Shown piece after piece: positions 1 through 64,000 of a DNA stretch of 64,000 nt. The DNA is taken from NCBI RefSeq assembly GCF_021202945.1, contig NZ_JAJOYR010000001.1, positions 1,426,001-1,490,000 on the forward strand. The letters run 5' to 3'. The position numbers were made by a program, and so were the translations under genes. Positions within the stretch are counted from its first letter, which is position 1. Every line of letters starts with the position of its first letter. The stretch is from Stenotrophomonas sp. SY1. GTDB taxonomy: Bacteria; Pseudomonadota; Gammaproteobacteria; Xanthomonadales; Xanthomonadaceae. The notes beneath the pieces were generated by a model that was not told the origin of the DNA, made no database searches, and saw only the letters and a program-made list of their open reading frames with translations.

Positions 1-1
1 T

Positions 2-1597
2 CTACAGGGAATCCGGCGCCAGAATCAGGCTGGCGGCGCGCTCGGCAATCATGATGGTCGGCGCGTTGGTGTTGCCGCTGAGCAGGCTGGGCATCACCGA
101 GGCGTCGATCACGCGCAGGCCGTCGATGCCGCGCACCCGCAGCTGCGGGTCCACCACCGCCGCTGCATCGCTGCCCATGCGGCAGGTGCCGATCGGGTGG
201 TAGATGGTTTCGGCCTTGGCGCGGATGAAGGCTTCCAGACCGGCGTCGTCCAGGTCATCCCGGTCGGGGAACAGCGGCGCCTTGCGCCACGGAGCGAATG
301 CCGTTTGCTGCAGGATGTCGCGGCTCAGGCGAGCGGCTTCGACCATCATCTTCAGGTCGAAGCCTTCGGCATCGCCGAGGTAGTTGGCGTGGATGCGTGC
401 CGGTGCCAGCGGGTCGTTGCTGGCCAGGCGGATATGACCACGACTGCGCGGGTGCAGGTAGCAGGCGTGCAGCGTGTAACCGTCGCCGGGCAGGCGATGG
501 CGGCCGTGGTTGTCGAGCATCGCCGGGACGAAATGGAACTGGATGTCGGCACGTTCGTCCGGGGCGAAGCGTGAGCGGATGAAGCCGCCGGCCTCGGCCA
601 CGTTGCTGGTGCCGGCGCCGCGATGACCGCGCAGGAAGTAGTCGAAGCCGATCTTCAGCTCACTGGCGCGGTCGTAGCTGACGCCGGGCACGGTGCGGTA
701 GAGCGTGCAGATGTCCAGGTGATCCTGCAGGTTGGCGCCGACGCCGGGCTGGTCCAACTGCACATCGATGCCGTGACTGCGCAGGTGCTCGGCCGGGCCG
801 ATGCCGGACAGCATCAACAGCTGCGGCGAGTTGATCGCACCGGCGCTGAGCAGCACCTCGCGCGTGGCATGCAGTTGCTGGCGCTGACCACCCGCGCGCA
901 GTACCACGCCGCTGGCGCGGCCGTTGTCGATCTGGATGCGTTCCACCTGGGCACCGGTCAGCACCTGCAGGTTGGGGCGATGCCGCGCCGGGGCGAGGTA
1001 GGCCGCGGCCGAAGAACAACGCGCGCCATCCTTCTGGGTGACCTGGTACAGACCCACGCCTTGGTGCTGCGGTCCGTTGAAGTCGTTGTTGAGCGCGTGG
1101 CCGGCCTGCTGTCCGGCATCAAGGAAGGCACGGGTCAGTGGATTGACGTGGCGCAGGTCGGATACCCGCAGCGGGCCGTCGGCACCGTGCAGCGCGTCGG
1201 CACCGCGGGCATTGCCTTCGCTGTGACGGAACCACGGCAGCACACTGTTCCAATCCCAGCCGCTGGCACCGGCCTGCGCCCAGCGGTCGTAGTCGCCGGG
1301 CACGCCGCGCACGTAGCACATGGCATTGATCGAACTGGACCCACCCAGCACCTTGCCGCGCGGCCACCACAGGCGGCGGTTGTTCAAGGCCGGCTCCGGC
1401 TCGGTGTCGTAGCTCCAGTTGACCCGGCGGTTGTTGACCAGGCGGGCGATGCCGGCCGGCATGTGGATGAAGGGGTGCCAGTCGCGCGGGCCGGCTTCTA
1501 TCAGCAGTACCCGCAATTGTGGGTCGGCGCTGAGCCGGTTTGCCAGTACGCAGCCGGCCGAGCCGGCACCGACGATGATGTAGTCGAATTCCTTCAC
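2..1597 (-). CDS. GMC-family FAD-dependent oxidoreductase (choline/alcohol dehydrogenase-like)
   Basis: Flavoprotein of the glucose-methanol-choline family, which oxidises alcohols or choline-like substrates with FAD. The dinucleotide-binding motif GAGSAG lies at residues 10-15. The C-terminal signature HPIGTCRMG (about 467-475) carries the family's active-site His, and NTNAPT (about 509) the second active-site region. The 531-residue length is normal. I chose the GTG at 1597, because a strong purine-rich ribosome site (AAGGGGAA) precedes it and the protein then begins just before the FAD fold; longer starts run to 1663. The stop is at the extreme left edge, so the gene is complete. The substrate cannot be told from sequence. 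The divergent MFS gene at 1764 may be a partner. Confidence 0.88.
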   Translation of the reverse strand: MKEFDYIIVGAGSAGCVLANRLSADPQLRVLLIEAGPRDWHPFIHMPAGIARLVNNRRVNWSYDTEPEPALNNRRLWWPRGKVLGGSSSINAMCYVRGVPGDYDRWAQAGASGWDWNSVLPWFRHSEGNARGADALHGADGPLRVSDLRHVNPLTRAFLDAGQQAGHALNNDFNGPQHQGVGLYQVTQKDGARCSSAAAYLAPARHRPNLQVLTGAQVERIQIDNGRASGVVLRAGGQRQQLHATREVLLSAGAINSPQLLMLSGIGPAEHLRSHGIDVQLDQPGVGANLQDHLDICTLYRTVPGVSYDRASELKIGFDYFLRGHRGAGTSNVAEAGGFIRSRFAPDERADIQFHFVPAMLDNHGRHRLPGDGYTLHACYLHPRSRGHIRLASNDPLAPARIHANYLGDAEGFDLKMMVEAARLSRDILQQTAFAPWRKAPLFPDRDDLDDAGLEAFIRAKAETIYHPIGTCRMGSDAAAVVDPQLRVRGIDGLRVIDASVMPSLLSGNTNAPTIMIAERAASLILAPDSL

Positions 1598-1763
1598 GGC
1601 GTTCCCCTTCCCAATCATTGCAGGATAGAACGCCGCGTTGTTGTCTGACATCCCTGCGCGCACTGGCGATGTTGCGGTGCATTAGATAACTTACGCGCTT
1701 CGCAGCCCCCCCGGAGTTCCCGATGTCGCCGTCCTGTCGCCACCCGCATTCCCGGGGTGCTGC

Positions 1764-3092
1764 ATGAGCGTGTCTGGCCGGCCCGGCCCGTTGCTGCGGC
1801 TGATCCAGGCGCTGCGTGAATCGCCGGCGCTGTTGTGGTCGTTCCTGTACTTCTTCTGCCTGCTCAGCGGCTACTACGTGCTGCGCCCGGTGCGCGAGGC
1901 CATGGCCGCTTCGGCGGACCTGCAGACGATCTTCCCGACGGCGCTGATTGCCTGGTTTGACGTGCGCGGCATGCCATTGAAGGACTTCACCCTGCAGTTC
2001 CTGTTCACCTGCGTGTTCCTGATCATGCTGGTGATGCAGCCGCTGTACGGCTGGGTGGTCAGCCGCTTTCCGCGCAGGGTGTTCCTGCCGGTGGTGTACG
2101 GCTTCTTCATCGTCACGCTGCTGGGCTTCTACGCGATGTTCAACAGCGGCGTGCCGGGGCGGGGCATGGCGTTCTTCTTCTGGATCAGCGTGTACAACCT
2201 GTTCGCGGTGGCGGTGTTCTGGAGCTTCATGGCCGATGTGTTCTCCAATGCCCAGGCCCGCGCGTACTACGGCTACATCGGCGCGGCCGGCACGGTCGGA
2301 GCGTTCCTTGGCCCGATCATCACCAGCTCGCTGGTGCAGCGGGTGGGCATTGCCAATCTGATGCTGGTCTCGGTCGGGTTCCTGATCAGCTGCGTGTTCT
2401 GCGTCTGGCAACTGCGCAAGTGGGCGGTGCTGCGCGAGCGCGAGCAGCAGCTGGCAGATGGCGAACAGCCGATGGGTGGCAGCGTCATGGATGGCCTGAA
2501 GCTGATCGTGCGCGAACCGCTGCTGCGCTGGCTGGCGTTGATGGTGCTGTTCGGCGTGGGCATCGGCACCACGCTGTACAACGAGCAGGCCTCCATCGTG
2601 CGGCGGATGATCACCGATCCGGCCGCCAGTACCGCGTTCTATTCGCGTATCGACCTGGCGGTGAATGCGTTGACCCTGGTGATCCAGCTGGGTGTGACCC
2701 GCTGGTTGCTGTCGCGCTTCGGCATCGCCCCGGCGCTGCTGATTCCGGGCTTTGCCATCATCATCGGCTTCTCGGCGCTGGCCGCTTCACCGCTGCCGCT
2801 GATGGTGGCGATGGTGCAGGTGCTCACCCGCGCCAGTGAGTTCTCGCTGGGCAAGCCGGCGCGCGAGACCATCTACACGCGTGTGGACCGGCAATGGCGT
2901 TACAAGGCCGGTGCAGCCATCGACACGGTGGTCTATCGCGGTGCCGACCTGACCTTCGCCTGGGTCCACAAGGGCCTGTCGCTGTTTGGTTCGCACGTGG
3001 TGTTCGCCGGCGGCACGCTGGTGGCGATATGCATGACGCTGTCGGCACTGGGCGTGTTGCGCGAGGAAAAGAAGTTGCCCCGCGATCGCTGA
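1764..3092 (+). CDS. MFS / ATP:ADP antiporter-like transporter, 12 TM
   Basis: Integral inner-membrane carrier of 442 residues with about twelve hydrophobic helices. It has the features of an MFS group related to nucleotide translocases: an early SGYYVLRPVREAMA segment, VSRFPRR between helices, and a YGYIGAAGTVGAFLGP stretch in the fourth/fifth helix region. The central cytoplasmic loop (about residues 215-245) is charged. Solute unknown; nothing shows that it moves ATP. It is divergent from the GMC oxidoreductase and followed 50 bases later by a DUF1304 membrane gene, so the two may be co-transcribed. The start ATG has GGGGTG upstream. Confidence 0.8.
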   Translation: MSVSGRPGPLLRLIQALRESPALLWSFLYFFCLLSGYYVLRPVREAMAASADLQTIFPTALIAWFDVRGMPLKDFTLQFLFTCVFLIMLVMQPLYGWVVSRFPRRVFLPVVYGFFIVTLLGFYAMFNSGVPGRGMAFFFWISVYNLFAVAVFWSFMADVFSNAQARAYYGYIGAAGTVGAFLGPIITSSLVQRVGIANLMLVSVGFLISCVFCVWQLRKWAVLREREQQLADGEQPMGGSVMDGLKLIVREPLLRWLALMVLFGVGIGTTLYNEQASIVRRMITDPAASTAFYSRIDLAVNALTLVIQLGVTRWLLSRFGIAPALLIPGFAIIIGFSALAASPLPLMVAMVQVLTRASEFSLGKPARETIYTRVDRQWRYKAGAAIDTVVYRGADLTFAWVHKGLSLFGSHVVFAGGTLVAICMTLSALGVLREEKKLPRDR

Positions 3093-3142
3093 GTGCAGCT
3101 GCGCGTCACCTTGTCCTTGTTGACCTGAAGGAAACAACGCCC

Positions 3143-3490
3143 ATGTCCCTGCTCGCGCTGCTGCTGACCGTACTGGTCGCAATCCTGCACGTGTACTTCC
3201 TGGTGCTGGAGATGTTCCTGTGGACGCGCCCGCTGGGGCTGAAGACCTTCCGCAACACGCCGCAGAAGGCGGAGACGACCCGCGTGCTGGCGGCCAACCA
3301 GGGCTTGTACAACGGGTTCCTCGCCGCCGGGATCATCGCCGGGCTGGCACTTGGGCAACCGGTGCTGGTGACGTTCTCGCTGGTCTGTGTGGTGGTGGCC
3401 GGCGCGTATGGCGCGTGGAGCGTGAGCCCGCGCATTTTCCATATCCAGGCCGTGCCGGCGATTCTTGCGCTGGTGTTGCGGGCGTTCTGA
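3143..3490 (+). CDS. DUF1304 small membrane protein
   Basis: A 115-residue, four-helix membrane protein matching DUF1304: N-terminal helix with HVYFLVLEMFLW, then TRPLGLKTFRNTP and LAANQGLYNGFLA, the conserved core of the family. Function is unknown for the family. The ATG at 3143 follows GAAGGAAACAA, a plausible ribosome site, and gives the standard length. It ends 3 bases from the end of the convergent gene at 3494. Confidence 0.8.
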   Translation: MSLLALLLTVLVAILHVYFLVLEMFLWTRPLGLKTFRNTPQKAETTRVLAANQGLYNGFLAAGIIAGLALGQPVLVTFSLVCVVVAGAYGAWSVSPRIFHIQAVPAILALVLRAF

Positions 3491-3493
3491 AGC

Positions 3494-3898
3494 TCAGCGG
3501 CTGATGGCACGCATGAAGCCCAGCCACATCGGCATGGCATGCAGCGCCGCGCCCAGCACGAACAGGCCGGTCAGCAGATGCACGCGCCAGTCGTTGATGC
3601 GCAGGAACACGAACTGTTCAATCGCGCGGCCCAGCCAGAACAACGCCATGAAGCACAGCAGCACCAGCCCCAGCCGCGTGTCGACCAGGTCCGCGGTGAA
3701 GGTCAGCGCGATCACCCCCATTCCGAAAAAGACGTAGATCACGCGCAGATTGAGGATCTGCATGATCGCGCGGTTGGCGGCGCTGACACGGGCAAGCTCG
3801 TGCTTCCATCCAAACAACCGCCAGAACGCCAGATGGAAGGCGGCAAAAGCCAGGCTGTGAATGCCTGCCAGGCGCACCAGCAGTTCAGCGGTTGTCAT
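3494..3898 (-). CDS. Small four-helix membrane protein, function unknown
   Basis: A 134-residue hydrophobic protein with four predicted membrane helices (about residues 8-28, 48-70, 75-95, 105-125) and conserved-looking FHLAFWRLFGWKHEL and NDWRVHLLTG segments. I recognise no enzyme motif. It starts three bases after the stop of the DUF4442 gene (3902-4384), so the two are probably translated from one message. Confidence 0.7.
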   Translation of the reverse strand: MTTAELLVRLAGIHSLAFAAFHLAFWRLFGWKHELARVSAANRAIMQILNLRVIYVFFGMGVIALTFTADLVDTRLGLVLLCFMALFWLGRAIEQFVFLRINDWRVHLLTGLFVLGAALHAMPMWLGFMRAISR

Positions 3899-3901
3899 GG
3901 T

Positions 3902-4384
3902 TCATTGGCCTGTGCGTGAGGGGCGCGGCGACACCCACATCGCGATGGTCGCATGGAACACCTCGGTCCCCGCCGCGTCGGTCACGCTGACCTTCACCGG
4001 CAGGTCGTAGCCGGTTGCCGCACTGACGATGGGCAGCGCCGGTGTCGCCACCGCCTTCAACACACCCAGTGCCTTGGCCTGGTATTTGACCTCCATGCCC
4101 TTGGGAATCCAGCGCATGTCGGCGGGCAGTGTGGCATCGACCATCACCCCGCCGACCAGCTCGGCCAGGTTGCACATGGCGATCGCATGCACCGTGCCGA
4201 TGTGGTTGCTGATGCGTCGACGCTGGCGGATCACGCCTTCGCAGCGGCCCGGTTCCAGCCCTGTGATTGTTGGCGAGATGCTGGCGAAGTAGGGCGCCTT
4301 GAAGCACACCGCACGCGAGAACAACCAGTTCCCGGCCGGCCAGCGGACGAAACGTCGGTACAGCGAAAGCAGCGGAGCAGCCAT
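3902..4384 (-). CDS. DUF4442 hotdog-fold (PaaI-like) thioesterase-type protein
   Basis: A 160-residue protein resembling DUF4442, hotdog-fold proteins related to acyl-CoA thioesterases. Visible markers are RRRISNHIGTVHAIAMCNLAE (split here as NHIGTVHAIAMCNLAE), with the N-H/G pattern and the acidic residue in the central helix that the family uses for catalysis. The ATG at 4384 is the first that places the conserved start before the fold. It lies downstream of fadE on the same strand, but a strong hairpin (4406-4430) separates them. A role in acyl-CoA turnover is an inference from family and neighbourhood. Confidence 0.75.
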   Translation of the reverse strand: MAAPLLSLYRRFVRWPAGNWLFSRAVCFKAPYFASISPTITGLEPGRCEGVIRQRRRISNHIGTVHAIAMCNLAELVGGVMVDATLPADMRWIPKGMEVKYQAKALGVLKAVATPALPIVSAATGYDLPVKVSVTDAAGTEVFHATIAMWVSPRPSRTGQ

Positions 4385-4405
4385 GAGCAGGATTCCCGAT
4401 ATGAA

Positions 4406-4430
4406 AACGGCGGGCACAAGGCCCGCCGTT
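4406..4430 (-). terminator. Rho-independent terminator after fadE
   Basis: Perfect 10-bp stem (4406-4415 with 4421-4430) and 5-base loop. On the minus strand it is followed by a short T run. It lies 20 bases after the fadE stop and ahead of the DUF4442 gene, so that gene either needs read-through or has its own promoter. Confidence 0.85.
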
Positions 4431-4449
4431 GGTGTCGCGTTGAAGGGGG

Positions 4450-6924
4450 TTACGCCGCCTGCTGCGGGCGCTGCTTGCCCGGCAGGTCGTAGTAGCCGGC
4501 CGAACGCAGTTCGTGTGCCTCGAAATCGTCCACGGTGATCGTGTCCATGGTGATCTCGCGCAGCTCTTCCAGCAGCTTGCGCTCGTCCTGGGTGATCACG
4601 CCCTCGGCCACGGCTTCGTCCAGCTGGGTGGCGAAGGTCAGCGCCTCGATGCCCTTGGTCTTGAGCGCCTTGAGGAACTTGCGCTCCACCGGCTCGGCCA
4701 TGATCGCCTTGGACAGGTAGCTGTTGATGCGGCCACCCGGGTTGTTCTCGCACGGGGTCAGGAACACGCCCTGGGCCAGGCGATCACGGGCTTCGCCCGG
4801 TGCCATCAAGGTGGCGGCGACGCGGCGGCTCAGGCGGTCACCCGGCGCTTCGGCACGACGGCCCAGCGGGAAGATCAGCGCCCACATCAGCCAGCCGATC
4901 GGACGGATCGGGAAGTTGCGCAATGCAGCCGACAGCGATTCCTCGATCTTGTGCACGCTGTCATGGAAGGCCCAGGCCAGCAGCGGCTGGTCGGCGGTCG
5001 GCGCGCCTTCGTCGTGATAACGCTTGAGCATCGCGCTGGTCATGTAGATGTGGCTGAGCACATCACCCAGACGGCCGGACAGCGATTCCTTGAACTTCAG
5101 CTTGCCGCCGAGCGTCATCATCGAGATGTCGGCCATCAGCGCCAGGTTGGCCGAATAACGGTCCAGCTTGCGGAAGTAGCGGCGGGTGTAGGCATCACCC
5201 GGCGCGGCGCCGAAGCGGGCACCGGTCAGGCCGAACCAGAACGAACGCACGGCGTTGGAGATGCCGAAGCGGACGTGGCCGAACAGCGCCTGGTCGAATT
5301 CGCGCAGGCCGGCCTTGCGGTCCTCGTCCTGTGCGGCCTTCATTTCCTTGAGCACCCACGGGTGGCAGAGGATCGCACCCTGGCCGAAGATCAGCAGCGA
5401 GCGGGTCATGATGTTGGCGCCTTCCACCGTGATGGCGATCGGCGCGGCCTGCCAGCTGCGGCCGGCGAAGTTGCGCGGCCCCAGGATGATGCCCTTGCCA
5501 CCGATCACGTCCATCACATCGGAGATGACTTCGCGGCTCATGTTGGTGCAGTGGTACTTGGCGATGGCCGACGGCACCGACGGCACGTCGCCACGGTCAA
5601 CCGCAGCCGCGGTGGCCTGCGACAGCGCGCTGATCTTGTAGGCCTTGCCACCGATGCGTGCCAGTGCTTCTTCCACGCCCTCAAAGCGGCCGACCGACAG
5701 GCCGAACTGCTTGCGGATGCGTGCATAGGCGCCGGTCACCACCGCGCCGGCCTTGGCACCGCCCGAAGCAGTCGAGGGCAGGGTGATCGAGCGGCCCACG
5801 GCCAGGCACTCGTTGAGCATGTTCCAGCCCAGGCCACGCTTCTCGGCACCGCCGATCAGCTGGGTCATCGGGATGAACACGTTCTTGCCGCGGATCGGGC
5901 CGTTCTGGAAGGTGGAGTTCAGCGGGAAGTGGCGGCGGCCGATCTCCACGCCGTCGGTGTCACGCGGCAGCAGCGCCAGGGTGATGCCGATGTCCTTGGT
6001 GTCGCCGAGCAGGCCGTCCGGGTCGTACATGCGGAAGGCCATGCCGATCAGCGTGGCGACCGGGGCCAGGGTGATGTAGCGCTTGTCGAAGGTCAGCTTC
6101 AGGCCCAGCACTTCCTCGCCCTTCCACATGCCCTTGCAGACGATGCCGAAGTCGGGAATGGAGGTCGCGTCCGAACCGGCGAACGGGCCGGTCAAACCGA
6201 AGCAGGGCACTTCCTGGCCAATGGCCAGGCGCGGCAGGTAGTAGTCCTTCTGTTCCTGCGTGCCGTAGTGGTTGAGCAGCTCACCCGGGCCCAGCGAGTT
6301 GGGCACGCCGACGGTGGAGCTGACCACGCTGGAAACCGAAGCCAGCTTCTGGATCACCTTGTGGTGCGCCAGCGCGCTGAAACCCAGGCCGCCGTACTCC
6401 TTCGGGATGATCATGCCGAAGAACTTGTTCTTCTTGATGTAGTCCCACAGCTCCGGCGGCAGGTCCGCGTGCACGTGGGTGATCTCGAAGTCGTTGACCA
6501 TCTTGCACAGCTCTTCGACCGGGCCATCGAGGAAGGCCTGTTCCTCGGCGGTGAGCTGCGGCTTGGGATAGTTGAGCAGGATGTTCCAGTCCGGGTCACC
6601 GGTGAACAGCTCGCCTTCGAAACCGACCGAGCCGGTTTCCAGTGCGATGCGCTCGGTCTTGGACAGCGGCGGCAGGACCTTGCGGAACACGCCCATGAAC
6701 GGTGAGGTGATCAGCGGCTTGCGCAGGAACGGCAGCAGCACCGGCACGCTGACCAGCGCGACGATGGCGGCAGCGACGATGATCGCGGTCTGGTTGATGC
6801 CGGTGAACCAGCAGGCTGCCAGCAGCAGCACGCTGACCAGCGTCCAGACGACGAGCCGCATGCGGTGGTAGGCAACGAAAGCACCTACCAACAGCAGGGC
6901 CAGGAAGGGAACGACAATGCTCAT
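4450..6924 (-). CDS. fadE: Acyl-CoA dehydrogenase FadE
   Basis: Large membrane-anchored acyl-CoA dehydrogenase (824 residues, close to enterobacterial FadE). It catalyses the first, FAD-dependent step of fatty-acid beta-oxidation. Residues 1-50 form two hydrophobic helices. The acyl-CoA dehydrogenase core follows, with KEYGGLGFSALAHH, FGLTGPFAGSDATS (flavin and substrate region) and GKGIILGPRNFAG. The C-terminal third corresponds to the DUF1974 extension of FadE. Its ATG overlaps the stop of the upstream alpha/beta hydrolase gene by four bases (ATGA), so the two are translationally coupled. The divergent TetR gene at 7994 is the likely regulator. Confidence 0.95.
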   Translation of the reverse strand: MSIVVPFLALLLVGAFVAYHRMRLVVWTLVSVLLLAACWFTGINQTAIIVAAAIVALVSVPVLLPFLRKPLITSPFMGVFRKVLPPLSKTERIALETGSVGFEGELFTGDPDWNILLNYPKPQLTAEEQAFLDGPVEELCKMVNDFEITHVHADLPPELWDYIKKNKFFGMIIPKEYGGLGFSALAHHKVIQKLASVSSVVSSTVGVPNSLGPGELLNHYGTQEQKDYYLPRLAIGQEVPCFGLTGPFAGSDATSIPDFGIVCKGMWKGEEVLGLKLTFDKRYITLAPVATLIGMAFRMYDPDGLLGDTKDIGITLALLPRDTDGVEIGRRHFPLNSTFQNGPIRGKNVFIPMTQLIGGAEKRGLGWNMLNECLAVGRSITLPSTASGGAKAGAVVTGAYARIRKQFGLSVGRFEGVEEALARIGGKAYKISALSQATAAAVDRGDVPSVPSAIAKYHCTNMSREVISDVMDVIGGKGIILGPRNFAGRSWQAAPIAITVEGANIMTRSLLIFGQGAILCHPWVLKEMKAAQDEDRKAGLREFDQALFGHVRFGISNAVRSFWFGLTGARFGAAPGDAYTRRYFRKLDRYSANLALMADISMMTLGGKLKFKESLSGRLGDVLSHIYMTSAMLKRYHDEGAPTADQPLLAWAFHDSVHKIEESLSAALRNFPIRPIGWLMWALIFPLGRRAEAPGDRLSRRVAATLMAPGEARDRLAQGVFLTPCENNPGGRINSYLSKAIMAEPVERKFLKALKTKGIEALTFATQLDEAVAEGVITQDERKLLEELREITMDTITVDDFEAHELRSAGYYDLPGKQRPQQAA

Positions 6925-7805
6925 TGACTTGCTCCGGTAACGTGCTCGGTTCGGGCGGACGCGGCGGCCGAAGGCAGGGCGTCCAGGTAGTTCAACACGG
7001 CGGTGGTAAACGCGTTGTTGTCATCGCCGGCCACCATGTGGGTGGCATCGGGCAGATGCACATGCTGCGCGTGCGGCACCAGCGTCATGAATTCTTCAAC
7101 GGTCTGCGGCGAGACCAGGTCACTGCGACCGCCGCTGATCAGCAGCAACGGGCATTGCACACGCCGCGCCGCTTCGGCGATCGCGTCCTGGTGCTGTTCG
7201 CTGTCGCGGGCCAGTTCTTCGACCAGACGCGGGTCCCAATGCCAGTTCCAACGACCGTCCTGGGTGGGCCGCAGCAGCGCACGCAGCGAATCCTCGCTCT
7301 TGCGTGGGCGGTGCGGCATGTACGCGGCAATGCTGTCGGCGGCAGCTGCCAGCGAGGCAAAGCCCTCCGGATGCGCGCTCATGAAGGCCAGAATGCGCTC
7401 CACGCCGGCGGTTTCCCAGCGCGGAGTGATGTCCACCAGCACCATCGCCGAGAACAGGCCCGGCCAGCGGGCTTCGGCCATCAAGCCGAACAAGCCGCCC
7501 ATCGAAGCGGCGACCAATACCGGCGGGCGGCTCAGTTCGCCGGCAACCACGATCAGGTCATCGGTGAACTGGTCGCCGTGATAGGGCTGGTCGGCCGGAT
7601 TCCAGGCGGAGTCGCCATGGCCGCGTGCGTCATAGGCCAATGTGGCGTGGCCAGCGGTATTGAGCGCTTCAGCGGTGGTCAACCAGGCACCGCGGGTCTG
7701 TCCGAAGCCATGGGCGAACAACACCGGGGCGCGTTTCCCACCGGATCGGGTGGCCGCCAGGGCAGCGCCATGGGCACCTTCCAGCTGGGTGTTTTCACTG
7801 CGCAT
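6921..7805 (-). CDS. Alpha/beta hydrolase
   Basis: A 294-residue hydrolase with oxyanion-hole motif HGFG at 32-35, nucleophile elbow ASMGG (Ser about 101) and a C-terminal DATHMVAGDDNN segment carrying the catalytic His. The ATG at 7805 is preferred, because upstream extensions run through palindromic control DNA. It overlaps fadE by four bases and precedes it, so it is probably an esterase or thioesterase of lipid metabolism. The substrate is not visible. Confidence 0.88.
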   Translation of the reverse strand: MRSENTQLEGAHGAALAATRSGGKRAPVLFAHGFGQTRGAWLTTAEALNTAGHATLAYDARGHGDSAWNPADQPYHGDQFTDDLIVVAGELSRPPVLVAASMGGLFGLMAEARWPGLFSAMVLVDITPRWETAGVERILAFMSAHPEGFASLAAAADSIAAYMPHRPRKSEDSLRALLRPTQDGRWNWHWDPRLVEELARDSEQHQDAIAEAARRVQCPLLLISGGRSDLVSPQTVEEFMTLVPHAQHVHLPDATHMVAGDDNNAFTTAVLNYLDALPSAAASARTEHVTGASQ

Positions 7806-7822
7806 AGAGGAAGAAGGTGTTA

Positions 7823-7963
7823 ATACCATACCCGATGGTATGGATTGCCGGTGAGTGCTGTCAATACTTCCCGGTATGGAAGTGCGGAAGTCCCGTCGCG
7901 CGGGCGGCTCGTCCGGTTCGGTGACAATCCCGTGGCAGGTTTTTTGCAGCTTGCATACTGCAA
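7823..7963. promoter_or_regulatory. Divergent control region with three inverted repeats
   Basis: Three palindromes lie between the hydrolase/fadE genes and the TetR gene. ATACCAT-5-ATGGTAT is at 7823-7841, ACTTCC-6-GGAAGT at 7866-7883 and TTGCAG-8-CTGCAA at 7944-7963. The motif GGTATGG occurs at 7837-7843 and 7873-7879, and CGTATGG at 7975-7981. These are good candidates for TetR operators controlling both directions. Which palindrome is bound cannot be decided by eye. Confidence 0.6.
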
Positions 7964-7993
7964 CCAGTCCCCGCCGTATGGTTAAATCAGCGC

Positions 7994-8596
7994 ATGAACG
8001 ACACTTCAGCTTCTCCGGCAGAACCCCGCAGCGCACGACATAGCCGCCTCAGCGCCGATGACTGGGCGCAGGCAGCCTTGGATCTGGTGGCAGAGCAGGG
8101 CGTGGGCGCCGTGGCGGTCGAGCCGCTGGCCCGTCGCCTTGGCGTGACCAAGGGCAGTTTCTACTGGCATTTCCCCTCGCGCGATGCGTTGCTGCAGGCA
8201 GCACTGGAGCGCTGGGAGGTGGTCGAACAGCAACAGGTGTTCGGCAGCCTGGAGGAAGTGCCTGATCCGCGCACGCGCCTGCGCGCGCTGTTCCAGCTGG
8301 TAGCGCACGAAGTGACTCCGCACGTGATCTACAGCGAACTGCTCAAGGCGCTGGACAACCCGATGGTGCGCCCGGTCATCGATCGCGTTTCGCAGCGTCG
8401 CATGGAATACCTGATCGCCTCCTTCCGCCAGGCCGGGCTCAGTTCCACCGACGCACGCCACCGTGCGCGTCTGGCCTATGCCGCCTATGTCGGCTTCCTG
8501 CAGCTGTCACTGCAGTTGCAGCAGCCCAAGCAGGCACGCGAGGATTTTGAAGCCTATGTCGAGCATGTGATCGAGACGTTGATTCCAAACGGTTGA
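7994..8596 (+). CDS. TetR-family regulator, probably of fatty-acid degradation
   Basis: A 200-residue TetR-type repressor. The helix-turn-helix is at about 42-61 (LARRLGVTKGSFYWHF), typical of the family; the rest is the helical ligand-binding domain. It is divergent from the alpha/beta hydrolase-fadE operon, with palindromes between. The natural hypothesis is an acyl-CoA-responsive repressor of beta-oxidation, as with FadR/PsrA-type TetR proteins. The ligand is inferred, not seen. A terminator follows at 8628. Confidence 0.88.
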   Translation: MNDTSASPAEPRSARHSRLSADDWAQAALDLVAEQGVGAVAVEPLARRLGVTKGSFYWHFPSRDALLQAALERWEVVEQQQVFGSLEEVPDPRTRLRALFQLVAHEVTPHVIYSELLKALDNPMVRPVIDRVSQRRMEYLIASFRQAGLSSTDARHRARLAYAAYVGFLQLSLQLQQPKQAREDFEAYVEHVIETLIPNG

Positions 8597-8627
8597 GATC
8601 TGCCGCAAACAGGACGTATCGAGTGAA

Positions 8628-8653
8628 GGCCGCCGCAAGGCGGTCTTTTTTTC
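8628..8653 (+). terminator. Rho-independent terminator after the TetR gene
   Basis: GC-rich stem (8628-8634 with 8639-8645), GCAA tetraloop, then eight T residues on the plus strand, 31 bases after the stop codon. Confidence 0.85.
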
Positions 8654-8674
8654 TGTGCTCTTTACCTGCAAAAG

Positions 8675-8700
8675 ACAACGGCCCCTTTCGGGGCCGTTGT
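8675..8700 (-). terminator. Terminator for the TonB receptor gene
   Basis: Perfect 11-bp palindromic arms around a short loop (ACAACGGCCCC and its complement). Read on the minus strand it lies 25 bases after the receptor stop codon and is followed by a CTTTTG pyrimidine run. Confidence 0.8.
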
Positions 8701-8724
8701 TGAAGGACATGATCAGTGGATCGA

Positions 8725-11478
8725 TCAGAACTTCTGCTTGTACTGCATGTACATGAAACGGCCCGGCAGGTCGTACTGCGGGTCGAACATGTTGTACGAG
8801 GTGCTGTAGGAAACCGGCGGGTCGCGATCGAACAGGTTGTTCGCACCGACCGACACGATGGCGTTCCACGGGGTGCTGTAGCGAACCTGCAGATCGTTGT
8901 AGACCGTGGTGCCCATGTGGTTGCGCAGACGAGCCGCATCCGAGCAGTAGGTGGTGTTCATGTCGTCATCACCGAAGTCGCACGACTCGGTCAGGCCGGA
9001 CATGTAACGCATACCCCAGGTAGCGCCGAAGTTGCCGTACTCCCAGCCCAGGTACAGGTTGGCGCGGATACGCCAGTACGGGTCCTGATCCAGGTAACGG
9101 CCCTGCAGCTGCTCGAACTCGGATTCCTTGGTTGCCTGGCGCTCCCACTTCGACAGGTAGGTGCCGTCGAAGTTGATCGAGAACTGGCCAACCGAAGTTT
9201 CCGGCAGACGGTAGCTGGCCGACAGATCCCAGCCTTCCACCTTGTAGGCAGCCAGGTTCATCAGCTGCTGGCGAACGTTGGTGATGTAGTACGCCTGGTC
9301 GGCGTAGTTGGGATCACGCGTGATCAGGGAGCAGTAGGTTGCAGCTTCGGCATCCGAACCGGCGTAGCACTTGTCCAGGATGAACTGGGCTTCCGGACGG
9401 GTGATGGCATTGTCGATCTTGATCTGCCACCAATCCAGGCTGACGTTCAGGCCTTCGACAAAGCTCGGGCTGTACACGAAGCCCAAGGTCTTGCTCGTGG
9501 AGGTTTCCGGCTGCAGGTCCGGGTTCGAAGCCCAAGTCCACGGCTCCAGCGTCTGCTTGGTGCTGGTGCCAGCGCCCGGCTGCGTGAAGTCGGTCGGCAC
9601 GCCCTGGTCGCCACAGCGCTTGGCAACGGTCGGGTTGCCAAGCTGCAGGGCGCAAGGATCGGCGTAGCTTTCGAACGAGTCACCATCACCGGCATACAAG
9701 TTGCTGATGCTCGGTGCGCGGAAGCCTTCGCTGTAATTGCCGCGGACCATCAAGTCATCAATCGGCTTCCAGCGGAAACCAAACTTGTTGTTGATGGTCT
9801 CGCCGAAGTTGCTGTAGTCAGACAGGCGGGTTGCCAGACTGAAATCCAGCAGCTTGGCGCCGGGCAGGTCAGCAAGGACCGGGATCGACAGTTCGACGAA
9901 GAACTCGTTCAGATCGTACGAGCCCTTGGTCGGCTTGGCGCCGTTGCCGGTGCTCAGGCCCGATGCGATGAAGGCGTCCGGGTCGAACTGGCCGCTCTCT
10001 TCGCGGTACTCATAACCGGCAGCGAAGGCCAGTGGGCCGGCCGGCAGCTTGACGATCTCGCCGCTGATGTTGGCGGTGTAACCCTTGGAGACGACCGACG
10101 CGGAGTCGTGCGCAGTGAAGGACGTGTAATCCAGTGCTTCCTGCGAGATCGATCCACGGTCACCCAGAGCGTTTACCGGCACGCAGCCCGGGATGACGTC
10201 TCCGCCCTTGGAGGTGACGCACACGGGCACGCCGTTGCGCATTTCCGACGGGCCGTAGGCATTCTCGAGGTTGGCGAGGTTGAACAGACCATACGTCAGG
10301 TCGTTCTGGTCGGTCTTGTCGTAGCGGTAGCCGGCATCCCAATCGAAGGTGCGGTCGGCAAATTCGAAGAAGCCTTCGAGGCCGCCAAAGAAGTGCCAGT
10401 TCTTGACATTCTGGTTGAAGGAACGGCCGCCGGTTTCGATGAAACGACGATTCACGCCGGTGAGATCAACACCGGTCGGGTTGTACATGCTGTCCTTGCT
10501 CAGGGCCATGCTGGTCACCGGCATGGCGGCCAGCAGCTGCTCGGACTTGCGCTCGTTGTACATGGCTTCCGTACGGAAGGTCACGTTGTCGGTGACGTTG
10601 TACGTGCCCTGTGCAAACAGCGACGTACGCTCGTTCGGAGTCAGCAGGTAGTTGTCCGGGGCGGTGTTGTAGCCGTGCGTGTTGGCAACGTACGGGGTTT
10701 CCACGCCGTTGATGATCACGTAGCGCTTGCCGCCACGGAGGTAGGAGCCCGGGAAACCGGTGCCGGACTGGCCGCTGAAGAACGGCGGGCCACCTGCCGA
10801 GATCTTGCGATCGCCGGCCATCACTTCCTTTTCGTTCACGTAGGACGCGCCGATGGTCACGCTGGCGCGGTCGGTCGTGGTGCCGATGGTGAAGTCGTAG
10901 GCCTGACGGTCGCCGTCGCCATCGGAGTACTGACCCACGTAGGCGTTGGCTTCAGCGCCTTCGAAGTTCTGCTTGGTGATGACGTTGACCACGCCAGCGA
11001 TGGCATCCGAGCCGTAGATCGTCGAGGCGCCGTCCTTGAGGACTTCGATGCGTTCAACCATCGAAACCGGAATGGTGTTCAGATCGACGCTGCCGTCCAG
11101 ACCGGTGGTCCAGCGACGGCCGTTGACCAGCACCAGGGTGCGTGAGCTGCCCAGGTTGCGCAGACTGATGCCGGCCGAGCCATCACCGCCGTTGTTGAAG
11201 GTGCGGTTGAGGGCGGCGCCATTGGCCGAGATGCGCTGCAGGATGTCGGCGATCGAGGTGACGCCCTGCTTTTCGATGTCCTGGCGCGACAGCGTCAGAA
11301 CCGGCTGGGACGTTTCGACGTCGGCGCTCTTGATTCGGGAACCGGTGACCTCGATGCGGTCGAGATTGGTGGCGCCGGCTTTCTCGGCTTCCTGCGCAAA
11401 AGCGATGCCGCTGGTGCCGGCACTGGCGACGAGCGCCAGTACGACCGCGTCACGCAGTTTGGTGGTCTTGCAATTCAT
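8725..11478 (-). CDS. TonB-dependent outer-membrane receptor
   Basis: A 917-residue receptor. It has a Sec signal peptide of about 29 residues ending near GIAFAQ, a TonB-box-like [11 protein letters not shown] segment, the plug domain ([10 protein letters not shown]-type region with [11 protein letters not shown] and [28 protein letters not shown]), and a long beta-barrel ending in F (MYMQYKQKF), the usual C-terminal barrel signal. The ATG at 11478 places the signal peptide at the start. Proteins of this class are expanded in Xanthomonadaceae and import siderophores, carbohydrates or peptides. No FUR box, sugar enzyme or inner-membrane transporter lies next to it, so the substrate is open. 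Confidence 0.92.
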
Positions 11479-11666
11479 TGGGTCTCTCTCTCTGCCAAGT
11501 GGACTTGGGTGTTGCTTGGTGTGGCCCAGGGTGTGGTCGAAAGGCGACCCCAATCCCCCGGGCTGAGACCGATAGTACTTGCGCCTGCAAATAAATTAAA
11601 GATTGGTTAATGATTTGCGTGGTGGCCATGAAATTCGGCAAAGTGCTGATTTGACAGGCAGAAACG

Positions 11667-11692
11667 AAAAACGCCCCGGAAGGGGCGCTTTT
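11667..11692 (-). terminator. Rho-independent terminator
   Basis: GC-rich palindrome GCGCCCC-TTCC-GGGGCG, flanked on the minus strand by a run of Ts, 24 bases after the stop of the 11716-12573 gene. It separates that gene from the TonB receptor gene downstream. Confidence 0.85.
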
Positions 11693-11715
11693 GCTGACAT
11701 ATTTTGTAATTCTTA

Positions 11716-12573
11716 TTACAGATCCTGCTCGTAACGGACGTACGGAATTGCCCCGTCGTCATTGCTCTCATTGCGGGGCGAGAATGGATTCTTGCCGCGG
11801 GTGATCACGTTTTCGGCGCCGACAGTGAGCTGGCCACTCCAAGGCGTGCGCCAGGTGATGCCCAAGCCCAGGCCTTCCCATTTGCCGCTCTGGCCAGGGG
11901 CGTCGACGACGCGGCCGATGACGTTGGCGCTGAACGGGCCGTAGCCGCCGCCCACGCTCAGGGTCTTGCTGTCCCACTGATCGACGACGGCCGGGGCGGC
12001 ATCGCTGAGCGGTACCAGCCGTGCCTTGGCGTAGGTGCCGCCGATGGAGACAAAGCCTTCACGGCCGATGTTCTTCTGGCCGAATACGGTCAGGTCGTTC
12101 TGCTCCATCCGTGCAGAGCCGGCACGGTTGCCGCCCGCCAACCAGGCCGGCAGCGTATCGCGGCCGGTGCCAGCGGTGACGCCGATGCGGCCGCCGGGAC
12201 GGTTGAAGGCGGTGGTGGCCGAGAGACGACGGCCATCATTGTCATCGTCGTCGTCACCCAGGCTGGCGAGCATGCAGTGGCTGGCCAGCCCGCCGATGCT
12301 GGTGCCGCGGCTGCTGTTGCACAGCAGGCCGAGCGAATCGCCCGAGGACAGGCCAAAGGCCGCATCAAGCGAGCTGCGGCCGAAATTCCAGCGTGCACCG
12401 GCCCGCTGTTCGCCGGTCGGTTCCAGATACAACAGGGCTTCGACCTTGCCGCTGCCCCGGTTCCAGACCGGAATGACGGTGTCCGTTGCCTTGGGCGTGC
12501 TCTGGGCATGCGCACCCGTGACCGCGCCCAGGGCGATCATCAAGGCTAGTGGCAGGCGCAGGAAAGCGTTCAT
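11716..12573 (-). CDS. Secreted or outer-membrane protein of unknown function
   Basis: A 285-residue protein with a clear signal peptide (residues 1-23, cleavage after AHA). The mature part alternates short glycine-rich and amphipathic stretches (GGGYGPFSANVIGRV, GLGLGITWRTPW, QLTVGAENVITRG), as in a small outer-membrane beta-barrel, and contains an acidic run DDDDDND near residue 105. I do not recognise a family. It ends with its own terminator and is transcribed towards the TonB receptor. A barrel or porin-like role is inference only. Confidence 0.65.
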   Translation of the reverse strand: MNAFLRLPLALMIALGAVTGAHAQSTPKATDTVIPVWNRGSGKVEALLYLEPTGEQRAGARWNFGRSSLDAAFGLSSGDSLGLLCNSSRGTSIGGLASHCMLASLGDDDDDNDGRRLSATTAFNRPGGRIGVTAGTGRDTLPAWLAGGNRAGSARMEQNDLTVFGQKNIGREGFVSIGGTYAKARLVPLSDAAPAVVDQWDSKTLSVGGGYGPFSANVIGRVVDAPGQSGKWEGLGLGITWRTPWSGQLTVGAENVITRGKNPFSPRNESNDDGAIPYVRYEQDL

Positions 12574-12691
12574 GGACTCAGTCGGACCCGGAAAGCACCG
12601 GGAAGTTCCCAGTGCGTGAGCGCTCGATCCTATGTCGTTTATGGTTTCTTAACAAGTCTCCGCCCTCCCCAGAACGCAACTCGCTAGACCG

Positions 12692-13594
12692 TTACTGCAG
12701 CCGCTCAGGAGCCGGCTGGTTGACGGGTGTGGACCTGAACAATACGCCGAATTCGGTCAAAGGGAAGTGATATTCCTGGCCGCAGAACTCGCAGCGCACA
12801 TCGACCTGGCCGGTGGCCTCGGCGGCGGCGCGGGCCTCCTCCTCGCCCAGCGACTGCAGCATGGCGGCCACCCGCTCACGCGAGCAGGAGCAGCCAAAGC
12901 GCAGGATCTTCTCACCCAGCAGTTCTGGATTTTCCTCATGGAACAGGCGGTGCAGCAGTTCGCTGCCGGGCAGGGCCAGCAGTTCTTCGCGGCCGAGGGT
13001 GTCGAACAGGGCGCCCGCACGGACCCAGCCGTCCTCGTCGCCCGCATCGCCCGGCAACTTCTGCAGCAGCAGGCCGGCAGCGTGCTCGCCGTCGCAGGCC
13101 AGCAGCAGGCGGGTCGGGAGCTGCTCGGAGTGACGGAAATAGTCCTCGAATGCCTCGTCCAGGCTGTCGCCGCTCAGGCTGACCAGGCTCTGGTAACGCT
13201 GCGGTTCGCGAGGGTCCAGACCGGGGTTTTCGATGGTGATGGCCAACAGGGCGTCCTCGCCCAGGGCCGACAAGGTGCTGGGAGCGTCCTGGCCTTCGGT
13301 CAGCTGCACGATGCCGCGCAGGGTGCCGGCTGAGGTGCATTCGGTGAACAGTGCACGCAGCGCCGAGCTGCTGCGCAGCTGGATGGACAGCCGCCCGTCG
13401 ACCTTGGTGTGGCCGGTGAACAGCGCTGAGGCCACGCTGGCTTCGCCCAGCAGGCGTTCCGCAGAGGCGGGATAGTCGCCGTGGGACAGGATTTCGCGCC
13501 AGCTTTCACCCAGGCGGACATGGACGCCGCGCACGCCGGCGTCGGGCAGGAGGAAGCGGACGAGGAGATCGGAGGTGTCAGTCATGGGCGGCAT
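12692..13594 (-). CDS. hslO: Hsp33 redox-regulated chaperone
   Basis: A 300-residue cytosolic holdase, activated when oxidising conditions release its zinc. The four zinc-ligand cysteines are present near the C terminus: CSC (within [11 protein letters not shown]) and CEFC (within [10 protein letters not shown]). N-terminal [18 protein letters not shown] matches the family. Start choice is between the ATG at 13594 and that at 13585; neither has a clear ribosome site. It is divergent from mtgA. Confidence 0.94.
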
Positions 13595-13658
13595 CTGCGC
13601 GAGGTGGGGCCGGTGCCGGATAATGCGCCGGACAGTGGATAGGCAAGGTGGAACTCAG

Positions 13659-14408
13659 ATGGGGGCGGAGCAGGCCGAGCGCAAGGCGCAGGCGGTGGCC
13701 GGATCAGGCCGCAGGCGGCGCGGGTGGCGGTTGTTGTTGTGGGTTCCGGTGATGCTGCTGGTAGCCAGCGTGTTGCAGGTGGTGGTGCTGCGCTTCGTGG
13801 ACCCGCCGTTCTCCACGGTAATGGTGTTCCGCCAGATGGAAGCCTGGGGGCAGGGGGACTGGAAGTTTGGCATCCATTACCAATGGCGCGACCTGGACCA
13901 GATGGCGGCCAGCGTGCCGATCTCCCTGGTCGCGGCCGAGGACCAGCGTTTCCCCGAGCATCACGGTTTCGACCTGAAGGCGATCGAGAAGGCGCGCAAG
14001 CACAACGCCGATGGCAAGCGCCTGCGCGGTGCCAGCACCATCAGCCAGCAGACCGCCAAGAACATGTTCCTGTGGCAGGGCCGCAGCTGGCTGCGCAAGG
14101 GGCTGGAGGCTTGGTACACCGTGTTGATCGAGTTGCTCTGGTCAAAGCAGCGCATCCTGGAGGTGTACGCGAACGTTGCCGAGTTCGGTGACGGCATCTA
14201 TGGCGTGCAGGCCGCTGCGCAGCAGTACTGGCACAAGGATGCCGCGCGCCTGAGCGCGGCTGAAAGCGCACGTCTGGCAGCGGTGCTTCCGGCGCCACGC
14301 CGTTACAACGCGGCCCAGCCCGGTCCTTACGTGCAGCGACGTGCAGCCTGGATCCAGCGCCAGGCCCGCCAGCTCGGCGGTGCCGGCTACATCGAGCAGG
14401 CCGATTGA
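13659..14408 (+). CDS. mtgA: Monofunctional peptidoglycan glycosyltransferase
   Basis: Family GT51 enzyme that polymerises lipid II into glycan strands in the periplasm, without a transpeptidase domain (249 residues). It has one N-terminal membrane anchor (about 18-42). The motifs [14 protein letters not shown], with the catalytic Glu near residue 94, and [16 protein letters not shown] are intact. The ATG at 13659 gives the family's standard length. The GT2 gene follows 28 bases downstream. Confidence 0.95.
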
Positions 14409-14436
14409 CTATGGCGCTCTGCGTAGAATCGGCCGC

Positions 14437-15456
14437 ATGAATTCCCACGCCCGCCTCACCCTGGTCATCACTGCATTCAACGAGCAGGACGCACTGCCGC
14501 TGCTGCATCCGCGTCTGTGCGCGCAGCTCGATGCGCTGCCGGATATCGACGGGCGGATTCTCTACGTGGATGACGGCAGCAGTGATGCGACCTGGGCGGT
14601 GATGCAGGAGTTGGCTACGACCGATGCACGGGTGGCGACGCTGCGGCTTTCGCGCAACTTCGGCAAGGAGATCGCCCTCACCGCCGGCCTGGATTTCGTC
14701 GAGGAGGGCGCGGCCATCATGCTCGACGCCGACGGCCAGGATCCGCCGGAGCTGATCCCGGCATTCGTCGCGCTATGGCAACAGGGGCATGACGATGTCT
14801 ACGGCGTGCGTCTGGAGCGCGGCGGCGACGGCTGGCTCAAGCGCGCTACCGCCGCAGGTTTCTACCGCTTGATCGGGCGCTTGTCCAAGACGCCGATTCC
14901 GGCCGATACCGGTGATTTCAGGCTGCTTTCACCGCGCGCGCTGGACGGGTTGCGGCAGCTGCGTGAGCGTCAACGTTTCATGAAGGGCTTGTTCGGCTGG
15001 GTGGGCTTCCGCCGGGTGGCCCTGCCGTACCGCCGCGAGCCACGCATGGCCGGACGCAGCAAGTTCGGTTACTGGAAATTGTGGAATTTCGCGCTGGAGG
15101 GCATCACCAGCTTCTCCACCGCGCCGCTGCGCGCGGCAACCTATCTGGGGCTGCTTACCGCTGCCGGCGCATTTGGCTTCGCGGCCTGGGTCGTGGCCAA
15201 GGCCGCGTTGTATGGGGACCGGGTGGCGGGCTGGCCGACGATGATGGCGGCAATCCTGTTCCTGGGCGGGGTGCAGCTGATTGCGCTGGGCCTGATCGGC
15301 GAGTACCTGGGGCGCCTGTACATGGAGTCCAAGCAGCGCCCGTTGTACCTGGTCGACACCTGGTTGCCAGCGAACGTGGCAGTATCTGCGCCATCCGCCA
15401 GCGCAGGAGAACGCAATGCAGACCGTTCGACAGTTGCTAGGGGCCAAGTCCCCTGA
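14437..15456 (+). CDS. GT2 glycosyltransferase, polyprenyl-phosphate sugar type
   Basis: A 339-residue membrane glycosyltransferase similar to dolichyl/undecaprenyl-phosphate sugar transferases (GtrB/DPM1 type). The N-terminal GT-A domain begins with LVITAFNEQDALPLL. It has VDDGSSDATW and the metal-binding LDADGQDPPELI. Two C-terminal membrane helices follow (about 232-256 and 267-290). It would load a sugar on the lipid carrier for glycan modification; sugar and acceptor are unknown. Its 3' end overlaps the next gene by 41 bases in another frame. Confidence 0.85.
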   Translation: MNSHARLTLVITAFNEQDALPLLHPRLCAQLDALPDIDGRILYVDDGSSDATWAVMQELATTDARVATLRLSRNFGKEIALTAGLDFVEEGAAIMLDADGQDPPELIPAFVALWQQGHDDVYGVRLERGGDGWLKRATAAGFYRLIGRLSKTPIPADTGDFRLLSPRALDGLRQLRERQRFMKGLFGWVGFRRVALPYRREPRMAGRSKFGYWKLWNFALEGITSFSTAPLRAATYLGLLTAAGAFGFAAWVVAKAALYGDRVAGWPTMMAAILFLGGVQLIALGLIGEYLGRLYMESKQRPLYLVDTWLPANVAVSAPSASAGERNADRSTVARGQVP

Positions 15457-15847
15457 GATCCACGCGGTAACGCCGGATGCGGCGGTGATCCAGGCCGTCC
15501 GCCTGATGGCCGAAAAAGGCATCGGTGCGGTGCTGGTGATGGATGGCCGACGCCTGGCGGGCATCCTTTCCGAGCGCGATTACGCACGCAAGATCGTGCT
15601 GAAGGATCGCTCCTCGGCCAACACGCCGGTACGCGAGATCATGACCTCCGAGCTTGTCACCGTGGCCCCGACCGTCACGGTCGAGCAGTGCCTGGAGCTG
15701 GTGACCAACCGTCGCATCCGTCACCTGCCGGTGGTGGAGGGCGATGAAGTCGTCGGGGTGATTTCCATCGGCGACCTGGTCAAGTCGGTGATCGAGCAGC
15801 AGCGGCAGGAGCTGGGCCAGTTGCAGCAGTACATCACCGGAACCTGA
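15416..15847 (+). CDS. CBS-domain-pair protein
   Basis: A 143-residue stand-alone protein made of two CBS motifs (about 10-65 and 75-135), with typical repeats MAEKGIGAVLVMDGRRLAG and TNRRIRHLPVVEGDEVVG. Such pairs bind adenine nucleotides and modulate partner proteins. Its start lies inside the glycosyltransferase gene (41-base overlap), which implies coupled expression. No partner can be named. Confidence 0.88.
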   Translation: MQTVRQLLGAKSPEIHAVTPDAAVIQAVRLMAEKGIGAVLVMDGRRLAGILSERDYARKIVLKDRSSANTPVREIMTSELVTVAPTVTVEQCLELVTNRRIRHLPVVEGDEVVGVISIGDLVKSVIEQQRQELGQLQQYITGT

Positions 15848-15864
15848 TTCCCCGCGCGGCGGCA

Positions 15865-17826
15865 CTACCTGGCGTAGCGGCCGCCGCAGTCGACATCCTT
15901 GCCCGGGCCGGTCTCCAGGGTGGCCAGCAGTGCCGCCGGTGGGGTGATGCTGCCCAGCGTGAGCGCGATCGCGCCACGGATGCCCAGCGCCTTGAAGTCG
16001 GGGCGGAACGAGGGGTCCTTGAAACTGCCTCCGATGCGCAGCGGTGAACGCAGGGCAAGAATGCTGATGTCCTTGGGGCGTGGCCGCAGCAGCAGGTCCA
16101 GCTTCTCCTGTTTGAGGCTGATGCTGCCTTCGCCCAGCACCAGCGTGTCGGTGGTGTCGAAGGCCATCGTGCGGGTGCGCATCAGGCCATCGTCCACGGC
16201 GAAATCGGCGAAGGCACAACGCAACGGAATCTGCCGGTCGCCGGTGAACAGGAACTTCACCGATTCGGCCACATCCAATCCGGCCAGCTCCATCAGCAGG
16301 TTGCCGATGTGGCCGCGTCCCATGCCGATGGCCACCTCGCCGTCGCTGCTGCCGAGCATGGCCGCGATGGAGTTGCCATGGCCGCTCAGCTGTATCTGGC
16401 CGCTGATTCCGCCGGATGCCTGCTCGACCAGTTTTGAATCAGGAAACAGCTGGCCCAGCTGCACCTTGCGCAGGCTGGCGTTCAATGCGGTGGCGATCTG
16501 CGGGCGCCGTGCATCCATGCGGATGGTGCTACGGATGTTGCCGCCGGCCACGCCGAAATCCAGCGGTTCCAACCGCAGCAGGCCGTTATCGAGCTTGAGA
16601 TGCGCGTCCATGTCATCCAGTGGCAGCGATGGGGAATTGATGCGCTGCGCTTTCCAGCGCACGTCGGCATCCATGGCGCGCAGCTTGGTCAGGTTGTAAG
16701 CCTTGTCCGGTAGTACGGTCGGACGCGCGGCCAGACGCGCGGCCTGGGCCTTCTGTTCGGCGTTGGCCGATTCACTGCCGCCGGTGGTGGGCGGTGCGCC
16801 GATGAAGCCGGCCAGGTCATCGAAATCCAGACGCCGTGAGAGCAGGTTGGCGGTCAGGCGTGGGCGTTCGCCGGCCACGTCGATCTGCACGTCGCCGGCC
16901 AGATCGCTGTCACCGACGCGGCCGCTGAACTTTTCGTAGTGCCACCGCTGGTGATCGCGGCGGAGCCGGCCGTTCAAGCGATAGGGCGGCGATGACGGAA
17001 TGGCGATACCGATCAGTGGATACAGATCTTCCAGATCCTGCCCGCTGAGCTGGAACTGCAGGTCGAACACCTGCAGCTGGAAGGGATTTGTTAGCGTACC
17101 GCTGGCGATGGCGCGGGTGGCGCCGGCGCGTGCATCGGCATGAATCTGGAAGGGCGACTGGCTGTTGGCCAGTTCCAATGGAGATTCGGTGGTGCCGCGC
17201 AGGGTGAAGTCCGCCCCGCGCCAGCGGCCCTTGCCCTGCACCTGCAACGGCGGCGCGGCGATGGCCTGTTTCGGTGGGCCGCTCTGTACGGTGAGCTGGA
17301 CGTCGGTGCGTCCGGCTTCGTCGAGGAAGCGCAGCGTGCCCTGATCGATGTGCAGGCGCTTGAGTTGCGGTGGTTCGCCACTTCCGCTGCCGAGGAAGTC
17401 CCAGTTGCCGGGTTGGCCTTTGCGAGGGGAGGTCTGCAACAGCACCTCCGGTCGATCCAGGCGTATCTCAGGCAACTGCACGCTGCCGCGCAGCAACGGC
17501 CACAGGCGGACGTCGATTTCCACGCGCTCGGCGCTGGCCATGTGTGGTTCCCTGGCCCAGCGCGCATTGGCAAAGCGGATCGCATCGGCACGCACGATGG
17601 TGGTACGACCAAGGTCGACGTCGAGGTTGCCGATCTGCAATGCGCGCCCGGTACGCGCCAGCACTGCGCGTTCGATCGGGCCTTTGAACCAGTTCCAGTC
17701 CCACAGCAGGATCAGCGCGACGGTCGCGGCGGCCAGTACAGCCAGGACGGTCATTCCACGCTTGCCGGGGCGTTTGAGGCGCCAGCGCAACCGGCGCGGC
17801 GTATCGGGAGTGGCAGGAATGTTCAC
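15865..17826 (-). CDS. AsmA-family protein
   Basis: A 653-residue protein with an N-terminal anchor (about residues 25-42) followed by a large periplasmic region of AsmA type. This superfamily forms lipid-transfer bridges between the membranes. Recognisable parts are the N-terminal RALQIGNLDVDLGRTTIVRADAI block and the C-terminal DTTDTLVLGEGSISLKQ and IGGSFKDPSFRPD blocks. Convergent with the CBS gene (17 bases apart). The transported lipid is unknown. Confidence 0.85.
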   Translation of the reverse strand: MNIPATPDTPRRLRWRLKRPGKRGMTVLAVLAAATVALILLWDWNWFKGPIERAVLARTGRALQIGNLDVDLGRTTIVRADAIRFANARWAREPHMASAERVEIDVRLWPLLRGSVQLPEIRLDRPEVLLQTSPRKGQPGNWDFLGSGSGEPPQLKRLHIDQGTLRFLDEAGRTDVQLTVQSGPPKQAIAAPPLQVQGKGRWRGADFTLRGTTESPLELANSQSPFQIHADARAGATRAIASGTLTNPFQLQVFDLQFQLSGQDLEDLYPLIGIAIPSSPPYRLNGRLRRDHQRWHYEKFSGRVGDSDLAGDVQIDVAGERPRLTANLLSRRLDFDDLAGFIGAPPTTGGSESANAEQKAQAARLAARPTVLPDKAYNLTKLRAMDADVRWKAQRINSPSLPLDDMDAHLKLDNGLLRLEPLDFGVAGGNIRSTIRMDARRPQIATALNASLRKVQLGQLFPDSKLVEQASGGISGQIQLSGHGNSIAAMLGSSDGEVAIGMGRGHIGNLLMELAGLDVAESVKFLFTGDRQIPLRCAFADFAVDDGLMRTRTMAFDTTDTLVLGEGSISLKQEKLDLLLRPRPKDISILALRSPLRIGGSFKDPSFRPDFKALGIRGAIALTLGSITPPAALLATLETGPGKDVDCGGRYAR

Positions 17827-17957
17827 GCACCCATGGTTGCCCGCCCGTGGTGCAGGGCGCGCGAAGCGTTCATTGGCGTGGTGTGCACGTTCCGTTGTCG
17901 GAGCGTGTTGTCGCAGATGCGTGGTTGGCGGCAGTTCGCCGCCAATGCATCAGCAGC

Positions 17958-18590
17958 TCAAAGGATCTGCGCCGTTACCGAGACGAAATGACAGACGCTG
18001 CCGGCGATCACGAACAGGTGCCAGATCGCATGCGAGTACGGCAACTGTTCACGGTGGTAGAACACCGTGCCCAGCGTGTAGAAGATGCCGCCAGCGAACA
18101 ACCAGCCGATGGTCCAGCCATCCAGCGAGGCCCACATCGGTTTGATCGCGACCACCACCAGCCAGCCCATCGCGATGTAGATGGCGGTGGAGAGCTTCTT
18201 GAAGCGACCTGTGTAGAACAATTTGAAGATCACCCCGAACAAGGCCAGCACCCAGATCGCAGTGAACAGGCCCCAACCCCAGGTGCCGCGCAGGCCGATC
18301 AGGGTGAATGGCGTGTAGGTGCCGGCGATGAGCAGGTAGATCGCGCAGTGGTCGAAGATCTTCAGCCGACCTTTTGCCACCGGATGCTGGATGGCGTGGT
18401 ACAGCGTGGATGCGGTGTACAGCAGCAGCAGCGCCACGCCAAAGACGATGGCGCTGGCCAGTTGCCAGCCATCGCCGTAGATCGCTGCGAGTGTGATGAG
18501 CACCGCGCCAGCGGCCAGTGCGGTGACGGCGCCCAGGCCGTGGGTGAGGGCGCTGGCGATTTCTTCCCGGATCGATGCCGCAGTGGTCAT
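17958..18590 (-). CDS. Hemolysin III family membrane protein
   Basis: A 210-residue protein with seven predicted helices, of the HlyIII/YqfA (PAQR-like) family. Visible are EIASALTHGLGAV, LYTASTLYHAIQHP, FDHCAIYLLIAGTYTPF and a C-terminal HLFVIAGSVCHF. The conserved His and Asp/Ser residues of the metal-binding site are retained. Despite the name, haemolysis is rarely shown; a membrane-stress or lipid hydrolase role is suspected for relatives. Confidence 0.9.
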   Translation of the reverse strand: MTTAASIREEIASALTHGLGAVTALAAGAVLITLAAIYGDGWQLASAIVFGVALLLLYTASTLYHAIQHPVAKGRLKIFDHCAIYLLIAGTYTPFTLIGLRGTWGWGLFTAIWVLALFGVIFKLFYTGRFKKLSTAIYIAMGWLVVVAIKPMWASLDGWTIGWLFAGGIFYTLGTVFYHREQLPYSHAIWHLFVIAGSVCHFVSVTAQIL

Positions 18591-18769
18591 GTGAAAGATG
18601 CCGCGGGCTGGGGGGAGGCCCGATGCCAGCCATTAAAGCAGGGACGGGGAAGGGGGAACAGGGAGTTAGGCGCCAGCTTTGACTTTTGCCGCTCCCGTCC
18701 CACTCCATTCGAGGCAGAAGCGGTGCCGCAGCCTCCGCTTTCACCAATCCCTGTTTCCTGTTCCGCGCG

Positions 18770-20374
<1,605 letters not shown>

Positions 20375-20450
20375 GGCAGGCGCGCCCGCCCGGGCGCATC
20401 AGTAAACGAATGAACCGGCGATTATACCTGCCGGCAGGCGATCTGCTCCG

Positions 20451-20518
20451 GTAGTGCTGGGCTCTGCTCGGCAGTGGCATGCGGGGAAGGCTCCCGCGCA
20501 GCGTGGCTGCGCTCTACC
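20451..20518. repeat. SMAG-type REP pair
   Basis: Two GTAG-headed palindromes, head to head. A GTAGTGCTGGGCTC...GCTCGGC unit is at 20451-20472, and the inverted unit ending GCGCTCTACC at 20496-20518. It lies in the gap between the M23 peptidase gene and prfC. Confidence 0.7.
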
Positions 20519-20531
20519 TGGGCGGGGCTGT

Positions 20532-21335
20532 TCAGGGAATCTGCCGAGGGAAATGCAGCTCGCCGCGCGCGCTGTTCATGCGGAATGGGAGCGAGGTCAA
20601 TGCCAACCCGGTGTTGGCCTGCACCGCGAAGTGTAGATGTGGGCCGTTGCTGCGGCCGGTGTTGCCGGAGGCGGCCAGCAACTGGCCGGCTTCGACCCGC
20701 TGCCCGGGGCGTACCCGCAGCCCGCCCGACTGCAGGTGCGCGTACAGGCCCATGCTGCCGTCGCTGTGCAGGACCCGGATCAGGCAACCCTGTTCAGGCG
20801 AATCCTCGATCACCTGCATCACCCGCCCGGCGCGGGCGGCAAGGACCGGCGTGCCTTCGGCCAGCGGGAAGTCCACGGCGTGCCGGTTCTGCGCGTCGGT
20901 GTGGCTGAAACGCCCCTCGAAGGCCTGGCTGACGCGGATGTGATCGCCTTGGAAAGGTAGTTGGTAAAGCGTGTCGTCCGGTCGTGCGGCTGGGTCACCG
21001 GGGACGGCGTCCAACAGCAGGCGTGCGCTGGCGCCAGCAGCGGGTAGCCAGGCCAGGGTGCGCTCCTCTCCGCCGGCCAGCAGTTGCGTGGCCTGTGGTG
21101 TGTCCAGACCGCGCAGCTGTACCTGCACCGGCCCGGCGAGCAGATTGCGGACGATGACCGCATGGCCGCCTTCGCGGGCTTGCAGGCGCAGGCTGGCGAA
21201 ATGGGTGACTGATGTGCTGGCCGGGAGGGCAGCGCTGCCATTCAAGTCCCAGCCCTGGCGCCAGCGTGCGCCGGGGCTCGCTGCGCAGGGGGCGGACAGC
21301 AGCAGGGACAGGAACAGCAGTGTGATCGGTCGCAC
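20532..21335 (-). CDS. M23 family (LytM-type) metallopeptidase
   Basis: A 267-residue exported peptidase. The signal peptide is at about 1-18 (ending SAPCAAS), with an N-terminal immunoglobulin-like region. The C-terminal M23 domain has HAVDF, YAHL and HLHF zinc/catalytic motifs, all intact, which suggests an active peptidoglycan endopeptidase. The start is GTG at 21335. Directly upstream, where a ribosome site should be, is a run of ten C residues on the coding strand (21340-21349). Confidence 0.87.
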   Translation of the reverse strand: MRPITLLFLSLLLSAPCAASPGARWRQGWDLNGSAALPASTSVTHFASLRLQAREGGHAVIVRNLLAGPVQVQLRGLDTPQATQLLAGGEERTLAWLPAAGASARLLLDAVPGDPAARPDDTLYQLPFQGDHIRVSQAFEGRFSHTDAQNRHAVDFPLAEGTPVLAARAGRVMQVIEDSPEQGCLIRVLHSDGSMGLYAHLQSGGLRVRPGQRVEAGQLLAASGNTGRSNGPHLHFAVQANTGLALTSLPFRMNSARGELHFPRQIP

Positions 21336-21339
21336 GGGC

Positions 21340-21349
21340 GGGGGGGGGG
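21340..21349. repeat. Homopolymer tract G10/C10
   Basis: Ten consecutive G on the plus strand, 5 to 14 bases upstream of the GTG start of the M23 peptidase gene. No Shine-Dalgarno sequence is present there. Confidence 0.9.
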
Positions 21350-21440
21350 CGTTTCGGGTTCGGGGGCTGATTGTGCCCGTTTGGTTGCCCCGGAAACCTA
21401 TTCATCGCTTCATGCGAATAAAGCGATTGACATGGCGTCG

Positions 21441-21462
21441 TGGCGCTGGCATCGTAGCGCCA
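21441..21462 (+). promoter_or_regulatory. Hairpin before the SAM riboswitch
   Basis: Seven-base perfect arms TGGCGCT/AGCGCCA with an 8-base loop, ending at the first base of aptamer helix P1. No T run follows, so it is not an obvious terminator. It may insulate the aptamer. Confidence 0.5.
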
Positions 21463-21577
21463 CCATCGAGACCGGCAGAGGGACAGGCCCTTTGAAGCCG
21501 GGGCAACCAGCGGACGCGCAAGCGGCTGCGTTTGGTGCCAAATCCTGCGGTGACCACTGTGTCCGCCGAAAGATGGT
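21462..21577 (+). ncRNA. SAM-I (S-box) riboswitch aptamer upstream of metX
   Basis: Matches the S-box consensus. P1 is ACCATC (21462-21467) with GATGGT (21572-21577). The P2/kink-turn block GGCAGAGGGACAGGCCC is followed by GAAGCCGGGGCAACC. The conserved GGTGCCAAATCCTGC follows P3, a P4 stem GCGG...CCGC comes next, and the closing CGAAAGATGG completes it. It binds S-adenosylmethionine and precedes the metX-metB-hom operon by 71 bases. S-box elements are rare in gammaproteobacteria but known in Xanthomonadaceae. Confidence 0.93.
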
Positions 21578-21653
21578 TCGATCCGTACCTTGCGTACGGC
21601 GAACACGGGCCCGCGAAGCTCGATGGCTGCTCCTAACCGGATATCGCCATGAG
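21577..21653 (+). promoter_or_regulatory. Riboswitch expression platform hiding the metX start codon
   Basis: CTCGATGG (21619-21626) is perfectly complementary to CCATCGAG (21463-21470), which contains the 5' strand of P1. The same segment, CTC-(G)-ATGGC (21619-21627), can instead pair with GCCAT-GAG (21646-21653), which covers the metX ATG at 21649-21651. The pairings exclude each other. With SAM, P1 forms and the start codon is hidden; without SAM, the start is free. A separate hairpin lies between (21577-21603, arms TTCG-CCGTAC/GTACGG-CGAA). No T-rich terminator is seen, so control is most likely translational. Confidence 0.7.
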
Positions 21654-22677
21654 TTTCGCCACTGCCATCGCTGATCAGGAATTCCCCGCCGCTTCCGTGG
21701 ACGCCGCTGAGCGTTCCATTCCCGCCGTGCGCGGTGAGGTTGAAGTGCGGCTGGCGATGCGCCACGCAGGACAGCGACAGCTGCGCCTGCGCTATGAGCT
21801 GGTTGGCCTGGCCGATGCACCGGTGGTGCTGGTGGCCGGCGGTATTTCCGCGCATCGGCATATCGCTTCGAATACGGGCTTTGGCGAGAAAGGCTGGGCC
21901 GAAGGGCTGGCTGGCCTTGGCCGCGCGCTGGATCCGAGCCGACGTCGCCTGCTGGGCGTGGATTTCATCGGTGCCGATGGTGACCTGGATGCGCCGATCG
22001 ATACCGCCGACCAGGCCGATGCCGTTGCCGCGTTGCTGGACGCGCTGAAGATCACGCAGCTGCATGGCTTTGTCGGCTACTCCTACGGCGCCTTGGTCGG
22101 CCAGCAGCTGGCGGTGCGCCATCCGCAGCGCCTGGCCAAGCTGATCGCGGTCAGCGGCGCACACCGCCCGCATCCTTACGCCTCGGCCTGGCGTGCGTTG
22201 CAGCGTCGCGCGGTGGCATTGGGCCAGCTGCAATGCGCCGAAACGCATGGGCTGGCACTGGCACGCCAGTTCGCGATGCTCAGCTACCGCACGCCGGAAG
22301 AATTCGGCGAGCGCTTCGATGCCGAGCCCGAAGTGGTCAATGGCCGCGTGCGCGTGGCCGCCGAGGATTATCTCGATGCGGCCGGTGCGCAGTACGTCGC
22401 CCGTACCCGCGTCAACGCTTACCTGCGGCTGTCCGAATCCATCGACCTGCACCGCGTCGATCCGGCCGCCATCAGCGTGCCGACGCTGGTGGTTGCGGTC
22501 GAAGGTGACCGCCTGGTGCCGCTGTCGGACCTGGTCACGCTGGTCGAAGGCCTGGGCCCGCGCGGCAGTCTGCGCGTGCTGCGCTCGCCTTACGGCCACG
22601 ACGCCTTCCTCAAAGAAACCGATCGCATCGACGCGATCCTCGCCAACGCCCTTCGCCTGCCTGGAGAAACCGCATGA
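21649..22677 (+). CDS. metX: Homoserine O-acyltransferase, MetX type (probably succinyl)
   Basis: A 342-residue alpha/beta-hydrolase-fold acyltransferase that activates homoserine for methionine synthesis. Nucleophile elbow GYSYGA has Ser at about 145. VEGDRLVPLSD and YGHDAF near the C terminus give the Asp and His. The N-terminal VAGGISAHRH is the oxyanion region. It differs from textbook MetX, whose elbow reads GGSMGG. The succinyl or acetyl donor cannot be read directly; succinyl is suggested by related Xanthomonadaceae enzymes. It is the first gene of the SAM-controlled operon and overlaps metB by four bases. Confidence 0.85.
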   Translation: MSFATAIADQEFPAASVDAAERSIPAVRGEVEVRLAMRHAGQRQLRLRYELVGLADAPVVLVAGGISAHRHIASNTGFGEKGWAEGLAGLGRALDPSRRRLLGVDFIGADGDLDAPIDTADQADAVAALLDALKITQLHGFVGYSYGALVGQQLAVRHPQRLAKLIAVSGAHRPHPYASAWRALQRRAVALGQLQCAETHGLALARQFAMLSYRTPEEFGERFDAEPEVVNGRVRVAAEDYLDAAGAQYVARTRVNAYLRLSESIDLHRVDPAAISVPTLVVAVEGDRLVPLSDLVTLVEGLGPRGSLRVLRSPYGHDAFLKETDRIDAILANALRLPGETA

Positions 22678-23915
22678 GCCTGTCCCACACTTCCGATGTG
22701 TCCTGTAGCCGTGCCACAGCAGCGGTGCGTGCCGGCATTGATCGCGATACCGCCTACGGCGCGGTGACTCCGCCGATCGTGCTGTCGTCCAACTTCAGCT
22801 TCGATGGTTTCGGCAACAAGCGTCAGTACGACTACACCCGCAGCGGCAATCCGACCCGCGACCTGCTGGGCGAGGCGCTGGCGGAGTTGGAAGGCGGCGC
22901 GGGCGGCGTGATCACCTCCACCGGAATGGGCGCGATCAACCTGGTGCTCAATGCACTGCTGCAGCCGGGCGACCGCCTGGTGGTGCCGCACGACGCGTAC
23001 GGCGGCAGCTGGCGCCTGTTCAACGCATTGGCGACCAAGGGTCACTTCGAGCTGATCACCGCCGACCTGACCGATCCGCGCTCGCTGGCCGATGCGCTGG
23101 CGCAGGGCCCGAAGCTGGTGCTGATCGAAACCCCGTCCAATCCGCTGCTGCGCATCACCGACCTGCGTTTCGTCATCGAAGCCGCGCACAAGGCCGGCGC
23201 CAAGGTGGTGGTGGACAACACTTTCCTGTCGCCGGCGTTGCAGACCCCGATCGCCTTCGGTGCCGATCTGGTGCTGCATTCGACCACCAAGTACGTCAAC
23301 GGCCACAGCGACGTGGTCGGCGGTGCAGTCATCGCGGCCGATGCCGAGGTGCACCAGCAACTGGTGTGGTGGGCCAACGCACTGGGCCTGACCGGTTCGC
23401 CGTTCGACGCATTCCTGACCCTGCGCGGCCTACGCACGCTGGATGCACGCCTGCGCGCGCACCAGGAGAACACCCAGGCACTGGTCGAACTGCTGGCCGG
23501 CAGCGAACTGGTCACCAACGTCTACTACCCCGGTCTGGCATCGCATCCGGGCCATGCGGTGGCCGCGCGCCAGCAGAAGGGTTTCGGCGCGATGCTGTCC
23601 TTCGAGCTGGTGCAGAGCGAAGGCGAGGACGCGCATGCGGTGGTGCGTGCGTTCCTGGATGGCCTGCGTTACTTCACCCTGGCCGAATCGCTCGGTGGCG
23701 TGGAAAGCCTGGTGGCGCACCCGGCAACCATGACCCACGCGGCGATGACGCCGGAAGCACGCGCCAAGGCCGGCATCAGCGATGGCCTGCTGCGTCTGTC
23801 GGTGGGTATCGAATCCAGCGACGACCTGCTGGCTGACCTGCAGGCCGGTCTGGCGCGGGCTGCCGAAGTGGTCGCGCAGGAAGCCGGCAAACGCAAACAG
23901 CTGGTGGATGCATGA
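22674..23915 (+). CDS. metB: Cystathionine gamma-synthase / O-succinylhomoserine lyase family
   Basis: A 413-residue PLP enzyme of the Cys/Met metabolism family. It has YDYTRSGNPTRD, TGMGAINLVLNALL, DNTFLSPALQTP and the PLP-lysine motif HSTTKYVNGHSD (Lys about 206). It condenses the activated homoserine made by MetX with cysteine to cystathionine. Its ATG overlaps the metX stop (ATGA), and its own stop overlaps hom in the same way. A direct sulfhydrylase activity cannot be excluded from sequence. Confidence 0.93.
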   Translation: MSLSHTSDVSCSRATAAVRAGIDRDTAYGAVTPPIVLSSNFSFDGFGNKRQYDYTRSGNPTRDLLGEALAELEGGAGGVITSTGMGAINLVLNALLQPGDRLVVPHDAYGGSWRLFNALATKGHFELITADLTDPRSLADALAQGPKLVLIETPSNPLLRITDLRFVIEAAHKAGAKVVVDNTFLSPALQTPIAFGADLVLHSTTKYVNGHSDVVGGAVIAADAEVHQQLVWWANALGLTGSPFDAFLTLRGLRTLDARLRAHQENTQALVELLAGSELVTNVYYPGLASHPGHAVAARQQKGFGAMLSFELVQSEGEDAHAVVRAFLDGLRYFTLAESLGGVESLVAHPATMTHAAMTPEARAKAGISDGLLRLSVGIESSDDLLADLQAGLARAAEVVAQEAGKRKQLVDA

Positions 23916-24979
23916 GCGCACAGCTGCGTCCGCAGGAAGTGCCGCAGGCCCGGTTGGTATTGCTGGGCACCGGCACGGTCGGTTCGGCGTTTGTCAGCCG
24001 CTACCAGGCCCTGCAGCAGCGGCAGCTGGCGCTGCCGTCGCTGCACGTGGTGGCAAATTCGCGCATCGCATTGGCCTGCGGTGACGCACCGGATGCGGTG
24101 CTGTCGCAGGCGCGCAACGCACAGCGCAGCGCCGGCGAGCCGGTGCACCGCCAGGAAGTGGGGCGCTTGAGCGCCGGCGACATCGTGGTCGATGCCACCG
24201 CCAGCGAGGAGGTGGCCGCCGATCACGCGCACTGGCTGGGGCTGGGGATTCATGTGGTCACCGCCAACAAGCTCGGCAACGGCACCGCCTTGTCGCGTGC
24301 GCGCGGCATCGGTGATGCGTCGGCTTCAGGCAATGCGCGCTATGGCGATGCGGCCACCGTGGGTGCTGGCCTGCCGTTGTTGCGCAGCATCCGTGCGCTG
24401 GTGGCCGGTGGCGACCATGTGCATGCCATCGAAGGCGTGCTGTCCGGTTCGCTGGCGTGGTTGTTTGATCGTTTCGATGGCAGCACGCCGTTCTCTGCCT
24501 GCGTGCGCGAAGCGGCTGCGGCCGGTTACACCGAACCGGACCCGCGCATTGATCTGTCCGGTGAGGACGTGCGCCGCAAGCTGCTGATTCTGGCGCGTGC
24601 CGCCGGCGTGGCGCTGGAGGCCGACCAGGTGAAGGTGGAATCGCTGGTGCCGGCCCAGCTGGCTGCATTGCCGGCGGACAAGGTGGACGCGGCGTTGGAA
24701 CTGCTGGATGCGCCGTTGCAGGAGCAGCTGCGCGTGGCGCGCGAACAGGGATTGAAGCTGTGCTTCGTTGGCCGCCTTGATGCGCACGGCGCCAGCGTCG
24801 GGCTGCGTGCCTTGCCTGCCAACCATCCGCTGGCCGGTGGCAGCGGTACCGACAACCGCGTGGCGATCCACAGCGATCGCTACAACGCGCAACCCTTGTT
24901 GATCCAGGGGCCGGGTGCCGGTGCGGAAGTCACTGCCGCCGCACTGCTGGACGACGTGCTGGGGATTGTTCGCAGCTGA
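23912..24979 (+). CDS. hom: Homoserine dehydrogenase (monofunctional, no ACT domain)
   Basis: A 355-residue NAD(P)-dependent enzyme making homoserine from aspartate semialdehyde. The Rossmann motif LLGTGTVGSAF is at about 14-24, VVTANKLGNGTALS contains the conserved Lys region, and GVLSGSLAWLF and GYTEPDPRIDLSGEDVRRK form the catalytic block. There is no aspartokinase or ACT domain, so feedback inhibition at the protein level is not expected; the SAM riboswitch upstream may replace it. Third gene of metX-metB-hom. Confidence 0.94.
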   Translation: MSAQLRPQEVPQARLVLLGTGTVGSAFVSRYQALQQRQLALPSLHVVANSRIALACGDAPDAVLSQARNAQRSAGEPVHRQEVGRLSAGDIVVDATASEEVAADHAHWLGLGIHVVTANKLGNGTALSRARGIGDASASGNARYGDAATVGAGLPLLRSIRALVAGGDHVHAIEGVLSGSLAWLFDRFDGSTPFSACVREAAAAGYTEPDPRIDLSGEDVRRKLLILARAAGVALEADQVKVESLVPAQLAALPADKVDAALELLDAPLQEQLRVAREQGLKLCFVGRLDAHGASVGLRALPANHPLAGGSGTDNRVAIHSDRYNAQPLLIQGPGAGAEVTAAALLDDVLGIVRS

Positions 24980-24992
24980 AGCGGGATGCGCT

Positions 24993-25106
24993 GTGGGAGT
25001 GGCTTCAGCCGCGAAGCCACTGCTGGTCCCGGGGCGTACCGTCGGCAGTTGCAGCTGTTCCGGCGGGCGGGGCCTTCATCAGCTTCGCGGCTGAAGCCGC
25101 TCCTGC
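24993..25106. repeat. REP pair, GTAGGAGCGGCTTCAGCC class
   Basis: A forward unit (24993-25018) and an inverted unit (25082-25106) sharing the core GCTTCAGCCGCGAAGC, about 63 bases apart. It follows hom and could form one large hairpin at the 3' end of the message. I see no gene in 24980-25321, which otherwise holds another half unit. Confidence 0.85.
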
Positions 25107-25272
25107 GGAGCTGCGCATGGCTTGGCTGGGCATAGTTCGGCAGGCACCGCGTGGGTCGATTGCCGGTGGGCCGGGATTTCATTCGCGGCTGCGGTGTCTG
25201 ATCGTGCCGTGTGGGTGTCTGTTTTCGTAGCGGGCCGGTAATCTGCGCGGGCGACGTCGTAATCGATTCGAT

Positions 25273-25304
25273 GCCGCGAGTTTCGCGGCGGATGCCGCTC
25301 CTAC
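25273..25304. repeat. Single REP unit before the EamA/RarD gene
   Basis: An inverted unit of the same class (GCCGCGAGTTTCGCGGC...GCCGCTCCTAC), ending 18 bases before the GTG start of the permease gene. Its presence argues against the upstream ATGs at 25271 and 25289 as starts. Confidence 0.75.
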
Positions 25305-25321
25305 CGTCATCGGGTGAATGC

Positions 25322-26209
25322 GTGTCCAAGGGTGTACTGGTTTCGTTGGCCGCTTCGTTGTTGTTCGGCCTGATGTATTACGGCACGCCCTGGCTGGCGC
25401 CCTTGCAGGGCGGGGACATCTTCGGCTGGCGTGTGCTGTTCGCCGTGCCGCTGGTGGCACTGATGCTGCACGTCAGCGGCGAACCCCGTCTGATCCTGGA
25501 CACCGCGCAGCGTTTTCGCCGTGACCGACGACTCTGGTTGGCGGTGCCGGCATGCGCGGCGATGGTCGGCGTGCAGTTGTGGCTGTTCCTGTGGGCGCCG
25601 CTGCACGGGCGCGCGCTGCAGGTGTCGATGGGCTATTTCCTGCTGCCGCTGACGATGGTGATCGTTGGGCGGATCTTCTTCGGTGAACGCCTTTCTTCCT
25701 TGCAGAAGTTGGCGGTGGTCAGCGCAGCGCTCGGCGTGGGCTGGGCATTGCTGCGCAATCACGGCCTGTCGTGGGAGATGCTGCTGGTCGCGCTGGGTTA
25801 TCCGGCCTACTTCCTGGTGCGACGCCACCTGGGCATCGCGCATCTGGGTGGCTTCTGGCTCGAACTGGTGTTCCTGCTGCCGGTCGCCGTGTGGGCTGCC
25901 ATCGGCGATGGTCAGGTGCTGGCGCAGATGCTCGACAACAAGCCGGCGTTGTATGTGCTGATTCCGGCGCTGGGCGTGGTCAGTGCGGTGGCGCTGATGT
26001 GTTACATGCTGGCAGCGAAGATGCTGTCCTTCAGCCTGTTCGGCCTGCTGACCTACGTCGAACCGGTGCTGTTGATGCTGGCCGCGCTGCTGCTGGGCGA
26101 GAGCGTTGGTCACGGCCAGTGGCCGACCTACATCGCGATCTGGATCGCGGTGGGATTGCTGGCGCTGGAAGGCGTGTTGCGGTTGCGGTCAAAGCAGGGC
26201 CCGACATAG
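25322..26209 (+). CDS. EamA/RarD-type drug-metabolite permease
   Basis: Ten-helix permease (295 residues) of the RarD branch: VSLAASLLFGLMYYGTPWLAPL, WLFLWAPLHGRALQVSMGYFLLPL and FSLFGLLTYVEPVLL match the family, whose conserved YFLLPL and YVEP motifs are present. I chose the GTG at 25322, which has GGGTGA five bases upstream; longer starts would be inside a REP. The substrate is unknown. Related EcRarD is linked to chloramphenicol tolerance in name only. Confidence 0.85.
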   Translation: MSKGVLVSLAASLLFGLMYYGTPWLAPLQGGDIFGWRVLFAVPLVALMLHVSGEPRLILDTAQRFRRDRRLWLAVPACAAMVGVQLWLFLWAPLHGRALQVSMGYFLLPLTMVIVGRIFFGERLSSLQKLAVVSAALGVGWALLRNHGLSWEMLLVALGYPAYFLVRRHLGIAHLGGFWLELVFLLPVAVWAAIGDGQVLAQMLDNKPALYVLIPALGVVSAVALMCYMLAAKMLSFSLFGLLTYVEPVLLMLAALLLGESVGHGQWPTYIAIWIAVGLLALEGVLRLRSKQGPT

Positions 26210-26283
26210 CCGCGCTGGCCGGAACGAACTCCGCGTCTGCGCTCATCCCGGATCGTGGTTGATGCGGGAAGACCTGCGCCGGT

Positions 26284-27153
26284 TCAACGGCGCGTTGTCT
26301 TTTCGGCCAGATAACGCTGCACCTCGTCACGGCTCATGCGGGTCCCGTCGCGACCCACCACGCTGAAGTCGACGCCGCCTTCCCAGAGTTGCAGGGGCGT
26401 CAGGATAGCGATGTCTTCCGATGCGGTGCTTGATTGCAGTTCCAGCAGCTTCTGGCTGAAGCCGGCGCCGCGCAGCCAGGCGTCATAGCTGGCGTCGTAG
26501 TCGGTGGCGAACTGCATCTGGTAGTGGCACTCCTCGCGTTCGGGTGAGGGGCGTGCATCACATTGCGCGTTCCATGCATGCAGGCCGATCATCGCATCCG
26601 GCTCCATCTGTCGCTGCGCGCCGGCTGCCCACAACGCCACGCACATGCTTGCGCAATGGGATTGCACGCGGACGATGAGGTTGCGGCGGCGGATCATCCG
26701 CGCCGCGTCCAGTCCGGGGCCGCCGTAGCCGCCACCGCTGGTGATGTCGATGCGCTGCAGGGACGGACTGGCTTCCAGTGCCGCCTGCAGATCCTTGGCG
26801 AAGTTCCTGCCCACGTTGCCTGTGATGCGCAGCACCTGTCCCCGGGGATCGACCGACATGCGCGCATCGTCGATGGTGGCAAGCGTGGTGGATTTCTCGC
26901 CCTGCAGGACGACGGCACCGGACGGGGCGGCGCTGGCCGGCGAGTCCTGGCCAACCTCGGCGGGTGGGATTGCGGCCTCTTCGGAACCGGGTGTCTTCGA
27001 TGGCCGGTTGCCGATGAACCAGGCCAGCAGCAGCAACACGATCGCTGCAAGCACGACCTTGGTTACGCTGAGGCCACCGCTACGCGGAGCGGGACGTGCA
27101 GCGGTGACACGTCGAGCCGGTGATGGCGCACCGGGTTCCTGTTCGTTCTGCAT
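26284..27153 (-). CDS. Membrane-anchored ClpP/crotonase-fold periplasmic protein
   Basis: A 289-residue protein with one N-terminal anchor (about residues 30-45) and a ClpP-like domain exported outside. It has [18 protein letters not shown], then [14 protein letters not shown], where the Ser in ASM aligns with the ClpP nucleophile, and AMIGLHAW, where His aligns with the catalytic His. It is similar to the COG3904 predicted periplasmic proteins. The ATG at 27153 gives a short cytoplasmic tail. Activity and substrate are unproven. Confidence 0.72.
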
Positions 27154-27252
27154 CCGTTGCCCCTGACGTCCCTTGTGTGGCGGGATTCTGGTATGCCGGC
27201 CGAGGGGATGCAATATGCGCTTGCGGCGCTGATCACACATGCCGCCGCGTGT

Positions 27253-27317
27253 GGTACCGAGCCATGCCCGGCAGGGGCTTGAGCGCGAACGCCAAGCGCA
27301 GCATGGCTGCGCTCTAC
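27253..27317. repeat. SMAG-type REP pair (one unit degenerate)
   Basis: A forward unit GGTACCGAGCCATGCCCGGC (27253-27272) and an inverted unit GCGCAGCATGGCTGCGCTCTAC (27296-27317), directly after the sdaA stop on its coding strand. May act as a transcript-end structure. Confidence 0.65.
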
Positions 27318-27324
27318 AGGGAGG

Positions 27325-28707
27325 TCAGCACTCGATGACGTTGACCGCCAGGCCGCCGCGGCTGGTTTCCTTGTACTTGTCCTGCATGTCGCGGCCGGTG
27401 TCGCGCATGGTCTTGATGACCTTGTCCAGCGAGACCTTGTGCTTGCCATCGCCGCGCATGGCCATGCGGCTGGCGTTGATCGCCTTGACCGCGCCCATCG
27501 CGTTGCGCTCGATGCACGGGATCTGCACCAGTCCGCCGATCGGGTCGCAGGTCAGCCCGAGGTTGTGCTCCATGCCGATCTCGGCGGCGTTCTCGATCTG
27601 GCCCGGGTTGCCGCCCAGCGCGGCCATCAGCCCGCCGGCCGCCATCGAGCAGGCCACGCCCACTTCGCCCTGGCAGCCGACCTCGGCGCCGGAGATGGAG
27701 GCGTTTTCCTTGTAGAGGATGCCGATCGCCGCGGCGGTGAGCAGGAAGTCGAACACGCCCTGCTCGGTGCTGCCGGGGCAGAAGCGGTCGTAGTAATGCA
27801 GCACCGAGGGGATGATGCCGGCCGCGCCGTTGGTGGGCGCGGTGACCACGCGGCCGCCGGCGGCGTTTTCCTCGTTGACCGCCAGCGCGTACAGGTTGAC
27901 CCAGTCCAGCGTGGTCAGCGGGTCGCGCATGGCCGCTTCCGGGCGCGCGGACAGCTCGCGGTACAGGGTGGGCGCGCGGCGGCTGACGTGCAGGCCGCCG
28001 GGCAGGGTGCCCTCGGAACGGATGCCGCGGGTCACGCAGGACTGCATGGCGTCCCAGATCTCGCGCAGGCCGGCGCGGATCTCGTCCTCGCTGCGCCAGC
28101 ACTTCTCGTTCTCGAACATCATCCGGGCGATGCTCAGGCCGCTGCGCGCGGCCTGGGCGAGCAGCTCGTCGCCGCTCTTGAACGGGTAGGGCACGGGCGT
28201 CTGGTCCGGCACGATGCGGTCATCGGCGGCATCGTCTTCGTTGACCACGAAACCGCCGCCCACCGAGTAGTAGTCACGGGTGGCGATGATCTGGTCGTCG
28301 GCGTCATAGGCGGTGAAACGCATGCCGTTGGTGTGGTACGGCAGCTTCTGGCGCTTGTTCATGGCCAGGTCGCGCTTCTCGTCGAAGGCGATTTCGCGCT
28401 GGCCCATCAGGTTGATGCGCTTGCTGCTGCGGATGCGCTCCAGCGCAGCCGGAATGATGTCCGGGTCGATCGCGTTCGGGCGGTGGCCTTCCAGGCCCAG
28501 CAGCACGGCCTTGTCGGTGCCGTGGCCCTTGCCGGTCAGCGCCAGCGAGCCAAATACCTCGGCACGGATGCGCACGGTGTCCTGCAGGCGGCCCGGATCG
28601 AGCAGCCAGTGGTGCACGAAGCGTTCGGCTGCGCGCATCGGGCCGACGGTGTGTGACGAACTCGGGCCGATGCCGATCTTGAACAGGTCGAACGTACTGA
28701 CGGACAT
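27325..28707 (-). CDS. sdaA: L-serine ammonia-lyase (iron-sulfur type)
   Basis: A 460-residue single-chain enzyme converting L-serine to pyruvate and ammonia. It opens with the conserved [20 protein letters not shown] and continues with the beta domain, then [18 protein letters not shown] and [18 protein letters not shown]. The cysteines at CVT, GCQGE and CDPIGG are those of the 4Fe-4S cluster. The ATG at 28707 matches the family start exactly. It lies alone, divergent from the glutaredoxin-like gene. Confidence 0.95.
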
Positions 28708-28805
28708 GCGTGCTTCTGCGTACTGCGTGGAGAGGGCCGCTATTCTACGTGCTTGCCGTTGCCGGCCATGCCTGCAGCGCAGCATTCCTTACGATGGAGC
28801 AGAGG

Positions 28806-29033
28806 ATGACCGGATTGATCCTGTATCAGCGCGATGATTGCCACCTGTGCGACCTGGCGCTGGCGGTGCTGGCCGATGCCCGCGTGCCGGAGTTCGACAG
28901 CGTGTTCATCGACGAGGATGCCGCGCTGGAGGCCAGTTATGGCGAGCGTGTGCCGGTGTTGCGTGATGGCAGCGGGCGCGAACTGGACTGGCCGTTTGAC
29001 GCCGCAGCGCTGCAGCGCTGGCTGCAGCGCTGA
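28806..29033 (+). CDS. Glutaredoxin-like protein, DUF836
   Basis: A 75-residue thioredoxin-fold mini-protein with redox motif CHLC at 13-16 (LYQRDDCHLCDLAL), the cis-proline segment ERVPVLRD, and the C-terminal LDWPFDAAALQRWL typical of the DUF836 family. The ATG at 28806 has GGAG upstream (28794-28805 region). Role unproven; electron donor or thiol exchange is likely. Confidence 0.85.
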   Translation: MTGLILYQRDDCHLCDLALAVLADARVPEFDSVFIDEDAALEASYGERVPVLRDGSGRELDWPFDAAALQRWLQR

Positions 29034-29038
29034 CGCGG

Positions 29039-29629
29039 TCAGAGTTCCAGGCCGTCCCGGCGCCCGTGCTGGGTATCGCGGTCGTAGGCGATTTCGCGTT
29101 GGCGCTGTAGGTCGATCAACGATTTTCCCAGCGCGTTGACCTGTTTGCCGAGGGCGTCGCAGCCGGCGTCGGAGGACAGTGAGCCCAGTTCGCGGCGGAT
29201 GTCCGCGCCTGCCTGGAGGGCAAACTGGTAATGGCCTTCCTCGTGCTCGCGCAGGATCCGGCTGTAGCGCTGCCAGCGGCTGCGCAGGTCTTCGCCGGCA
29301 TCCTGTTGGTCACTCCATTGCGGAAGGGTGATCTCGCCGGTGACCTGGGTGTCGATGGACTGTATTCGGCAGCGCCTGCCCTGCGAGGTCGTGCGGTACT
29401 GCCAACGCACGTTCCAGCGGGTGTAACCATGGAAGCGGGTGCCGTCATCGCCCGAGGGGCCATTTTCCTGCATCGCCATCAACAGCTGCTGCGAGGTTTG
29501 GCCGCTGATCGGGTAGTAGTGGATGTCCAGCTGTTCGGAGGCGGCGGCGTTTGCCGATGCCAGCAACAGGCTGGCCGCCAGTAGAGGAAGTGCGCGCAGG
29601 GCAGTGATTCCGTTCGGGTGAATGACCAC
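29039..29629 (-). CDS. DUF922 family exported protein with HEEGH motif
   Basis: A 196-residue secreted protein. The hydrophobic signal region is at about 12-30 (ending SANAAAS), and a DUF922-type domain contains REHEEGHYQFAL, an HExxH-like zinc-protease helix, plus two cysteines (CRI...CDAL). The start is the GTG at 29629, which lies inside the arm of a strong hairpin (29624-29658). Convergent with the glutaredoxin-like gene. Protease activity is predicted from the family, not shown. Confidence 0.78.
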   Translation of the reverse strand: MVIHPNGITALRALPLLAASLLLASANAAASEQLDIHYYPISGQTSQQLLMAMQENGPSGDDGTRFHGYTRWNVRWQYRTTSQGRRCRIQSIDTQVTGEITLPQWSDQQDAGEDLRSRWQRYSRILREHEEGHYQFALQAGADIRRELGSLSSDAGCDALGKQVNALGKSLIDLQRQREIAYDRDTQHGRRDGLEL

Positions 29630-29658
29630 CAGCGTGGCTGCTCGCCGCGCTGGTGGTC
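29624..29658 (-). promoter_or_regulatory. 11-bp-stem hairpin covering the DUF922 start codon
   Basis: Perfect 11-base arms (29624-29634 and 29648-29658) around a 13-base loop. It is 21 bases after the stop of the YceI gene on the same strand, without a T tract. It could be the end structure of the yceI message or could hide the GTG start at 29627-29629. Confidence 0.65.
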
Positions 29659-29679
29659 AATCGTTGCACGGGCGCCGGA

Positions 29680-30252
29680 TTACTTGGCGTTGAACTTGAC
29701 GATGGTGCTGATCGCCGTTTCGTTGGGAATGGTCTTGGTGTCGGCCCAGTCGCCGCCGCCAACGCCGAAGTCCAGACGCTTGACCGTGGCCTTGCCGGTC
29801 AACACCGGCTGCGCACCCGGTGCCCAGGTGAAGGTGAAGCTGACCGGCTTGCTGACGCCACGCAGTTCCAGCGTGCCGTCGGCGGCGAACTGGTTGTTGC
29901 CAAGCGCGCGGAAGCCGTTGGCGGTGTAGCGCGCCTGGGCGAAGGCGGCGACGTTGAAAAAGTCCGCGCCCTGCAGGGTGGAATCGCGGTCGGTATTGCC
30001 ACTCTTGGCGCCGGCCAACGGGATGCTGACGTCGAGCTTGGCGGCGGCCGGGTTGGCCGGGTCGAAGCTGAGCTGGGTCTGGAAGCCGGGGAAGGTGCCG
30101 GTGAACGTCTCGCCGTCGTACTTGGTGGCGAACACCAGGATCGAACCGCTGCCCGGTGCCTGCACGTAGTCGGCGGCCATGGCCGGGGCGGTGGCCAGCA
30201 TGCCGGCCAGGGCGGCGGCCACGGCCGACGGGGTGGTGAGCTTGATGTTCAT
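29680..30252 (-). CDS. YceI family periplasmic lipid-binding protein
   Basis: A 190-residue protein with a signal peptide (about 1-27, ending PAMAADY) and an eight-stranded lipocalin-like YceI domain: SILVFATKYDG, TGTFPGFQTQLSFDPANP, FFNVAAFAQARY, GTLELRGVSKPVSFTF. The family binds polyprenyl chains (isoprenoid quinones). It overlaps the cytochrome b561 gene by four bases and is last in the unit. Confidence 0.92.
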   Translation of the reverse strand: MNIKLTTPSAVAAALAGMLATAPAMAADYVQAPGSGSILVFATKYDGETFTGTFPGFQTQLSFDPANPAAAKLDVSIPLAGAKSGNTDRDSTLQGADFFNVAAFAQARYTANGFRALGNNQFAADGTLELRGVSKPVSFTFTWAPGAQPVLTGKATVKRLDFGVGGGDWADTKTIPNETAISTIVKFNAK

Positions 30253-30827
30253 GCGGATTCCTTCTGTGGGGTGGTCAACCAGCCTTGCGGCAACATGCGT
30301 GCAAGCGTGGCATCGCGCTGGAAAAGGTGGTGGTAGAACGCGGCGCCGGCATGCGCCAGCACCAGCAGGATCAGGGCCCAGAAGCCGTATTCGTGGATGG
30401 CATGGGACACCTGGCTGGCCAGGTCACTGGGAGCGACCAGCTTGGGCATCGGGAACAGCCCGAACAGATTGAACGGGCGCAAACCGCTGGCCGAGTCGTA
30501 AATCCAGCCGGACAGCGGGATGGCGAACATCAGCACGTACAGCAGCCAATGCGTGAGCGAGGCAATGCGCTCCTGCCAGCCGGGCGTGCCGGGGATCGCT
30601 TCCGGGGCGCCGGCATACAGGCGCCAGCCCAGCCGCAGCACCACCAGCACCAGCACGGTGATGCCGATGGACTTGTGCATCGTGTAGATCCAGAAATAGC
30701 TCGGCGTCTTGGGGAACTCGCCCATGGTCAGGCCGACGATACCCAGCGCGAGGATCAGCACGGCGATCAGCCAATGCAGGGTTTTGCTGACGCCGCCCCA
30801 GCGGTCGATGGTGTTCTTCAGGCTCAT
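30249..30827 (-). CDS. Cytochrome b561 family protein
   Basis: A 192-residue four-helix di-haem membrane protein. The His ligands are in LHWLIAVLILAL (helix 1), MHKSIGITVLVLVVLRLGWR (helix 2; shown here in part), THWLLYVLMFAIPLSGW and HEYGFWALILLVLAHAGAAFYHH. It likely passes electrons between quinone and a periplasmic partner. Both neighbours are YceI proteins and all three genes overlap by four bases. Confidence 0.92.
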   Translation of the reverse strand: MSLKNTIDRWGGVSKTLHWLIAVLILALGIVGLTMGEFPKTPSYFWIYTMHKSIGITVLVLVVLRLGWRLYAGAPEAIPGTPGWQERIASLTHWLLYVLMFAIPLSGWIYDSASGLRPFNLFGLFPMPKLVAPSDLASQVSHAIHEYGFWALILLVLAHAGAAFYHHLFQRDATLARMLPQGWLTTPQKESA

Positions 30828-31507
30828 GGGTGGGTTTCCGTCTCTCGTTTGAGGGCAGCGTCGGCCGCGTTCTGCAGCGTTTCGTCAGGAGGTGTGGGAG
30901 CAGCTTCGGGGGTGATCAGCGGGGCCTCGGCCGACTCATCGCGTACGGCTTCGGCTTCGATGCGCAGTTCGACACGGTCGCCGATGACCGAGTTCCAGGC
31001 GGTGATGCCGAATTCGGCGCGACTCAGCGTTGCAGTGGCGGAAAAGCCCGCGGTGCGGCGGAATGGTGGCAGCGGGTAGCGCTTGAGTGCGTTGAGGGTG
31101 ACGTCCAATGCCACTTCGCGGGTGACACCGCGCAGGGTCAGCTGGCCGAACAGGCGTGCATGGTGCTCGTCTATCGGCTCGACCCGGCTGGAGACGAAGT
31201 GCGCCTGGGGGAAGCGCTCGCCATCAAGCAGGTTGCGCGCCAGCGTGGCCTGGTTCCATTTGTCATTGCCAAGGTCCAGGCGGGTGATCGGCACGACCAC
31301 GTCCAGTTGTGCGGTGCTCCAGTCGGTCGGGTCGAACTCAAGCACGCCCTCGCTGCCGGACACGGTGCCCAGCGCCTGCGAGAACCCGGCATGTTCGATG
31401 GCGAACAGCACCCGCGTATGCACCGGGTCCAGCCGATAGCGCGCATTTTCGGCATGGGCGGTCAATGGGAGTAGTCCGCAGGCCAACAACAGGATCAGTC
31501 GCAGCAA
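30824..31507 (-). CDS. YceI family protein with C-terminal extension
   Basis: Second YceI protein, about 227 residues: signal peptide LRLILLLACGLLPLTAHA, then the YceI fold (NARYRLDPVHTRVLFAIEHAGF, GVLEFDPTDWST, GQLTLRGVTREVALDV) and a charged 30-residue tail absent from the shorter paralogue. I chose the TTG at 31507, with GGTGA seven bases upstream, because it puts the signal peptide first; an ATG at 31570 would add 21 residues without a ribosome site. First gene of the YceI-b561-YceI unit. Confidence 0.82.
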   Translation of the reverse strand: MLRLILLLACGLLPLTAHAENARYRLDPVHTRVLFAIEHAGFSQALGTVSGSEGVLEFDPTDWSTAQLDVVVPITRLDLGNDKWNQATLARNLLDGERFPQAHFVSSRVEPIDEHHARLFGQLTLRGVTREVALDVTLNALKRYPLPPFRRTAGFSATATLSRAEFGITAWNSVIGDRVELRIEAEAVRDESAEAPLITPEAAPTPPDETLQNAADAALKRETETHP

Positions 31508-31740
31508 GGGGTAGTCACCAGTAAGGAGTGGGGGGATTCTAGGCGGAGCCGTGCATCGGTTTGTCGCCATATTGCGCAACGGTTTGTTACGTGGCTGCCG
31601 AGAGCGCCATGTGCCCGCCGACCCAGCGGTTTTTGCTCCACCTTCCTGCCGGCGCTAAAGTCGTGCCCTGATGGAGGGGCCGCCGCGCTTGGCGCAGGGG
31701 CTCCTGGAGGCCCCGACGACAGTGCAAGGAGTGCCGGAAG

Positions 31741-34700
31741 TTGATCAAGTGGGTTCTGCAGGGCGTCTGCCTGGTCATGGCGATGCTGCTGGCTGGCAGT
31801 GCAGTGGCGTCGGATCTGGCCGAGACACCCCGTTTGCGCCGGTTGGGGGTGGCTGAAGGGCTGCCTTCACGGACGGTGCTGGCGCTGGCCCAGGATCGCG
31901 ATGGCTTTGTATGGGCTGCCACCGACGACGGCCTGGCCCGTTACGACGGCAAGCAACTGCGCGTGTGGCGTCATGATCCGCAGCAGGCGGGTTCGCTGCC
32001 GGGCAACACGCTGGAAACCATGGCCATTGACGGCCAGAACCGCATCTGGGTGGGCAGCAATGGCGCCGGACTGAGCATGCTCGGTGCCGACCGGCAGACG
32101 TTTACCCGCTTCGAACAGGTGGAAGCGCTGTGCCAGACCCCGGTATGGGCGCTGGCAGCCAGTGGCACGGACATGCTGGTCGGTACCAGCGGCAGCGGCA
32201 TCTGCCGGCTGGGGGCCGATGGCAAGGTCAGCCATTACCAGCACCGGCCAGACGATCCGAACAGCCTGCCTGACGACATCATCTACGCGCTGCTGGCTGG
32301 CAAGGACGGCCGGGTGTGGGTGGGTACCGCGCATGGATTGGCGCGTTGGAACCCGGCTGACGGCCGCTTCAGCCGGGTCGCCTCGCCGCTGCTGGACGGC
32401 AAGGACGTGATCCGCATCAGCGGCGACCGCGACGGCGGCGTCTGGGCCGGAACGAATGAAGGCCTTTACCGGGTGCTGGAGGATGGTTCGGTAGCACTGG
32501 CGCCGTGGTCGCAGGCGGCGCAACTGGGCTCGGCGGTGGTGCTGCACGATCGCAACGGTGGCTACTGGGTGGGCAGTGCCAATGGCTTCTATCGGGGCGA
32601 TGCCCGGCGGCTGCAGTTGCTTGAAGGCGACCGTGGCAGCAATTTCCTGACCGCAAGCAGTGGTGTGCTCGACATCTTGCAGGACCACGAAGGCGGCGTG
32701 TGGATGGCCATGCTTACGCAGGGCATCGCCTACCTGAGACCGGACTGGCGTCGCTTTTCCACCCATTTCCAGCTTGACGGACAGTCGCTGGAAAGCCTGT
32801 ACCTGCTGAACTCGGCTGTTGACGGTGATGGTTTCCTGGTGGCCGGTGCGCATGGCATCTACCGGCTCGACCGGGCCGGTGAGTTGTCCGTCCTGGTCAG
32901 CGAGGCGCAGACGGGCAAGGGCAGCAACTGGTCGGTGTTGCGCGGTGGCGACGGCCAGCTGTGGATGGGACGAGCCGGCAGCGTCGGCCTGTACCGGCCC
33001 AGCGACGGACGCTTCCAGCGCATCGATCTGGGTGTGGGTGACGACCCGGCACGGCGCGCCGACCTGATGCGCCTGGCCGGCGATGGCAGCGTGTGGCTGT
33101 CGATCATCAACTACGGCCTGCAGCATCGCGATGCCGAGGGTCGCTTGATTGCCGATTACCCGGCGGGGCAGACCCCGGGCTTGCCGGAGAAGCTGGTCGA
33201 ACAGCTGCGGATCGATGCCTCGGGCCAACTCTGGCTGGCCGGTGGCGCAGGCGTTCTGCGGTTGGTGGATGGACGCTTCGTGCCGGTGCCGGGCATCGAC
33301 GCGGGCATGGTCTACGACATCGCCTTCGCCGACGACGGCAGCCTGTGGCTGGCGCGCGAGGGTCTGATCGAGCATTACCAGCGACAGGGTGACGGTTTTG
33401 CGCGGGTGCGCAGCATCGGCGCGGGGCAGGGCATGCCGGCGGTGGCGGTCGGTGGCCTGGTGCTGGGTTGTTCGGGCCAGGTGTGGGCGACCACGCAGCG
33501 GGGACTGGTGCGCTGGCAACCGCAACCGGGTGTGCTGCACGTACTCAATGAAAACGACGGCCTGCCGGATGCGGAATTCACCGCGCGCCCGCCAGCACAC
33601 CTCGGCTGTGGCAATGCGCTGGCGGTGTCGACCACCGGGCTGGTGGCGTTCGACCCGGATGCGGCAGGTACCACGCCAGTGACGTCGAAGCTGGCGATCG
33701 ATGCGGTGCACGTGCGTCGTGACGACGCCACACGGGAGCAGATGCTGAGCGGTGATGTGATCCAGCTGGGGCCGGCTGACCGCGACCTGCGGGTGACCGC
33801 ACGCCTGCTTTCCTATGTCGATCCGCTGCGCCATCGCTTCCGCTTCCGCATCCATGGCTACGACCAGAACTGGGTGGAGCAGGGCAATGACGGCGAGCGG
33901 ATGCTGTCGCGCCTGCCGGCCGGCAGCTATCGGCTGGAGATGCAGGGTGCGGTGGCCGAAGGCGCCTGGTCACCGAGCCGTACATTGACGATTGAAGTGG
34001 CGCCGCCGTGGTGGCGCAGTGCATGGGCGATCGCTGGTTACGCGCTGTTGTTGCTGCTGCTGGTCAGTGGCGGGGTGCTGGCTTACCGGCGCCGCGTGCA
34101 GCGTCGCAGTCAATGGCAGCTGGCCATGCACAAGCGCGAGGTGGCCGAGCAGGCTTCCATGGCCAAGAGCCGCTTCCTGGCCACGCTCGGCCACGAGGTA
34201 CGCACGCCGATGACCGGTGTGCTGGGCATGAGCGAGCTGCTGCTGGATACCGAGCTTGATCCGCGTCAGCGGCGTTATGCCGGGGCCATCCAGCAGGCCG
34301 GCACGCACCTGTTGCGCCTGGTCAACGATGCGCTGGACCTGGCGCGCATCGAGTCGGGCAAGCTGGAACTGGAAAGCCACCCGTTCGACCTGGGCCGGTT
34401 GCTCGAAGACGTGGTGACGCTGATGGCACCCATGGCCGAACGGCGCGGATTGCTGTTCGAACGCGACATTGCCTTCGACACGCCGATCAGGGTGACCGGT
34501 GATGCGATGCGCCTGCGTCAGATTTTGATGAACCTGCTGGGCAATGCCATCAAGTTCACCGAGCAGGGCAAAGTGGCGATGTCGGTGGAACTTGCACCGG
34601 ACCACAGTGGCATCGTGCTGACCGTGAGCGACACCGGGCCGGGCATCAGCGACGAGCAGCTGCAACGGCTGTTCCATCGCTTCGAGCAGGGTGATGGTCC

Positions 34701-35319
34701 GCGCACCACTTCGCGTTACGGAGGCAGCGGCCTGGGTCTGGCCATCTGCCAGGAGCTGACCTCGGTGATGGGCGGCAGCATCGTGGTGCAGAGTCGGCTC
34801 GGTGCCGGCGCCAGCTTCCGCGTTGAACTGCCGTTGCGCTGGGCACAGGCGGCAACCGGCGATGAGATGGTCGCGGCAGAGGAGTTGCCGATCAGCCGCG
34901 CGCTGAAAATCCTGTTGGTGGAAGACGAGGTCACCGTGGCACAGGTCATCAGCGGCCTGCTGGTGGCGCGTGGCCATGAGGTGGTGCATGCCGCGCACGG
35001 CCTGGCCGCGCTGGCTGAAGTGTCCTCGCGTGATTTCGACGTCGGCCTGCTCGACCTGGACCTGCCCGCGCTCGACGGCCTGGCACTGGCCCGGCAGCTG
35101 CGCGGCTCCGGCTACCGGTTCCCGCTGATCGCGGTGACCGCACGTTCCGATGGCCAGGCCGAGCAGGCGGCCCAGGAGGCGGGCATGAACGGCTTCCTGC
35201 GCAAGCCGGTGACCGGGCAGATGCTCATCAACGCCATTGCGCAGGCCTTGGCCCAGGCACGCGCGCTGCAGAGCCGGCAGGTTTACGATGGGTTGCCGGA
35301 AGGGGAGAACGTAGTTTGA
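31741..35319 (+). CDS. Hybrid sensor histidine kinase with beta-propeller sensor (first of a tandem pair)
   Basis: A 1192-residue protein, start TTG at 31741 with AAGGAG upstream. In order: signal peptide (about 1-24); periplasmic two-component propeller repeats (about 28-640, recurring [11 protein letters not shown]-like blades); a Y_Y_Y domain (about 690-770); one membrane helix (about 775-797); HisKA with [15 protein letters not shown] (phosphorylated His about 818); HATPase_c ([20 protein letters not shown]); and a receiver domain whose [11 protein letters not shown] has the phospho-Asp near 1105. There is no DNA-binding output domain. It overlaps the second paralogue by four bases. The signal sensed is unknown. 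Confidence 0.93.
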
Positions 35320-38300
35320 TCATGTGGTTCAGGGCGGTGTTGGCCTGCGCGTTGCTGGGCTGGGTGTCATTGGCTGCGGGCGAAGTACCCGCGACCCCGC
35401 AACCACGTCAGCTGACCGTGGCCGATGGCCTGCCTTCCAGCGCCATCAACGCCTTCGCGGAAGATCACACCGGCTACCTGTGGCTGGCCAGCCGCGACGG
35501 CCTGGCCCGTTATGACGGCCGCAATTTCCGCATCTGGCGTGCCGAGGACGGCCTGCGCGACAACCAGCTGTGGAGTCTGCACGTGGATGCGGCCAACCGG
35601 TTGTGGATCGGCACGCAGAACGGCGGGCTGGCGATGCTGTCGGCGGACCGGCGCAGTTTCAGTTTCTTCGACAAGCAGCGCTACCCGCAGATTGGCAGCA
35701 ACACGGTCTGGGCCATCACCTCCACGCCCGACGGCAACATCTGGTTCGGTACCGCCACCGGCGGTCTGCATCGGCTGACTCCCAATGGCGATGTGCAGCG
35801 GTTCATGCCGGTGGAAGGCGACCGGCGAAGCCTGCCGGCGACCGCCGTGACCTATCTGGAAACCACTCCCGACGGAAGCCTGTGGGTGGGAACCAAGGGC
35901 GGACTGGCGCGTTGGACCGGCGTGGATTTCGAGCGTGTTGACGATGCCCTGCTGCCATCGGCGCGCATCAACGGCCTCAAGGGTGGGCGCGATGGTCGGT
36001 TGTGGGTGGCCACCAACGCCGGGCTGGTGGTGCGCGAGCCGGATGGACACTTCACCCGCGCGGCCTGGCCGGGCGTGGCCGAAGAGGATGTGTTCAACAT
36101 GCTGCAGTACTCGGTGGATGGCACCTACTGGCTGGACACCCGTTCCGGCCTGGGCCGCTACCGCACCGGCAAGGTAAGCAACGTGCCGCTGTACAGCATG
36201 CAGGAGCGTGGCCTGGTCAAGCCCAATTGGACCAGTGCCTACGAAGACCGCGAGGGGGGGCTGTGGTTTGCCAGCACCAATGCCGGTCTGTGGCACCTGC
36301 CACCGAGCTGGCGGCAGTTCTCGGTGATGTCGCGGCACCTGGATGATCCGGCTTCGTTGCGCAACCCCTATCCCTTGGCGCTGGCGTCGTCGGCATCGGG
36401 AGGGCTCTGGGTGGTGGGTACGCGCGGTGCGCTGGACTGGTTGAACCCGGCCACCGGCGAGGTCCGTCATCACCTGACCCGGGTGAACGGCAACAACTGG
36501 CCGCAATCACTGGCCGAGGATGCCCACGGGCGGGTTTGGATCGGCAGCCTGGACGAACTGGTGCGCTACGACCCGCGCGACCAGCAGGTACGGCGTTGGC
36601 AGCGCGATGACCCGCACGATCCGGCAATGGTGGGTGATGCGGACATCATCCGCATCTGCGACGGCAGCCGGGTCTGGGTGTATTCGGAAGAAGGCGGCAT
36701 GCAGCAGCGCGATGACCAGGGACGGGTGCTGCTGCACCTGCCGCCCGGGCGCAACGGTCTGCCCAGCACGCTGGTGGAGGACATGCATTGCGGGCCGCTG
36801 GACAAGCTGTGGCTGGCCAGCGGCTCAGGCCTGCTGGTGTGGGAGCCGGGGCAGGGCAGGTTCGTGCCGGTGCCCGGAGCGCCGGTCGGGCGCGTTTCCA
36901 CCTTCCACCTTACCGACAGCGGCGTGGCCTGGGTTGCCACCCTGGGGCGGGTGGAGCGTCATCTCTGGGACGGTCAGCGCATGACCCTGCTGGACAGCAT
37001 CGGCAGCGAACGTGGCTTTCCGATGTTGGCGCCGAGCAGCGTGGTGGTCGACGCGCAAGGCGTTGCCTGGGCGATCAGTGCGCGTGGCCTGATCCGGATC
37101 GATTCGGCCAATCGTTCGGTGCGTCTGTATGGCGTCCACGATGGCCTGCCGGGGCAGGAGTTCCGCCGCCGTACGCTGGTACAGGCCCGCAGCGGGCAGC
37201 TGGCCGGCGGTACGCCGGATGGGGTGGTGTTGTTCGATCCGGCCCTGGTTACCCCGTCCAACCGCCAGCCGCCGCTGGTCATCGAGCGGGTCAGCGTTCG
37301 GCGCGGCGACCAGGAACACGATCTGAGCCAGGAACCACAACTGGTGATCCACGACGGTGATCGCGACCTGCGTATCGTCGCGCGGCTGCTTTCCTTTGCC
37401 GACTCGGCGACCAACACCTATCGCTTCCGGCTGGCCGGCTACGACCCGGACTGGGTGGAAGTCGGCGCGGCCGGCGAGCGCGTGTTCTCGCGTCTGCCAG
37501 CCGGGCGCTATCAATTGGAGATCCAGGCGGCCACTTCCGACAACGTGTGGTCACGCCGGCAGACCCTGGACTTCCGCGTGCAGCCACCGTGGTGGCGCAG
37601 CACCAGCGGGCTGGTCGGGTTCGTTCTGCTGGGCGCGATGTTCCTGTTGTGGCTGGGCTGGCTGTATCGGCGCCGGTTGCGGCGGCGCAACGAATGGCAG
37701 CTGGCGCGGCACAAGCAGGAACTGGCCGAGCAGGCATCGTTGGCCAAGACCCGTTTCCTGGCCACGCTCGGCCATGAAGTGCGCACGCCGATGACCGGCG
37801 TGCTGGGCATGAGCGAACTGCTGCTGGCCACCGACCTGGACGAGCGGCAACGCAGCTACACCCAGTCCATCCGCCGTGCCGGTGAGCACTTGCTGCGGTT
37901 AGTCAACGATGCACTGGACCTGGCCCGCATCGAAGCCGGGCGCCTGGAGCTGCAGGTACAACCGCTGGATCTGCAACAGCTGCTCGACGACGTACGCGGC
38001 CTGTTGGAGCCGCTGGCGTTGCGCCGCGGCCTGGTCTTCGAACTGGACAATACCGCGCCGCCGCGCACGCGCGTGACCGGCGATGTGCTGCGGCTGCGGC
38101 AGATCCTGCTCAACCTGCTGGGCAACGCCATCAAATTCACCCACCAGGGTTCGGTCCGGCTCAAGGTCAGCGTGGGCGAGGACGGCAAGGGCCTTGCCTT
38201 TGCGGTCTGTGATACCGGGCCGGGCATCAGCCAGGAGCAGCGCAAGCGCCTGTTCCGCCGGTTTGAACAGGCCGATGGCGCGCGTACCGCCGCGCGCTAC

Positions 38301-38879
38301 GGCGGCAGCGGTCTGGGGCTGGCGATCTGCCATGAACTGACCGGAGCGATGGGCGGCAGCATCGACGTGGACAGCACGCTCGGCAGCGGCACCTGCTTCA
38401 ACGTCAACCTGCCGTTGGCCTGGGACGTGATGCCCGACCCGGCAGCCGGTGGCGCCGGGCATACACCGTGGGCTTCGTTGCCTGCGCTGGAGGTGCTGCT
38501 GGTCGAGGATGACGCCACCATCGCCGCGGTGATCCGGGGCCTGCTGGAAGTGCACGGGCACCGAGTGGTGCATGCCGCGCATGGGTTGGCGGCGCTGGCT
38601 GAGGTTTCCGGCACCTCGTTCGATGTGGCGCTGCTGGACCTGGACCTGCCGGGCCTGGATGGCTTCGGCCTGGCATTGCAGCTCAAGACGATGGGGTACG
38701 AAATGCCCCTGATCGCGGTGACCGCGCGTTCGGACAGCGATGCCGAACCGCAGGCGCGACAGGCCGGCTTCGACTACTTCCTGCGCAAGCCGGTCACCGC
38801 GCAGATGCTGCTGGAAGCCATCGCCGGAGTGATGGACGCACAGCGACGCAGGGTGCAGGGGCTGGTGCCGCAGGTGTAG
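35316..38879 (+). CDS. Hybrid sensor histidine kinase with beta-propeller sensor (second of a tandem pair)
   Basis: A 1187-residue paralogue with the same architecture: signal peptide (about 1-22), propeller blades (about 30-640), Y_Y_Y, a membrane helix (about 775-797), HisKA ([15 protein letters not shown], His about 819), HATPase_c and receiver ([11 protein letters not shown], Asp about 1107). The start can be the TTG at 35316, overlapping the previous stop as TTGA, or the ATG at 35322; GGGGAG lies upstream. The kinase and receiver parts are much more alike than the propellers. Its REP-bounded end at 38913 faces the DHA2 exporter gene. Confidence 0.93.
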
Positions 38880-38912
38880 CACCGGCCGGCATGCATGCAA
38901 ACAAAGGGTGTT

Positions 38913-39026
38913 GTAGGAGCGACTTCAGCCGCGAAGCTGGTGTTGCATCCGTCGAACCGCAGTCTGCAATCGCATGCTTCTGCACGACGGAAAGACTCCC
39001 TGCTTCGCGGCTGAAGTCGCTCCTGC
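38913..39026. repeat. REP pair between convergent genes
   Basis: Forward GTAGGAGCGACTTCAGCCGCGAAGC (positions 38913-38937, core shared with other copies) and its near-perfect inverted copy at 39002-39026, with a 64-base centre. It lies between the sensor-kinase stop and the stop of the convergent DHA2 exporter gene. Confidence 0.88.
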
Positions 39027-39043
39027 GACGCCCGGTTGGCCGC

Positions 39044-40468
39044 TTACTCGACCACTTCCTCCACCGCGCGCGGATGCGGGCGGTTCTCGGGCAGCTGCCA
39101 GAAGACCAGGGTCGAACTCAGGGTGATCGCACCGACGCAGACGAAGGTGGCATGCAGCGCGGTGGTGACATCGTGGCCGCCGAAATGGGTGCCGAACGCA
39201 GCCAGCAGGCTGCCGGCGGTGGCCGCGCCAAAACCGGTGGCCAGCATCATCACCATCGACAGCAGGCTGTTGCCGCTGCTGGCCTGATCGGTATCCAGGT
39301 CGCGCAGGGTGACGGTGTTCATCACGGTGAACTGCATTGAGTTCACCGCGCCGAACAGGGTGAACTGCAACAGCCGCAGCCACAGTGGCTGCTGTGCGTC
39401 GACCAGCATGAAGCTGGCCATGGCCAGGCCCACGCAGACGGTGTTGATCATCAGGATGCGGCGGTAGCCAAAGCGCCCGACCAGGCTCACCGATGCCCGC
39501 TTGGCGGCCATGCCTGCCAATGCCACCGGGATCATCATCATGCCGGCGGCCATCGGGCTCATGCCCATGCCGACCTGCAGCAACAGCGGAATCAGCAGCG
39601 GCATCGCACCGCTGCCGATGCGCGAAAACAGATTGCCGAGGATGCCGATGCGGAAGCTGGTGATCCGGAACAGGCTCAACGCGAACAGCGGATCACGCGT
39701 GTTGGCCGCGTGCAGCCAGTAGCCGACCAGCGCGGCCAGCCCGATCACCGCCAGCAGGATCACCACCGCATGCCCCGAGCCCAAGCCGGAGACACCATCC
39801 AGCGCCAGCGACAGCGCCACCATGCCGAATGCCAGCATCAGGTAGCCGGCCATGTCGAAGCGGCGTTTCTGCTGGCCGTAGTGGTCGGGCATGATCCGTG
39901 TGGCAGCAATGAAGCCGGCCACGCCGATGGGCAGGTTGATCAGGAAGATCCAGTGCCAGGAGGCGACCTGCACCAGCCAGCCGCCCAGCGTTGGCCCCAG
40001 CAGCGGGCCGACCAGCGCGGGAATGGCGATGAAACTCATCGCCGAGAGGAACTGTTCGCGCGGCACCGAGCGCATCACCGCCAGTCGCCCGACCGGCAAC
40101 AGCAACGCACCGCCGACGCCCTGCAGCACGCGCGAGGCCACCAGCCATTGCAGCGTGGGCGACAGCGCGCAGGCCAACGAGCCCAGGGTGAACAGGATGA
40201 TCGCCGCCAGGAACGTGCGCCGGGTGCCGAAGCGGTCGGCAATCCAGCCGGACGCGGGAATGAAGGTGGCGACTGCCAGTGCGTAACTGAACACCACCGA
40301 CTGCATCTGCAACGGGCTTTCGCCCAGGCTGCGCGCCATTGCCGGCAGCGCGGTGTTGACGATGGTCGAATCCAGCATCTGCATGAAGATCGCCAGCGAC
40401 ACCAGCCACAACAGGGCTTTGGGTGCGGCGTTGGCGCCGTGCGCGGATACCGGTGGAGTCATCGACAT
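39044..40468 (-). CDS. MFS exporter, DHA2 (14-helix) family
   Basis: A 474-residue multidrug-type exporter resembling MdtD/EmrB. N-terminal FMQMLDSTIVNTALPAMARSLGE holds the DHA2 motif D1 (LDxTIVNxALP), followed by WIADRFGTRRTF (motif A) and an ALLLPVGRLAVMRS segment (motif C region). There is no membrane-fusion partner gene nearby. Substrate unknown. Downstream it ends at a REP pair; upstream lies the tandem SMAG region. Confidence 0.88.
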   Translation of the reverse strand: MSMTPPVSAHGANAAPKALLWLVSLAIFMQMLDSTIVNTALPAMARSLGESPLQMQSVVFSYALAVATFIPASGWIADRFGTRRTFLAAIILFTLGSLACALSPTLQWLVASRVLQGVGGALLLPVGRLAVMRSVPREQFLSAMSFIAIPALVGPLLGPTLGGWLVQVASWHWIFLINLPIGVAGFIAATRIMPDHYGQQKRRFDMAGYLMLAFGMVALSLALDGVSGLGSGHAVVILLAVIGLAALVGYWLHAANTRDPLFALSLFRITSFRIGILGNLFSRIGSGAMPLLIPLLLQVGMGMSPMAAGMMMIPVALAGMAAKRASVSLVGRFGYRRILMINTVCVGLAMASFMLVDAQQPLWLRLLQFTLFGAVNSMQFTVMNTVTLRDLDTDQASSGNSLLSMVMMLATGFGAATAGSLLAAFGTHFGGHDVTTALHATFVCVGAITLSSTLVFWQLPENRPHPRAVEEVVE

Positions 40469-40563
40469 CTCGGTTGCATATCAGGCGGTGATTATCCGCC
40501 ATGCGGGGCGCACGCCCAGGTGAAACCCGGCGGATGTGCAGGCTAATGTGCGCAATGTCCGCT

Positions 40564-40725
40564 GGTAGCGCCGAGCGGTGCTCGGCGGGGCTTTACCGGT
40601 AATGCCTGAGCGGAGCATGGCTCCGCTCTACAGGTAGATGGACGCAATGCTCACCGGTAGCGCCGAGCCATGCTCGGCGGAGGCGTTACCGGGGATGCCC
40701 AAGCGGAGCATGGCTCCGCTCTACC
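40564..40725. repeat. Two tandem SMAG REP dimers
   Basis: Units: GGTAGCGCCGAGC...GCTCGGC at 40564-40588, an inverted GAGCGGAGCATGGCTCCGCTCTAC at 40608-40631, then the same order again at 40657-40681 and 40702-40725. The pair repeats with a 93-94-base period, so one dimer has been duplicated. It fills the 324-base gap (40469-40792) between hemE and the exporter gene; I see no gene there. Confidence 0.9.
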
Positions 40726-40792
40726 GTGGGTAAGGTGCTTCGTGGCCGGGATCAGGCGCAGCACAGTTCCGGCGGCGCCAGCCAATCCCCAA

Positions 40793-41869
40793 TCAGCCGC
40801 GCCGGCTCAGACGATGCACGGCATCCACCAGCACCGCGACGTGCTCGGGATTCATGTCCGGTGCCATGCCATGGCCCAGGTTGAACACATGGCCTTCGCG
40901 CGAGCCATCGTTGCCGGCCGCATAGCTTTCCAGCACCTTGCCGACTTCGCGGGTGATCGCATCGGGCGAGCCATACAGCGTGGTCGGGTCGAGATTGCCC
41001 TGCAGCGCGACCTTGCCACCGGCAGCGCGAACGGCGTCTTCCAGGGTGATGGTCCAGTCCACGCCGACGCCTTCAGCACCGCTGGCGGCCAGCTCGGCCA
41101 CGTACTGGCCAGTGCCCTTGCCGAACAGGATCAGCGGCGTGCGCTCGGCACCTTCGCCACGCTTCAGTTCGGCGGCGATGCGGTTGAGGTAGCGCAGCGA
41201 GAACTCGCGGTACATCGCCGGGCCAAGCACGCCGCCCCAGGTGTCAAACACCTGCAGGGCCTGCGCACCGGCCGCGCGCTGTGCCGACAGATAGGCGATG
41301 ACCGCATCGGTCACCACGCTCAGCAGCTGGTGCAGCGCCTTGGGTTCGTTCAGCGCCATCGCCTTGATGCGCGCGAAATCCTTGCTGCCGCCGCCTTCGA
41401 TCATGTAGCAGGCCAGCGTCCACGGGCTGCCGGAGAAGCCGATCAGCGGCACCTTGCCATCCAGCTCGCGGCGGATCAGGCGCACGGCATCCATCACGTA
41501 GCCCAGCTCGGTTTCCATGTCCGGCACCGCCAGTTTGGCGATGGCCGCGGCATCACGCACCGGGTCCTTGAACTTGGGGCCTTCGCCTTCGACGAAGTAC
41601 AGGCCCAGGCCCATCGCGTCGGGCACGGTGAGGATGTCGGAGAACAAGATGGCCGCATCCAGGTCGAAACGCTCCAGCGGCTGCAGGGTCACTTCGCAGG
41701 CGACGTCCGGGTTCTTGGCCATGCCCAGGAAGCTGCCGGCGCGGGCGCGGGTGGCGCGGTATTCCGGCAGGTAGCGGCCGGCCTGGCGCATCAGCCAGAC
41801 GGGCGTGCAGTCCACCGGTTCGCGGCGCAGGGCGCGCAGGAAACGATCGTTGCGAAGTGGGCTGGTCAC
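40793..41869 (-). CDS. hemE: Uroporphyrinogen decarboxylase
   Basis: A 358-residue cytosolic haem-pathway enzyme that removes four carboxyls from uroporphyrinogen III. It carries [33 protein letters not shown] (with the essential Asp), and [13 protein letters not shown] chose the GTG at 41869: AGGAG lies seven bases upstream, and the resulting N terminus ([14 protein letters not shown]) aligns with other HemE proteins; an ATG at 41887 would add six residues. It follows the WGR gene on the same strand. Confidence 0.96.
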
Positions 41870-41930
41870 GGTGGAACTCCTTGGCATTGCGCCGGGCGGA
41901 CGGGGGCGTGCGGCACCCGGCAAAGGGTTG

Positions 41931-42173
41931 TTACAGGCCGCTGGTGAACATCACCTGGTAGCCGCGTTTGATCTGGGCGTCGCGGGCCTTCTCGAAGGCC
42001 TGCTGGGCTTGTTCCTGTTGCAGGAACAGCTCCCGGCGCAATTGCACGCGGCCACCGATCTGGCCGCTCTCACGCAGCAGCTCCCAGCCGCCGAGCAGAT
42101 CCGGCACCAGGGAAAACTGTACGTATCGGGGGGCTTCAGAGCCGCTGGGCGGCAATTGCAATAGGACGCGCAT
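41931..42173 (-). CDS. WGR-domain mini-protein
   Basis: An 80-residue protein that is little more than one WGR domain: [25 protein letters not shown] carries the [12 protein letters not shown] signature (split [11 protein letters not shown] in the family). It ends [16 protein letters not shown] domains bind nucleic acid in PARPs and MolR-like proteins; a stand-alone copy has no assigned role. It lies 61 bases before hemE on the same strand. Confidence 0.78.
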
Positions 42174-42238
42174 GGCGGCGATTGTAGCCGTTACACGGAA
42201 TTTAGGCCGCTTTGCGGGTGCGGAGAGCGGAAGGCTCA

Positions 42239-42291
42239 CCCCTCCCCAGCCCTCCCCTTCGCCGATGGCGAAAGGGAGGGTTGGGGAGGGG
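42239..42291. repeat. CCCTCCCC-type intergenic hairpin
   Basis: Eighteen-base arms (42239-42256 and 42274-42291) around a 17-base centre, itself partly palindromic. It lies between aroB and the WGR gene. It is the first of several members of a third dispersed repeat family in the window. Confidence 0.8.
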
Positions 42292-42351
42292 TAGGGTGTT
42301 CGCCCCCTTCCTTGCAAAGCAGGGTTGGGGGAGGCGAAGCGCTGTATCGCC

Positions 42352-43461
42352 TTATCCCTGCCGCAGTACTTCCAGCACCGCCGCTTCATCCACATCCGGC
42401 ACCACTTCGGCCTTGCCGATGCCACGCCACAGCACCAGGCGCAGGCGGCCGGCGATGTTCTTCTTGTCCAGGCGCATGTGCGCAAGCAGCGCCTCTGCTT
42501 CCAGCCCGGCCGGAATGGTCACCGGCAGGCCGTAGGCGGCCAGCAGGTCGCGCAGCGCGTCGGTGTCGGCGGCCTCGGCCATGCCCAGCGCCGCCGACAA
42601 CCGCGCGGCCAGCACCATGCCGACTGCAACGGCTTCGCCATGATTGAGGTTGTCATTGCCGGGCGCGCCGTAGCCCTGCGCGGTCTCGATGGCATGCCCG
42701 AACGTATGTCCGAGGTTGAGCAGGGCGCGTTCGCCCTTTTCCAGCGGGTCGCGTTCGACGATCTCGGCCTTGTGCTCGCAGCTTCGGGCGATGGCCTGGG
42801 CCAGCGCGGTGTCGTCGGCGGCCAGCAGTGCTTCGCGTTCGGCCTGCAGCCACTGGAAGAACAGCGGGTCGCGGATGGCGCCGTACTTGATCACTTCGGC
42901 CAGCCCGGCGCGTAGTTCGCGTACCGGCAGGCTGCGCAGTGCGGCGGTATCGGCGATGACCGCGCGCGGCGGGTGGAAGGCGCCGACCAGGTTCTTGCCC
43001 TGCGGGATGTCCACCGCAGTCTTGCCGCCGACCGAGGAATCCACCATCGCCAGCAGCGAGGTAGGCAACTGCACGCAATCCACGCCACGCATCCAGCAGG
43101 CAGCGGCAAAGCCGCCCAGGTCGCCGACCACGCCGCCACCCAGCGCCAGCACGCAGGCGTCGCGGGTGGCACCGAGCGCTGCCAGTGCGGTGATGGTGGC
43201 GCTGAAGTTGTCCAGGGTCTTGGAGGCTTCGCCGGCCGGGATGATGTGCTGGCTCGTTTTCAGGTCCGGCCGGGCCGCTAGCAATGCGGCGCGTACGCCT
43301 TCCAGGTACAGCGGCGCCACGGTGTCGTCGCTGACCAGCAGCACGTGGCGGCCACGGATGGCCTGCGCCAGCAGTTCGCCCTGGGCCAGCAGGCCTGGGC
43401 CGATGTGGATCTGGTACGGATGGTCGCCGCCAACGGCGACGGTGCGGGAGGAAGCGGTCAT
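42352..43461 (-). CDS. aroB: 3-dehydroquinate synthase
   Basis: A 369-residue NAD-dependent enzyme, second step of the shikimate pathway. It includes [51 protein letters not shown] and [11 protein letters not shown], with the metal ligands and catalytic Lys intact. The ATG at 43461 overlaps the aroK stop (ATGA), so the aroK-aroB order is translationally coupled, as in many proteobacteria. Confidence 0.97.
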
Positions 43462-44000
43462 GCGGGAAGTTCCGAGTATTGCCATTGCGTGGCAAGCCGG
43501 ATCACCAACTGGGCGGTGGCTTCGGCGGGGGAATAAAGATCGGTGTCGATGGTCAGGTCGGCCACTTCGCGGTACAGCGGATCACGCAGCGTGGCCATCT
43601 GTTCCAGGACCTGCTCGCGGTCTTCGCGTTGCAGCAGCGGCCGGGTCTTGTCGCGGTGCAGGCGTTGCAGTTGCGAGCCGACGCTGACCCGCAGGTACAC
43701 CACGAAACCGCGCTGCGCGATGCGCTGGCGGTTGTTGGCATCAAGCACGGCGCCACCACCGGTGGAGATGAGCTGACCGGTCTGGGCCAGCAGGCCGGCC
43801 AGCACCCGCTTTTCATGGGCACGGAAGCCGGCTTCGCCGACGTTCTCGAAAACCTCGGGGATGCTCGAACCCACGTCATCAACGATGGCCTGGTCAGCAT
43901 CAACGAACACCAGCCCGAAGCGCTCGGCCAGGCGCTTACCGATGCAGGTTTTGCCGGCGCCCATGGGGCCGACCAGGATGAGATTGGGGGCGGGGTTCAT
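43458..44000 (-). CDS. aroK: Shikimate kinase
   Basis: A 180-residue kinase that phosphorylates shikimate. P-loop [12 protein letters not shown] is at about 11-22, FVDADQAI is the shikimate/Mg site, and STGGGAVLD is the conserved GGG motif. First gene of aroK-aroB, divergent from the dodecin gene. Confidence 0.97.
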
Positions 44001-44101
44001 CGTGGGGAAATGCTAGCACCTCGTGTCAGTGCCTTAACACGGTAGCAGCCAAGCTCCAACGTTCCACGAAATGGTTCGTGGTGCAACCGAAGGAGTCGGA
44101 C

Positions 44102-44305
44102 ATGAGCGTGGCAAAGATCATTGAAGTCAGTGCATCGTCCAAGACCAGCGTCGAGGATGCGGTGCGCAGCGGGTTGAAGAAAGTGGCGGAAACCGTGAAG
44201 GGCATCCAGGGAGCCTGGGTCAGCGAAACCAAGGCGGTGACCGACGACCAGGGCAACATCACCGAATGGCGGGTCAACCTGCGCATCACCTTCCTGGTGC
44301 AGTAA
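44102..44305 (+). CDS. Dodecin family flavin-binding protein
   Basis: A 67-residue dodecin: MSVAKIIEVSASS, TKSVEDAVRSGLKK-like helix, then GAWVSETKAV and WRVNLRITFLV. Dodecins form 12-mers that store flavin or CoA. AAGGAG stands 8 bases before the ATG at 44102. A REP pair follows. Confidence 0.93.
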   Translation: MSVAKIIEVSASSKTSVEDAVRSGLKKVAETVKGIQGAWVSETKAVTDDQGNITEWRVNLRITFLVQ

Positions 44306-44322
44306 CCGCGTCATCTGGCCCT

Positions 44323-44434
44323 GTAGGAGCGGCCTTGGCCGCCAAACCACGGTTGCGACCGGTCAACGGTGCTGCGCTGGCATGCCTTGCGCCGGCTGAG
44401 GCGATGCAGACCTCGCGGCCAAGGCCGCTCCTAC
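44323..44434. repeat. REP pair between dodecin and kinase genes
   Basis: GTAGGAGCGGCCTTGGCCGCC (44323-44343) and its inverted copy (44412-44434), at the convergent ends of the two genes. The loop variant is CCTTGG, not CTTCAG as in other copies. Confidence 0.85.
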
Positions 44435-44441
44435 AGCGGTT

Positions 44442-45266
44442 TCAATCCAGTAGCGGTTGCCGTTGTGCATCCAGCGCGATGACGCGGTCGGCGATGCCCG
44501 GCAGGCTGCGCAGCGCCTGCCGGCTCACCCGTTCATAGAACTGCACGAAGCGCTCCACCTGTGCGCGGCTCATGCTGGTGCGCCCGGGCGAGGCCTGCTG
44601 CAGGGCCTGTTCCTGCTGCCAACGCCAATGCGGCACCACCGAGAAACCGGGCGGCTGCAGGAACCACAGCCGATCGAACCGTTGCCACAGCGCGGGGTAA
44701 TCGTCTGCCAGCGACTGGTTGCACCAGCGCCGCCAGCTGCCATCGGCATCAGCGTCGCGCTCCAGTGCGTTCAATGGCGTCAGCAGGGCGTCCTCGTCCT
44801 CGGCTGGCGTGCCCAGGAACCAGCCTTCGAACACCAGCAGGTCCAGTGGGCCGTCGATCTGGTTCCACTGCATTTCCGGCACCCGCTCATCGGCCAGCTT
44901 GTCAAAGCGTGGCATGGCGAACGCGTTGCCGCTCCTGGCGGCATCCAGCGTGGACAGTGCAAGGGGGAGGTCGTGCGTGCCGGGCGGGCCACGGGTGGCC
45001 AGCAGGGGATGGATACGGTCGGCCAAGCGCTGGCGCTGGGCGCGGGTGAGGTAGGTGTCGTCGATGGACAGCGCTGCCGCGCGCAGGCCCCGCGTGCGGG
45101 CCAGGTCGACCACCTGTGCAGCCAGCGTGGATTTGCCGCTGCCCTGCAAGCCACTGATGGCCAGCACCGGTGTTGAGGCGCCGGTGGCCAATGCGTCATC
45201 CAGCGCCTGCGCGACCAGTGCCTGGTCGAAGCGACGGGCGGAAAAACTGTGCGGAACGGAAGACAT
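44442..45266 (-). CDS. P-loop kinase, D-glycerate 3-kinase/uridine-kinase-like
   Basis: A 274-residue kinase: P-loop [10 protein letters not shown] at about 38-47, [12 protein letters not shown] (Walker-B-type/substrate segment), then [11 protein letters not shown] and [13 protein letters not shown]. These match the plant and cyanobacterial glycerate-kinase/YgdI-like group. The true substrate is uncertain. I chose the ATG at 45266, which begins just before the P-loop fold; longer starts overlap pdxH in antisense. Divergent from pdxH. Confidence 0.78.
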
Positions 45267-45308
45267 GCGGCCACAATAGCCCAAACCCGTGCCGTACGAA
45301 GCAGAGCC

Positions 45309-45908
45309 ATGACTGATCTTTACGCAGAAGCGATTACGACTTTCGCCGCATTGTTTGAAGAGGCAAAAGCCAGCACCGAAATCGATGCCACCGCGATGAC
45401 CGTGGCCACCGCCGATGCCGATGGCCGGCCTTCGGTGCGCACGGTGCTGCTCAAGGCCTTCGATGAGCGCGGGTTCGTGTTCTACACGCATCTGGACAGC
45501 CGCAAGGGCCGCGAGCTGCAGGCCAATCGCCACGCCGCATTGCTGTTCCTGTGGCGCAGCCTGCGCGAGGCCGGCATCCAGGTGCGTGTGGAAGGTGAGG
45601 CACAACAGGTTTCCGACGCCGAGGCCGATGTGTACTTCGCCTCGCGTCCGCGCATGAGCCAGATCGGTGCATGGGCATCGATGCAATCCCAGCCGCTGGC
45701 CTCGCGTGAGGAGTTCGAGCAGCGTCTGGCCGGTTTCGAGGCACAGTTCGAAGGCCGTGATGTGCCGCGCCCGGAAGGTTGGAGCGGCATCCGCATCGTC
45801 CCGCAGCGCATCGAGTTCTGGTACGGCGTTGATTTCCGCCTGCATGAGCGCTGGTGCTACGAGGCCGACGCGGGCGGCGTGTGGAGCAAGCGGCTGTTGT
45901 ATCCGTGA
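45309..45908 (+). CDS. pdxH: Pyridoxamine 5'-phosphate oxidase
   Basis: A 199-residue FMN enzyme making pyridoxal phosphate. It has [37 protein letters not shown] and a C-terminal [15 protein letters not shown] block that closes with RLLYP, typical of PdxH. Its TGA overlaps the GTG of the acetyltransferase gene (GTGA). Confidence 0.96.
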
Positions 45909-46369
45909 GTGCTGGCCGCTTCCAGGTGCGGCCGGCGCAGGTCGGTGATTGGCCGGCCTGGGCCGGGTTGCGCGTGGAACTCTGGCCGGATTGCGAGAGG
46001 GAAATGGCGGATCTACGTGAGCTGATCGATGCCGACGACAGCACCTGCCTGTTGGCCTTCGATGCTGATGGAAAGCCCGTGGGGCTGGCGGAAGCCAGCT
46101 TGCGGCATGACTACGTCAATGGGACATCGAGCTCGCCGGTGGGGTTTCTGGAGGGCTGGTTCGTGCATGAGCCACTGCGCGGTACCGGCATCGGCCGGCA
46201 ACTGATCGACGCGGTGGCGCAGTGGGCACGGAATCGCGGCTGCAGCGAGCTGGCCTCCGATACCGGGCTGGACAACCACCCGGCGCAAGCCGCGCACGCG
46301 GCTTGTGGCTTCACTGAAGCCGAGCGGGTCGTGTACTACCGGATGCCGCTGGTCGACGCGCGCTCATGA
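45905..46369 (+). CDS. Aminoglycoside 6'-N-acetyltransferase-like GNAT protein, AAC(6')-Iz group
   Basis: A 154-residue GNAT acetyltransferase. RLRHDYVNG-type motif (here SLRHDYVNG), [12 protein letters not shown], the acetyl-CoA loop [11 protein letters not shown] and the ending [16 protein letters not shown] are the signature of AAC(6')-I enzymes carried on the chromosome of Stenotrophomonas. It acetylates the 6' amino group of aminoglycosides such as tobramycin or amikacin in known members. The start is GTG at 45905, overlapping pdxH by four bases. Activity and spectrum here are inferred. Confidence 0.85.
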
Positions 46370-46710
46370 AACTGCATCCGGTCTATCGCATCACAGTGTT
46401 TGTGCCGCCGACCCATCTGCAGGCGCTGAAAGCGGGCATCCTGGCCGTGGACGATCTGGCCGCCGGCGGTTACTCGCATGGCATGTGGGAATCGGCGCCC
46501 GGATATGAACAGTTCCGCGCACAGGCCGGCACGCTGAGTGCATCCGGTGAAGCCGGCGAACTGGTACGCGAACCCAGCGTCCGCCTGGAGTTCTGTATTC
46601 CGCGCGACGCGGTGCGCCTGCAACGTCTGCTGGACGAAGGCATCGCCGCGCACCACCCTTGGAACACCCCGGCGGTGTTCGTCGACGCAACCGAGTTCGC
46701 AAGCCCATGA
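46366..46710 (+). CDS. NIF3-like (YqfO/CutA-fold) small protein
   Basis: A 114-residue protein with YRITVFVPPTHLQAL at its start and AAHHPWNTPAVFV near its end, the pattern of the ferredoxin-like domain inserted in NIF3/YqfO proteins and of stand-alone NIF3-like proteins. Function unknown. It overlaps the genes on both sides by four bases. Confidence 0.72.
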   Translation: MKLHPVYRITVFVPPTHLQALKAGILAVDDLAAGGYSHGMWESAPGYEQFRAQAGTLSASGEAGELVREPSVRLEFCIPRDAVRLQRLLDEGIAAHHPWNTPAVFVDATEFASP

Positions 46711-47504
46711 TTGGACCACGCCGCATTGTCTGCCTGACCGAAGAGCCGACCGAAACGCTGTACGCACTGGGCGAGCAGGACCGCATCGTCGGCATCAGTG
46801 GTTTCACCGTGCGACCGCCGCAGGCGCGGCGCGACAAGCCCAAGGTCAGCGCGTTCACCAGCGCCAAGGTGGGCGAGATTCTCAAGCTCAAGCCGGATCT
46901 GGCCATTGGCTTCTCCGATATCCAGGCCGACATCGCCGCCGAGCTGATCCGCAATGGTGTGGAAGTTTGGATTGCCAACCATCGCAGCGTGGCCGGCATT
47001 CTGGATTACATCCGCCGTCTGGGCGGATTGGTGGGCATTTCCGAGCGTGCCAACGCCTATGCCGACGAACTGCAACGGGGGCTGGATGCGATCGCCGCGC
47101 GGGCGGCCTTGCTGCCGCAGCGTCCGCGTGTGTACGTGGAGGAATGGGACGAACCGATCATCACCGGTATCCAGTGGGGCGCGGAGCTGGTGGAGATTGC
47201 CGGTGGCGTGGATGTGTTTCCGGAGCTGTCGTGCGAGCCTTTGGCCAAAGCACGCATTCTTGCCAATGGCGATCCGGTGATCGCGCGAAATCCGGACATC
47301 ATCATCGGCTCGTGGTGCGGCAAGAAGTTCCGCCCGGAGCGGGTGGCGGCGCGTCCCGGTTGGGAGGCGATCAACGCAGTGCGCGATGGCGAACTGCACG
47401 AGATCAAGTCGCCGCTGATCCTGCAGCCTGGCCCGGCGGCACTGACCGATGGCGTGCAGGCGATTGCCGCGATCATCCAGGCCTGGAGCCGGAAACAGCA
47501 GTAA
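46707..47504 (+). CDS. BtuF-like substrate-binding protein without a signal peptide
   Basis: A 265-residue protein of the vitamin B12/iron-chelate binding type: IVCLTEEPTETLYALGEQDRIVG, then KVGEILKLKPDLAIGFSDIQ and NPDIIIGSWCGKKF. Unlike transport binding proteins it starts straight into the fold at the ATG at 46707, with no leader, so it would be cytosolic. There is no permease or ATPase gene beside it. Last gene of the pdxH run. Confidence 0.82.
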   Translation: MIGPRRIVCLTEEPTETLYALGEQDRIVGISGFTVRPPQARRDKPKVSAFTSAKVGEILKLKPDLAIGFSDIQADIAAELIRNGVEVWIANHRSVAGILDYIRRLGGLVGISERANAYADELQRGLDAIAARAALLPQRPRVYVEEWDEPIITGIQWGAELVEIAGGVDVFPELSCEPLAKARILANGDPVIARNPDIIIGSWCGKKFRPERVAARPGWEAINAVRDGELHEIKSPLILQPGPAALTDGVQAIAAIIQAWSRKQQ

Positions 47505-47517
47505 CGCAGTGGCTTGC

Positions 47518-47666
47518 GTAGGAGCGGCCTCGGCCGCGAAGCCGGTAACAACGGAATCGTCAGATTGCGTGCGATTGCAGGTGGCAGGTTGTTGCTTCAT
47601 TGCATCGCGAACCTGCCAACGCCGGCGCGTCATTGATGTCAGCTTCGCGGCTTACGCCGCTCCTAC
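47518..47666. repeat. REP pair at convergent gene ends
   Basis: GTAGGAGCGGCCTCGGCCGCGAAGC (from 47518) and inverted GCTTCGCGGCTTACGCCGCTCCTAC (to 47666), plus a partial third copy near 47672-47686. It lies between the BtuF-like gene and the HTH-citrate synthase gene. Confidence 0.83.
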
Positions 47667-47682
47667 GGGAGAGACGCTGCTC

Positions 47683-48918
47683 CTACGCGGTCTTGCCCGG
47701 CACCAGGCCGGTGTAACGCGCACGTGGCCGGATCAGCGTGCCCAGCGCCTGCTGTTCCAGCGCATGCGCCAGCCAGCCGGTGAGGCGGGCGGTGGCGAAG
47801 ATCACCAGCGCGTGTGATGCAGGCAATTCGTATGCGTAGCAGATCGCCGCCAGCAGGCCGTCGATGTTCGGATGCTGGCCGCTGTTGTCGGCTGCCGCCG
47901 CCAGCACCGTTTCGATGTGCAGCATCTGCGGCGTATCGCCGCGTAGTTCGCGCAACAGCCGCAGGACTTCGGCGCCGCGCGGGTCGCCGTCCGGGTACAG
48001 GACGTGATTGAAGCCGGGCAGGTCGTCGCCGCGCCGCCAGCGCTCGGCAATGAAGTTGGCCGGCGCGCCGCTGGCCTTGGCGTCCAGCAGCAGCGCATGT
48101 GCACGCGCGGTGGCGCCGCCGTGGCGCGGCCCGGACATCGCCGCCAGGCCGGCACAGACGGTGGCGTGCAGATGCGCGCCGGTCGATGCCACCACACGCG
48201 CTGCGAAAGCGGACACGTTGAGTTCGTGATCGGCGCAGACGACCAATGCCGCGCGCAGCACTTCGGCAAAGTCTTCGTCGCCGGGACGCCAGCTGTCGGC
48301 CAGCAGGCGGTGCACCGGGCGCGCGTCGGGCTGCACGCCGACCAGCAGCGCGGCGTTCTGACGCAGCAGCATCGCGGCCACTTCGCGGCGGACTGGTGCA
48401 GCGGCGTTGAGCGATTGGCGTTGCTCGAGGGCGAGCAGGGGCAGGCAGGCCATGGCCCGTTCCAGTGGCGGCAGCGAGCTGTCCAGCGCCAGGCCGGTGA
48501 TGCGCTCGGGCCAGGCTTGTGGGGCGGTGGCAGCGAACGGGTCCTGTTCTTCGCAATCCCACAGCAGGCGCGCGATGTCTTCCAGGGTGGCACCGCTGCG
48601 CGCGGCGGCGACCGCCGAGCGGCCGCGGTAGTAAGGGGAGTCCGGCTGGATCAGCGAGATACTGGTTTCCAGCACCGGCAGGCCACGGTCCAGGCTCTGC
48701 GCGGCGCCGCGCGCTGCCCCGCGTCCGGCCCGCTTGCGTTGTGCCAGCCGCTCGACCTCGGCCCGGAGGTACACCCGGCTGCGCTGGTCTGCGCCCGGTC
48801 GCGAGCTGAGCTGACCACGGCTGACGTAGGCGTACAGCGTGGCCGGGCTGATGCCGAGCAGGGCACAGGCCTCGTTGGCAGGCATCAGTTCGGGATCGGC
48901 GTTATCGGACATGTGCAT
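47683..48918 (-). CDS. Citrate synthase-family protein with N-terminal helix-turn-helix
   Basis: A 411-residue fusion. Residues about 8-60 are an excisionase/MerR-type HTH (MPANEACALLGISPATLYAYVSRGQLSSR, with an RSRVYLRAEVERL wing). The rest is a citrate synthase fold that keeps the catalytic trio: His in SGPRHGGATA, His in GFNHVLYPDGDPRG, and Asp in NIDGLLAAI. It is divergent from prpB across 108 bases of palindrome-rich DNA. It may be a metabolite-sensing regulator of the prp genes, an extra citrate/methylcitrate synthase, or both. No ribosome site marks the ATG at 48918 or 48912. Confidence 0.83.
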   Translation of the reverse strand: MHMSDNADPELMPANEACALLGISPATLYAYVSRGQLSSRPGADQRSRVYLRAEVERLAQRKRAGRGAARGAAQSLDRGLPVLETSISLIQPDSPYYRGRSAVAAARSGATLEDIARLLWDCEEQDPFAATAPQAWPERITGLALDSSLPPLERAMACLPLLALEQRQSLNAAAPVRREVAAMLLRQNAALLVGVQPDARPVHRLLADSWRPGDEDFAEVLRAALVVCADHELNVSAFAARVVASTGAHLHATVCAGLAAMSGPRHGGATARAHALLLDAKASGAPANFIAERWRRGDDLPGFNHVLYPDGDPRGAEVLRLLRELRGDTPQMLHIETVLAAAADNSGQHPNIDGLLAAICYAYELPASHALVIFATARLTGWLAHALEQQALGTLIRPRARYTGLVPGKTA

Positions 48919-48926
48919 TCAATATG

Positions 48927-48983
48927 TTGATTAATTGAATCAAGATTGATCAATGTTTGCGATAGTGACAGATTGTTTGTCAC
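48927..48983. promoter_or_regulatory. Palindromes in the HTH-citrate synthase / prpB divergent region
   Basis: TTGATT-5-AATCAA (48927-48943), the perfect 8-mer TTGATCAA (48946-48953), and GTGACA-7-TGTCAC (48965-48983), all within 57 bases. The first lies nine bases before the fusion gene's ATG. They are candidate operators for regulation of both directions, including self-regulation. Local AT content is well above that of the neighbours. Confidence 0.6.
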
Positions 48984-49026
48984 AGCGGAATGGCATCGTC
49001 GCCACCGCCAAGTCAGGAGCCATGCC

Positions 49027-49911
49027 ATGAGTCTTTCTTCCGCCGGCGCTGCTTTCCGCGCCGCACTGGCTGCCGAATCGCCGCTGCAGGTGATCGGTGC
49101 GATCAACGCCAACCACGCATTGCTGGCCAAGCGCGCCGGTTATCGCGCCATCTATCTGTCCGGTGGCGGTGTTGCGGCCGGCTCGCTCGGCCTGCCGGAC
49201 CTGGGCATCAATACGCTGGAAGACGTGCTGATCGACGTGCGCCGCATCAGCGACGTGTGCGACCTGCCGTTGCTGGTGGACATCGACACCGGTTTTGGCC
49301 CGAGCGCGTTCAACATCGCCCGTACCGTGAAATCGCTGATCAAGGCCGGTGCCGGCGCCTGCCATATCGAAGACCAGGTGGGCGCCAAGCGCTGTGGCCA
49401 TCGCCCGGGCAAGGAGATCGTGACCCAGGGCGAGATGGTGGACCGCGTGAAGGCAGCGGCCGATGCCAAGACCGATCCGGATTTCTTCCTGATCGCGCGT
49501 ACAGACGCGATCCAGATGGAGGGCGTGGATGCGGCCATCGAGCGTGCCATCGCCTGCGTCGAGGCCGGCGCCGACGGTATCTTTGCCGAGGCCGCCTACG
49601 ATCTGGAAACCTACAAGCGCTTCGCCGATGCGGTGAAAGTGCCGCTGCTGGCCAACATCACTGAATTCGGCGCCACGCCGCTGTTCAGCCGTGATGAGCT
49701 GGCCGCTTCGGGCGTTGCGATCCAGTTGTTCCCCCTGTCGGCCTTCCGTGCCGCCAACAAGGCGGCAGAGAACGTCTACGAAGCCATCCGCCGTGACGGC
49801 CACCAGCGTAATGTGGTGGATACGATGCAGACCCGCGAGGAGCTGTACGACCGGATCGGCTATCACGAGTTCGAGCGCAGCCTGGACAAGACGTTTGCTG
49901 CGAAGAAGTAG
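49027..49911 (+). CDS. prpB: 2-methylisocitrate lyase
   Basis: A 294-residue enzyme splitting 2-methylisocitrate into pyruvate and succinate. It has [18 protein letters not shown], the metal/substrate Asp-rich [10 protein letters not shown] and the catalytic KRCGHRPGK loop of the PrpB/ICL superfamily, then IARTDA. AGGAG precedes the ATG at 49027. First gene of the propionate operon. Confidence 0.96.
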
Positions 49912-49920
49912 TCCCTGCCC

Positions 49921-50019
49921 CCTTCTCCCGTTGGGAGAAGGTGGCGCGTAGCGCCGGAAGAGGGTGCGATTCCACGCATTCGTACCCTCTCCCCAACCCC
50001 TCTCCCGGTGGGAGAGGGG
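49921..50019. repeat. Hairpin cluster between prpB and prpC
   Basis: CCTTCTCCC/GGGAGAAGG (49921-49941), then a CCCCTCTCCC-GGT-GGGAGAGGGG palindrome (49997-50019), flanked by AGGGT/ACCCT. Same family as 42239, 51238, 54102 and 61069. No T run; possible processing or attenuation structure in the operon. Confidence 0.75.
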
Positions 50020-50053
50020 CTTCCACATCCTGCATCTGATCGAGGTTCACACC

Positions 50054-51211
50054 ATGTCTGAATCCACCGCCGCACCGGCGTTCAAGCCGAAGAAGTCCGT
50101 CGCCCTGTCCGGCACCGCCGCAGGCAACACCGCGCTGTGTACCGTCGGCCGTAGCGGCAACGACCTGCACTATCGCGGCTACGACATCCTGGACCTGGCC
50201 AACACCAGCGAGTTCGAGGAAATCGCTCACCTGCTGGTGCATGGCAAGCTGCCGAACAAGGCTGAACTGCGTGCCTACAAGGCCAAGTTGAAGGCGCTGC
50301 GTGGCATCCCGGCGGCGGTCAAGGCCGCGCTGGAAGAGCTGCCGCCGTCGGCGCACCCGATGGACGTGATGCGCACCGGCGTGTCGGTGATGGGCTGCGT
50401 GTCGCCGGAGAAGGACGACCACAACCACCCGGGCGCGCGCGACATCGCCGACAAGCTGATGGCTTCGCTCGGCTCGATGCTGCTGTACTGGTACCACTGG
50501 AGCCACAACGGCAAGGTCATCGACGTGGAAACCGACGATGACTCCATCGGCGGTCACTTCCTGCACCTGCTGCACGGCGAGCAGCCGCGCGAGTCGTGGG
50601 TCAAGGCGATGCACACCAGCCTGATCCTGTACGCAGAGCACGAGTTCAACGCTTCGACCTTTGCCTGCCGCGTCATCGCCGGCACCGGCAGCGACATGTA
50701 CAGCGCCATCACCGGCGGCATCGGCGCACTGCGCGGGCCCAAGCACGGTGGTGCCAACGAAGTCGCCTTCGAAGTGCAGAAGCGTTACGAAACGCCGGAT
50801 GAGGCCGAGGCCGACATCAAGGCACGCGTGGAGCGCAAGGAAGTGGTCATCGGCTTCGGTCACCCGGTCTACACCGTGTCCGATCCGCGCAACAAGGTGA
50901 TCAAGGACGTCTCGCGCGAGCTGTCGGCCGAGCAGGAAAACATGAAGATGTACGACATCGCCGAGCGTCTGGAGACGGTGATGTGGGACATCAAGAAGAT
51001 GTTCCCGAACCTGGATTGGTTCAGTGCCGTCAGCTACCACATGATGGGCGTGCCGACCGCGATGTTCACCCCGCTGTTCGTGATCGCACGTACCGCCGGT
51101 TGGAGCGCGCACATCATCGAGCAGCGCATCGACGGCAAGATCATCCGCCCGAGCGCGAACTACACCGGCCCGGAAGACCAGACCTTCGTGCCGTTGGACA
51201 AGCGCGCGTAA
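50054..51211 (+). CDS. prpC: 2-methylcitrate synthase
   Basis: A 385-residue synthase joining propionyl-CoA with oxaloacetate. Catalytic His in GPKHGGANE, His in [13 protein letters not shown] and Asp in [13 protein letters not shown] are present. [15 protein letters not shown] and [14 protein letters not shown] point to the methylcitrate branch. Second gene of the operon. Confidence 0.94.
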
Positions 51212-51237
51212 GGCGCGAGTGCAAGATCGATCCTGAG

Positions 51238-51360
51238 CCCCTCTCCCGCCTGCGGGAGAGGGGTTGGGGTGAGGGGAAGCTTCTGACAGGCGATGCCCGC
51301 TGCCAGACGCTTCCCACATCCGCCCTTCGGGCACCTTCCCCCGCAGGCGGGAGAAGGGAG
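51238..51360. repeat. Hairpins between prpC and acnD
   Basis: CCCCTCTCCCgcctgcGGGAGAGGGG (51238-51263), and a weaker related hairpin at about 51335-51360. They fill most of the 249-base gap; no gene seen. Confidence 0.7.
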
Positions 51361-51460
51361 CCTCCAGATTCCAAGTGTTGCTGTGGGATTGCTGAGATCG
51401 CGTGCATCCGCGAGCAATCCACCGCAAACACCAGCAAGCCCAGACCCTCACAGGCCAGCC

Positions 51461-54076
51461 ATGAACACCGATTACCGCAAGCATCTTCCCGGCAGCAAGC
51501 TGGACTATTTCGACGCGCAGGCCGCTGTCGAGGCGATCGCGCCCGGCGCCTACGCCACGCTGCCGTACACCTCGCGCGTGCTGGCCGAAAACCTGGTGCG
51601 CCGCTGCAACCCGGCCACGCTGACCGATTCGCTCAAGCAGCTGATCGAACGCAAGCGCGACCTCGATTTCCCGTGGTTCCCGGCCCGCGTGGTGTGCCAC
51701 GACATCCTCGGCCAGACCGCGTTGGTCGATCTGGCCGGTTTGCGTGATGCCATCGCCGACAAGGGCGGTGATCCGGCCAAGGTCAATCCGGTGGTGCCGG
51801 TGCAGTTGATCGTGGATCACTCGCTGGCGGTGGAGTGCGGTGGCTACGATCCGGATGCGTTCGCCAAGAACCGCGCCATCGAAGACCGTCGCAACGAAGA
51901 CCGCTTCCACTTCATCGACTGGACCAAGCTGGCCTTCGAGAACGTGGACGTGATCCCGCCGGGCAACGGCATCATGCACCAGATCAATCTGGAGAAAATG
52001 TCGCCGGTGATCTACCAGCAGGGCGGCGTGGCATTCCCGGATACCTGCGTGGGCACCGACAGCCATACCCCGCATGTCGATGCGCTGGGCGTGATCGCCA
52101 TCGGCGTGGGTGGCCTGGAAGCAGAGAACGTGATGCTCGGCCGTGCGTCGTGGATGCGCCTGCCCGACATCATCGGCGTCAAGCTGACCGGCAAGCCGCA
52201 GCCCAACATCACTGCCACCGACGTGGTGCTGGCGCTCACCGAATTCCTGCGCAAGGAACGCGTGGTGGGTGCGTGGCTGGAGTTCTTCGGTGAAGGTGCG
52301 GCGGCGCTGACCATCGGCGACCGCGCCACCATTTCCAACATGTGCCCGGAGTACGGCGCGACGGCGGCGATGTTCTACATCGACCAGCAGACCATCGACT
52401 ACCTGCGCCTGACCGGCCGCGAGGAAGCACAGCTGGAGCTGGTCGAGAGCTACGCAAAGACCACCGGCCTGTGGGCCGACGCGTTGGTCACTGCAGAGTA
52501 CGAGCGGGTGCTGGAGTTCGATCTGTCCAGCGTCGTGCGCAACATGGCCGGCCCCAGCAATCCGCACAAGCGTCTGCCGGTGTCGGACCTGGCTGAGCGG
52601 GGCATCGCTGACGAAGCCAAGCTCGAATCGGGCAAGGCTGAGGAAGCGCAGGGGCTGATGCCCGATGGCGCGGTGATCATTGCTGCCATCACCAGCTGCA
52701 CCAATACCTCCAATCCGCGAAACGTGATTGCTGCCGCACTGCTGGCGCGCAATGCCAATGCGCGTGGTTTGATCCGCAAGCCGTGGGTGAAGTCGTCGCT
52801 GGCGCCGGGCTCCAAGGCGGTGCAGCTGTACCTGGAGGAATCCGGCCTGCTGCCGGACCTGGAAAAACTGGGCTTCGGCATCGTCGCCTTCGCCTGCACC
52901 ACGTGCAACGGCATGAGCGGTGCGTTGGACCCGAAGATCCAGCAGGAAATCATTGATCGCGATCTGTACTCGACTGCGGTGTTGTCGGGCAACCGCAACT
53001 TCGATGGCCGTATCCATCCGTATGCCAAGCAGGCCTTCCTGGCATCGCCGCCATTGGTGATCGCCTATGCCATTGCCGGCACCGTGCGTTTCGACATCGA
53101 GAAGGACGTGCTGGGCATCGATGCCGAGGGCAACGAAGTGCGCCTGAAGGACATCTGGCCGAGCGATGCGGAAATTGATGCGGTGGTGAAGGCCTCGGTC
53201 AAGCCGGAGCAGTTCCGCAGCGTCTACAACCCGATGTTCAACGTGCGCGTCGAGCATGGCGAGAAGGTCAGCCCGTTGTACGACTGGCGCCCGCAGAGCA
53301 CCTATATCCGCCGTCCGCCGTATTGGGAGGGTGCATTGGCCGGTGAGCGTACGTTGCGTGGCATGCGCCCGCTGGCGGTGCTGCCGGACAACATCACCAC
53401 CGACCACCTGTCGCCGTCGAACGCGATCCTGCTGTCCAGCGCGGCCGGTGAATACCTGGCCAAGATGGGCCTGCCGGAAGAAGACTTCAATTCCTACGCC
53501 ACCCATCGCGGCGATCACCTCACCGCGCAGCGCGCCACGTTTGCCAACCCGAAGCTGTTCAACGAAATGGTGCGCAACGAAGACGGCAGCGTGAAGCAGG
53601 GCTCGCTGGCGCGCGTGGAGCCGGAAGGCAAGGTCATGCGCATGTGGGAGGCGATCGAGACCTACATGGAGCGCAAGCAGCCGCTGATCATCATTGCCGG
53701 CGCCGACTACGGCCAGGGCAGCTCGCGCGACTGGGCGGCCAAGGGTGTGCGTCTGGCGGGTGTGGAGGCGATTGCGGCCGAAGGCTTCGAACGCATCCAT
53801 CGCACCAACCTGATCGGCATGGGCGTGTTGCCGCTGGAGTTCAAGCCGGGCACCGACCGCAATACGCTGGGCATCGACGGCACCGAAACCTACGACGTGC
53901 AGGGCCTGCGTACGCCGCGCGCCGAGCTGTCGCTGGTGATCAACCGCCGTGACGGCACGGTGCTGAAAGTGCCGGTGACCTGCCGTTTGGATTCGGACGA
54001 AGAAGTTGCGATCTACGAAGCTGGCGGCGTGTTGCAGCGGTTTGCGCAGGATTTTCTGGAGGGTTCGGTTGCGTGA
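51461..54076 (+). CDS. acnD: Fe/S-dependent 2-methylcitrate dehydratase
   Basis: An 871-residue aconitase-superfamily enzyme that, with PrpF, replaces PrpD in converting 2-methylcitrate to 2-methylaconitate. The iron-sulfur cysteines are in ITSCTNTSNPRN and CTTCNGMSG. The start MNTDYRKHLPG and the overall length fit AcnD rather than AcnA. Third gene of the prp operon. Confidence 0.94.
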   Translation: MNTDYRKHLPGSKLDYFDAQAAVEAIAPGAYATLPYTSRVLAENLVRRCNPATLTDSLKQLIERKRDLDFPWFPARVVCHDILGQTALVDLAGLRDAIADKGGDPAKVNPVVPVQLIVDHSLAVECGGYDPDAFAKNRAIEDRRNEDRFHFIDWTKLAFENVDVIPPGNGIMHQINLEKMSPVIYQQGGVAFPDTCVGTDSHTPHVDALGVIAIGVGGLEAENVMLGRASWMRLPDIIGVKLTGKPQPNITATDVVLALTEFLRKERVVGAWLEFFGEGAAALTIGDRATISNMCPEYGATAAMFYIDQQTIDYLRLTGREEAQLELVESYAKTTGLWADALVTAEYERVLEFDLSSVVRNMAGPSNPHKRLPVSDLAERGIADEAKLESGKAEEAQGLMPDGAVIIAAITSCTNTSNPRNVIAAALLARNANARGLIRKPWVKSSLAPGSKAVQLYLEESGLLPDLEKLGFGIVAFACTTCNGMSGALDPKIQQEIIDRDLYSTAVLSGNRNFDGRIHPYAKQAFLASPPLVIAYAIAGTVRFDIEKDVLGIDAEGNEVRLKDIWPSDAEIDAVVKASVKPEQFRSVYNPMFNVRVEHGEKVSPLYDWRPQSTYIRRPPYWEGALAGERTLRGMRPLAVLPDNITTDHLSPSNAILLSSAAGEYLAKMGLPEEDFNSYATHRGDHLTAQRATFANPKLFNEMVRNEDGSVKQGSLARVEPEGKVMRMWEAIETYMERKQPLIIIAGADYGQGSSRDWAAKGVRLAGVEAIAAEGFERIHRTNLIGMGVLPLEFKPGTDRNTLGIDGTETYDVQGLRTPRAELSLVINRRDGTVLKVPVTCRLDSDEEVAIYEAGGVLQRFAQDFLEGSVA

Positions 54077-54086
54077 AGTAAAGCCT

Positions 54087-54205
54087 CACCCTCTCCCCCA
54101 ACCCCTCTCCCGTGAAGGGAGAGGGGAGTAGCGATCAAGCTGCTGCGCGAGAACTGTAAGGCTGCATGAATCCAAAGCCCCTCTCCCCTTGTGGGGTGAG
54201 AGGGG
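54087..54205. repeat. Left repeat flank of the DUF559 cassette
   Basis: A 40-base element (54087-54126) with the palindrome CCCCTCTCCC-gtgaa-GGGAGAGGGG, then 51 bases, then a second hairpin (54178-54205). The 40-base part recurs with one mismatch at 54627-54666, exactly 540 bases on, in the same orientation. Confidence 0.9.
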
Positions 54206-54303
54206 CAGCCTACGAACCACCGGTTCGTTGCCCATCGAACGCCCTTGCGCAAGGGCCGGGGCGCGGAGCGGGGGTTGGGGAGGGGGCAAAGGAGGCCCCG
54301 GTC

Positions 54304-54684
54304 ATGCAGAAACTAAAGTTCGCAAAACAGCTGCGCAGGAACATGACCGACGCCGAACAACTGCTCTGGCGTCACCTTCGAGCCCACCGGCTGCTCGGGC
54401 AGAAGTTTCGCCGCCAGCAGCCGTTGGGCCCATACATCGTGGACTTCGTGCATTTCGGTGTACGGGTGATCGTGGAAGCGGATGGAGGGCAGCACAACCA
54501 GAGCTCGCGTGATGCTGTACGCGATGCTTGGTTGAAATCGCAGGGCTTCAAGGTGCTGCGATTCTGGAACAACGAGATTCTGGGAGAGTGTGAAGCGGTG
54601 CTAGAGGTGATTCTCAAGACGGTGAGCACCCTCTCCCCCAGCCCCTCTCCCGTGAAGGGAGAGGGGGGCAAGAGTGGTTCATGA
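54304..54684 (+). CDS. DUF559 endonuclease-like protein inserted in the prp operon
   Basis: A 126-residue protein with the DUF559 (VSR/restriction-nuclease-fold) pattern: MTDAEQLLWRHLRAHR, GQKFRRQQPLGPYIVDF, VEADGGQH and GFKVLRFWNNEIL, including the D...E-D-Q/H acidic set expected of the PD-(D/E)xK fold. A perfect AAAGGAGG (54288-54295) stands eight bases before the ATG. Its last 18 or so residues (LSPSPSPVKGEG...) are encoded by the right-hand repeat, so the gene has grown into it. It splits acnD from prpF. Nuclease activity is inferred. Confidence 0.87.
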   Translation: MQKLKFAKQLRRNMTDAEQLLWRHLRAHRLLGQKFRRQQPLGPYIVDFVHFGVRVIVEADGGQHNQSSRDAVRDAWLKSQGFKVLRFWNNEILGECEAVLEVILKTVSTLSPSPSPVKGEGGKSGS

Positions 54685-54747
54685 CGTCGGTAGAAATGCC
54701 GGCACTCGCTGTAAACAAAAAGCCCCTCTCCCCTCGCGGGAGAGGGG
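54627..54747. repeat. Right repeat flank of the DUF559 cassette
   Basis: Direct copy (54627-54666; one mismatch in 40) of the left element, then 56 bases, then the hairpin CCCCTCTCCC-ctcgc-GGGAGAGGGG (54723-54747). The order of elements is the same as on the left. Confidence 0.9.
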
Positions 54748-54805
54748 TTGGGGAGAGGGGGCTGATCCCATGCCCACAACCCAACAACCCAAGGAAACCG
54801 ACTCA

Positions 54806-55999
54806 ATGTCCCGCGCCCCCCAGATCAAGATCCCCGCCACCTACATGCGCGGCGGCACTTCCAAAGGCGTGTTCTTCCGCCTGGAAGACCTGCCGACCAG
54901 CGCGCAGGTGCCGGGCGCGGCACGTGACCATCTGCTGCAGCGGGTGATCGGGTCGCCCGATCCCTATGCCAAGCAAACCGATGGCATGGGCGGTGCGACA
55001 TCCAGCACCAGCAAATGCGTGATCGTCTCGCCCAGCAGCAAGCCCGATCACGATATCGACTATCTGTACGGCCAAGTGTCCATCGATACCGATTTCGTCG
55101 ACTGGTCCGGCAACTGCGGCAATCTGTCCACCGGTGCGGGTGCGTTCGCACTGCATGCCGGCTATGTCGATGCGTCGCGCGTGCCGGAGAACGGCATCTG
55201 CGCGGTGCGTATCTGGCAGGCCAACATCAACAAGACCATCATCGCGCACGTGCCGGTCAGCAATGGCCAGGTACAGGAAACCGGTGACTTCGAACTGGAT
55301 GGGGTGACCTTCCCGGCGGCGGAGATCGTGCTGGAGTTCATCGATCCGGCCGACGAGGGTGAAGGCGAGGGTGGCGGTGCGATGTTCCCGACCGGCAACC
55401 TCGTGGACGCACTGGAGGTGCCGGGCGTCGGTACGTTGCAGGCAACCATGATCACTGCCGGCATCCCGACCGTGTTCGTCAACGCCGAAGAAATTGGCTA
55501 CCAGGGCACCGAACTGCAGCCGGCAATCAATGAGGACAAGGTCGCATTGGCGAAGCTTGAAGCCATCCGCGTGGCCGGTGCGCTGCGCATGGGCCTGATC
55601 AAGGCGCCGGAAGAAGCACTCAAGCGCCAGCACACGCCGAAGGTGGTGTTCGTCAACCGTGCCCTGGATTACACCAGCTCGGCAGGAAAGGGCGTCCTCG
55701 CCGGTGAGATCGACCTCAACGCACGTGCGATGTCGATGGGTAAATTGCACCACGCGATGATGGGTACCGCTTCGGTGGCCATTGCCACGGCGGCCGCGGT
55801 GCCGGGCACGCTGGTGAACCAGGCAGCCGGCGGCGGCCAGCGCAACGCGGTGCGCTTCGGCCATCCGTCCGGCACGCTGCGCGTCGGTGCCGAGGTGTCG
55901 CTGGTGGATGGTCAATGGACCGTGACCAAGGCAGTGATGAGCCGCAGCGCACGCATTCTCATGGAAGGCTGGGTTCGCGTGCCGGGCGACGCATTCTGA
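54806..55999 (+). CDS. prpF: 2-methylaconitate isomerase
   Basis: A 397-residue diaminopimelate-epimerase-fold protein, needed for AcnD function. ATYMRGGTSKGVFF at the N terminus, VDWSGNCGNLSTGAGAFA around the first catalytic Cys, and GGGQRNAVRFGHPSGT later are the PrpF landmarks. I chose the ATG at 54806, which has AAGGAAA upstream; 54770 is an alternative. Last gene of the operon. Confidence 0.94.
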   Translation: MSRAPQIKIPATYMRGGTSKGVFFRLEDLPTSAQVPGAARDHLLQRVIGSPDPYAKQTDGMGGATSSTSKCVIVSPSSKPDHDIDYLYGQVSIDTDFVDWSGNCGNLSTGAGAFALHAGYVDASRVPENGICAVRIWQANINKTIIAHVPVSNGQVQETGDFELDGVTFPAAEIVLEFIDPADEGEGEGGGAMFPTGNLVDALEVPGVGTLQATMITAGIPTVFVNAEEIGYQGTELQPAINEDKVALAKLEAIRVAGALRMGLIKAPEEALKRQHTPKVVFVNRALDYTSSAGKGVLAGEIDLNARAMSMGKLHHAMMGTASVAIATAAAVPGTLVNQAAGGGQRNAVRFGHPSGTLRVGAEVSLVDGQWTVTKAVMSRSARILMEGWVRVPGDAF

Positions 56000-56129
56000 A
56001 ATTTCCGGCCCGCTGCTCCGGTGGCGGGCAGAACCTGGGTGCCGCGTTTTTGATCTCAGAACATCCGACGCGCACACAAGGGCATTACTGACGGCTGGTT
56101 ATACTCGGCGCCATCTGCTGGAGAACGCC

Positions 56130-59100
56130 ATGGGTAACAGGATGTCGGTGCGTATGCGGTGGGCGGCGGTCGCTTTGGCGGCGCTGGCCCTGGTTGCAGG
56201 ATGCAAGAGGAACGAAACCGGCCAGCTGCCCGGTGCGACCGGCGAGGCCATCGTCGCCAAGCAGGAAGAGGTCAAGGGCTTCGCGATGTTGCGGGCCTGG
56301 CCGGACCAGCAGCGCGGTGACGGGCTGGCCCTGGCGGTGGAGTTCTCGCGCCCGCTGGTCGGCACCCAGGACTTCGACAAGCTGCTGCGTTTCGAGGAAA
56401 AGGTCGGCACCGAGGAGAGCAGCTGGTCGCTGTCCGATGACGGCAAGACCCTGCGCTATCCCTACGTGGAAGCGGCCAAGGAATACACCCTGATCATTTC
56501 GCCGGACCTGCTGGCTGCCGACGGCAGCCGGCTGGGTACGGAAGTGAAGCAGAAGGTCTTCACCGGCGAGCTGGATCCGGCGGTGGGCTTTGCCTCGCAG
56601 GGCAGCGTGCTGCCGGCCAAGGACAGCCGCGGCCTGCCGGTGGTATCGGTGAACGTGCCGGAGGTGGACGTCGAGTTCCTGCGCGTGCGCGAGAAAGACC
56701 TGCCAACCTTCTTCAGCCAGTACCAGCGCGGCGGCCGGCGTGGCAGCTGGGAGCTGGACAGCGAGTACAGCGAACGCACCCCCTTGTCCAAGCTGGCCGA
56801 GCCGGTCTACGTGAACCGTTTTGTGCTCGGCGGCAAGCAGAACGAACGCGTGCTGACCTACCTGCCGATCCAGGAAGTGAAGGAGCTGCAGCAGCCCGGC
56901 CTGTACTTCGCGGTGATGAAGCGCACCGGCAGTTTCGACAGCGAGTACGACACCGCATTCTTTACCGTCAGCGACATCGGCCTGCACACGCGCGCCTACA
57001 AGGACACGCTGTTCGTGCACACCGCCTCGCTGGCCAATGGCGCCGCAGCGAAGAAGGTGGAGCTGAAGGTCATCGATGCCAAGGGCGAGGTGGTGCTCAA
57101 GGGCCAGACCGACGCCAACGGCAACGCGCTGCTCAACTACACGCTGGACGCGGCGCACGTGCTGGTCGCCTCCAGTGGCAGCGACACCACGATGCTGCCG
57201 TTCAACCAGCCGGCGCTGGACCTGAGCGAGTTCGCCGTGGCTGGCCGCCAGAACGCCAATTTCGACGTGTTCGCCTGGTCCGGCCGGGATCTGTACCGCC
57301 CCGGCGAGACCGTGCGCGTGTCGGCATTGCTGCGCGACAACGATGGCAAGCCGCTTGCCGGCCCGGCCAAGGGCGGGCATCCGGTATTCCTGCGGCTCAA
57401 GCAGCCTGACGGCAAGACTTTCCGCGAAACCCGCCTGCAGGCTGGTGAGCAGGGTTACTTCTCGTTCGAGCAGACCATTCCCGTGGAAGCACCGACCGGT
57501 CGCTGGCAGGTGGAATTCCGTACCGACCCGGGCAGCAAGGAGGCGGTGCAGGGCATGACCCTGCGCATCGAGGAATTCCTGCCCGAGCGCATGAAGCTGG
57601 ATCTGAACAGCGCGCAGAAGACGCTCAAGCCCGGCGAGCCACTCAAGCTGCAGGCCGACGCGGCGTATCTGTACGGCGCGCCCGCCGACGGCAACCGCTT
57701 CACTGCGCGTTTGGCGGTGGCGGTGGAGCAGCATCCGCTCGAATCGATGCCGGGCTGGTTCTTCGGTGACCCGACAGTGCAGCTGCCGCGCGAAGCCAAC
57801 GACGTGATCGACACCACGCTGCCGGCCGACGGCAAGCTGCGCCAGGATGTCGCCCTCCCGGCCGAGGCGGGCAAGGGCACCACGGTTTCGGCATTGCTGT
57901 CCGGCAGCGTCTATGAAACCGGTGGCCGCACCGTGACCCGCACGCTCAAGCGCGTGTTGTGGCCTGCGCCGGCGCTGGTGGCGGTGCGTCCGTTGTTCAA
58001 CGACGCCGATGGTGCCGATGCCAACGCCAATGCCGGCTTTGAACTGACGCGCGTGGATGCCGACGGCAAGCCGCAGCCGGGCAAGGGGCTGAAGGTCACG
58101 CTGGTGCGCGAGCTGCGCGATTACCACTGGACCTACACCGACAGCCGTTGGGATTACGACTTCACCCGTCGTTTCGAGAACAAGGAAACCCGCACGCTCG
58201 ACGCCGGTGCTACCTCGGCCAGATTCGACTTCCCGGTGGAGTGGGGCGAGTACCGGGTGGATGTGTTCGACCCGGCTACCGGCCTGACCATGCGCTATCC
58301 GTTCCGCGCCGGCTGGAGCTGGGACGACGACAACCGGGGCCTGGACGCGCGTCCTGACAAGGTCAAGCTGGCGCTGGACAAGACCGCTTACCGGGCCGGT
58401 GACACGCTCAAGGTGACGGTGACACCGCCGCATGCCGGCCGTGGCCTGCTGATGGTCGAGAGCGACCACATGCTGTACGTGCAGGACATCGACGCCAAGC
58501 CCGGCAGTACCTTTGAAATTCCGGTCACCAAGGACTGGGAGCGGCATGACGTCTACGTCACCGCGCTGGTGTTCCGTGGCGGCAGCGCACCGAGCAGGAT
58601 CACCCCGGCGCGTGCGGTCGGCGTGGTGCATGTGGCGATGGATCGCGGCAATCGTCGTGTGGCGGTAGGCGTGGTCGCACCGAAGCAGATGCGTCCCGAG
58701 CAACCGATGACGGTGACGGTCAGCGCACCGGAACTGGCCGGCAAGCCGGCGCATGTCACTGTGTCGGCCGTGGACGTGGGCATTCTCAACATCACCCGCT
58801 TCGCGGTGCCGGATGCGCCGGCGCACTTCTTCGCGCAGCGGCGCCTGGGCGTGGATGCGTATGACATCTACGGGCGGGTGATCGAAAGCTTCGAGGGCAA
58901 CAACGGCAAGCTCAAGTTCGGCGGCGACATGGCGTTGGCGGCATTGCCGCAGGCCAAGCGCCCCACCGCGCGCGTGCAGACCGTGGACCTGTTCTCCGGG
59001 CCGGTGGCGCTGGATGCCAAGGGCAATGCGCGTATCCGCCTGCCGGTGCCGGATTTCAACGGCACGCTGCGGGTTTCGGCGCTGGTCTATGCCGACGACC

Positions 59101-61049
59101 GTTACGGCAACCGCGATGTGGAGACGCTGGTGCGAGCGCCGATCCTGGCCGAAGCCAGCATGCCGCGGGTAATGGCGCCGGGCGACCGCAGCACCGTCAC
59201 GCTGGACGTGCAGAACTTCACCGGCAAGCCGGGCGAGTTCTCGGTGCGGGTGGACGGCGAAGGCCCGCTGGGCATCGGCGAATCCGCGCGCAAGGTGCAG
59301 CTGGCCGCGGATGCCAAGAGCACGCTGAGCTTTCCGCTGAGCGCGCAGGAAGGCTACAGCGTGGCCAAGGTGCGGGTGCGGGTGGATGGCAACGGTTTCA
59401 AGGTGGACCGCCGCTACGACCTGCCGGTGCGCGCGGCGTGGCCGCAGGTGCTGCGTTCGCAGACGCGCACGCTGGACCCATTGGCGGCGATCACGCTGGA
59501 CAGTGATTTCGCCAGCGGCCTGATGGCCGGTTCGGTCAATGCGCGCATGCTGGTCAGCGCCTTGCCGCCGATCCCGTTCGCATCGGCGTTGCAGGGCGCA
59601 TTGAACTATCCGTACGGTTGCGCGGAACAGACCACCAGCAAAGGCTACGCAGCGCTGATGCTGGACCAGGCCACGTCGGCCATGCTCGGTGCCGATGGGC
59701 TGGATGCCAAGGCACGTCGCGAGCGCATGGAAGGCGCGTTCGGGCGGCTGGCCTCGATGCAGGTGGCCAACGGCAACTTCTCGATGTGGGGTGACGATGA
59801 CTACATCAATCCGGCGCTGACGCCCTACATCGCCGAGTTCCTGCTCGACGCCAAGGACGCCGGTTTCGCCGTGCCGGAGAACGTGCTGCAGAAGGCGCTC
59901 AACCGGATCAGCGAGGACCTGCTCAGTGGTGGCAACCAGTTCTACGGGCAGGACCGCCGCGATGCATTGAAGTTCGCCAACCAGGCCTATTCGGGCTACG
60001 TGCTGGCACGGGTCAACCGGGCACCGTTGGGCACGCTGCGCACGTTGTGGGACAACGAACGCAGCAAGGCGGTGTCGGGCCTGTCGCTGGTGCATCTGGG
60101 CGTGGCGCTGTCGCTGCAGGGCGATGGCAAGCGCGGCCAGGCGGCGATCGCGGCCGGGTTCGCCAAGCCCACGGCGGACCGCCCCTCGTACTTCGGCGAC
60201 TACGGCAGCCCGTTGCGGGATGACGCGCTGATGATCGCGCTGCTGCACGAGCGTGGCCTGTCCAAGCCGGAATACGATGCGCGCGCGGTGAGCCTCGGCC
60301 GCGAGCTGGATGCACGTCGCAACAGCGGCTGGCTGTGGCTGAGCACCCAGGAGCAGGTGGCACTGGCGCGGCTGGGCAAGGCGTTGATGGTCAACCAGAA
60401 GAAGCTGGTGTCCGGTGAACTGGCCGTCGGCGGCAATGTCGAGAGCATCGATGCACGCAAGGTGTTCGCGCGTGTGTTCGATACGGCCCAGCTGGCGCAG
60501 GGGGTGCGTTTCTCGCCGCAGGGCGAGGCGCCGATGTTCGCCAGCCTGGAAGTTGCGGGCATCCCGCGCCAGGCACCGGCACCGGACAACACCCACATCG
60601 GCATCGAACGCAGCTGGTACGGCACCGACGGCAAGCCGTGGACGCCGCGCTCGTTGAAGGAAGGCGAGGCCTTGATCGTGCGACTGTCCATCACCGCGAA
60701 CACGGCAATGCCCGACGCGCTGGTGACCGATCTGCTGCCCGCTGGCCTGGAGATCGAGAACTTCAACCTAGGCGATGCCAAGCAGTGGGCCGACGTGGTG
60801 GTGGACGGCGTGGATATCAGCGACCGCTCGCGCGCGGCCGACGTCAAGCACGAAGAGTTCCGTGATGACCGCTACGTGGCCGCGCTGAATCTCTCGCGTG
60901 GCAGCACCGCACACGTGTTCTACCTGGTGCGCGCGGTCACCCCCGGCACCTACACAGTGCCGCCGCCGCTGGCCGAGGACATGTACCGTCCTGACCTGCG
61001 CGGTGTGGGTCGCTCCAATCCGACCACGATCACGGTGGTGCAGCCGTAA
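56130..61049 (+). CDS. Bacterial alpha-2-macroglobulin lipoprotein (YfhM type)
   Basis: A 1639-residue periplasmic lipoprotein that traps proteases. The lipobox LVAGC has Cys at 25, and the next residue (K) suggests the outer membrane. Then come MG1/MG2-like domains, a bait region (about 900-960), and the thioester motif GCAEQ with Cys at about 1164, followed by the alpha-helical thioester domain. GGAGA precedes the ATG. The pair with pbpC is widespread: the macroglobulin blocks intruding proteases while PbpC patches the wall. Confidence 0.95.
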   Translation: MGNRMSVRMRWAAVALAALALVAGCKRNETGQLPGATGEAIVAKQEEVKGFAMLRAWPDQQRGDGLALAVEFSRPLVGTQDFDKLLRFEEKVGTEESSWSLSDDGKTLRYPYVEAAKEYTLIISPDLLAADGSRLGTEVKQKVFTGELDPAVGFASQGSVLPAKDSRGLPVVSVNVPEVDVEFLRVREKDLPTFFSQYQRGGRRGSWELDSEYSERTPLSKLAEPVYVNRFVLGGKQNERVLTYLPIQEVKELQQPGLYFAVMKRTGSFDSEYDTAFFTVSDIGLHTRAYKDTLFVHTASLANGAAAKKVELKVIDAKGEVVLKGQTDANGNALLNYTLDAAHVLVASSGSDTTMLPFNQPALDLSEFAVAGRQNANFDVFAWSGRDLYRPGETVRVSALLRDNDGKPLAGPAKGGHPVFLRLKQPDGKTFRETRLQAGEQGYFSFEQTIPVEAPTGRWQVEFRTDPGSKEAVQGMTLRIEEFLPERMKLDLNSAQKTLKPGEPLKLQADAAYLYGAPADGNRFTARLAVAVEQHPLESMPGWFFGDPTVQLPREANDVIDTTLPADGKLRQDVALPAEAGKGTTVSALLSGSVYETGGRTVTRTLKRVLWPAPALVAVRPLFNDADGADANANAGFELTRVDADGKPQPGKGLKVTLVRELRDYHWTYTDSRWDYDFTRRFENKETRTLDAGATSARFDFPVEWGEYRVDVFDPATGLTMRYPFRAGWSWDDDNRGLDARPDKVKLALDKTAYRAGDTLKVTVTPPHAGRGLLMVESDHMLYVQDIDAKPGSTFEIPVTKDWERHDVYVTALVFRGGSAPSRITPARAVGVVHVAMDRGNRRVAVGVVAPKQMRPEQPMTVTVSAPELAGKPAHVTVSAVDVGILNITRFAVPDAPAHFFAQRRLGVDAYDIYGRVIESFEGNNGKLKFGGDMALAALPQAKRPTARVQTVDLFSGPVALDAKGNARIRLPVPDFNGTLRVSALVYADDRYGNRDVETLVRAPILAEASMPRVMAPGDRSTVTLDVQNFTGKPGEFSVRVDGEGPLGIGESARKVQLAADAKSTLSFPLSAQEGYSVAKVRVRVDGNGFKVDRRYDLPVRAAWPQVLRSQTRTLDPLAAITLDSDFASGLMAGSVNARMLVSALPPIPFASALQGALNYPYGCAEQTTSKGYAALMLDQATSAMLGADGLDAKARRERMEGAFGRLASMQVANGNFSMWGDDDYINPALTPYIAEFLLDAKDAGFAVPENVLQKALNRISEDLLSGGNQFYGQDRRDALKFANQAYSGYVLARVNRAPLGTLRTLWDNERSKAVSGLSLVHLGVALSLQGDGKRGQAAIAAGFAKPTADRPSYFGDYGSPLRDDALMIALLHERGLSKPEYDARAVSLGRELDARRNSGWLWLSTQEQVALARLGKALMVNQKKLVSGELAVGGNVESIDARKVFARVFDTAQLAQGVRFSPQGEAPMFASLEVAGIPRQAPAPDNTHIGIERSWYGTDGKPWTPRSLKEGEALIVRLSITANTAMPDALVTDLLPAGLEIENFNLGDAKQWADVVVDGVDISDRSRAADVKHEEFRDDRYVAALNLSRGSTAHVFYLVRAVTPGTYTVPPPLAEDMYRPDLRGVGRSNPTTITVVQP

Positions 61050-61068
61050 GCGGGATGCTCCAGCTTTT

Positions 61069-61097
61069 CCCCCTCCCTTTGCCAAAGGCAAGGGGAG
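61069..61097. repeat. Hairpin between the macroglobulin gene and pbpC
   Basis: CCCCTCCCTTTGCC-AAA-GGCAAGGGGAGGG-like palindrome, 20 bases after the macroglobulin stop. Member of the third repeat family. It fills part of the 252-base gap; I see no gene there. Confidence 0.75.
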
Positions 61098-61301
61098 GGC
61101 CGGGGAGGGGTAAGCTCTCCCGTTACTTGTCTCCGGCAACGGCATCACGACAGCGCAGAGGCAATTCCAAGCGCGCCTCCGGCATTGCGTTCGCAGGCAG
61201 GATGGATTTGGCGATGCATCTCCTCCTTGCGATGGCCCCCGCCGCCATGCGACCCAGTCCGCTCCCACAACCACCCGGTCACGATTGAAGAACAGGTACG
61301 A

Positions 61302-63686
61302 GTGAACACGCGCGTCCAATGGCTGAAGAACGTTGGCACCCGCTTGCGCGCGGCTCTCACGCTCCGCAATCTGCGCTGGGGATTGGCAGGGCTGCTGGCC
61401 CTGCTGCTGGTGCTGGACCTGTCCTTCCCGCCGCCGCTGCCAAAATCGCGTGACACCAGCACCTTGGTGGTGGCCGCCGACGGCACGCCGCTGCGCGCCT
61501 TCGCCGATGCCGAAGGCGTGTGGCGTTACCCGGCCGACGCCAAATCCATCTCACCGCTGTATCTGCAGGCCTTGCTGACCTACGAGGACCGCTGGTTCTG
61601 GCGGCATCCGGGCATCAATCCGTGGGCGTTGCTGCGTGCCGGCAAGCAGATGCTGCTGGAGCGGCGCATTGTTTCCGGCGGCTCCACGCTGACCATGCAG
61701 GTGGCGCGCATCCTTGATCCGCATACGCGCACGCCGTGGGGCAAGCTCAAGCAGCTGCTGCGTGCGTTGCAGCTGGAAGCGCACCTGAGCAAGGCCGAAA
61801 TTCTCAACCTGTACCTGCAACGCGCGCCTTACGGCGGTACCATCGAAGGCGTGGAGGCGGCCAGCTGGGCATATCTGGGCAAGTCCGCGGCACATCTGTC
61901 GCAGGCCGAGGCGGCGCTGCTGGCGGTGCTGCCGCAGTCACCGAGCCGGCTGCGGCCGGATCGTCACCCGGAAGCGGCCCAGCGTGCCCGCGACAAGGTC
62001 CTTTCGCGCATGAGCGAGCTGGGTGTGTGGTCGGCCGAGGACGTGGCCGACGCCCGCATCGAGCCGGTGGTGGCGCGCTCGCTGAAGCAACCGCTGCATG
62101 CCGCATTGCTCGCGCAGCGCCTGCACGGGCAACAGCCACGCGCGGCACATATCCGCACCACGCTGGACAGCGGCTTGCAGCGCACGCTGGAAGAGCGCGT
62201 GGCGGCCTACTTCTCGCAGCTGCCCGAACGTACCTCCGCCGCGCTGCTGGTGATGGACAACAACACTCTGGAAGCGCGGGCCTACGTCGGCTCGGTGGCG
62301 TTCGGTGACAAGCCGCGTCTGGGCCATGTGGACATGGTGCAGGCGTGGCGTTCGCCCGGTTCCACGCTCAAACCGTTCCTGTACGGCATGGCGCTGGACG
62401 ATGGCCTGATCCATTCCGAAAGCCTGTTGGTCGATGCGCCGCAGAGTTTTGGCGGATACCGCCCGGGCAACTTCGACGCGGCATTCAACGGACCGATTGG
62501 GGTGGCCAGCGCGTTGCGGCTGTCCTTGAACGTGCCGTCGGTGGACCTGCTGGATCGCGTTGGGCCTGCGCGCTTCTCCGCGCGCCTGGCCAATGGCGGG
62601 GTGAGCCTGAAATTCCCGCACGGCGCCAAGCCGAATCTGGCGGTCATCCTCGGCGGCACCGGCGCACAGCTGGAAGGATTGGTGGGCGCGTTTTCTTCGT
62701 TCAATCGTGGCGGCATCGCCGGACGCGTGCGTTACACCGCGCAGGAGCCGAAGATCGAACGCAGGATGATGTCCGAAGGCGCGGCCTGGATCGTGCGTGA
62801 CATCCTTGAATCCAATCCGCGTCCCGGTTACGGCGTGGGCACCTTCGACACCGGCAGCCGTCCGCGCGTGGCCTGGAAGACCGGCACCAGCTACGGCTAC
62901 CGCGACGCCTGGGCGATCGGCAGCACGCGTCAATACACGGTGGGCGTGTGGGTGGGACGGCCGGACGGCACACCGTTGCCGGGCCAGTACGGCGCGGTCA
63001 CCGCGTTGCCGCTGATGTTCGAGGTCATCGACAGCCTGCCGCGCCAGCCCGGCGACAACGCCACGCGCACGCCGCCGGCCAGCGTCAGCGAAGTGGAAAT
63101 CTGCTGGCCGTTGGGCATTGCCGCCGAACAGACGCCAGCGGCGATGTGCCAGCGGCGTTTCCCGGCGATGGTGCTCGACGGCGTGGTGCCACCGACCTTC
63201 GCCGAACGCGATGCACGCTTGTGGCAATCGGGCAGGGTGCGTTTGCAGGTGGATGCGGATACCGGCAAGCGTGTCTCGGCCGGTTGCGAAGGGCATGACC
63301 GATTGGAAGATCGCGAAATCGCCCGCTGGCCGGCATTGGCGTCGCCGTGGTTGTCGGTGTCACAACGGCAGGCGCAGCAGTTGCCGCCGTTGGCCGACGG
63401 CTGCCCGGATGATGGGCGCCAGTCCGACGCGGTGCTGCATATCGACGGGCTCAACGACAAGGCAACGCTGGCGCGGCCGCCGGGTGCCACGCACGGCCCG
63501 CGTCTGCAACTGCGGGCGCTGGGCAGCGAGTCGTCGATCGAGTGGTTGCTGGACGGGCGGTGGATCGTGCAGACCCAGGGTGCCCGCGTGTTCGTGCGTG
63601 ATTTTGATGAGCCCGGCGATCACACATTGACCGCACTGGCCGCGGACGGAACCTGGACGCGCGTTCGGTTCCGGGTGGTTCGGTAA
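61302..63686 (+). CDS. pbpC: Penicillin-binding protein 1C
   Basis: A 794-residue bifunctional enzyme of the periplasm. N-terminal anchor at about 22-40. The glycosyltransferase domain has YEDRWFWRHPG (Glu about 95) and GGSTLTMQVAR. The transpeptidase has the active-site SxxK in SPGSTLK (Ser about 354), SLN and KTGTSYGYRDAW. A BiPBP_C domain follows at the C terminus. The start is the GTG at 61302, preceded by AGGTACGA; upstream ATG extensions run through the intergenic repeats. Paired with the macroglobulin gene. Confidence 0.93.
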   Translation: MNTRVQWLKNVGTRLRAALTLRNLRWGLAGLLALLLVLDLSFPPPLPKSRDTSTLVVAADGTPLRAFADAEGVWRYPADAKSISPLYLQALLTYEDRWFWRHPGINPWALLRAGKQMLLERRIVSGGSTLTMQVARILDPHTRTPWGKLKQLLRALQLEAHLSKAEILNLYLQRAPYGGTIEGVEAASWAYLGKSAAHLSQAEAALLAVLPQSPSRLRPDRHPEAAQRARDKVLSRMSELGVWSAEDVADARIEPVVARSLKQPLHAALLAQRLHGQQPRAAHIRTTLDSGLQRTLEERVAAYFSQLPERTSAALLVMDNNTLEARAYVGSVAFGDKPRLGHVDMVQAWRSPGSTLKPFLYGMALDDGLIHSESLLVDAPQSFGGYRPGNFDAAFNGPIGVASALRLSLNVPSVDLLDRVGPARFSARLANGGVSLKFPHGAKPNLAVILGGTGAQLEGLVGAFSSFNRGGIAGRVRYTAQEPKIERRMMSEGAAWIVRDILESNPRPGYGVGTFDTGSRPRVAWKTGTSYGYRDAWAIGSTRQYTVGVWVGRPDGTPLPGQYGAVTALPLMFEVIDSLPRQPGDNATRTPPASVSEVEICWPLGIAAEQTPAAMCQRRFPAMVLDGVVPPTFAERDARLWQSGRVRLQVDADTGKRVSAGCEGHDRLEDREIARWPALASPWLSVSQRQAQQLPPLADGCPDDGRQSDAVLHIDGLNDKATLARPPGATHGPRLQLRALGSESSIEWLLDGRWIVQTQGARVFVRDFDEPGDHTLTALAADGTWTRVRFRVVR

Positions 63687-63734
63687 TAAGAACGCGGAGA
63701 GTGGCGAATGATCGTGCGCGGCCACGCGATCAGC

Positions 63735-63864
63735 GTACGAGCGGCTTCAGCCGCGAAGCTGGCATTTCTTCCGTTGTCAACGAAACCCGTAATCGCACAT
63801 TGTCAGCGGACGCGCTTGGCAATGACTGATGCCGCATGAGCTTCGCGGCTGAAGCCGCTCCTAC
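63735..63864. repeat. REP pair after pbpC
   Basis: GTACGAGCGGCTTCAGCCGCGAAGC (63735-63759) and the inverted unit (63840-63864). The 314 bases from the pbpC stop to the window end hold only these and the next pair; the reading frames crossing them are repeat translations. Confidence 0.86.
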
Positions 63865-63881
63865 GGGAGGTGTCGGAATCT

Positions 63882-64000
63882 GTAGGAGCGGCGTGAGCCG
63901 CGAAGCTGATGTCCTTTCCGCCGTCAAAGAGGATCGCCACCACGCAATGTGAGCAGTCGGGCTTCGTATCGTCCGATAACGCATGAGCTTCGCGGCTCAC
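63882..64000. repeat. Second REP pair, cut by the window end
   Basis: GTAGGAGCGGCGTGAGCCGCGAAGC (63882-63906) and the beginning of the inverted unit GCTTCGCGGCTCAC (63987-64000). The rest is outside the window. Confidence 0.83.

Follow-up and report, generated by a model that had tools for sequence, protein, structure and literature searches.

The question raised by this locus is whether a protein carrying a DNA-binding domain on a citrate synthase body serves as an enzyme or as the regulator of the prp operon that it faces. The locus lies in the window, which is the whole stretch of 64,000 nucleotides from Stenotrophomonas sp. SY1 that was analysed. An earlier note on this DNA had used the range 47683-49026, which comprises the HTH-citrate synthase (HTH-CS) gene together with the adjoining gap and is thus more than the gene alone. 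The genes, domains, and codons concerned are as follows:

47683-48918, minus strand: HTH-CS fusion gene, an open reading frame (ORF) of 411 amino acids, likely start codon at 48912
48733-48876, minus strand: HTH_17 domain, residues 15-62 (Pfam profile)
47722-48687, minus strand: Citrate_synt domain, residues 78-399 (Pfam PF00285)
48226-48228, minus strand: His231 codon
48121-48123, minus strand: His266 codon
48004-48006, minus strand: His305 codon
47860-47862, minus strand: Asp353 codon
49027-49911, plus strand: prpB, methylisocitrate lyase, the divergent neighbour of HTH-CS
50054-51211, plus strand: prpC, 2-methylcitrate synthase
51461-54076, plus strand: acnD, 2-methylisocitrate dehydratase
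54806-55999, plus strand: prpF, 2-methylaconitate isomerase

The likely start of HTH-CS is placed at 48912 because its relatives begin at residue 3 of the ORF; exactly 108 bases separate the ORF from prpB, or 114 when counted from this start. All four prp genes are equivalog-level matches, and HTH-CS is divergent from prpBC-acnD-prpF. A DUF559 gene (PF04480, E 3.5e-41; window 54166-54684, plus strand) lies between acnD and prpF, with REP-like GC-rich repeats around it at 54087-54126, 54627-54666, and 54723-54753.

A DNA-binding head on a diverged citrate synthase body

The fusion of a DNA-binding domain to a citrate synthase, as claimed in the earlier note, is confirmed by two matches above their Pfam cut-offs of 27 bits, namely HTH_17 (E 9.5e-9, 35.8 bits) and Citrate_synt (E 1.2e-58, 199 bits); an HTH joined in this way to a citrate synthase (CS) fold is the architecture of a one-component regulator. 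Within HTH_17, the segment ATLYAYVSRG is nearly invariant among family members, and the HTH ranks with the best-conserved regions of the protein. The HTH also resembles that of the MerR family, for which the Pfam matches of HTH-CS itself stay below the cut-offs (20.7 of 28.2 bits and 19.2 of 21.6 bits) and its A. fabrum homologue clears that of MerR_1. However, MerR proteins carry a coiled coil and a small sensor after the HTH, where HTH-CS has its CS domain; a check of this segment for a coiled coil gave helices modelled with very low confidence at residues 46-77.

HTH-CS retains His231, the catalytic residues His266, His305, and Asp353 (the His, His, and Asp that the earlier note had reported as kept), and the carboxylate-binding residues Arg314, Arg378, and Arg397, in the roles that established citrate synthase biochemistry assigns to them. 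The best alignments of the CS domain are those with M. tuberculosis CitA and related structures and cover mainly residues 209-407; its N-terminal half has diverged. The protein fails all CS equivalog cut-offs of NCBIfam widely, the best score being 150 of 332 bits, and it reaches 112 bits with the PrpC model, for which the cut-off is 550. PrpC and CitA share the fold family and the active-site residues with HTH-CS but, unlike it, are without an HTH. Two structure models of HTH-CS had mean pLDDT values of 60 and 62, which are too poor for claims about the pocket or the dimer interface; from these models we take the predicted CS fold alone, in agreement with the sequence.

Among 29 HTH-CS members compared residue by residue (the gltA row, an antisense frame, was left out), the catalytic three are retained in 26 and the three arginines in all 29; three distant members have lost catalytic residues while keeping the arginines and an HTH. 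Such a pattern fits a pocket that may have been retained for carboxylate binding rather than for catalysis. The three distant members (loci L123, L124, and L078) are candidate pseudoenzyme sensors, and their surroundings include a Rieske-type dioxygenase, an AtuA-family gene, and a binding-protein-like gene. Further, the pocket residues differ by lineage and by adjoining operon: Asn234 is replaced by Thr in HTH-CS proteins of Burkholderiales and Thioclava, many of them adjoining hydroxyacid-dehydrogenase genes, and some of these proteins also have Gln in place of His231. The genome studied here contains three CS-domain genes, namely prpC, HTH-CS, and one elsewhere that we take for gltA; with gltA and prpC present besides HTH-CS, the genome is therefore not missing a synthase.

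A predicted operator linked to HTH-CS genes

When 15 Xanthomonadales loci were aligned across the gap, one conserved block was found, TTGATT-N6-ATCAAGATTGATC. The elements of the gap are as follows:

48927-48949, minus strand: predicted operator TCAATCTTGATTCAATTAATCAA, given in the direction that runs towards HTH-CS (23 bp, comparative)
48927-48943: first palindrome, TTGATT-N5-AATCAA, within the operator
48945-48954: second palindrome, ATTGATCAAT, its left part within the operator
48965-48983: third palindrome, GTGAC-N9-GTCAC
48946-48974, plus strand: tentative prpB promoter of weak consensus, TTGATC, 17-bp spacer, CAGATT

Of the three palindromes that the earlier note had seen in the gap, the conserved operator consists of the first and the larger part of the second (the last bases of the second vary in Xanthomonas loci), whereas the third, although palindromic here, has arms that are unconserved in most relatives and probably lies outside it. 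The operator, scored as the 23-bp pattern TCAATnTTGAT-n7-ATCAA, reads as an inverted repeat, TTGAT-N7-ATCAA, plus a third half-site, TCAA, on one flank; such an arrangement would be appropriate for an oligomer built from CS dimers.

The long form of the operator matches once in the window and in none of 100 shuffles. With a single perfect site in its own 4.4-Mb genome and three more at two mismatches, the idea of a wider regulon in this organism was set aside. Across 61 related genomes, the mismatch-free operator occurs only where HTH-CS is present, once in each, adjoining the HTH-CS gene, and it is absent from all of the PrpR genomes among them. Scoring of up to 200 bp from the start of each gene gave a perfect operator upstream of 57 of 67 HTH-CS genes, many of which are close relatives and so not independent; at two mismatches or fewer, this rises to 60, leaving seven loci without a site, as compared with 5 of 3860 control segments (used in place of the reversed pattern, which contains TAG and is unfair as background). 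An even draw of 175 Pseudomonadota genomes, made later and independently, yielded 20 with HTH-CS, 16 of them new; a perfect operator accompanies 12 of these 16 genes and is lacking at the other four. In plasmid homologues that were 39-46% identical and had no part in defining the motif, the half-sites and the distances between them are unchanged (Agrobacterium, Chelatococcus, Niveispirillum, Paraburkholderia, Azospirillum, Cupriavidus, Comamonas, Pararhizobium, and Roseomonas); the spacer of the Deinococcus site is one base shorter. One-mismatch sites found in a class-wide pattern search in three genomes without an HTH-CS match (G281, G191, and G262) were treated as chance. The HTH-CS genes at L147, L155, and L156 lack the operator, and the divergent reading frames at the first two resemble cation-efflux (CDF-type) transporters by eye.

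Because the operator persists while the divergent partners differ, it follows the regulator and not the target operon. Xanthomonadaceae have prpB as the partner, and G047, whose locus lacks prpB, has acnD-prpF. The place is taken by a second citrate synthase in rhizobia, Chelatococcus, Niveispirillum, and G053, and by D-2-hydroxyacid dehydrogenase operons in Burkholderiales and Thioclava; Azospirillum has a CoA-transferase there, and Deinococcus an HMGL-like enzyme. In the Xanthomonadales, the divergent pairing with the prp genes held at 43 of 43 loci checked (prpB at 42, acnD at 1). At the G053 locus (L064, 8744-11130), HTH-CS and the divergent citrate synthase are both frame-broken at a similar relative position, through either sequencing error or real decay.

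Exchange of HTH-CS with sigma-54 PrpR

The classical sigma-54 PrpR (PF06506, PrpR_N) shares with HTH-CS the divergent place upstream of prpB and presumably the same job, but it has an unrelated, AAA+/Fis-type fold and works with a sigma-54 promoter. PrpR_N is not among the Pfam matches of the HTH-CS protein, and a sigma-54 PrpR was not found in this genome. Among 37 Stenotrophomonas genomes, PrpR is present in 28 and HTH-CS in the other nine (two of them fragmentary), never both; among 299 Xanthomonadaceae genomes sampled, HTH-CS, with 88 occurrences, is commoner than PrpR, with 37, and again no genome has both. When only the 237 prpF-positive genomes of this family are considered, 84 have HTH-CS, 37 have PrpR, none has both, and 116 have neither by the searches used; these 116 may have a third type of regulator or none. 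Probabilities calculated for the lack of overlap between HTH-CS and PrpR take no account of common descent among the genomes.

The promoters differ as well. At all ten PrpR loci inspected, a sigma-54 promoter, TGGCA[CT]-N5-TTGC, starts 55-59 bases before prpB and the operator is absent, whereas seven inspected HTH-CS loci have the operator and no sigma-54 promoter near prpB. At the prpB gene of this window, a sigma-54 promoter was not found, the best match having three mismatches at -187. Regulator and promoter type differ together upstream of the same prp operon. The proposal of the earlier note, a one-protein sensor and regulator in the slot of PrpR, is supported by this swapped promoter type, by the lack of co-occurrence with PrpR, by an operator linked to the regulator across classes, and by the conserved pairing, and the same comparisons support the view that HTH-CS would stand in for the classical PrpR in this lineage. 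The X. citri PrpR was considered as a possible HTH-CS protein and rejected, because the paper describing it gives its similarity to Salmonella PrpR as 45% and reports binding to another motif, GTTGCAA-N2-TTGCAAC (PMC12153269).

Proposed mechanism and its alternatives

We propose that HTH-CS is a one-component regulator, with an N-terminal HTH and a CS-fold effector domain, which as a dimer or a higher oligomer would bind TCAATnTTGAT-n7-ATCAA. With sign and ligand left aside, we put the probability that it is an operator-binding, ligand-sensing regulator at roughly 0.85. A conserved predicted operator, as expected of such a regulator, lies near its own promoter and that of its target. HTH-CS very probably binds this site to control both itself and prpBC-acnD-prpF, because the operator is near its own start and shares bases with the presumed prpB -35. 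The distance from the end of the operator to the likely start codon of HTH-CS is 14 bp here and 1-42 bp elsewhere, and in several homologues a TATAAT-like element lies inside the operator; for these two reasons, autorepression is likely. On the prpB side, a constant spacer of 17 bp separates TTGATC in the operator from CAGATT or one of its variants in the relatives inspected; a strict sigma-70 scan gave no recognisable site in the gap. If TTGATC and CAGATT are the -35 and -10 of prpB, bound HTH-CS would block polymerase. Repression would then be relieved (or switched) once a CS-type ligand occupies the CS pocket. We lean towards a repressor, because of operator position only. The fold and the pathway suggest, at slightly better than even odds, that the ligand is 2-methylcitrate, propionyl-CoA, or oxaloacetate, with 2-methylcitrate, or propionyl-CoA together with oxaloacetate, as the likeliest forms. 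Certain other bacteria have a PrpR for which 2-methylcitrate serves as the coactivator (PMC9765439), whereas the X. citri PrpR is unresponsive to it (PMC12153269).

Activation is a live rival, because the tentative prpB promoter is weak: liganded HTH-CS, bound to an operator at and upstream of the -35, might recruit polymerase to it, and PrpR, whose slot it occupies, is an activator in Salmonella (PMC9765439). Self-repression is suggested by the position of the operator near the HTH-CS start and by the TATAAT-like element that it contains in several homologues, an argument that does not extend to the sign at prpB; we regard an activator as possible but doubtful.

Less likely still is a trigger enzyme, i.e., a still active synthase of citrate or 2-methylcitrate with DNA binding as a second function, in which catalytic occupancy or flux would set the regulation, as in PutA and BirA. 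While the catalytic residues are all retained here and in 26 of the 29 members, the N-terminal half of the CS domain has diverged, every CS equivalog cut-off is widely missed, three distant members that lost catalytic residues still have the HTH and the arginines, and gltA and prpC are already in this genome. An extension of this idea, equally unlikely in our estimate, holds that HTH-CS proteins across the Proteobacteria are regulators still competent as citrate or methylcitrate synthases, which would make an intermediate, read the level of substrate or product on DNA, and use one operator across unrelated acid-metabolism operons.

That the operator serves the HTH-CS gene only, with the divergent operon controlled otherwise, is improbable. 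Operator linkage alone would fit such autoregulation without prp control, as the operator invariably lies close to the start of HTH-CS while the neighbour varies, and in X. citri propionate induction of prp was seen also without PrpR, and hence other factors exist there (PMC12153269); however, the prp neighbour is kept at 43 of 43 Xanthomonadales loci, and it is precisely the loci with HTH-CS that lack PrpR and its sigma-54 promoter. Finally, we reject the reading of HTH-CS as a metabolic isozyme of citrate synthase whose HTH is vestigial. It would suit the public annotation of relatives and the kept active site, but the HTH is one of the best-conserved regions of the protein and the operator is near-invariant.

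Relation to known regulators and significance

BirA and PutA are enzyme-derived regulators with a DNA-binding head on an enzyme body and with established catalysis. HTH-CS is built likewise, but from another enzyme and another DNA-binding domain, and its catalysis is not established. The GntR-type PrpR of P. aeruginosa is likewise a one-component protein, which represses a methylcitrate operon through a palindromic site (PMC9765439), as we propose for HTH-CS, but it differs in having an FCD effector domain and the operator ATTGTCGACAAT.

Public annotation names the relatives of HTH-CS "citrate synthase family protein" or similar, and a full-text search of the open literature, outside which most subscription papers lie, returned no study that we recognised as describing a CS-domain transcription factor. 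To our knowledge, the CS fold is not known as the sensor of a one-component regulator, and we class HTH-CS, from its sequence, as a putative regulator of this kind with an enzyme-derived sensor on a fold new to that role.

The occurrence of HTH-CS qualifies the statement, quoted in PMC9765439, that all analysed Xanthomonadales use a Fis-type PrpR, and it would suggest the way in which many PrpR-less Xanthomonadaceae control toxic propionyl-CoA metabolism. Moreover, the operator would be a ready-made means of locating the targets of these proteins, which have hitherto carried no annotation other than citrate synthase. If the proposed role is true, the citrate-synthase fold would join the sensor domains of bacterial transcription factors.
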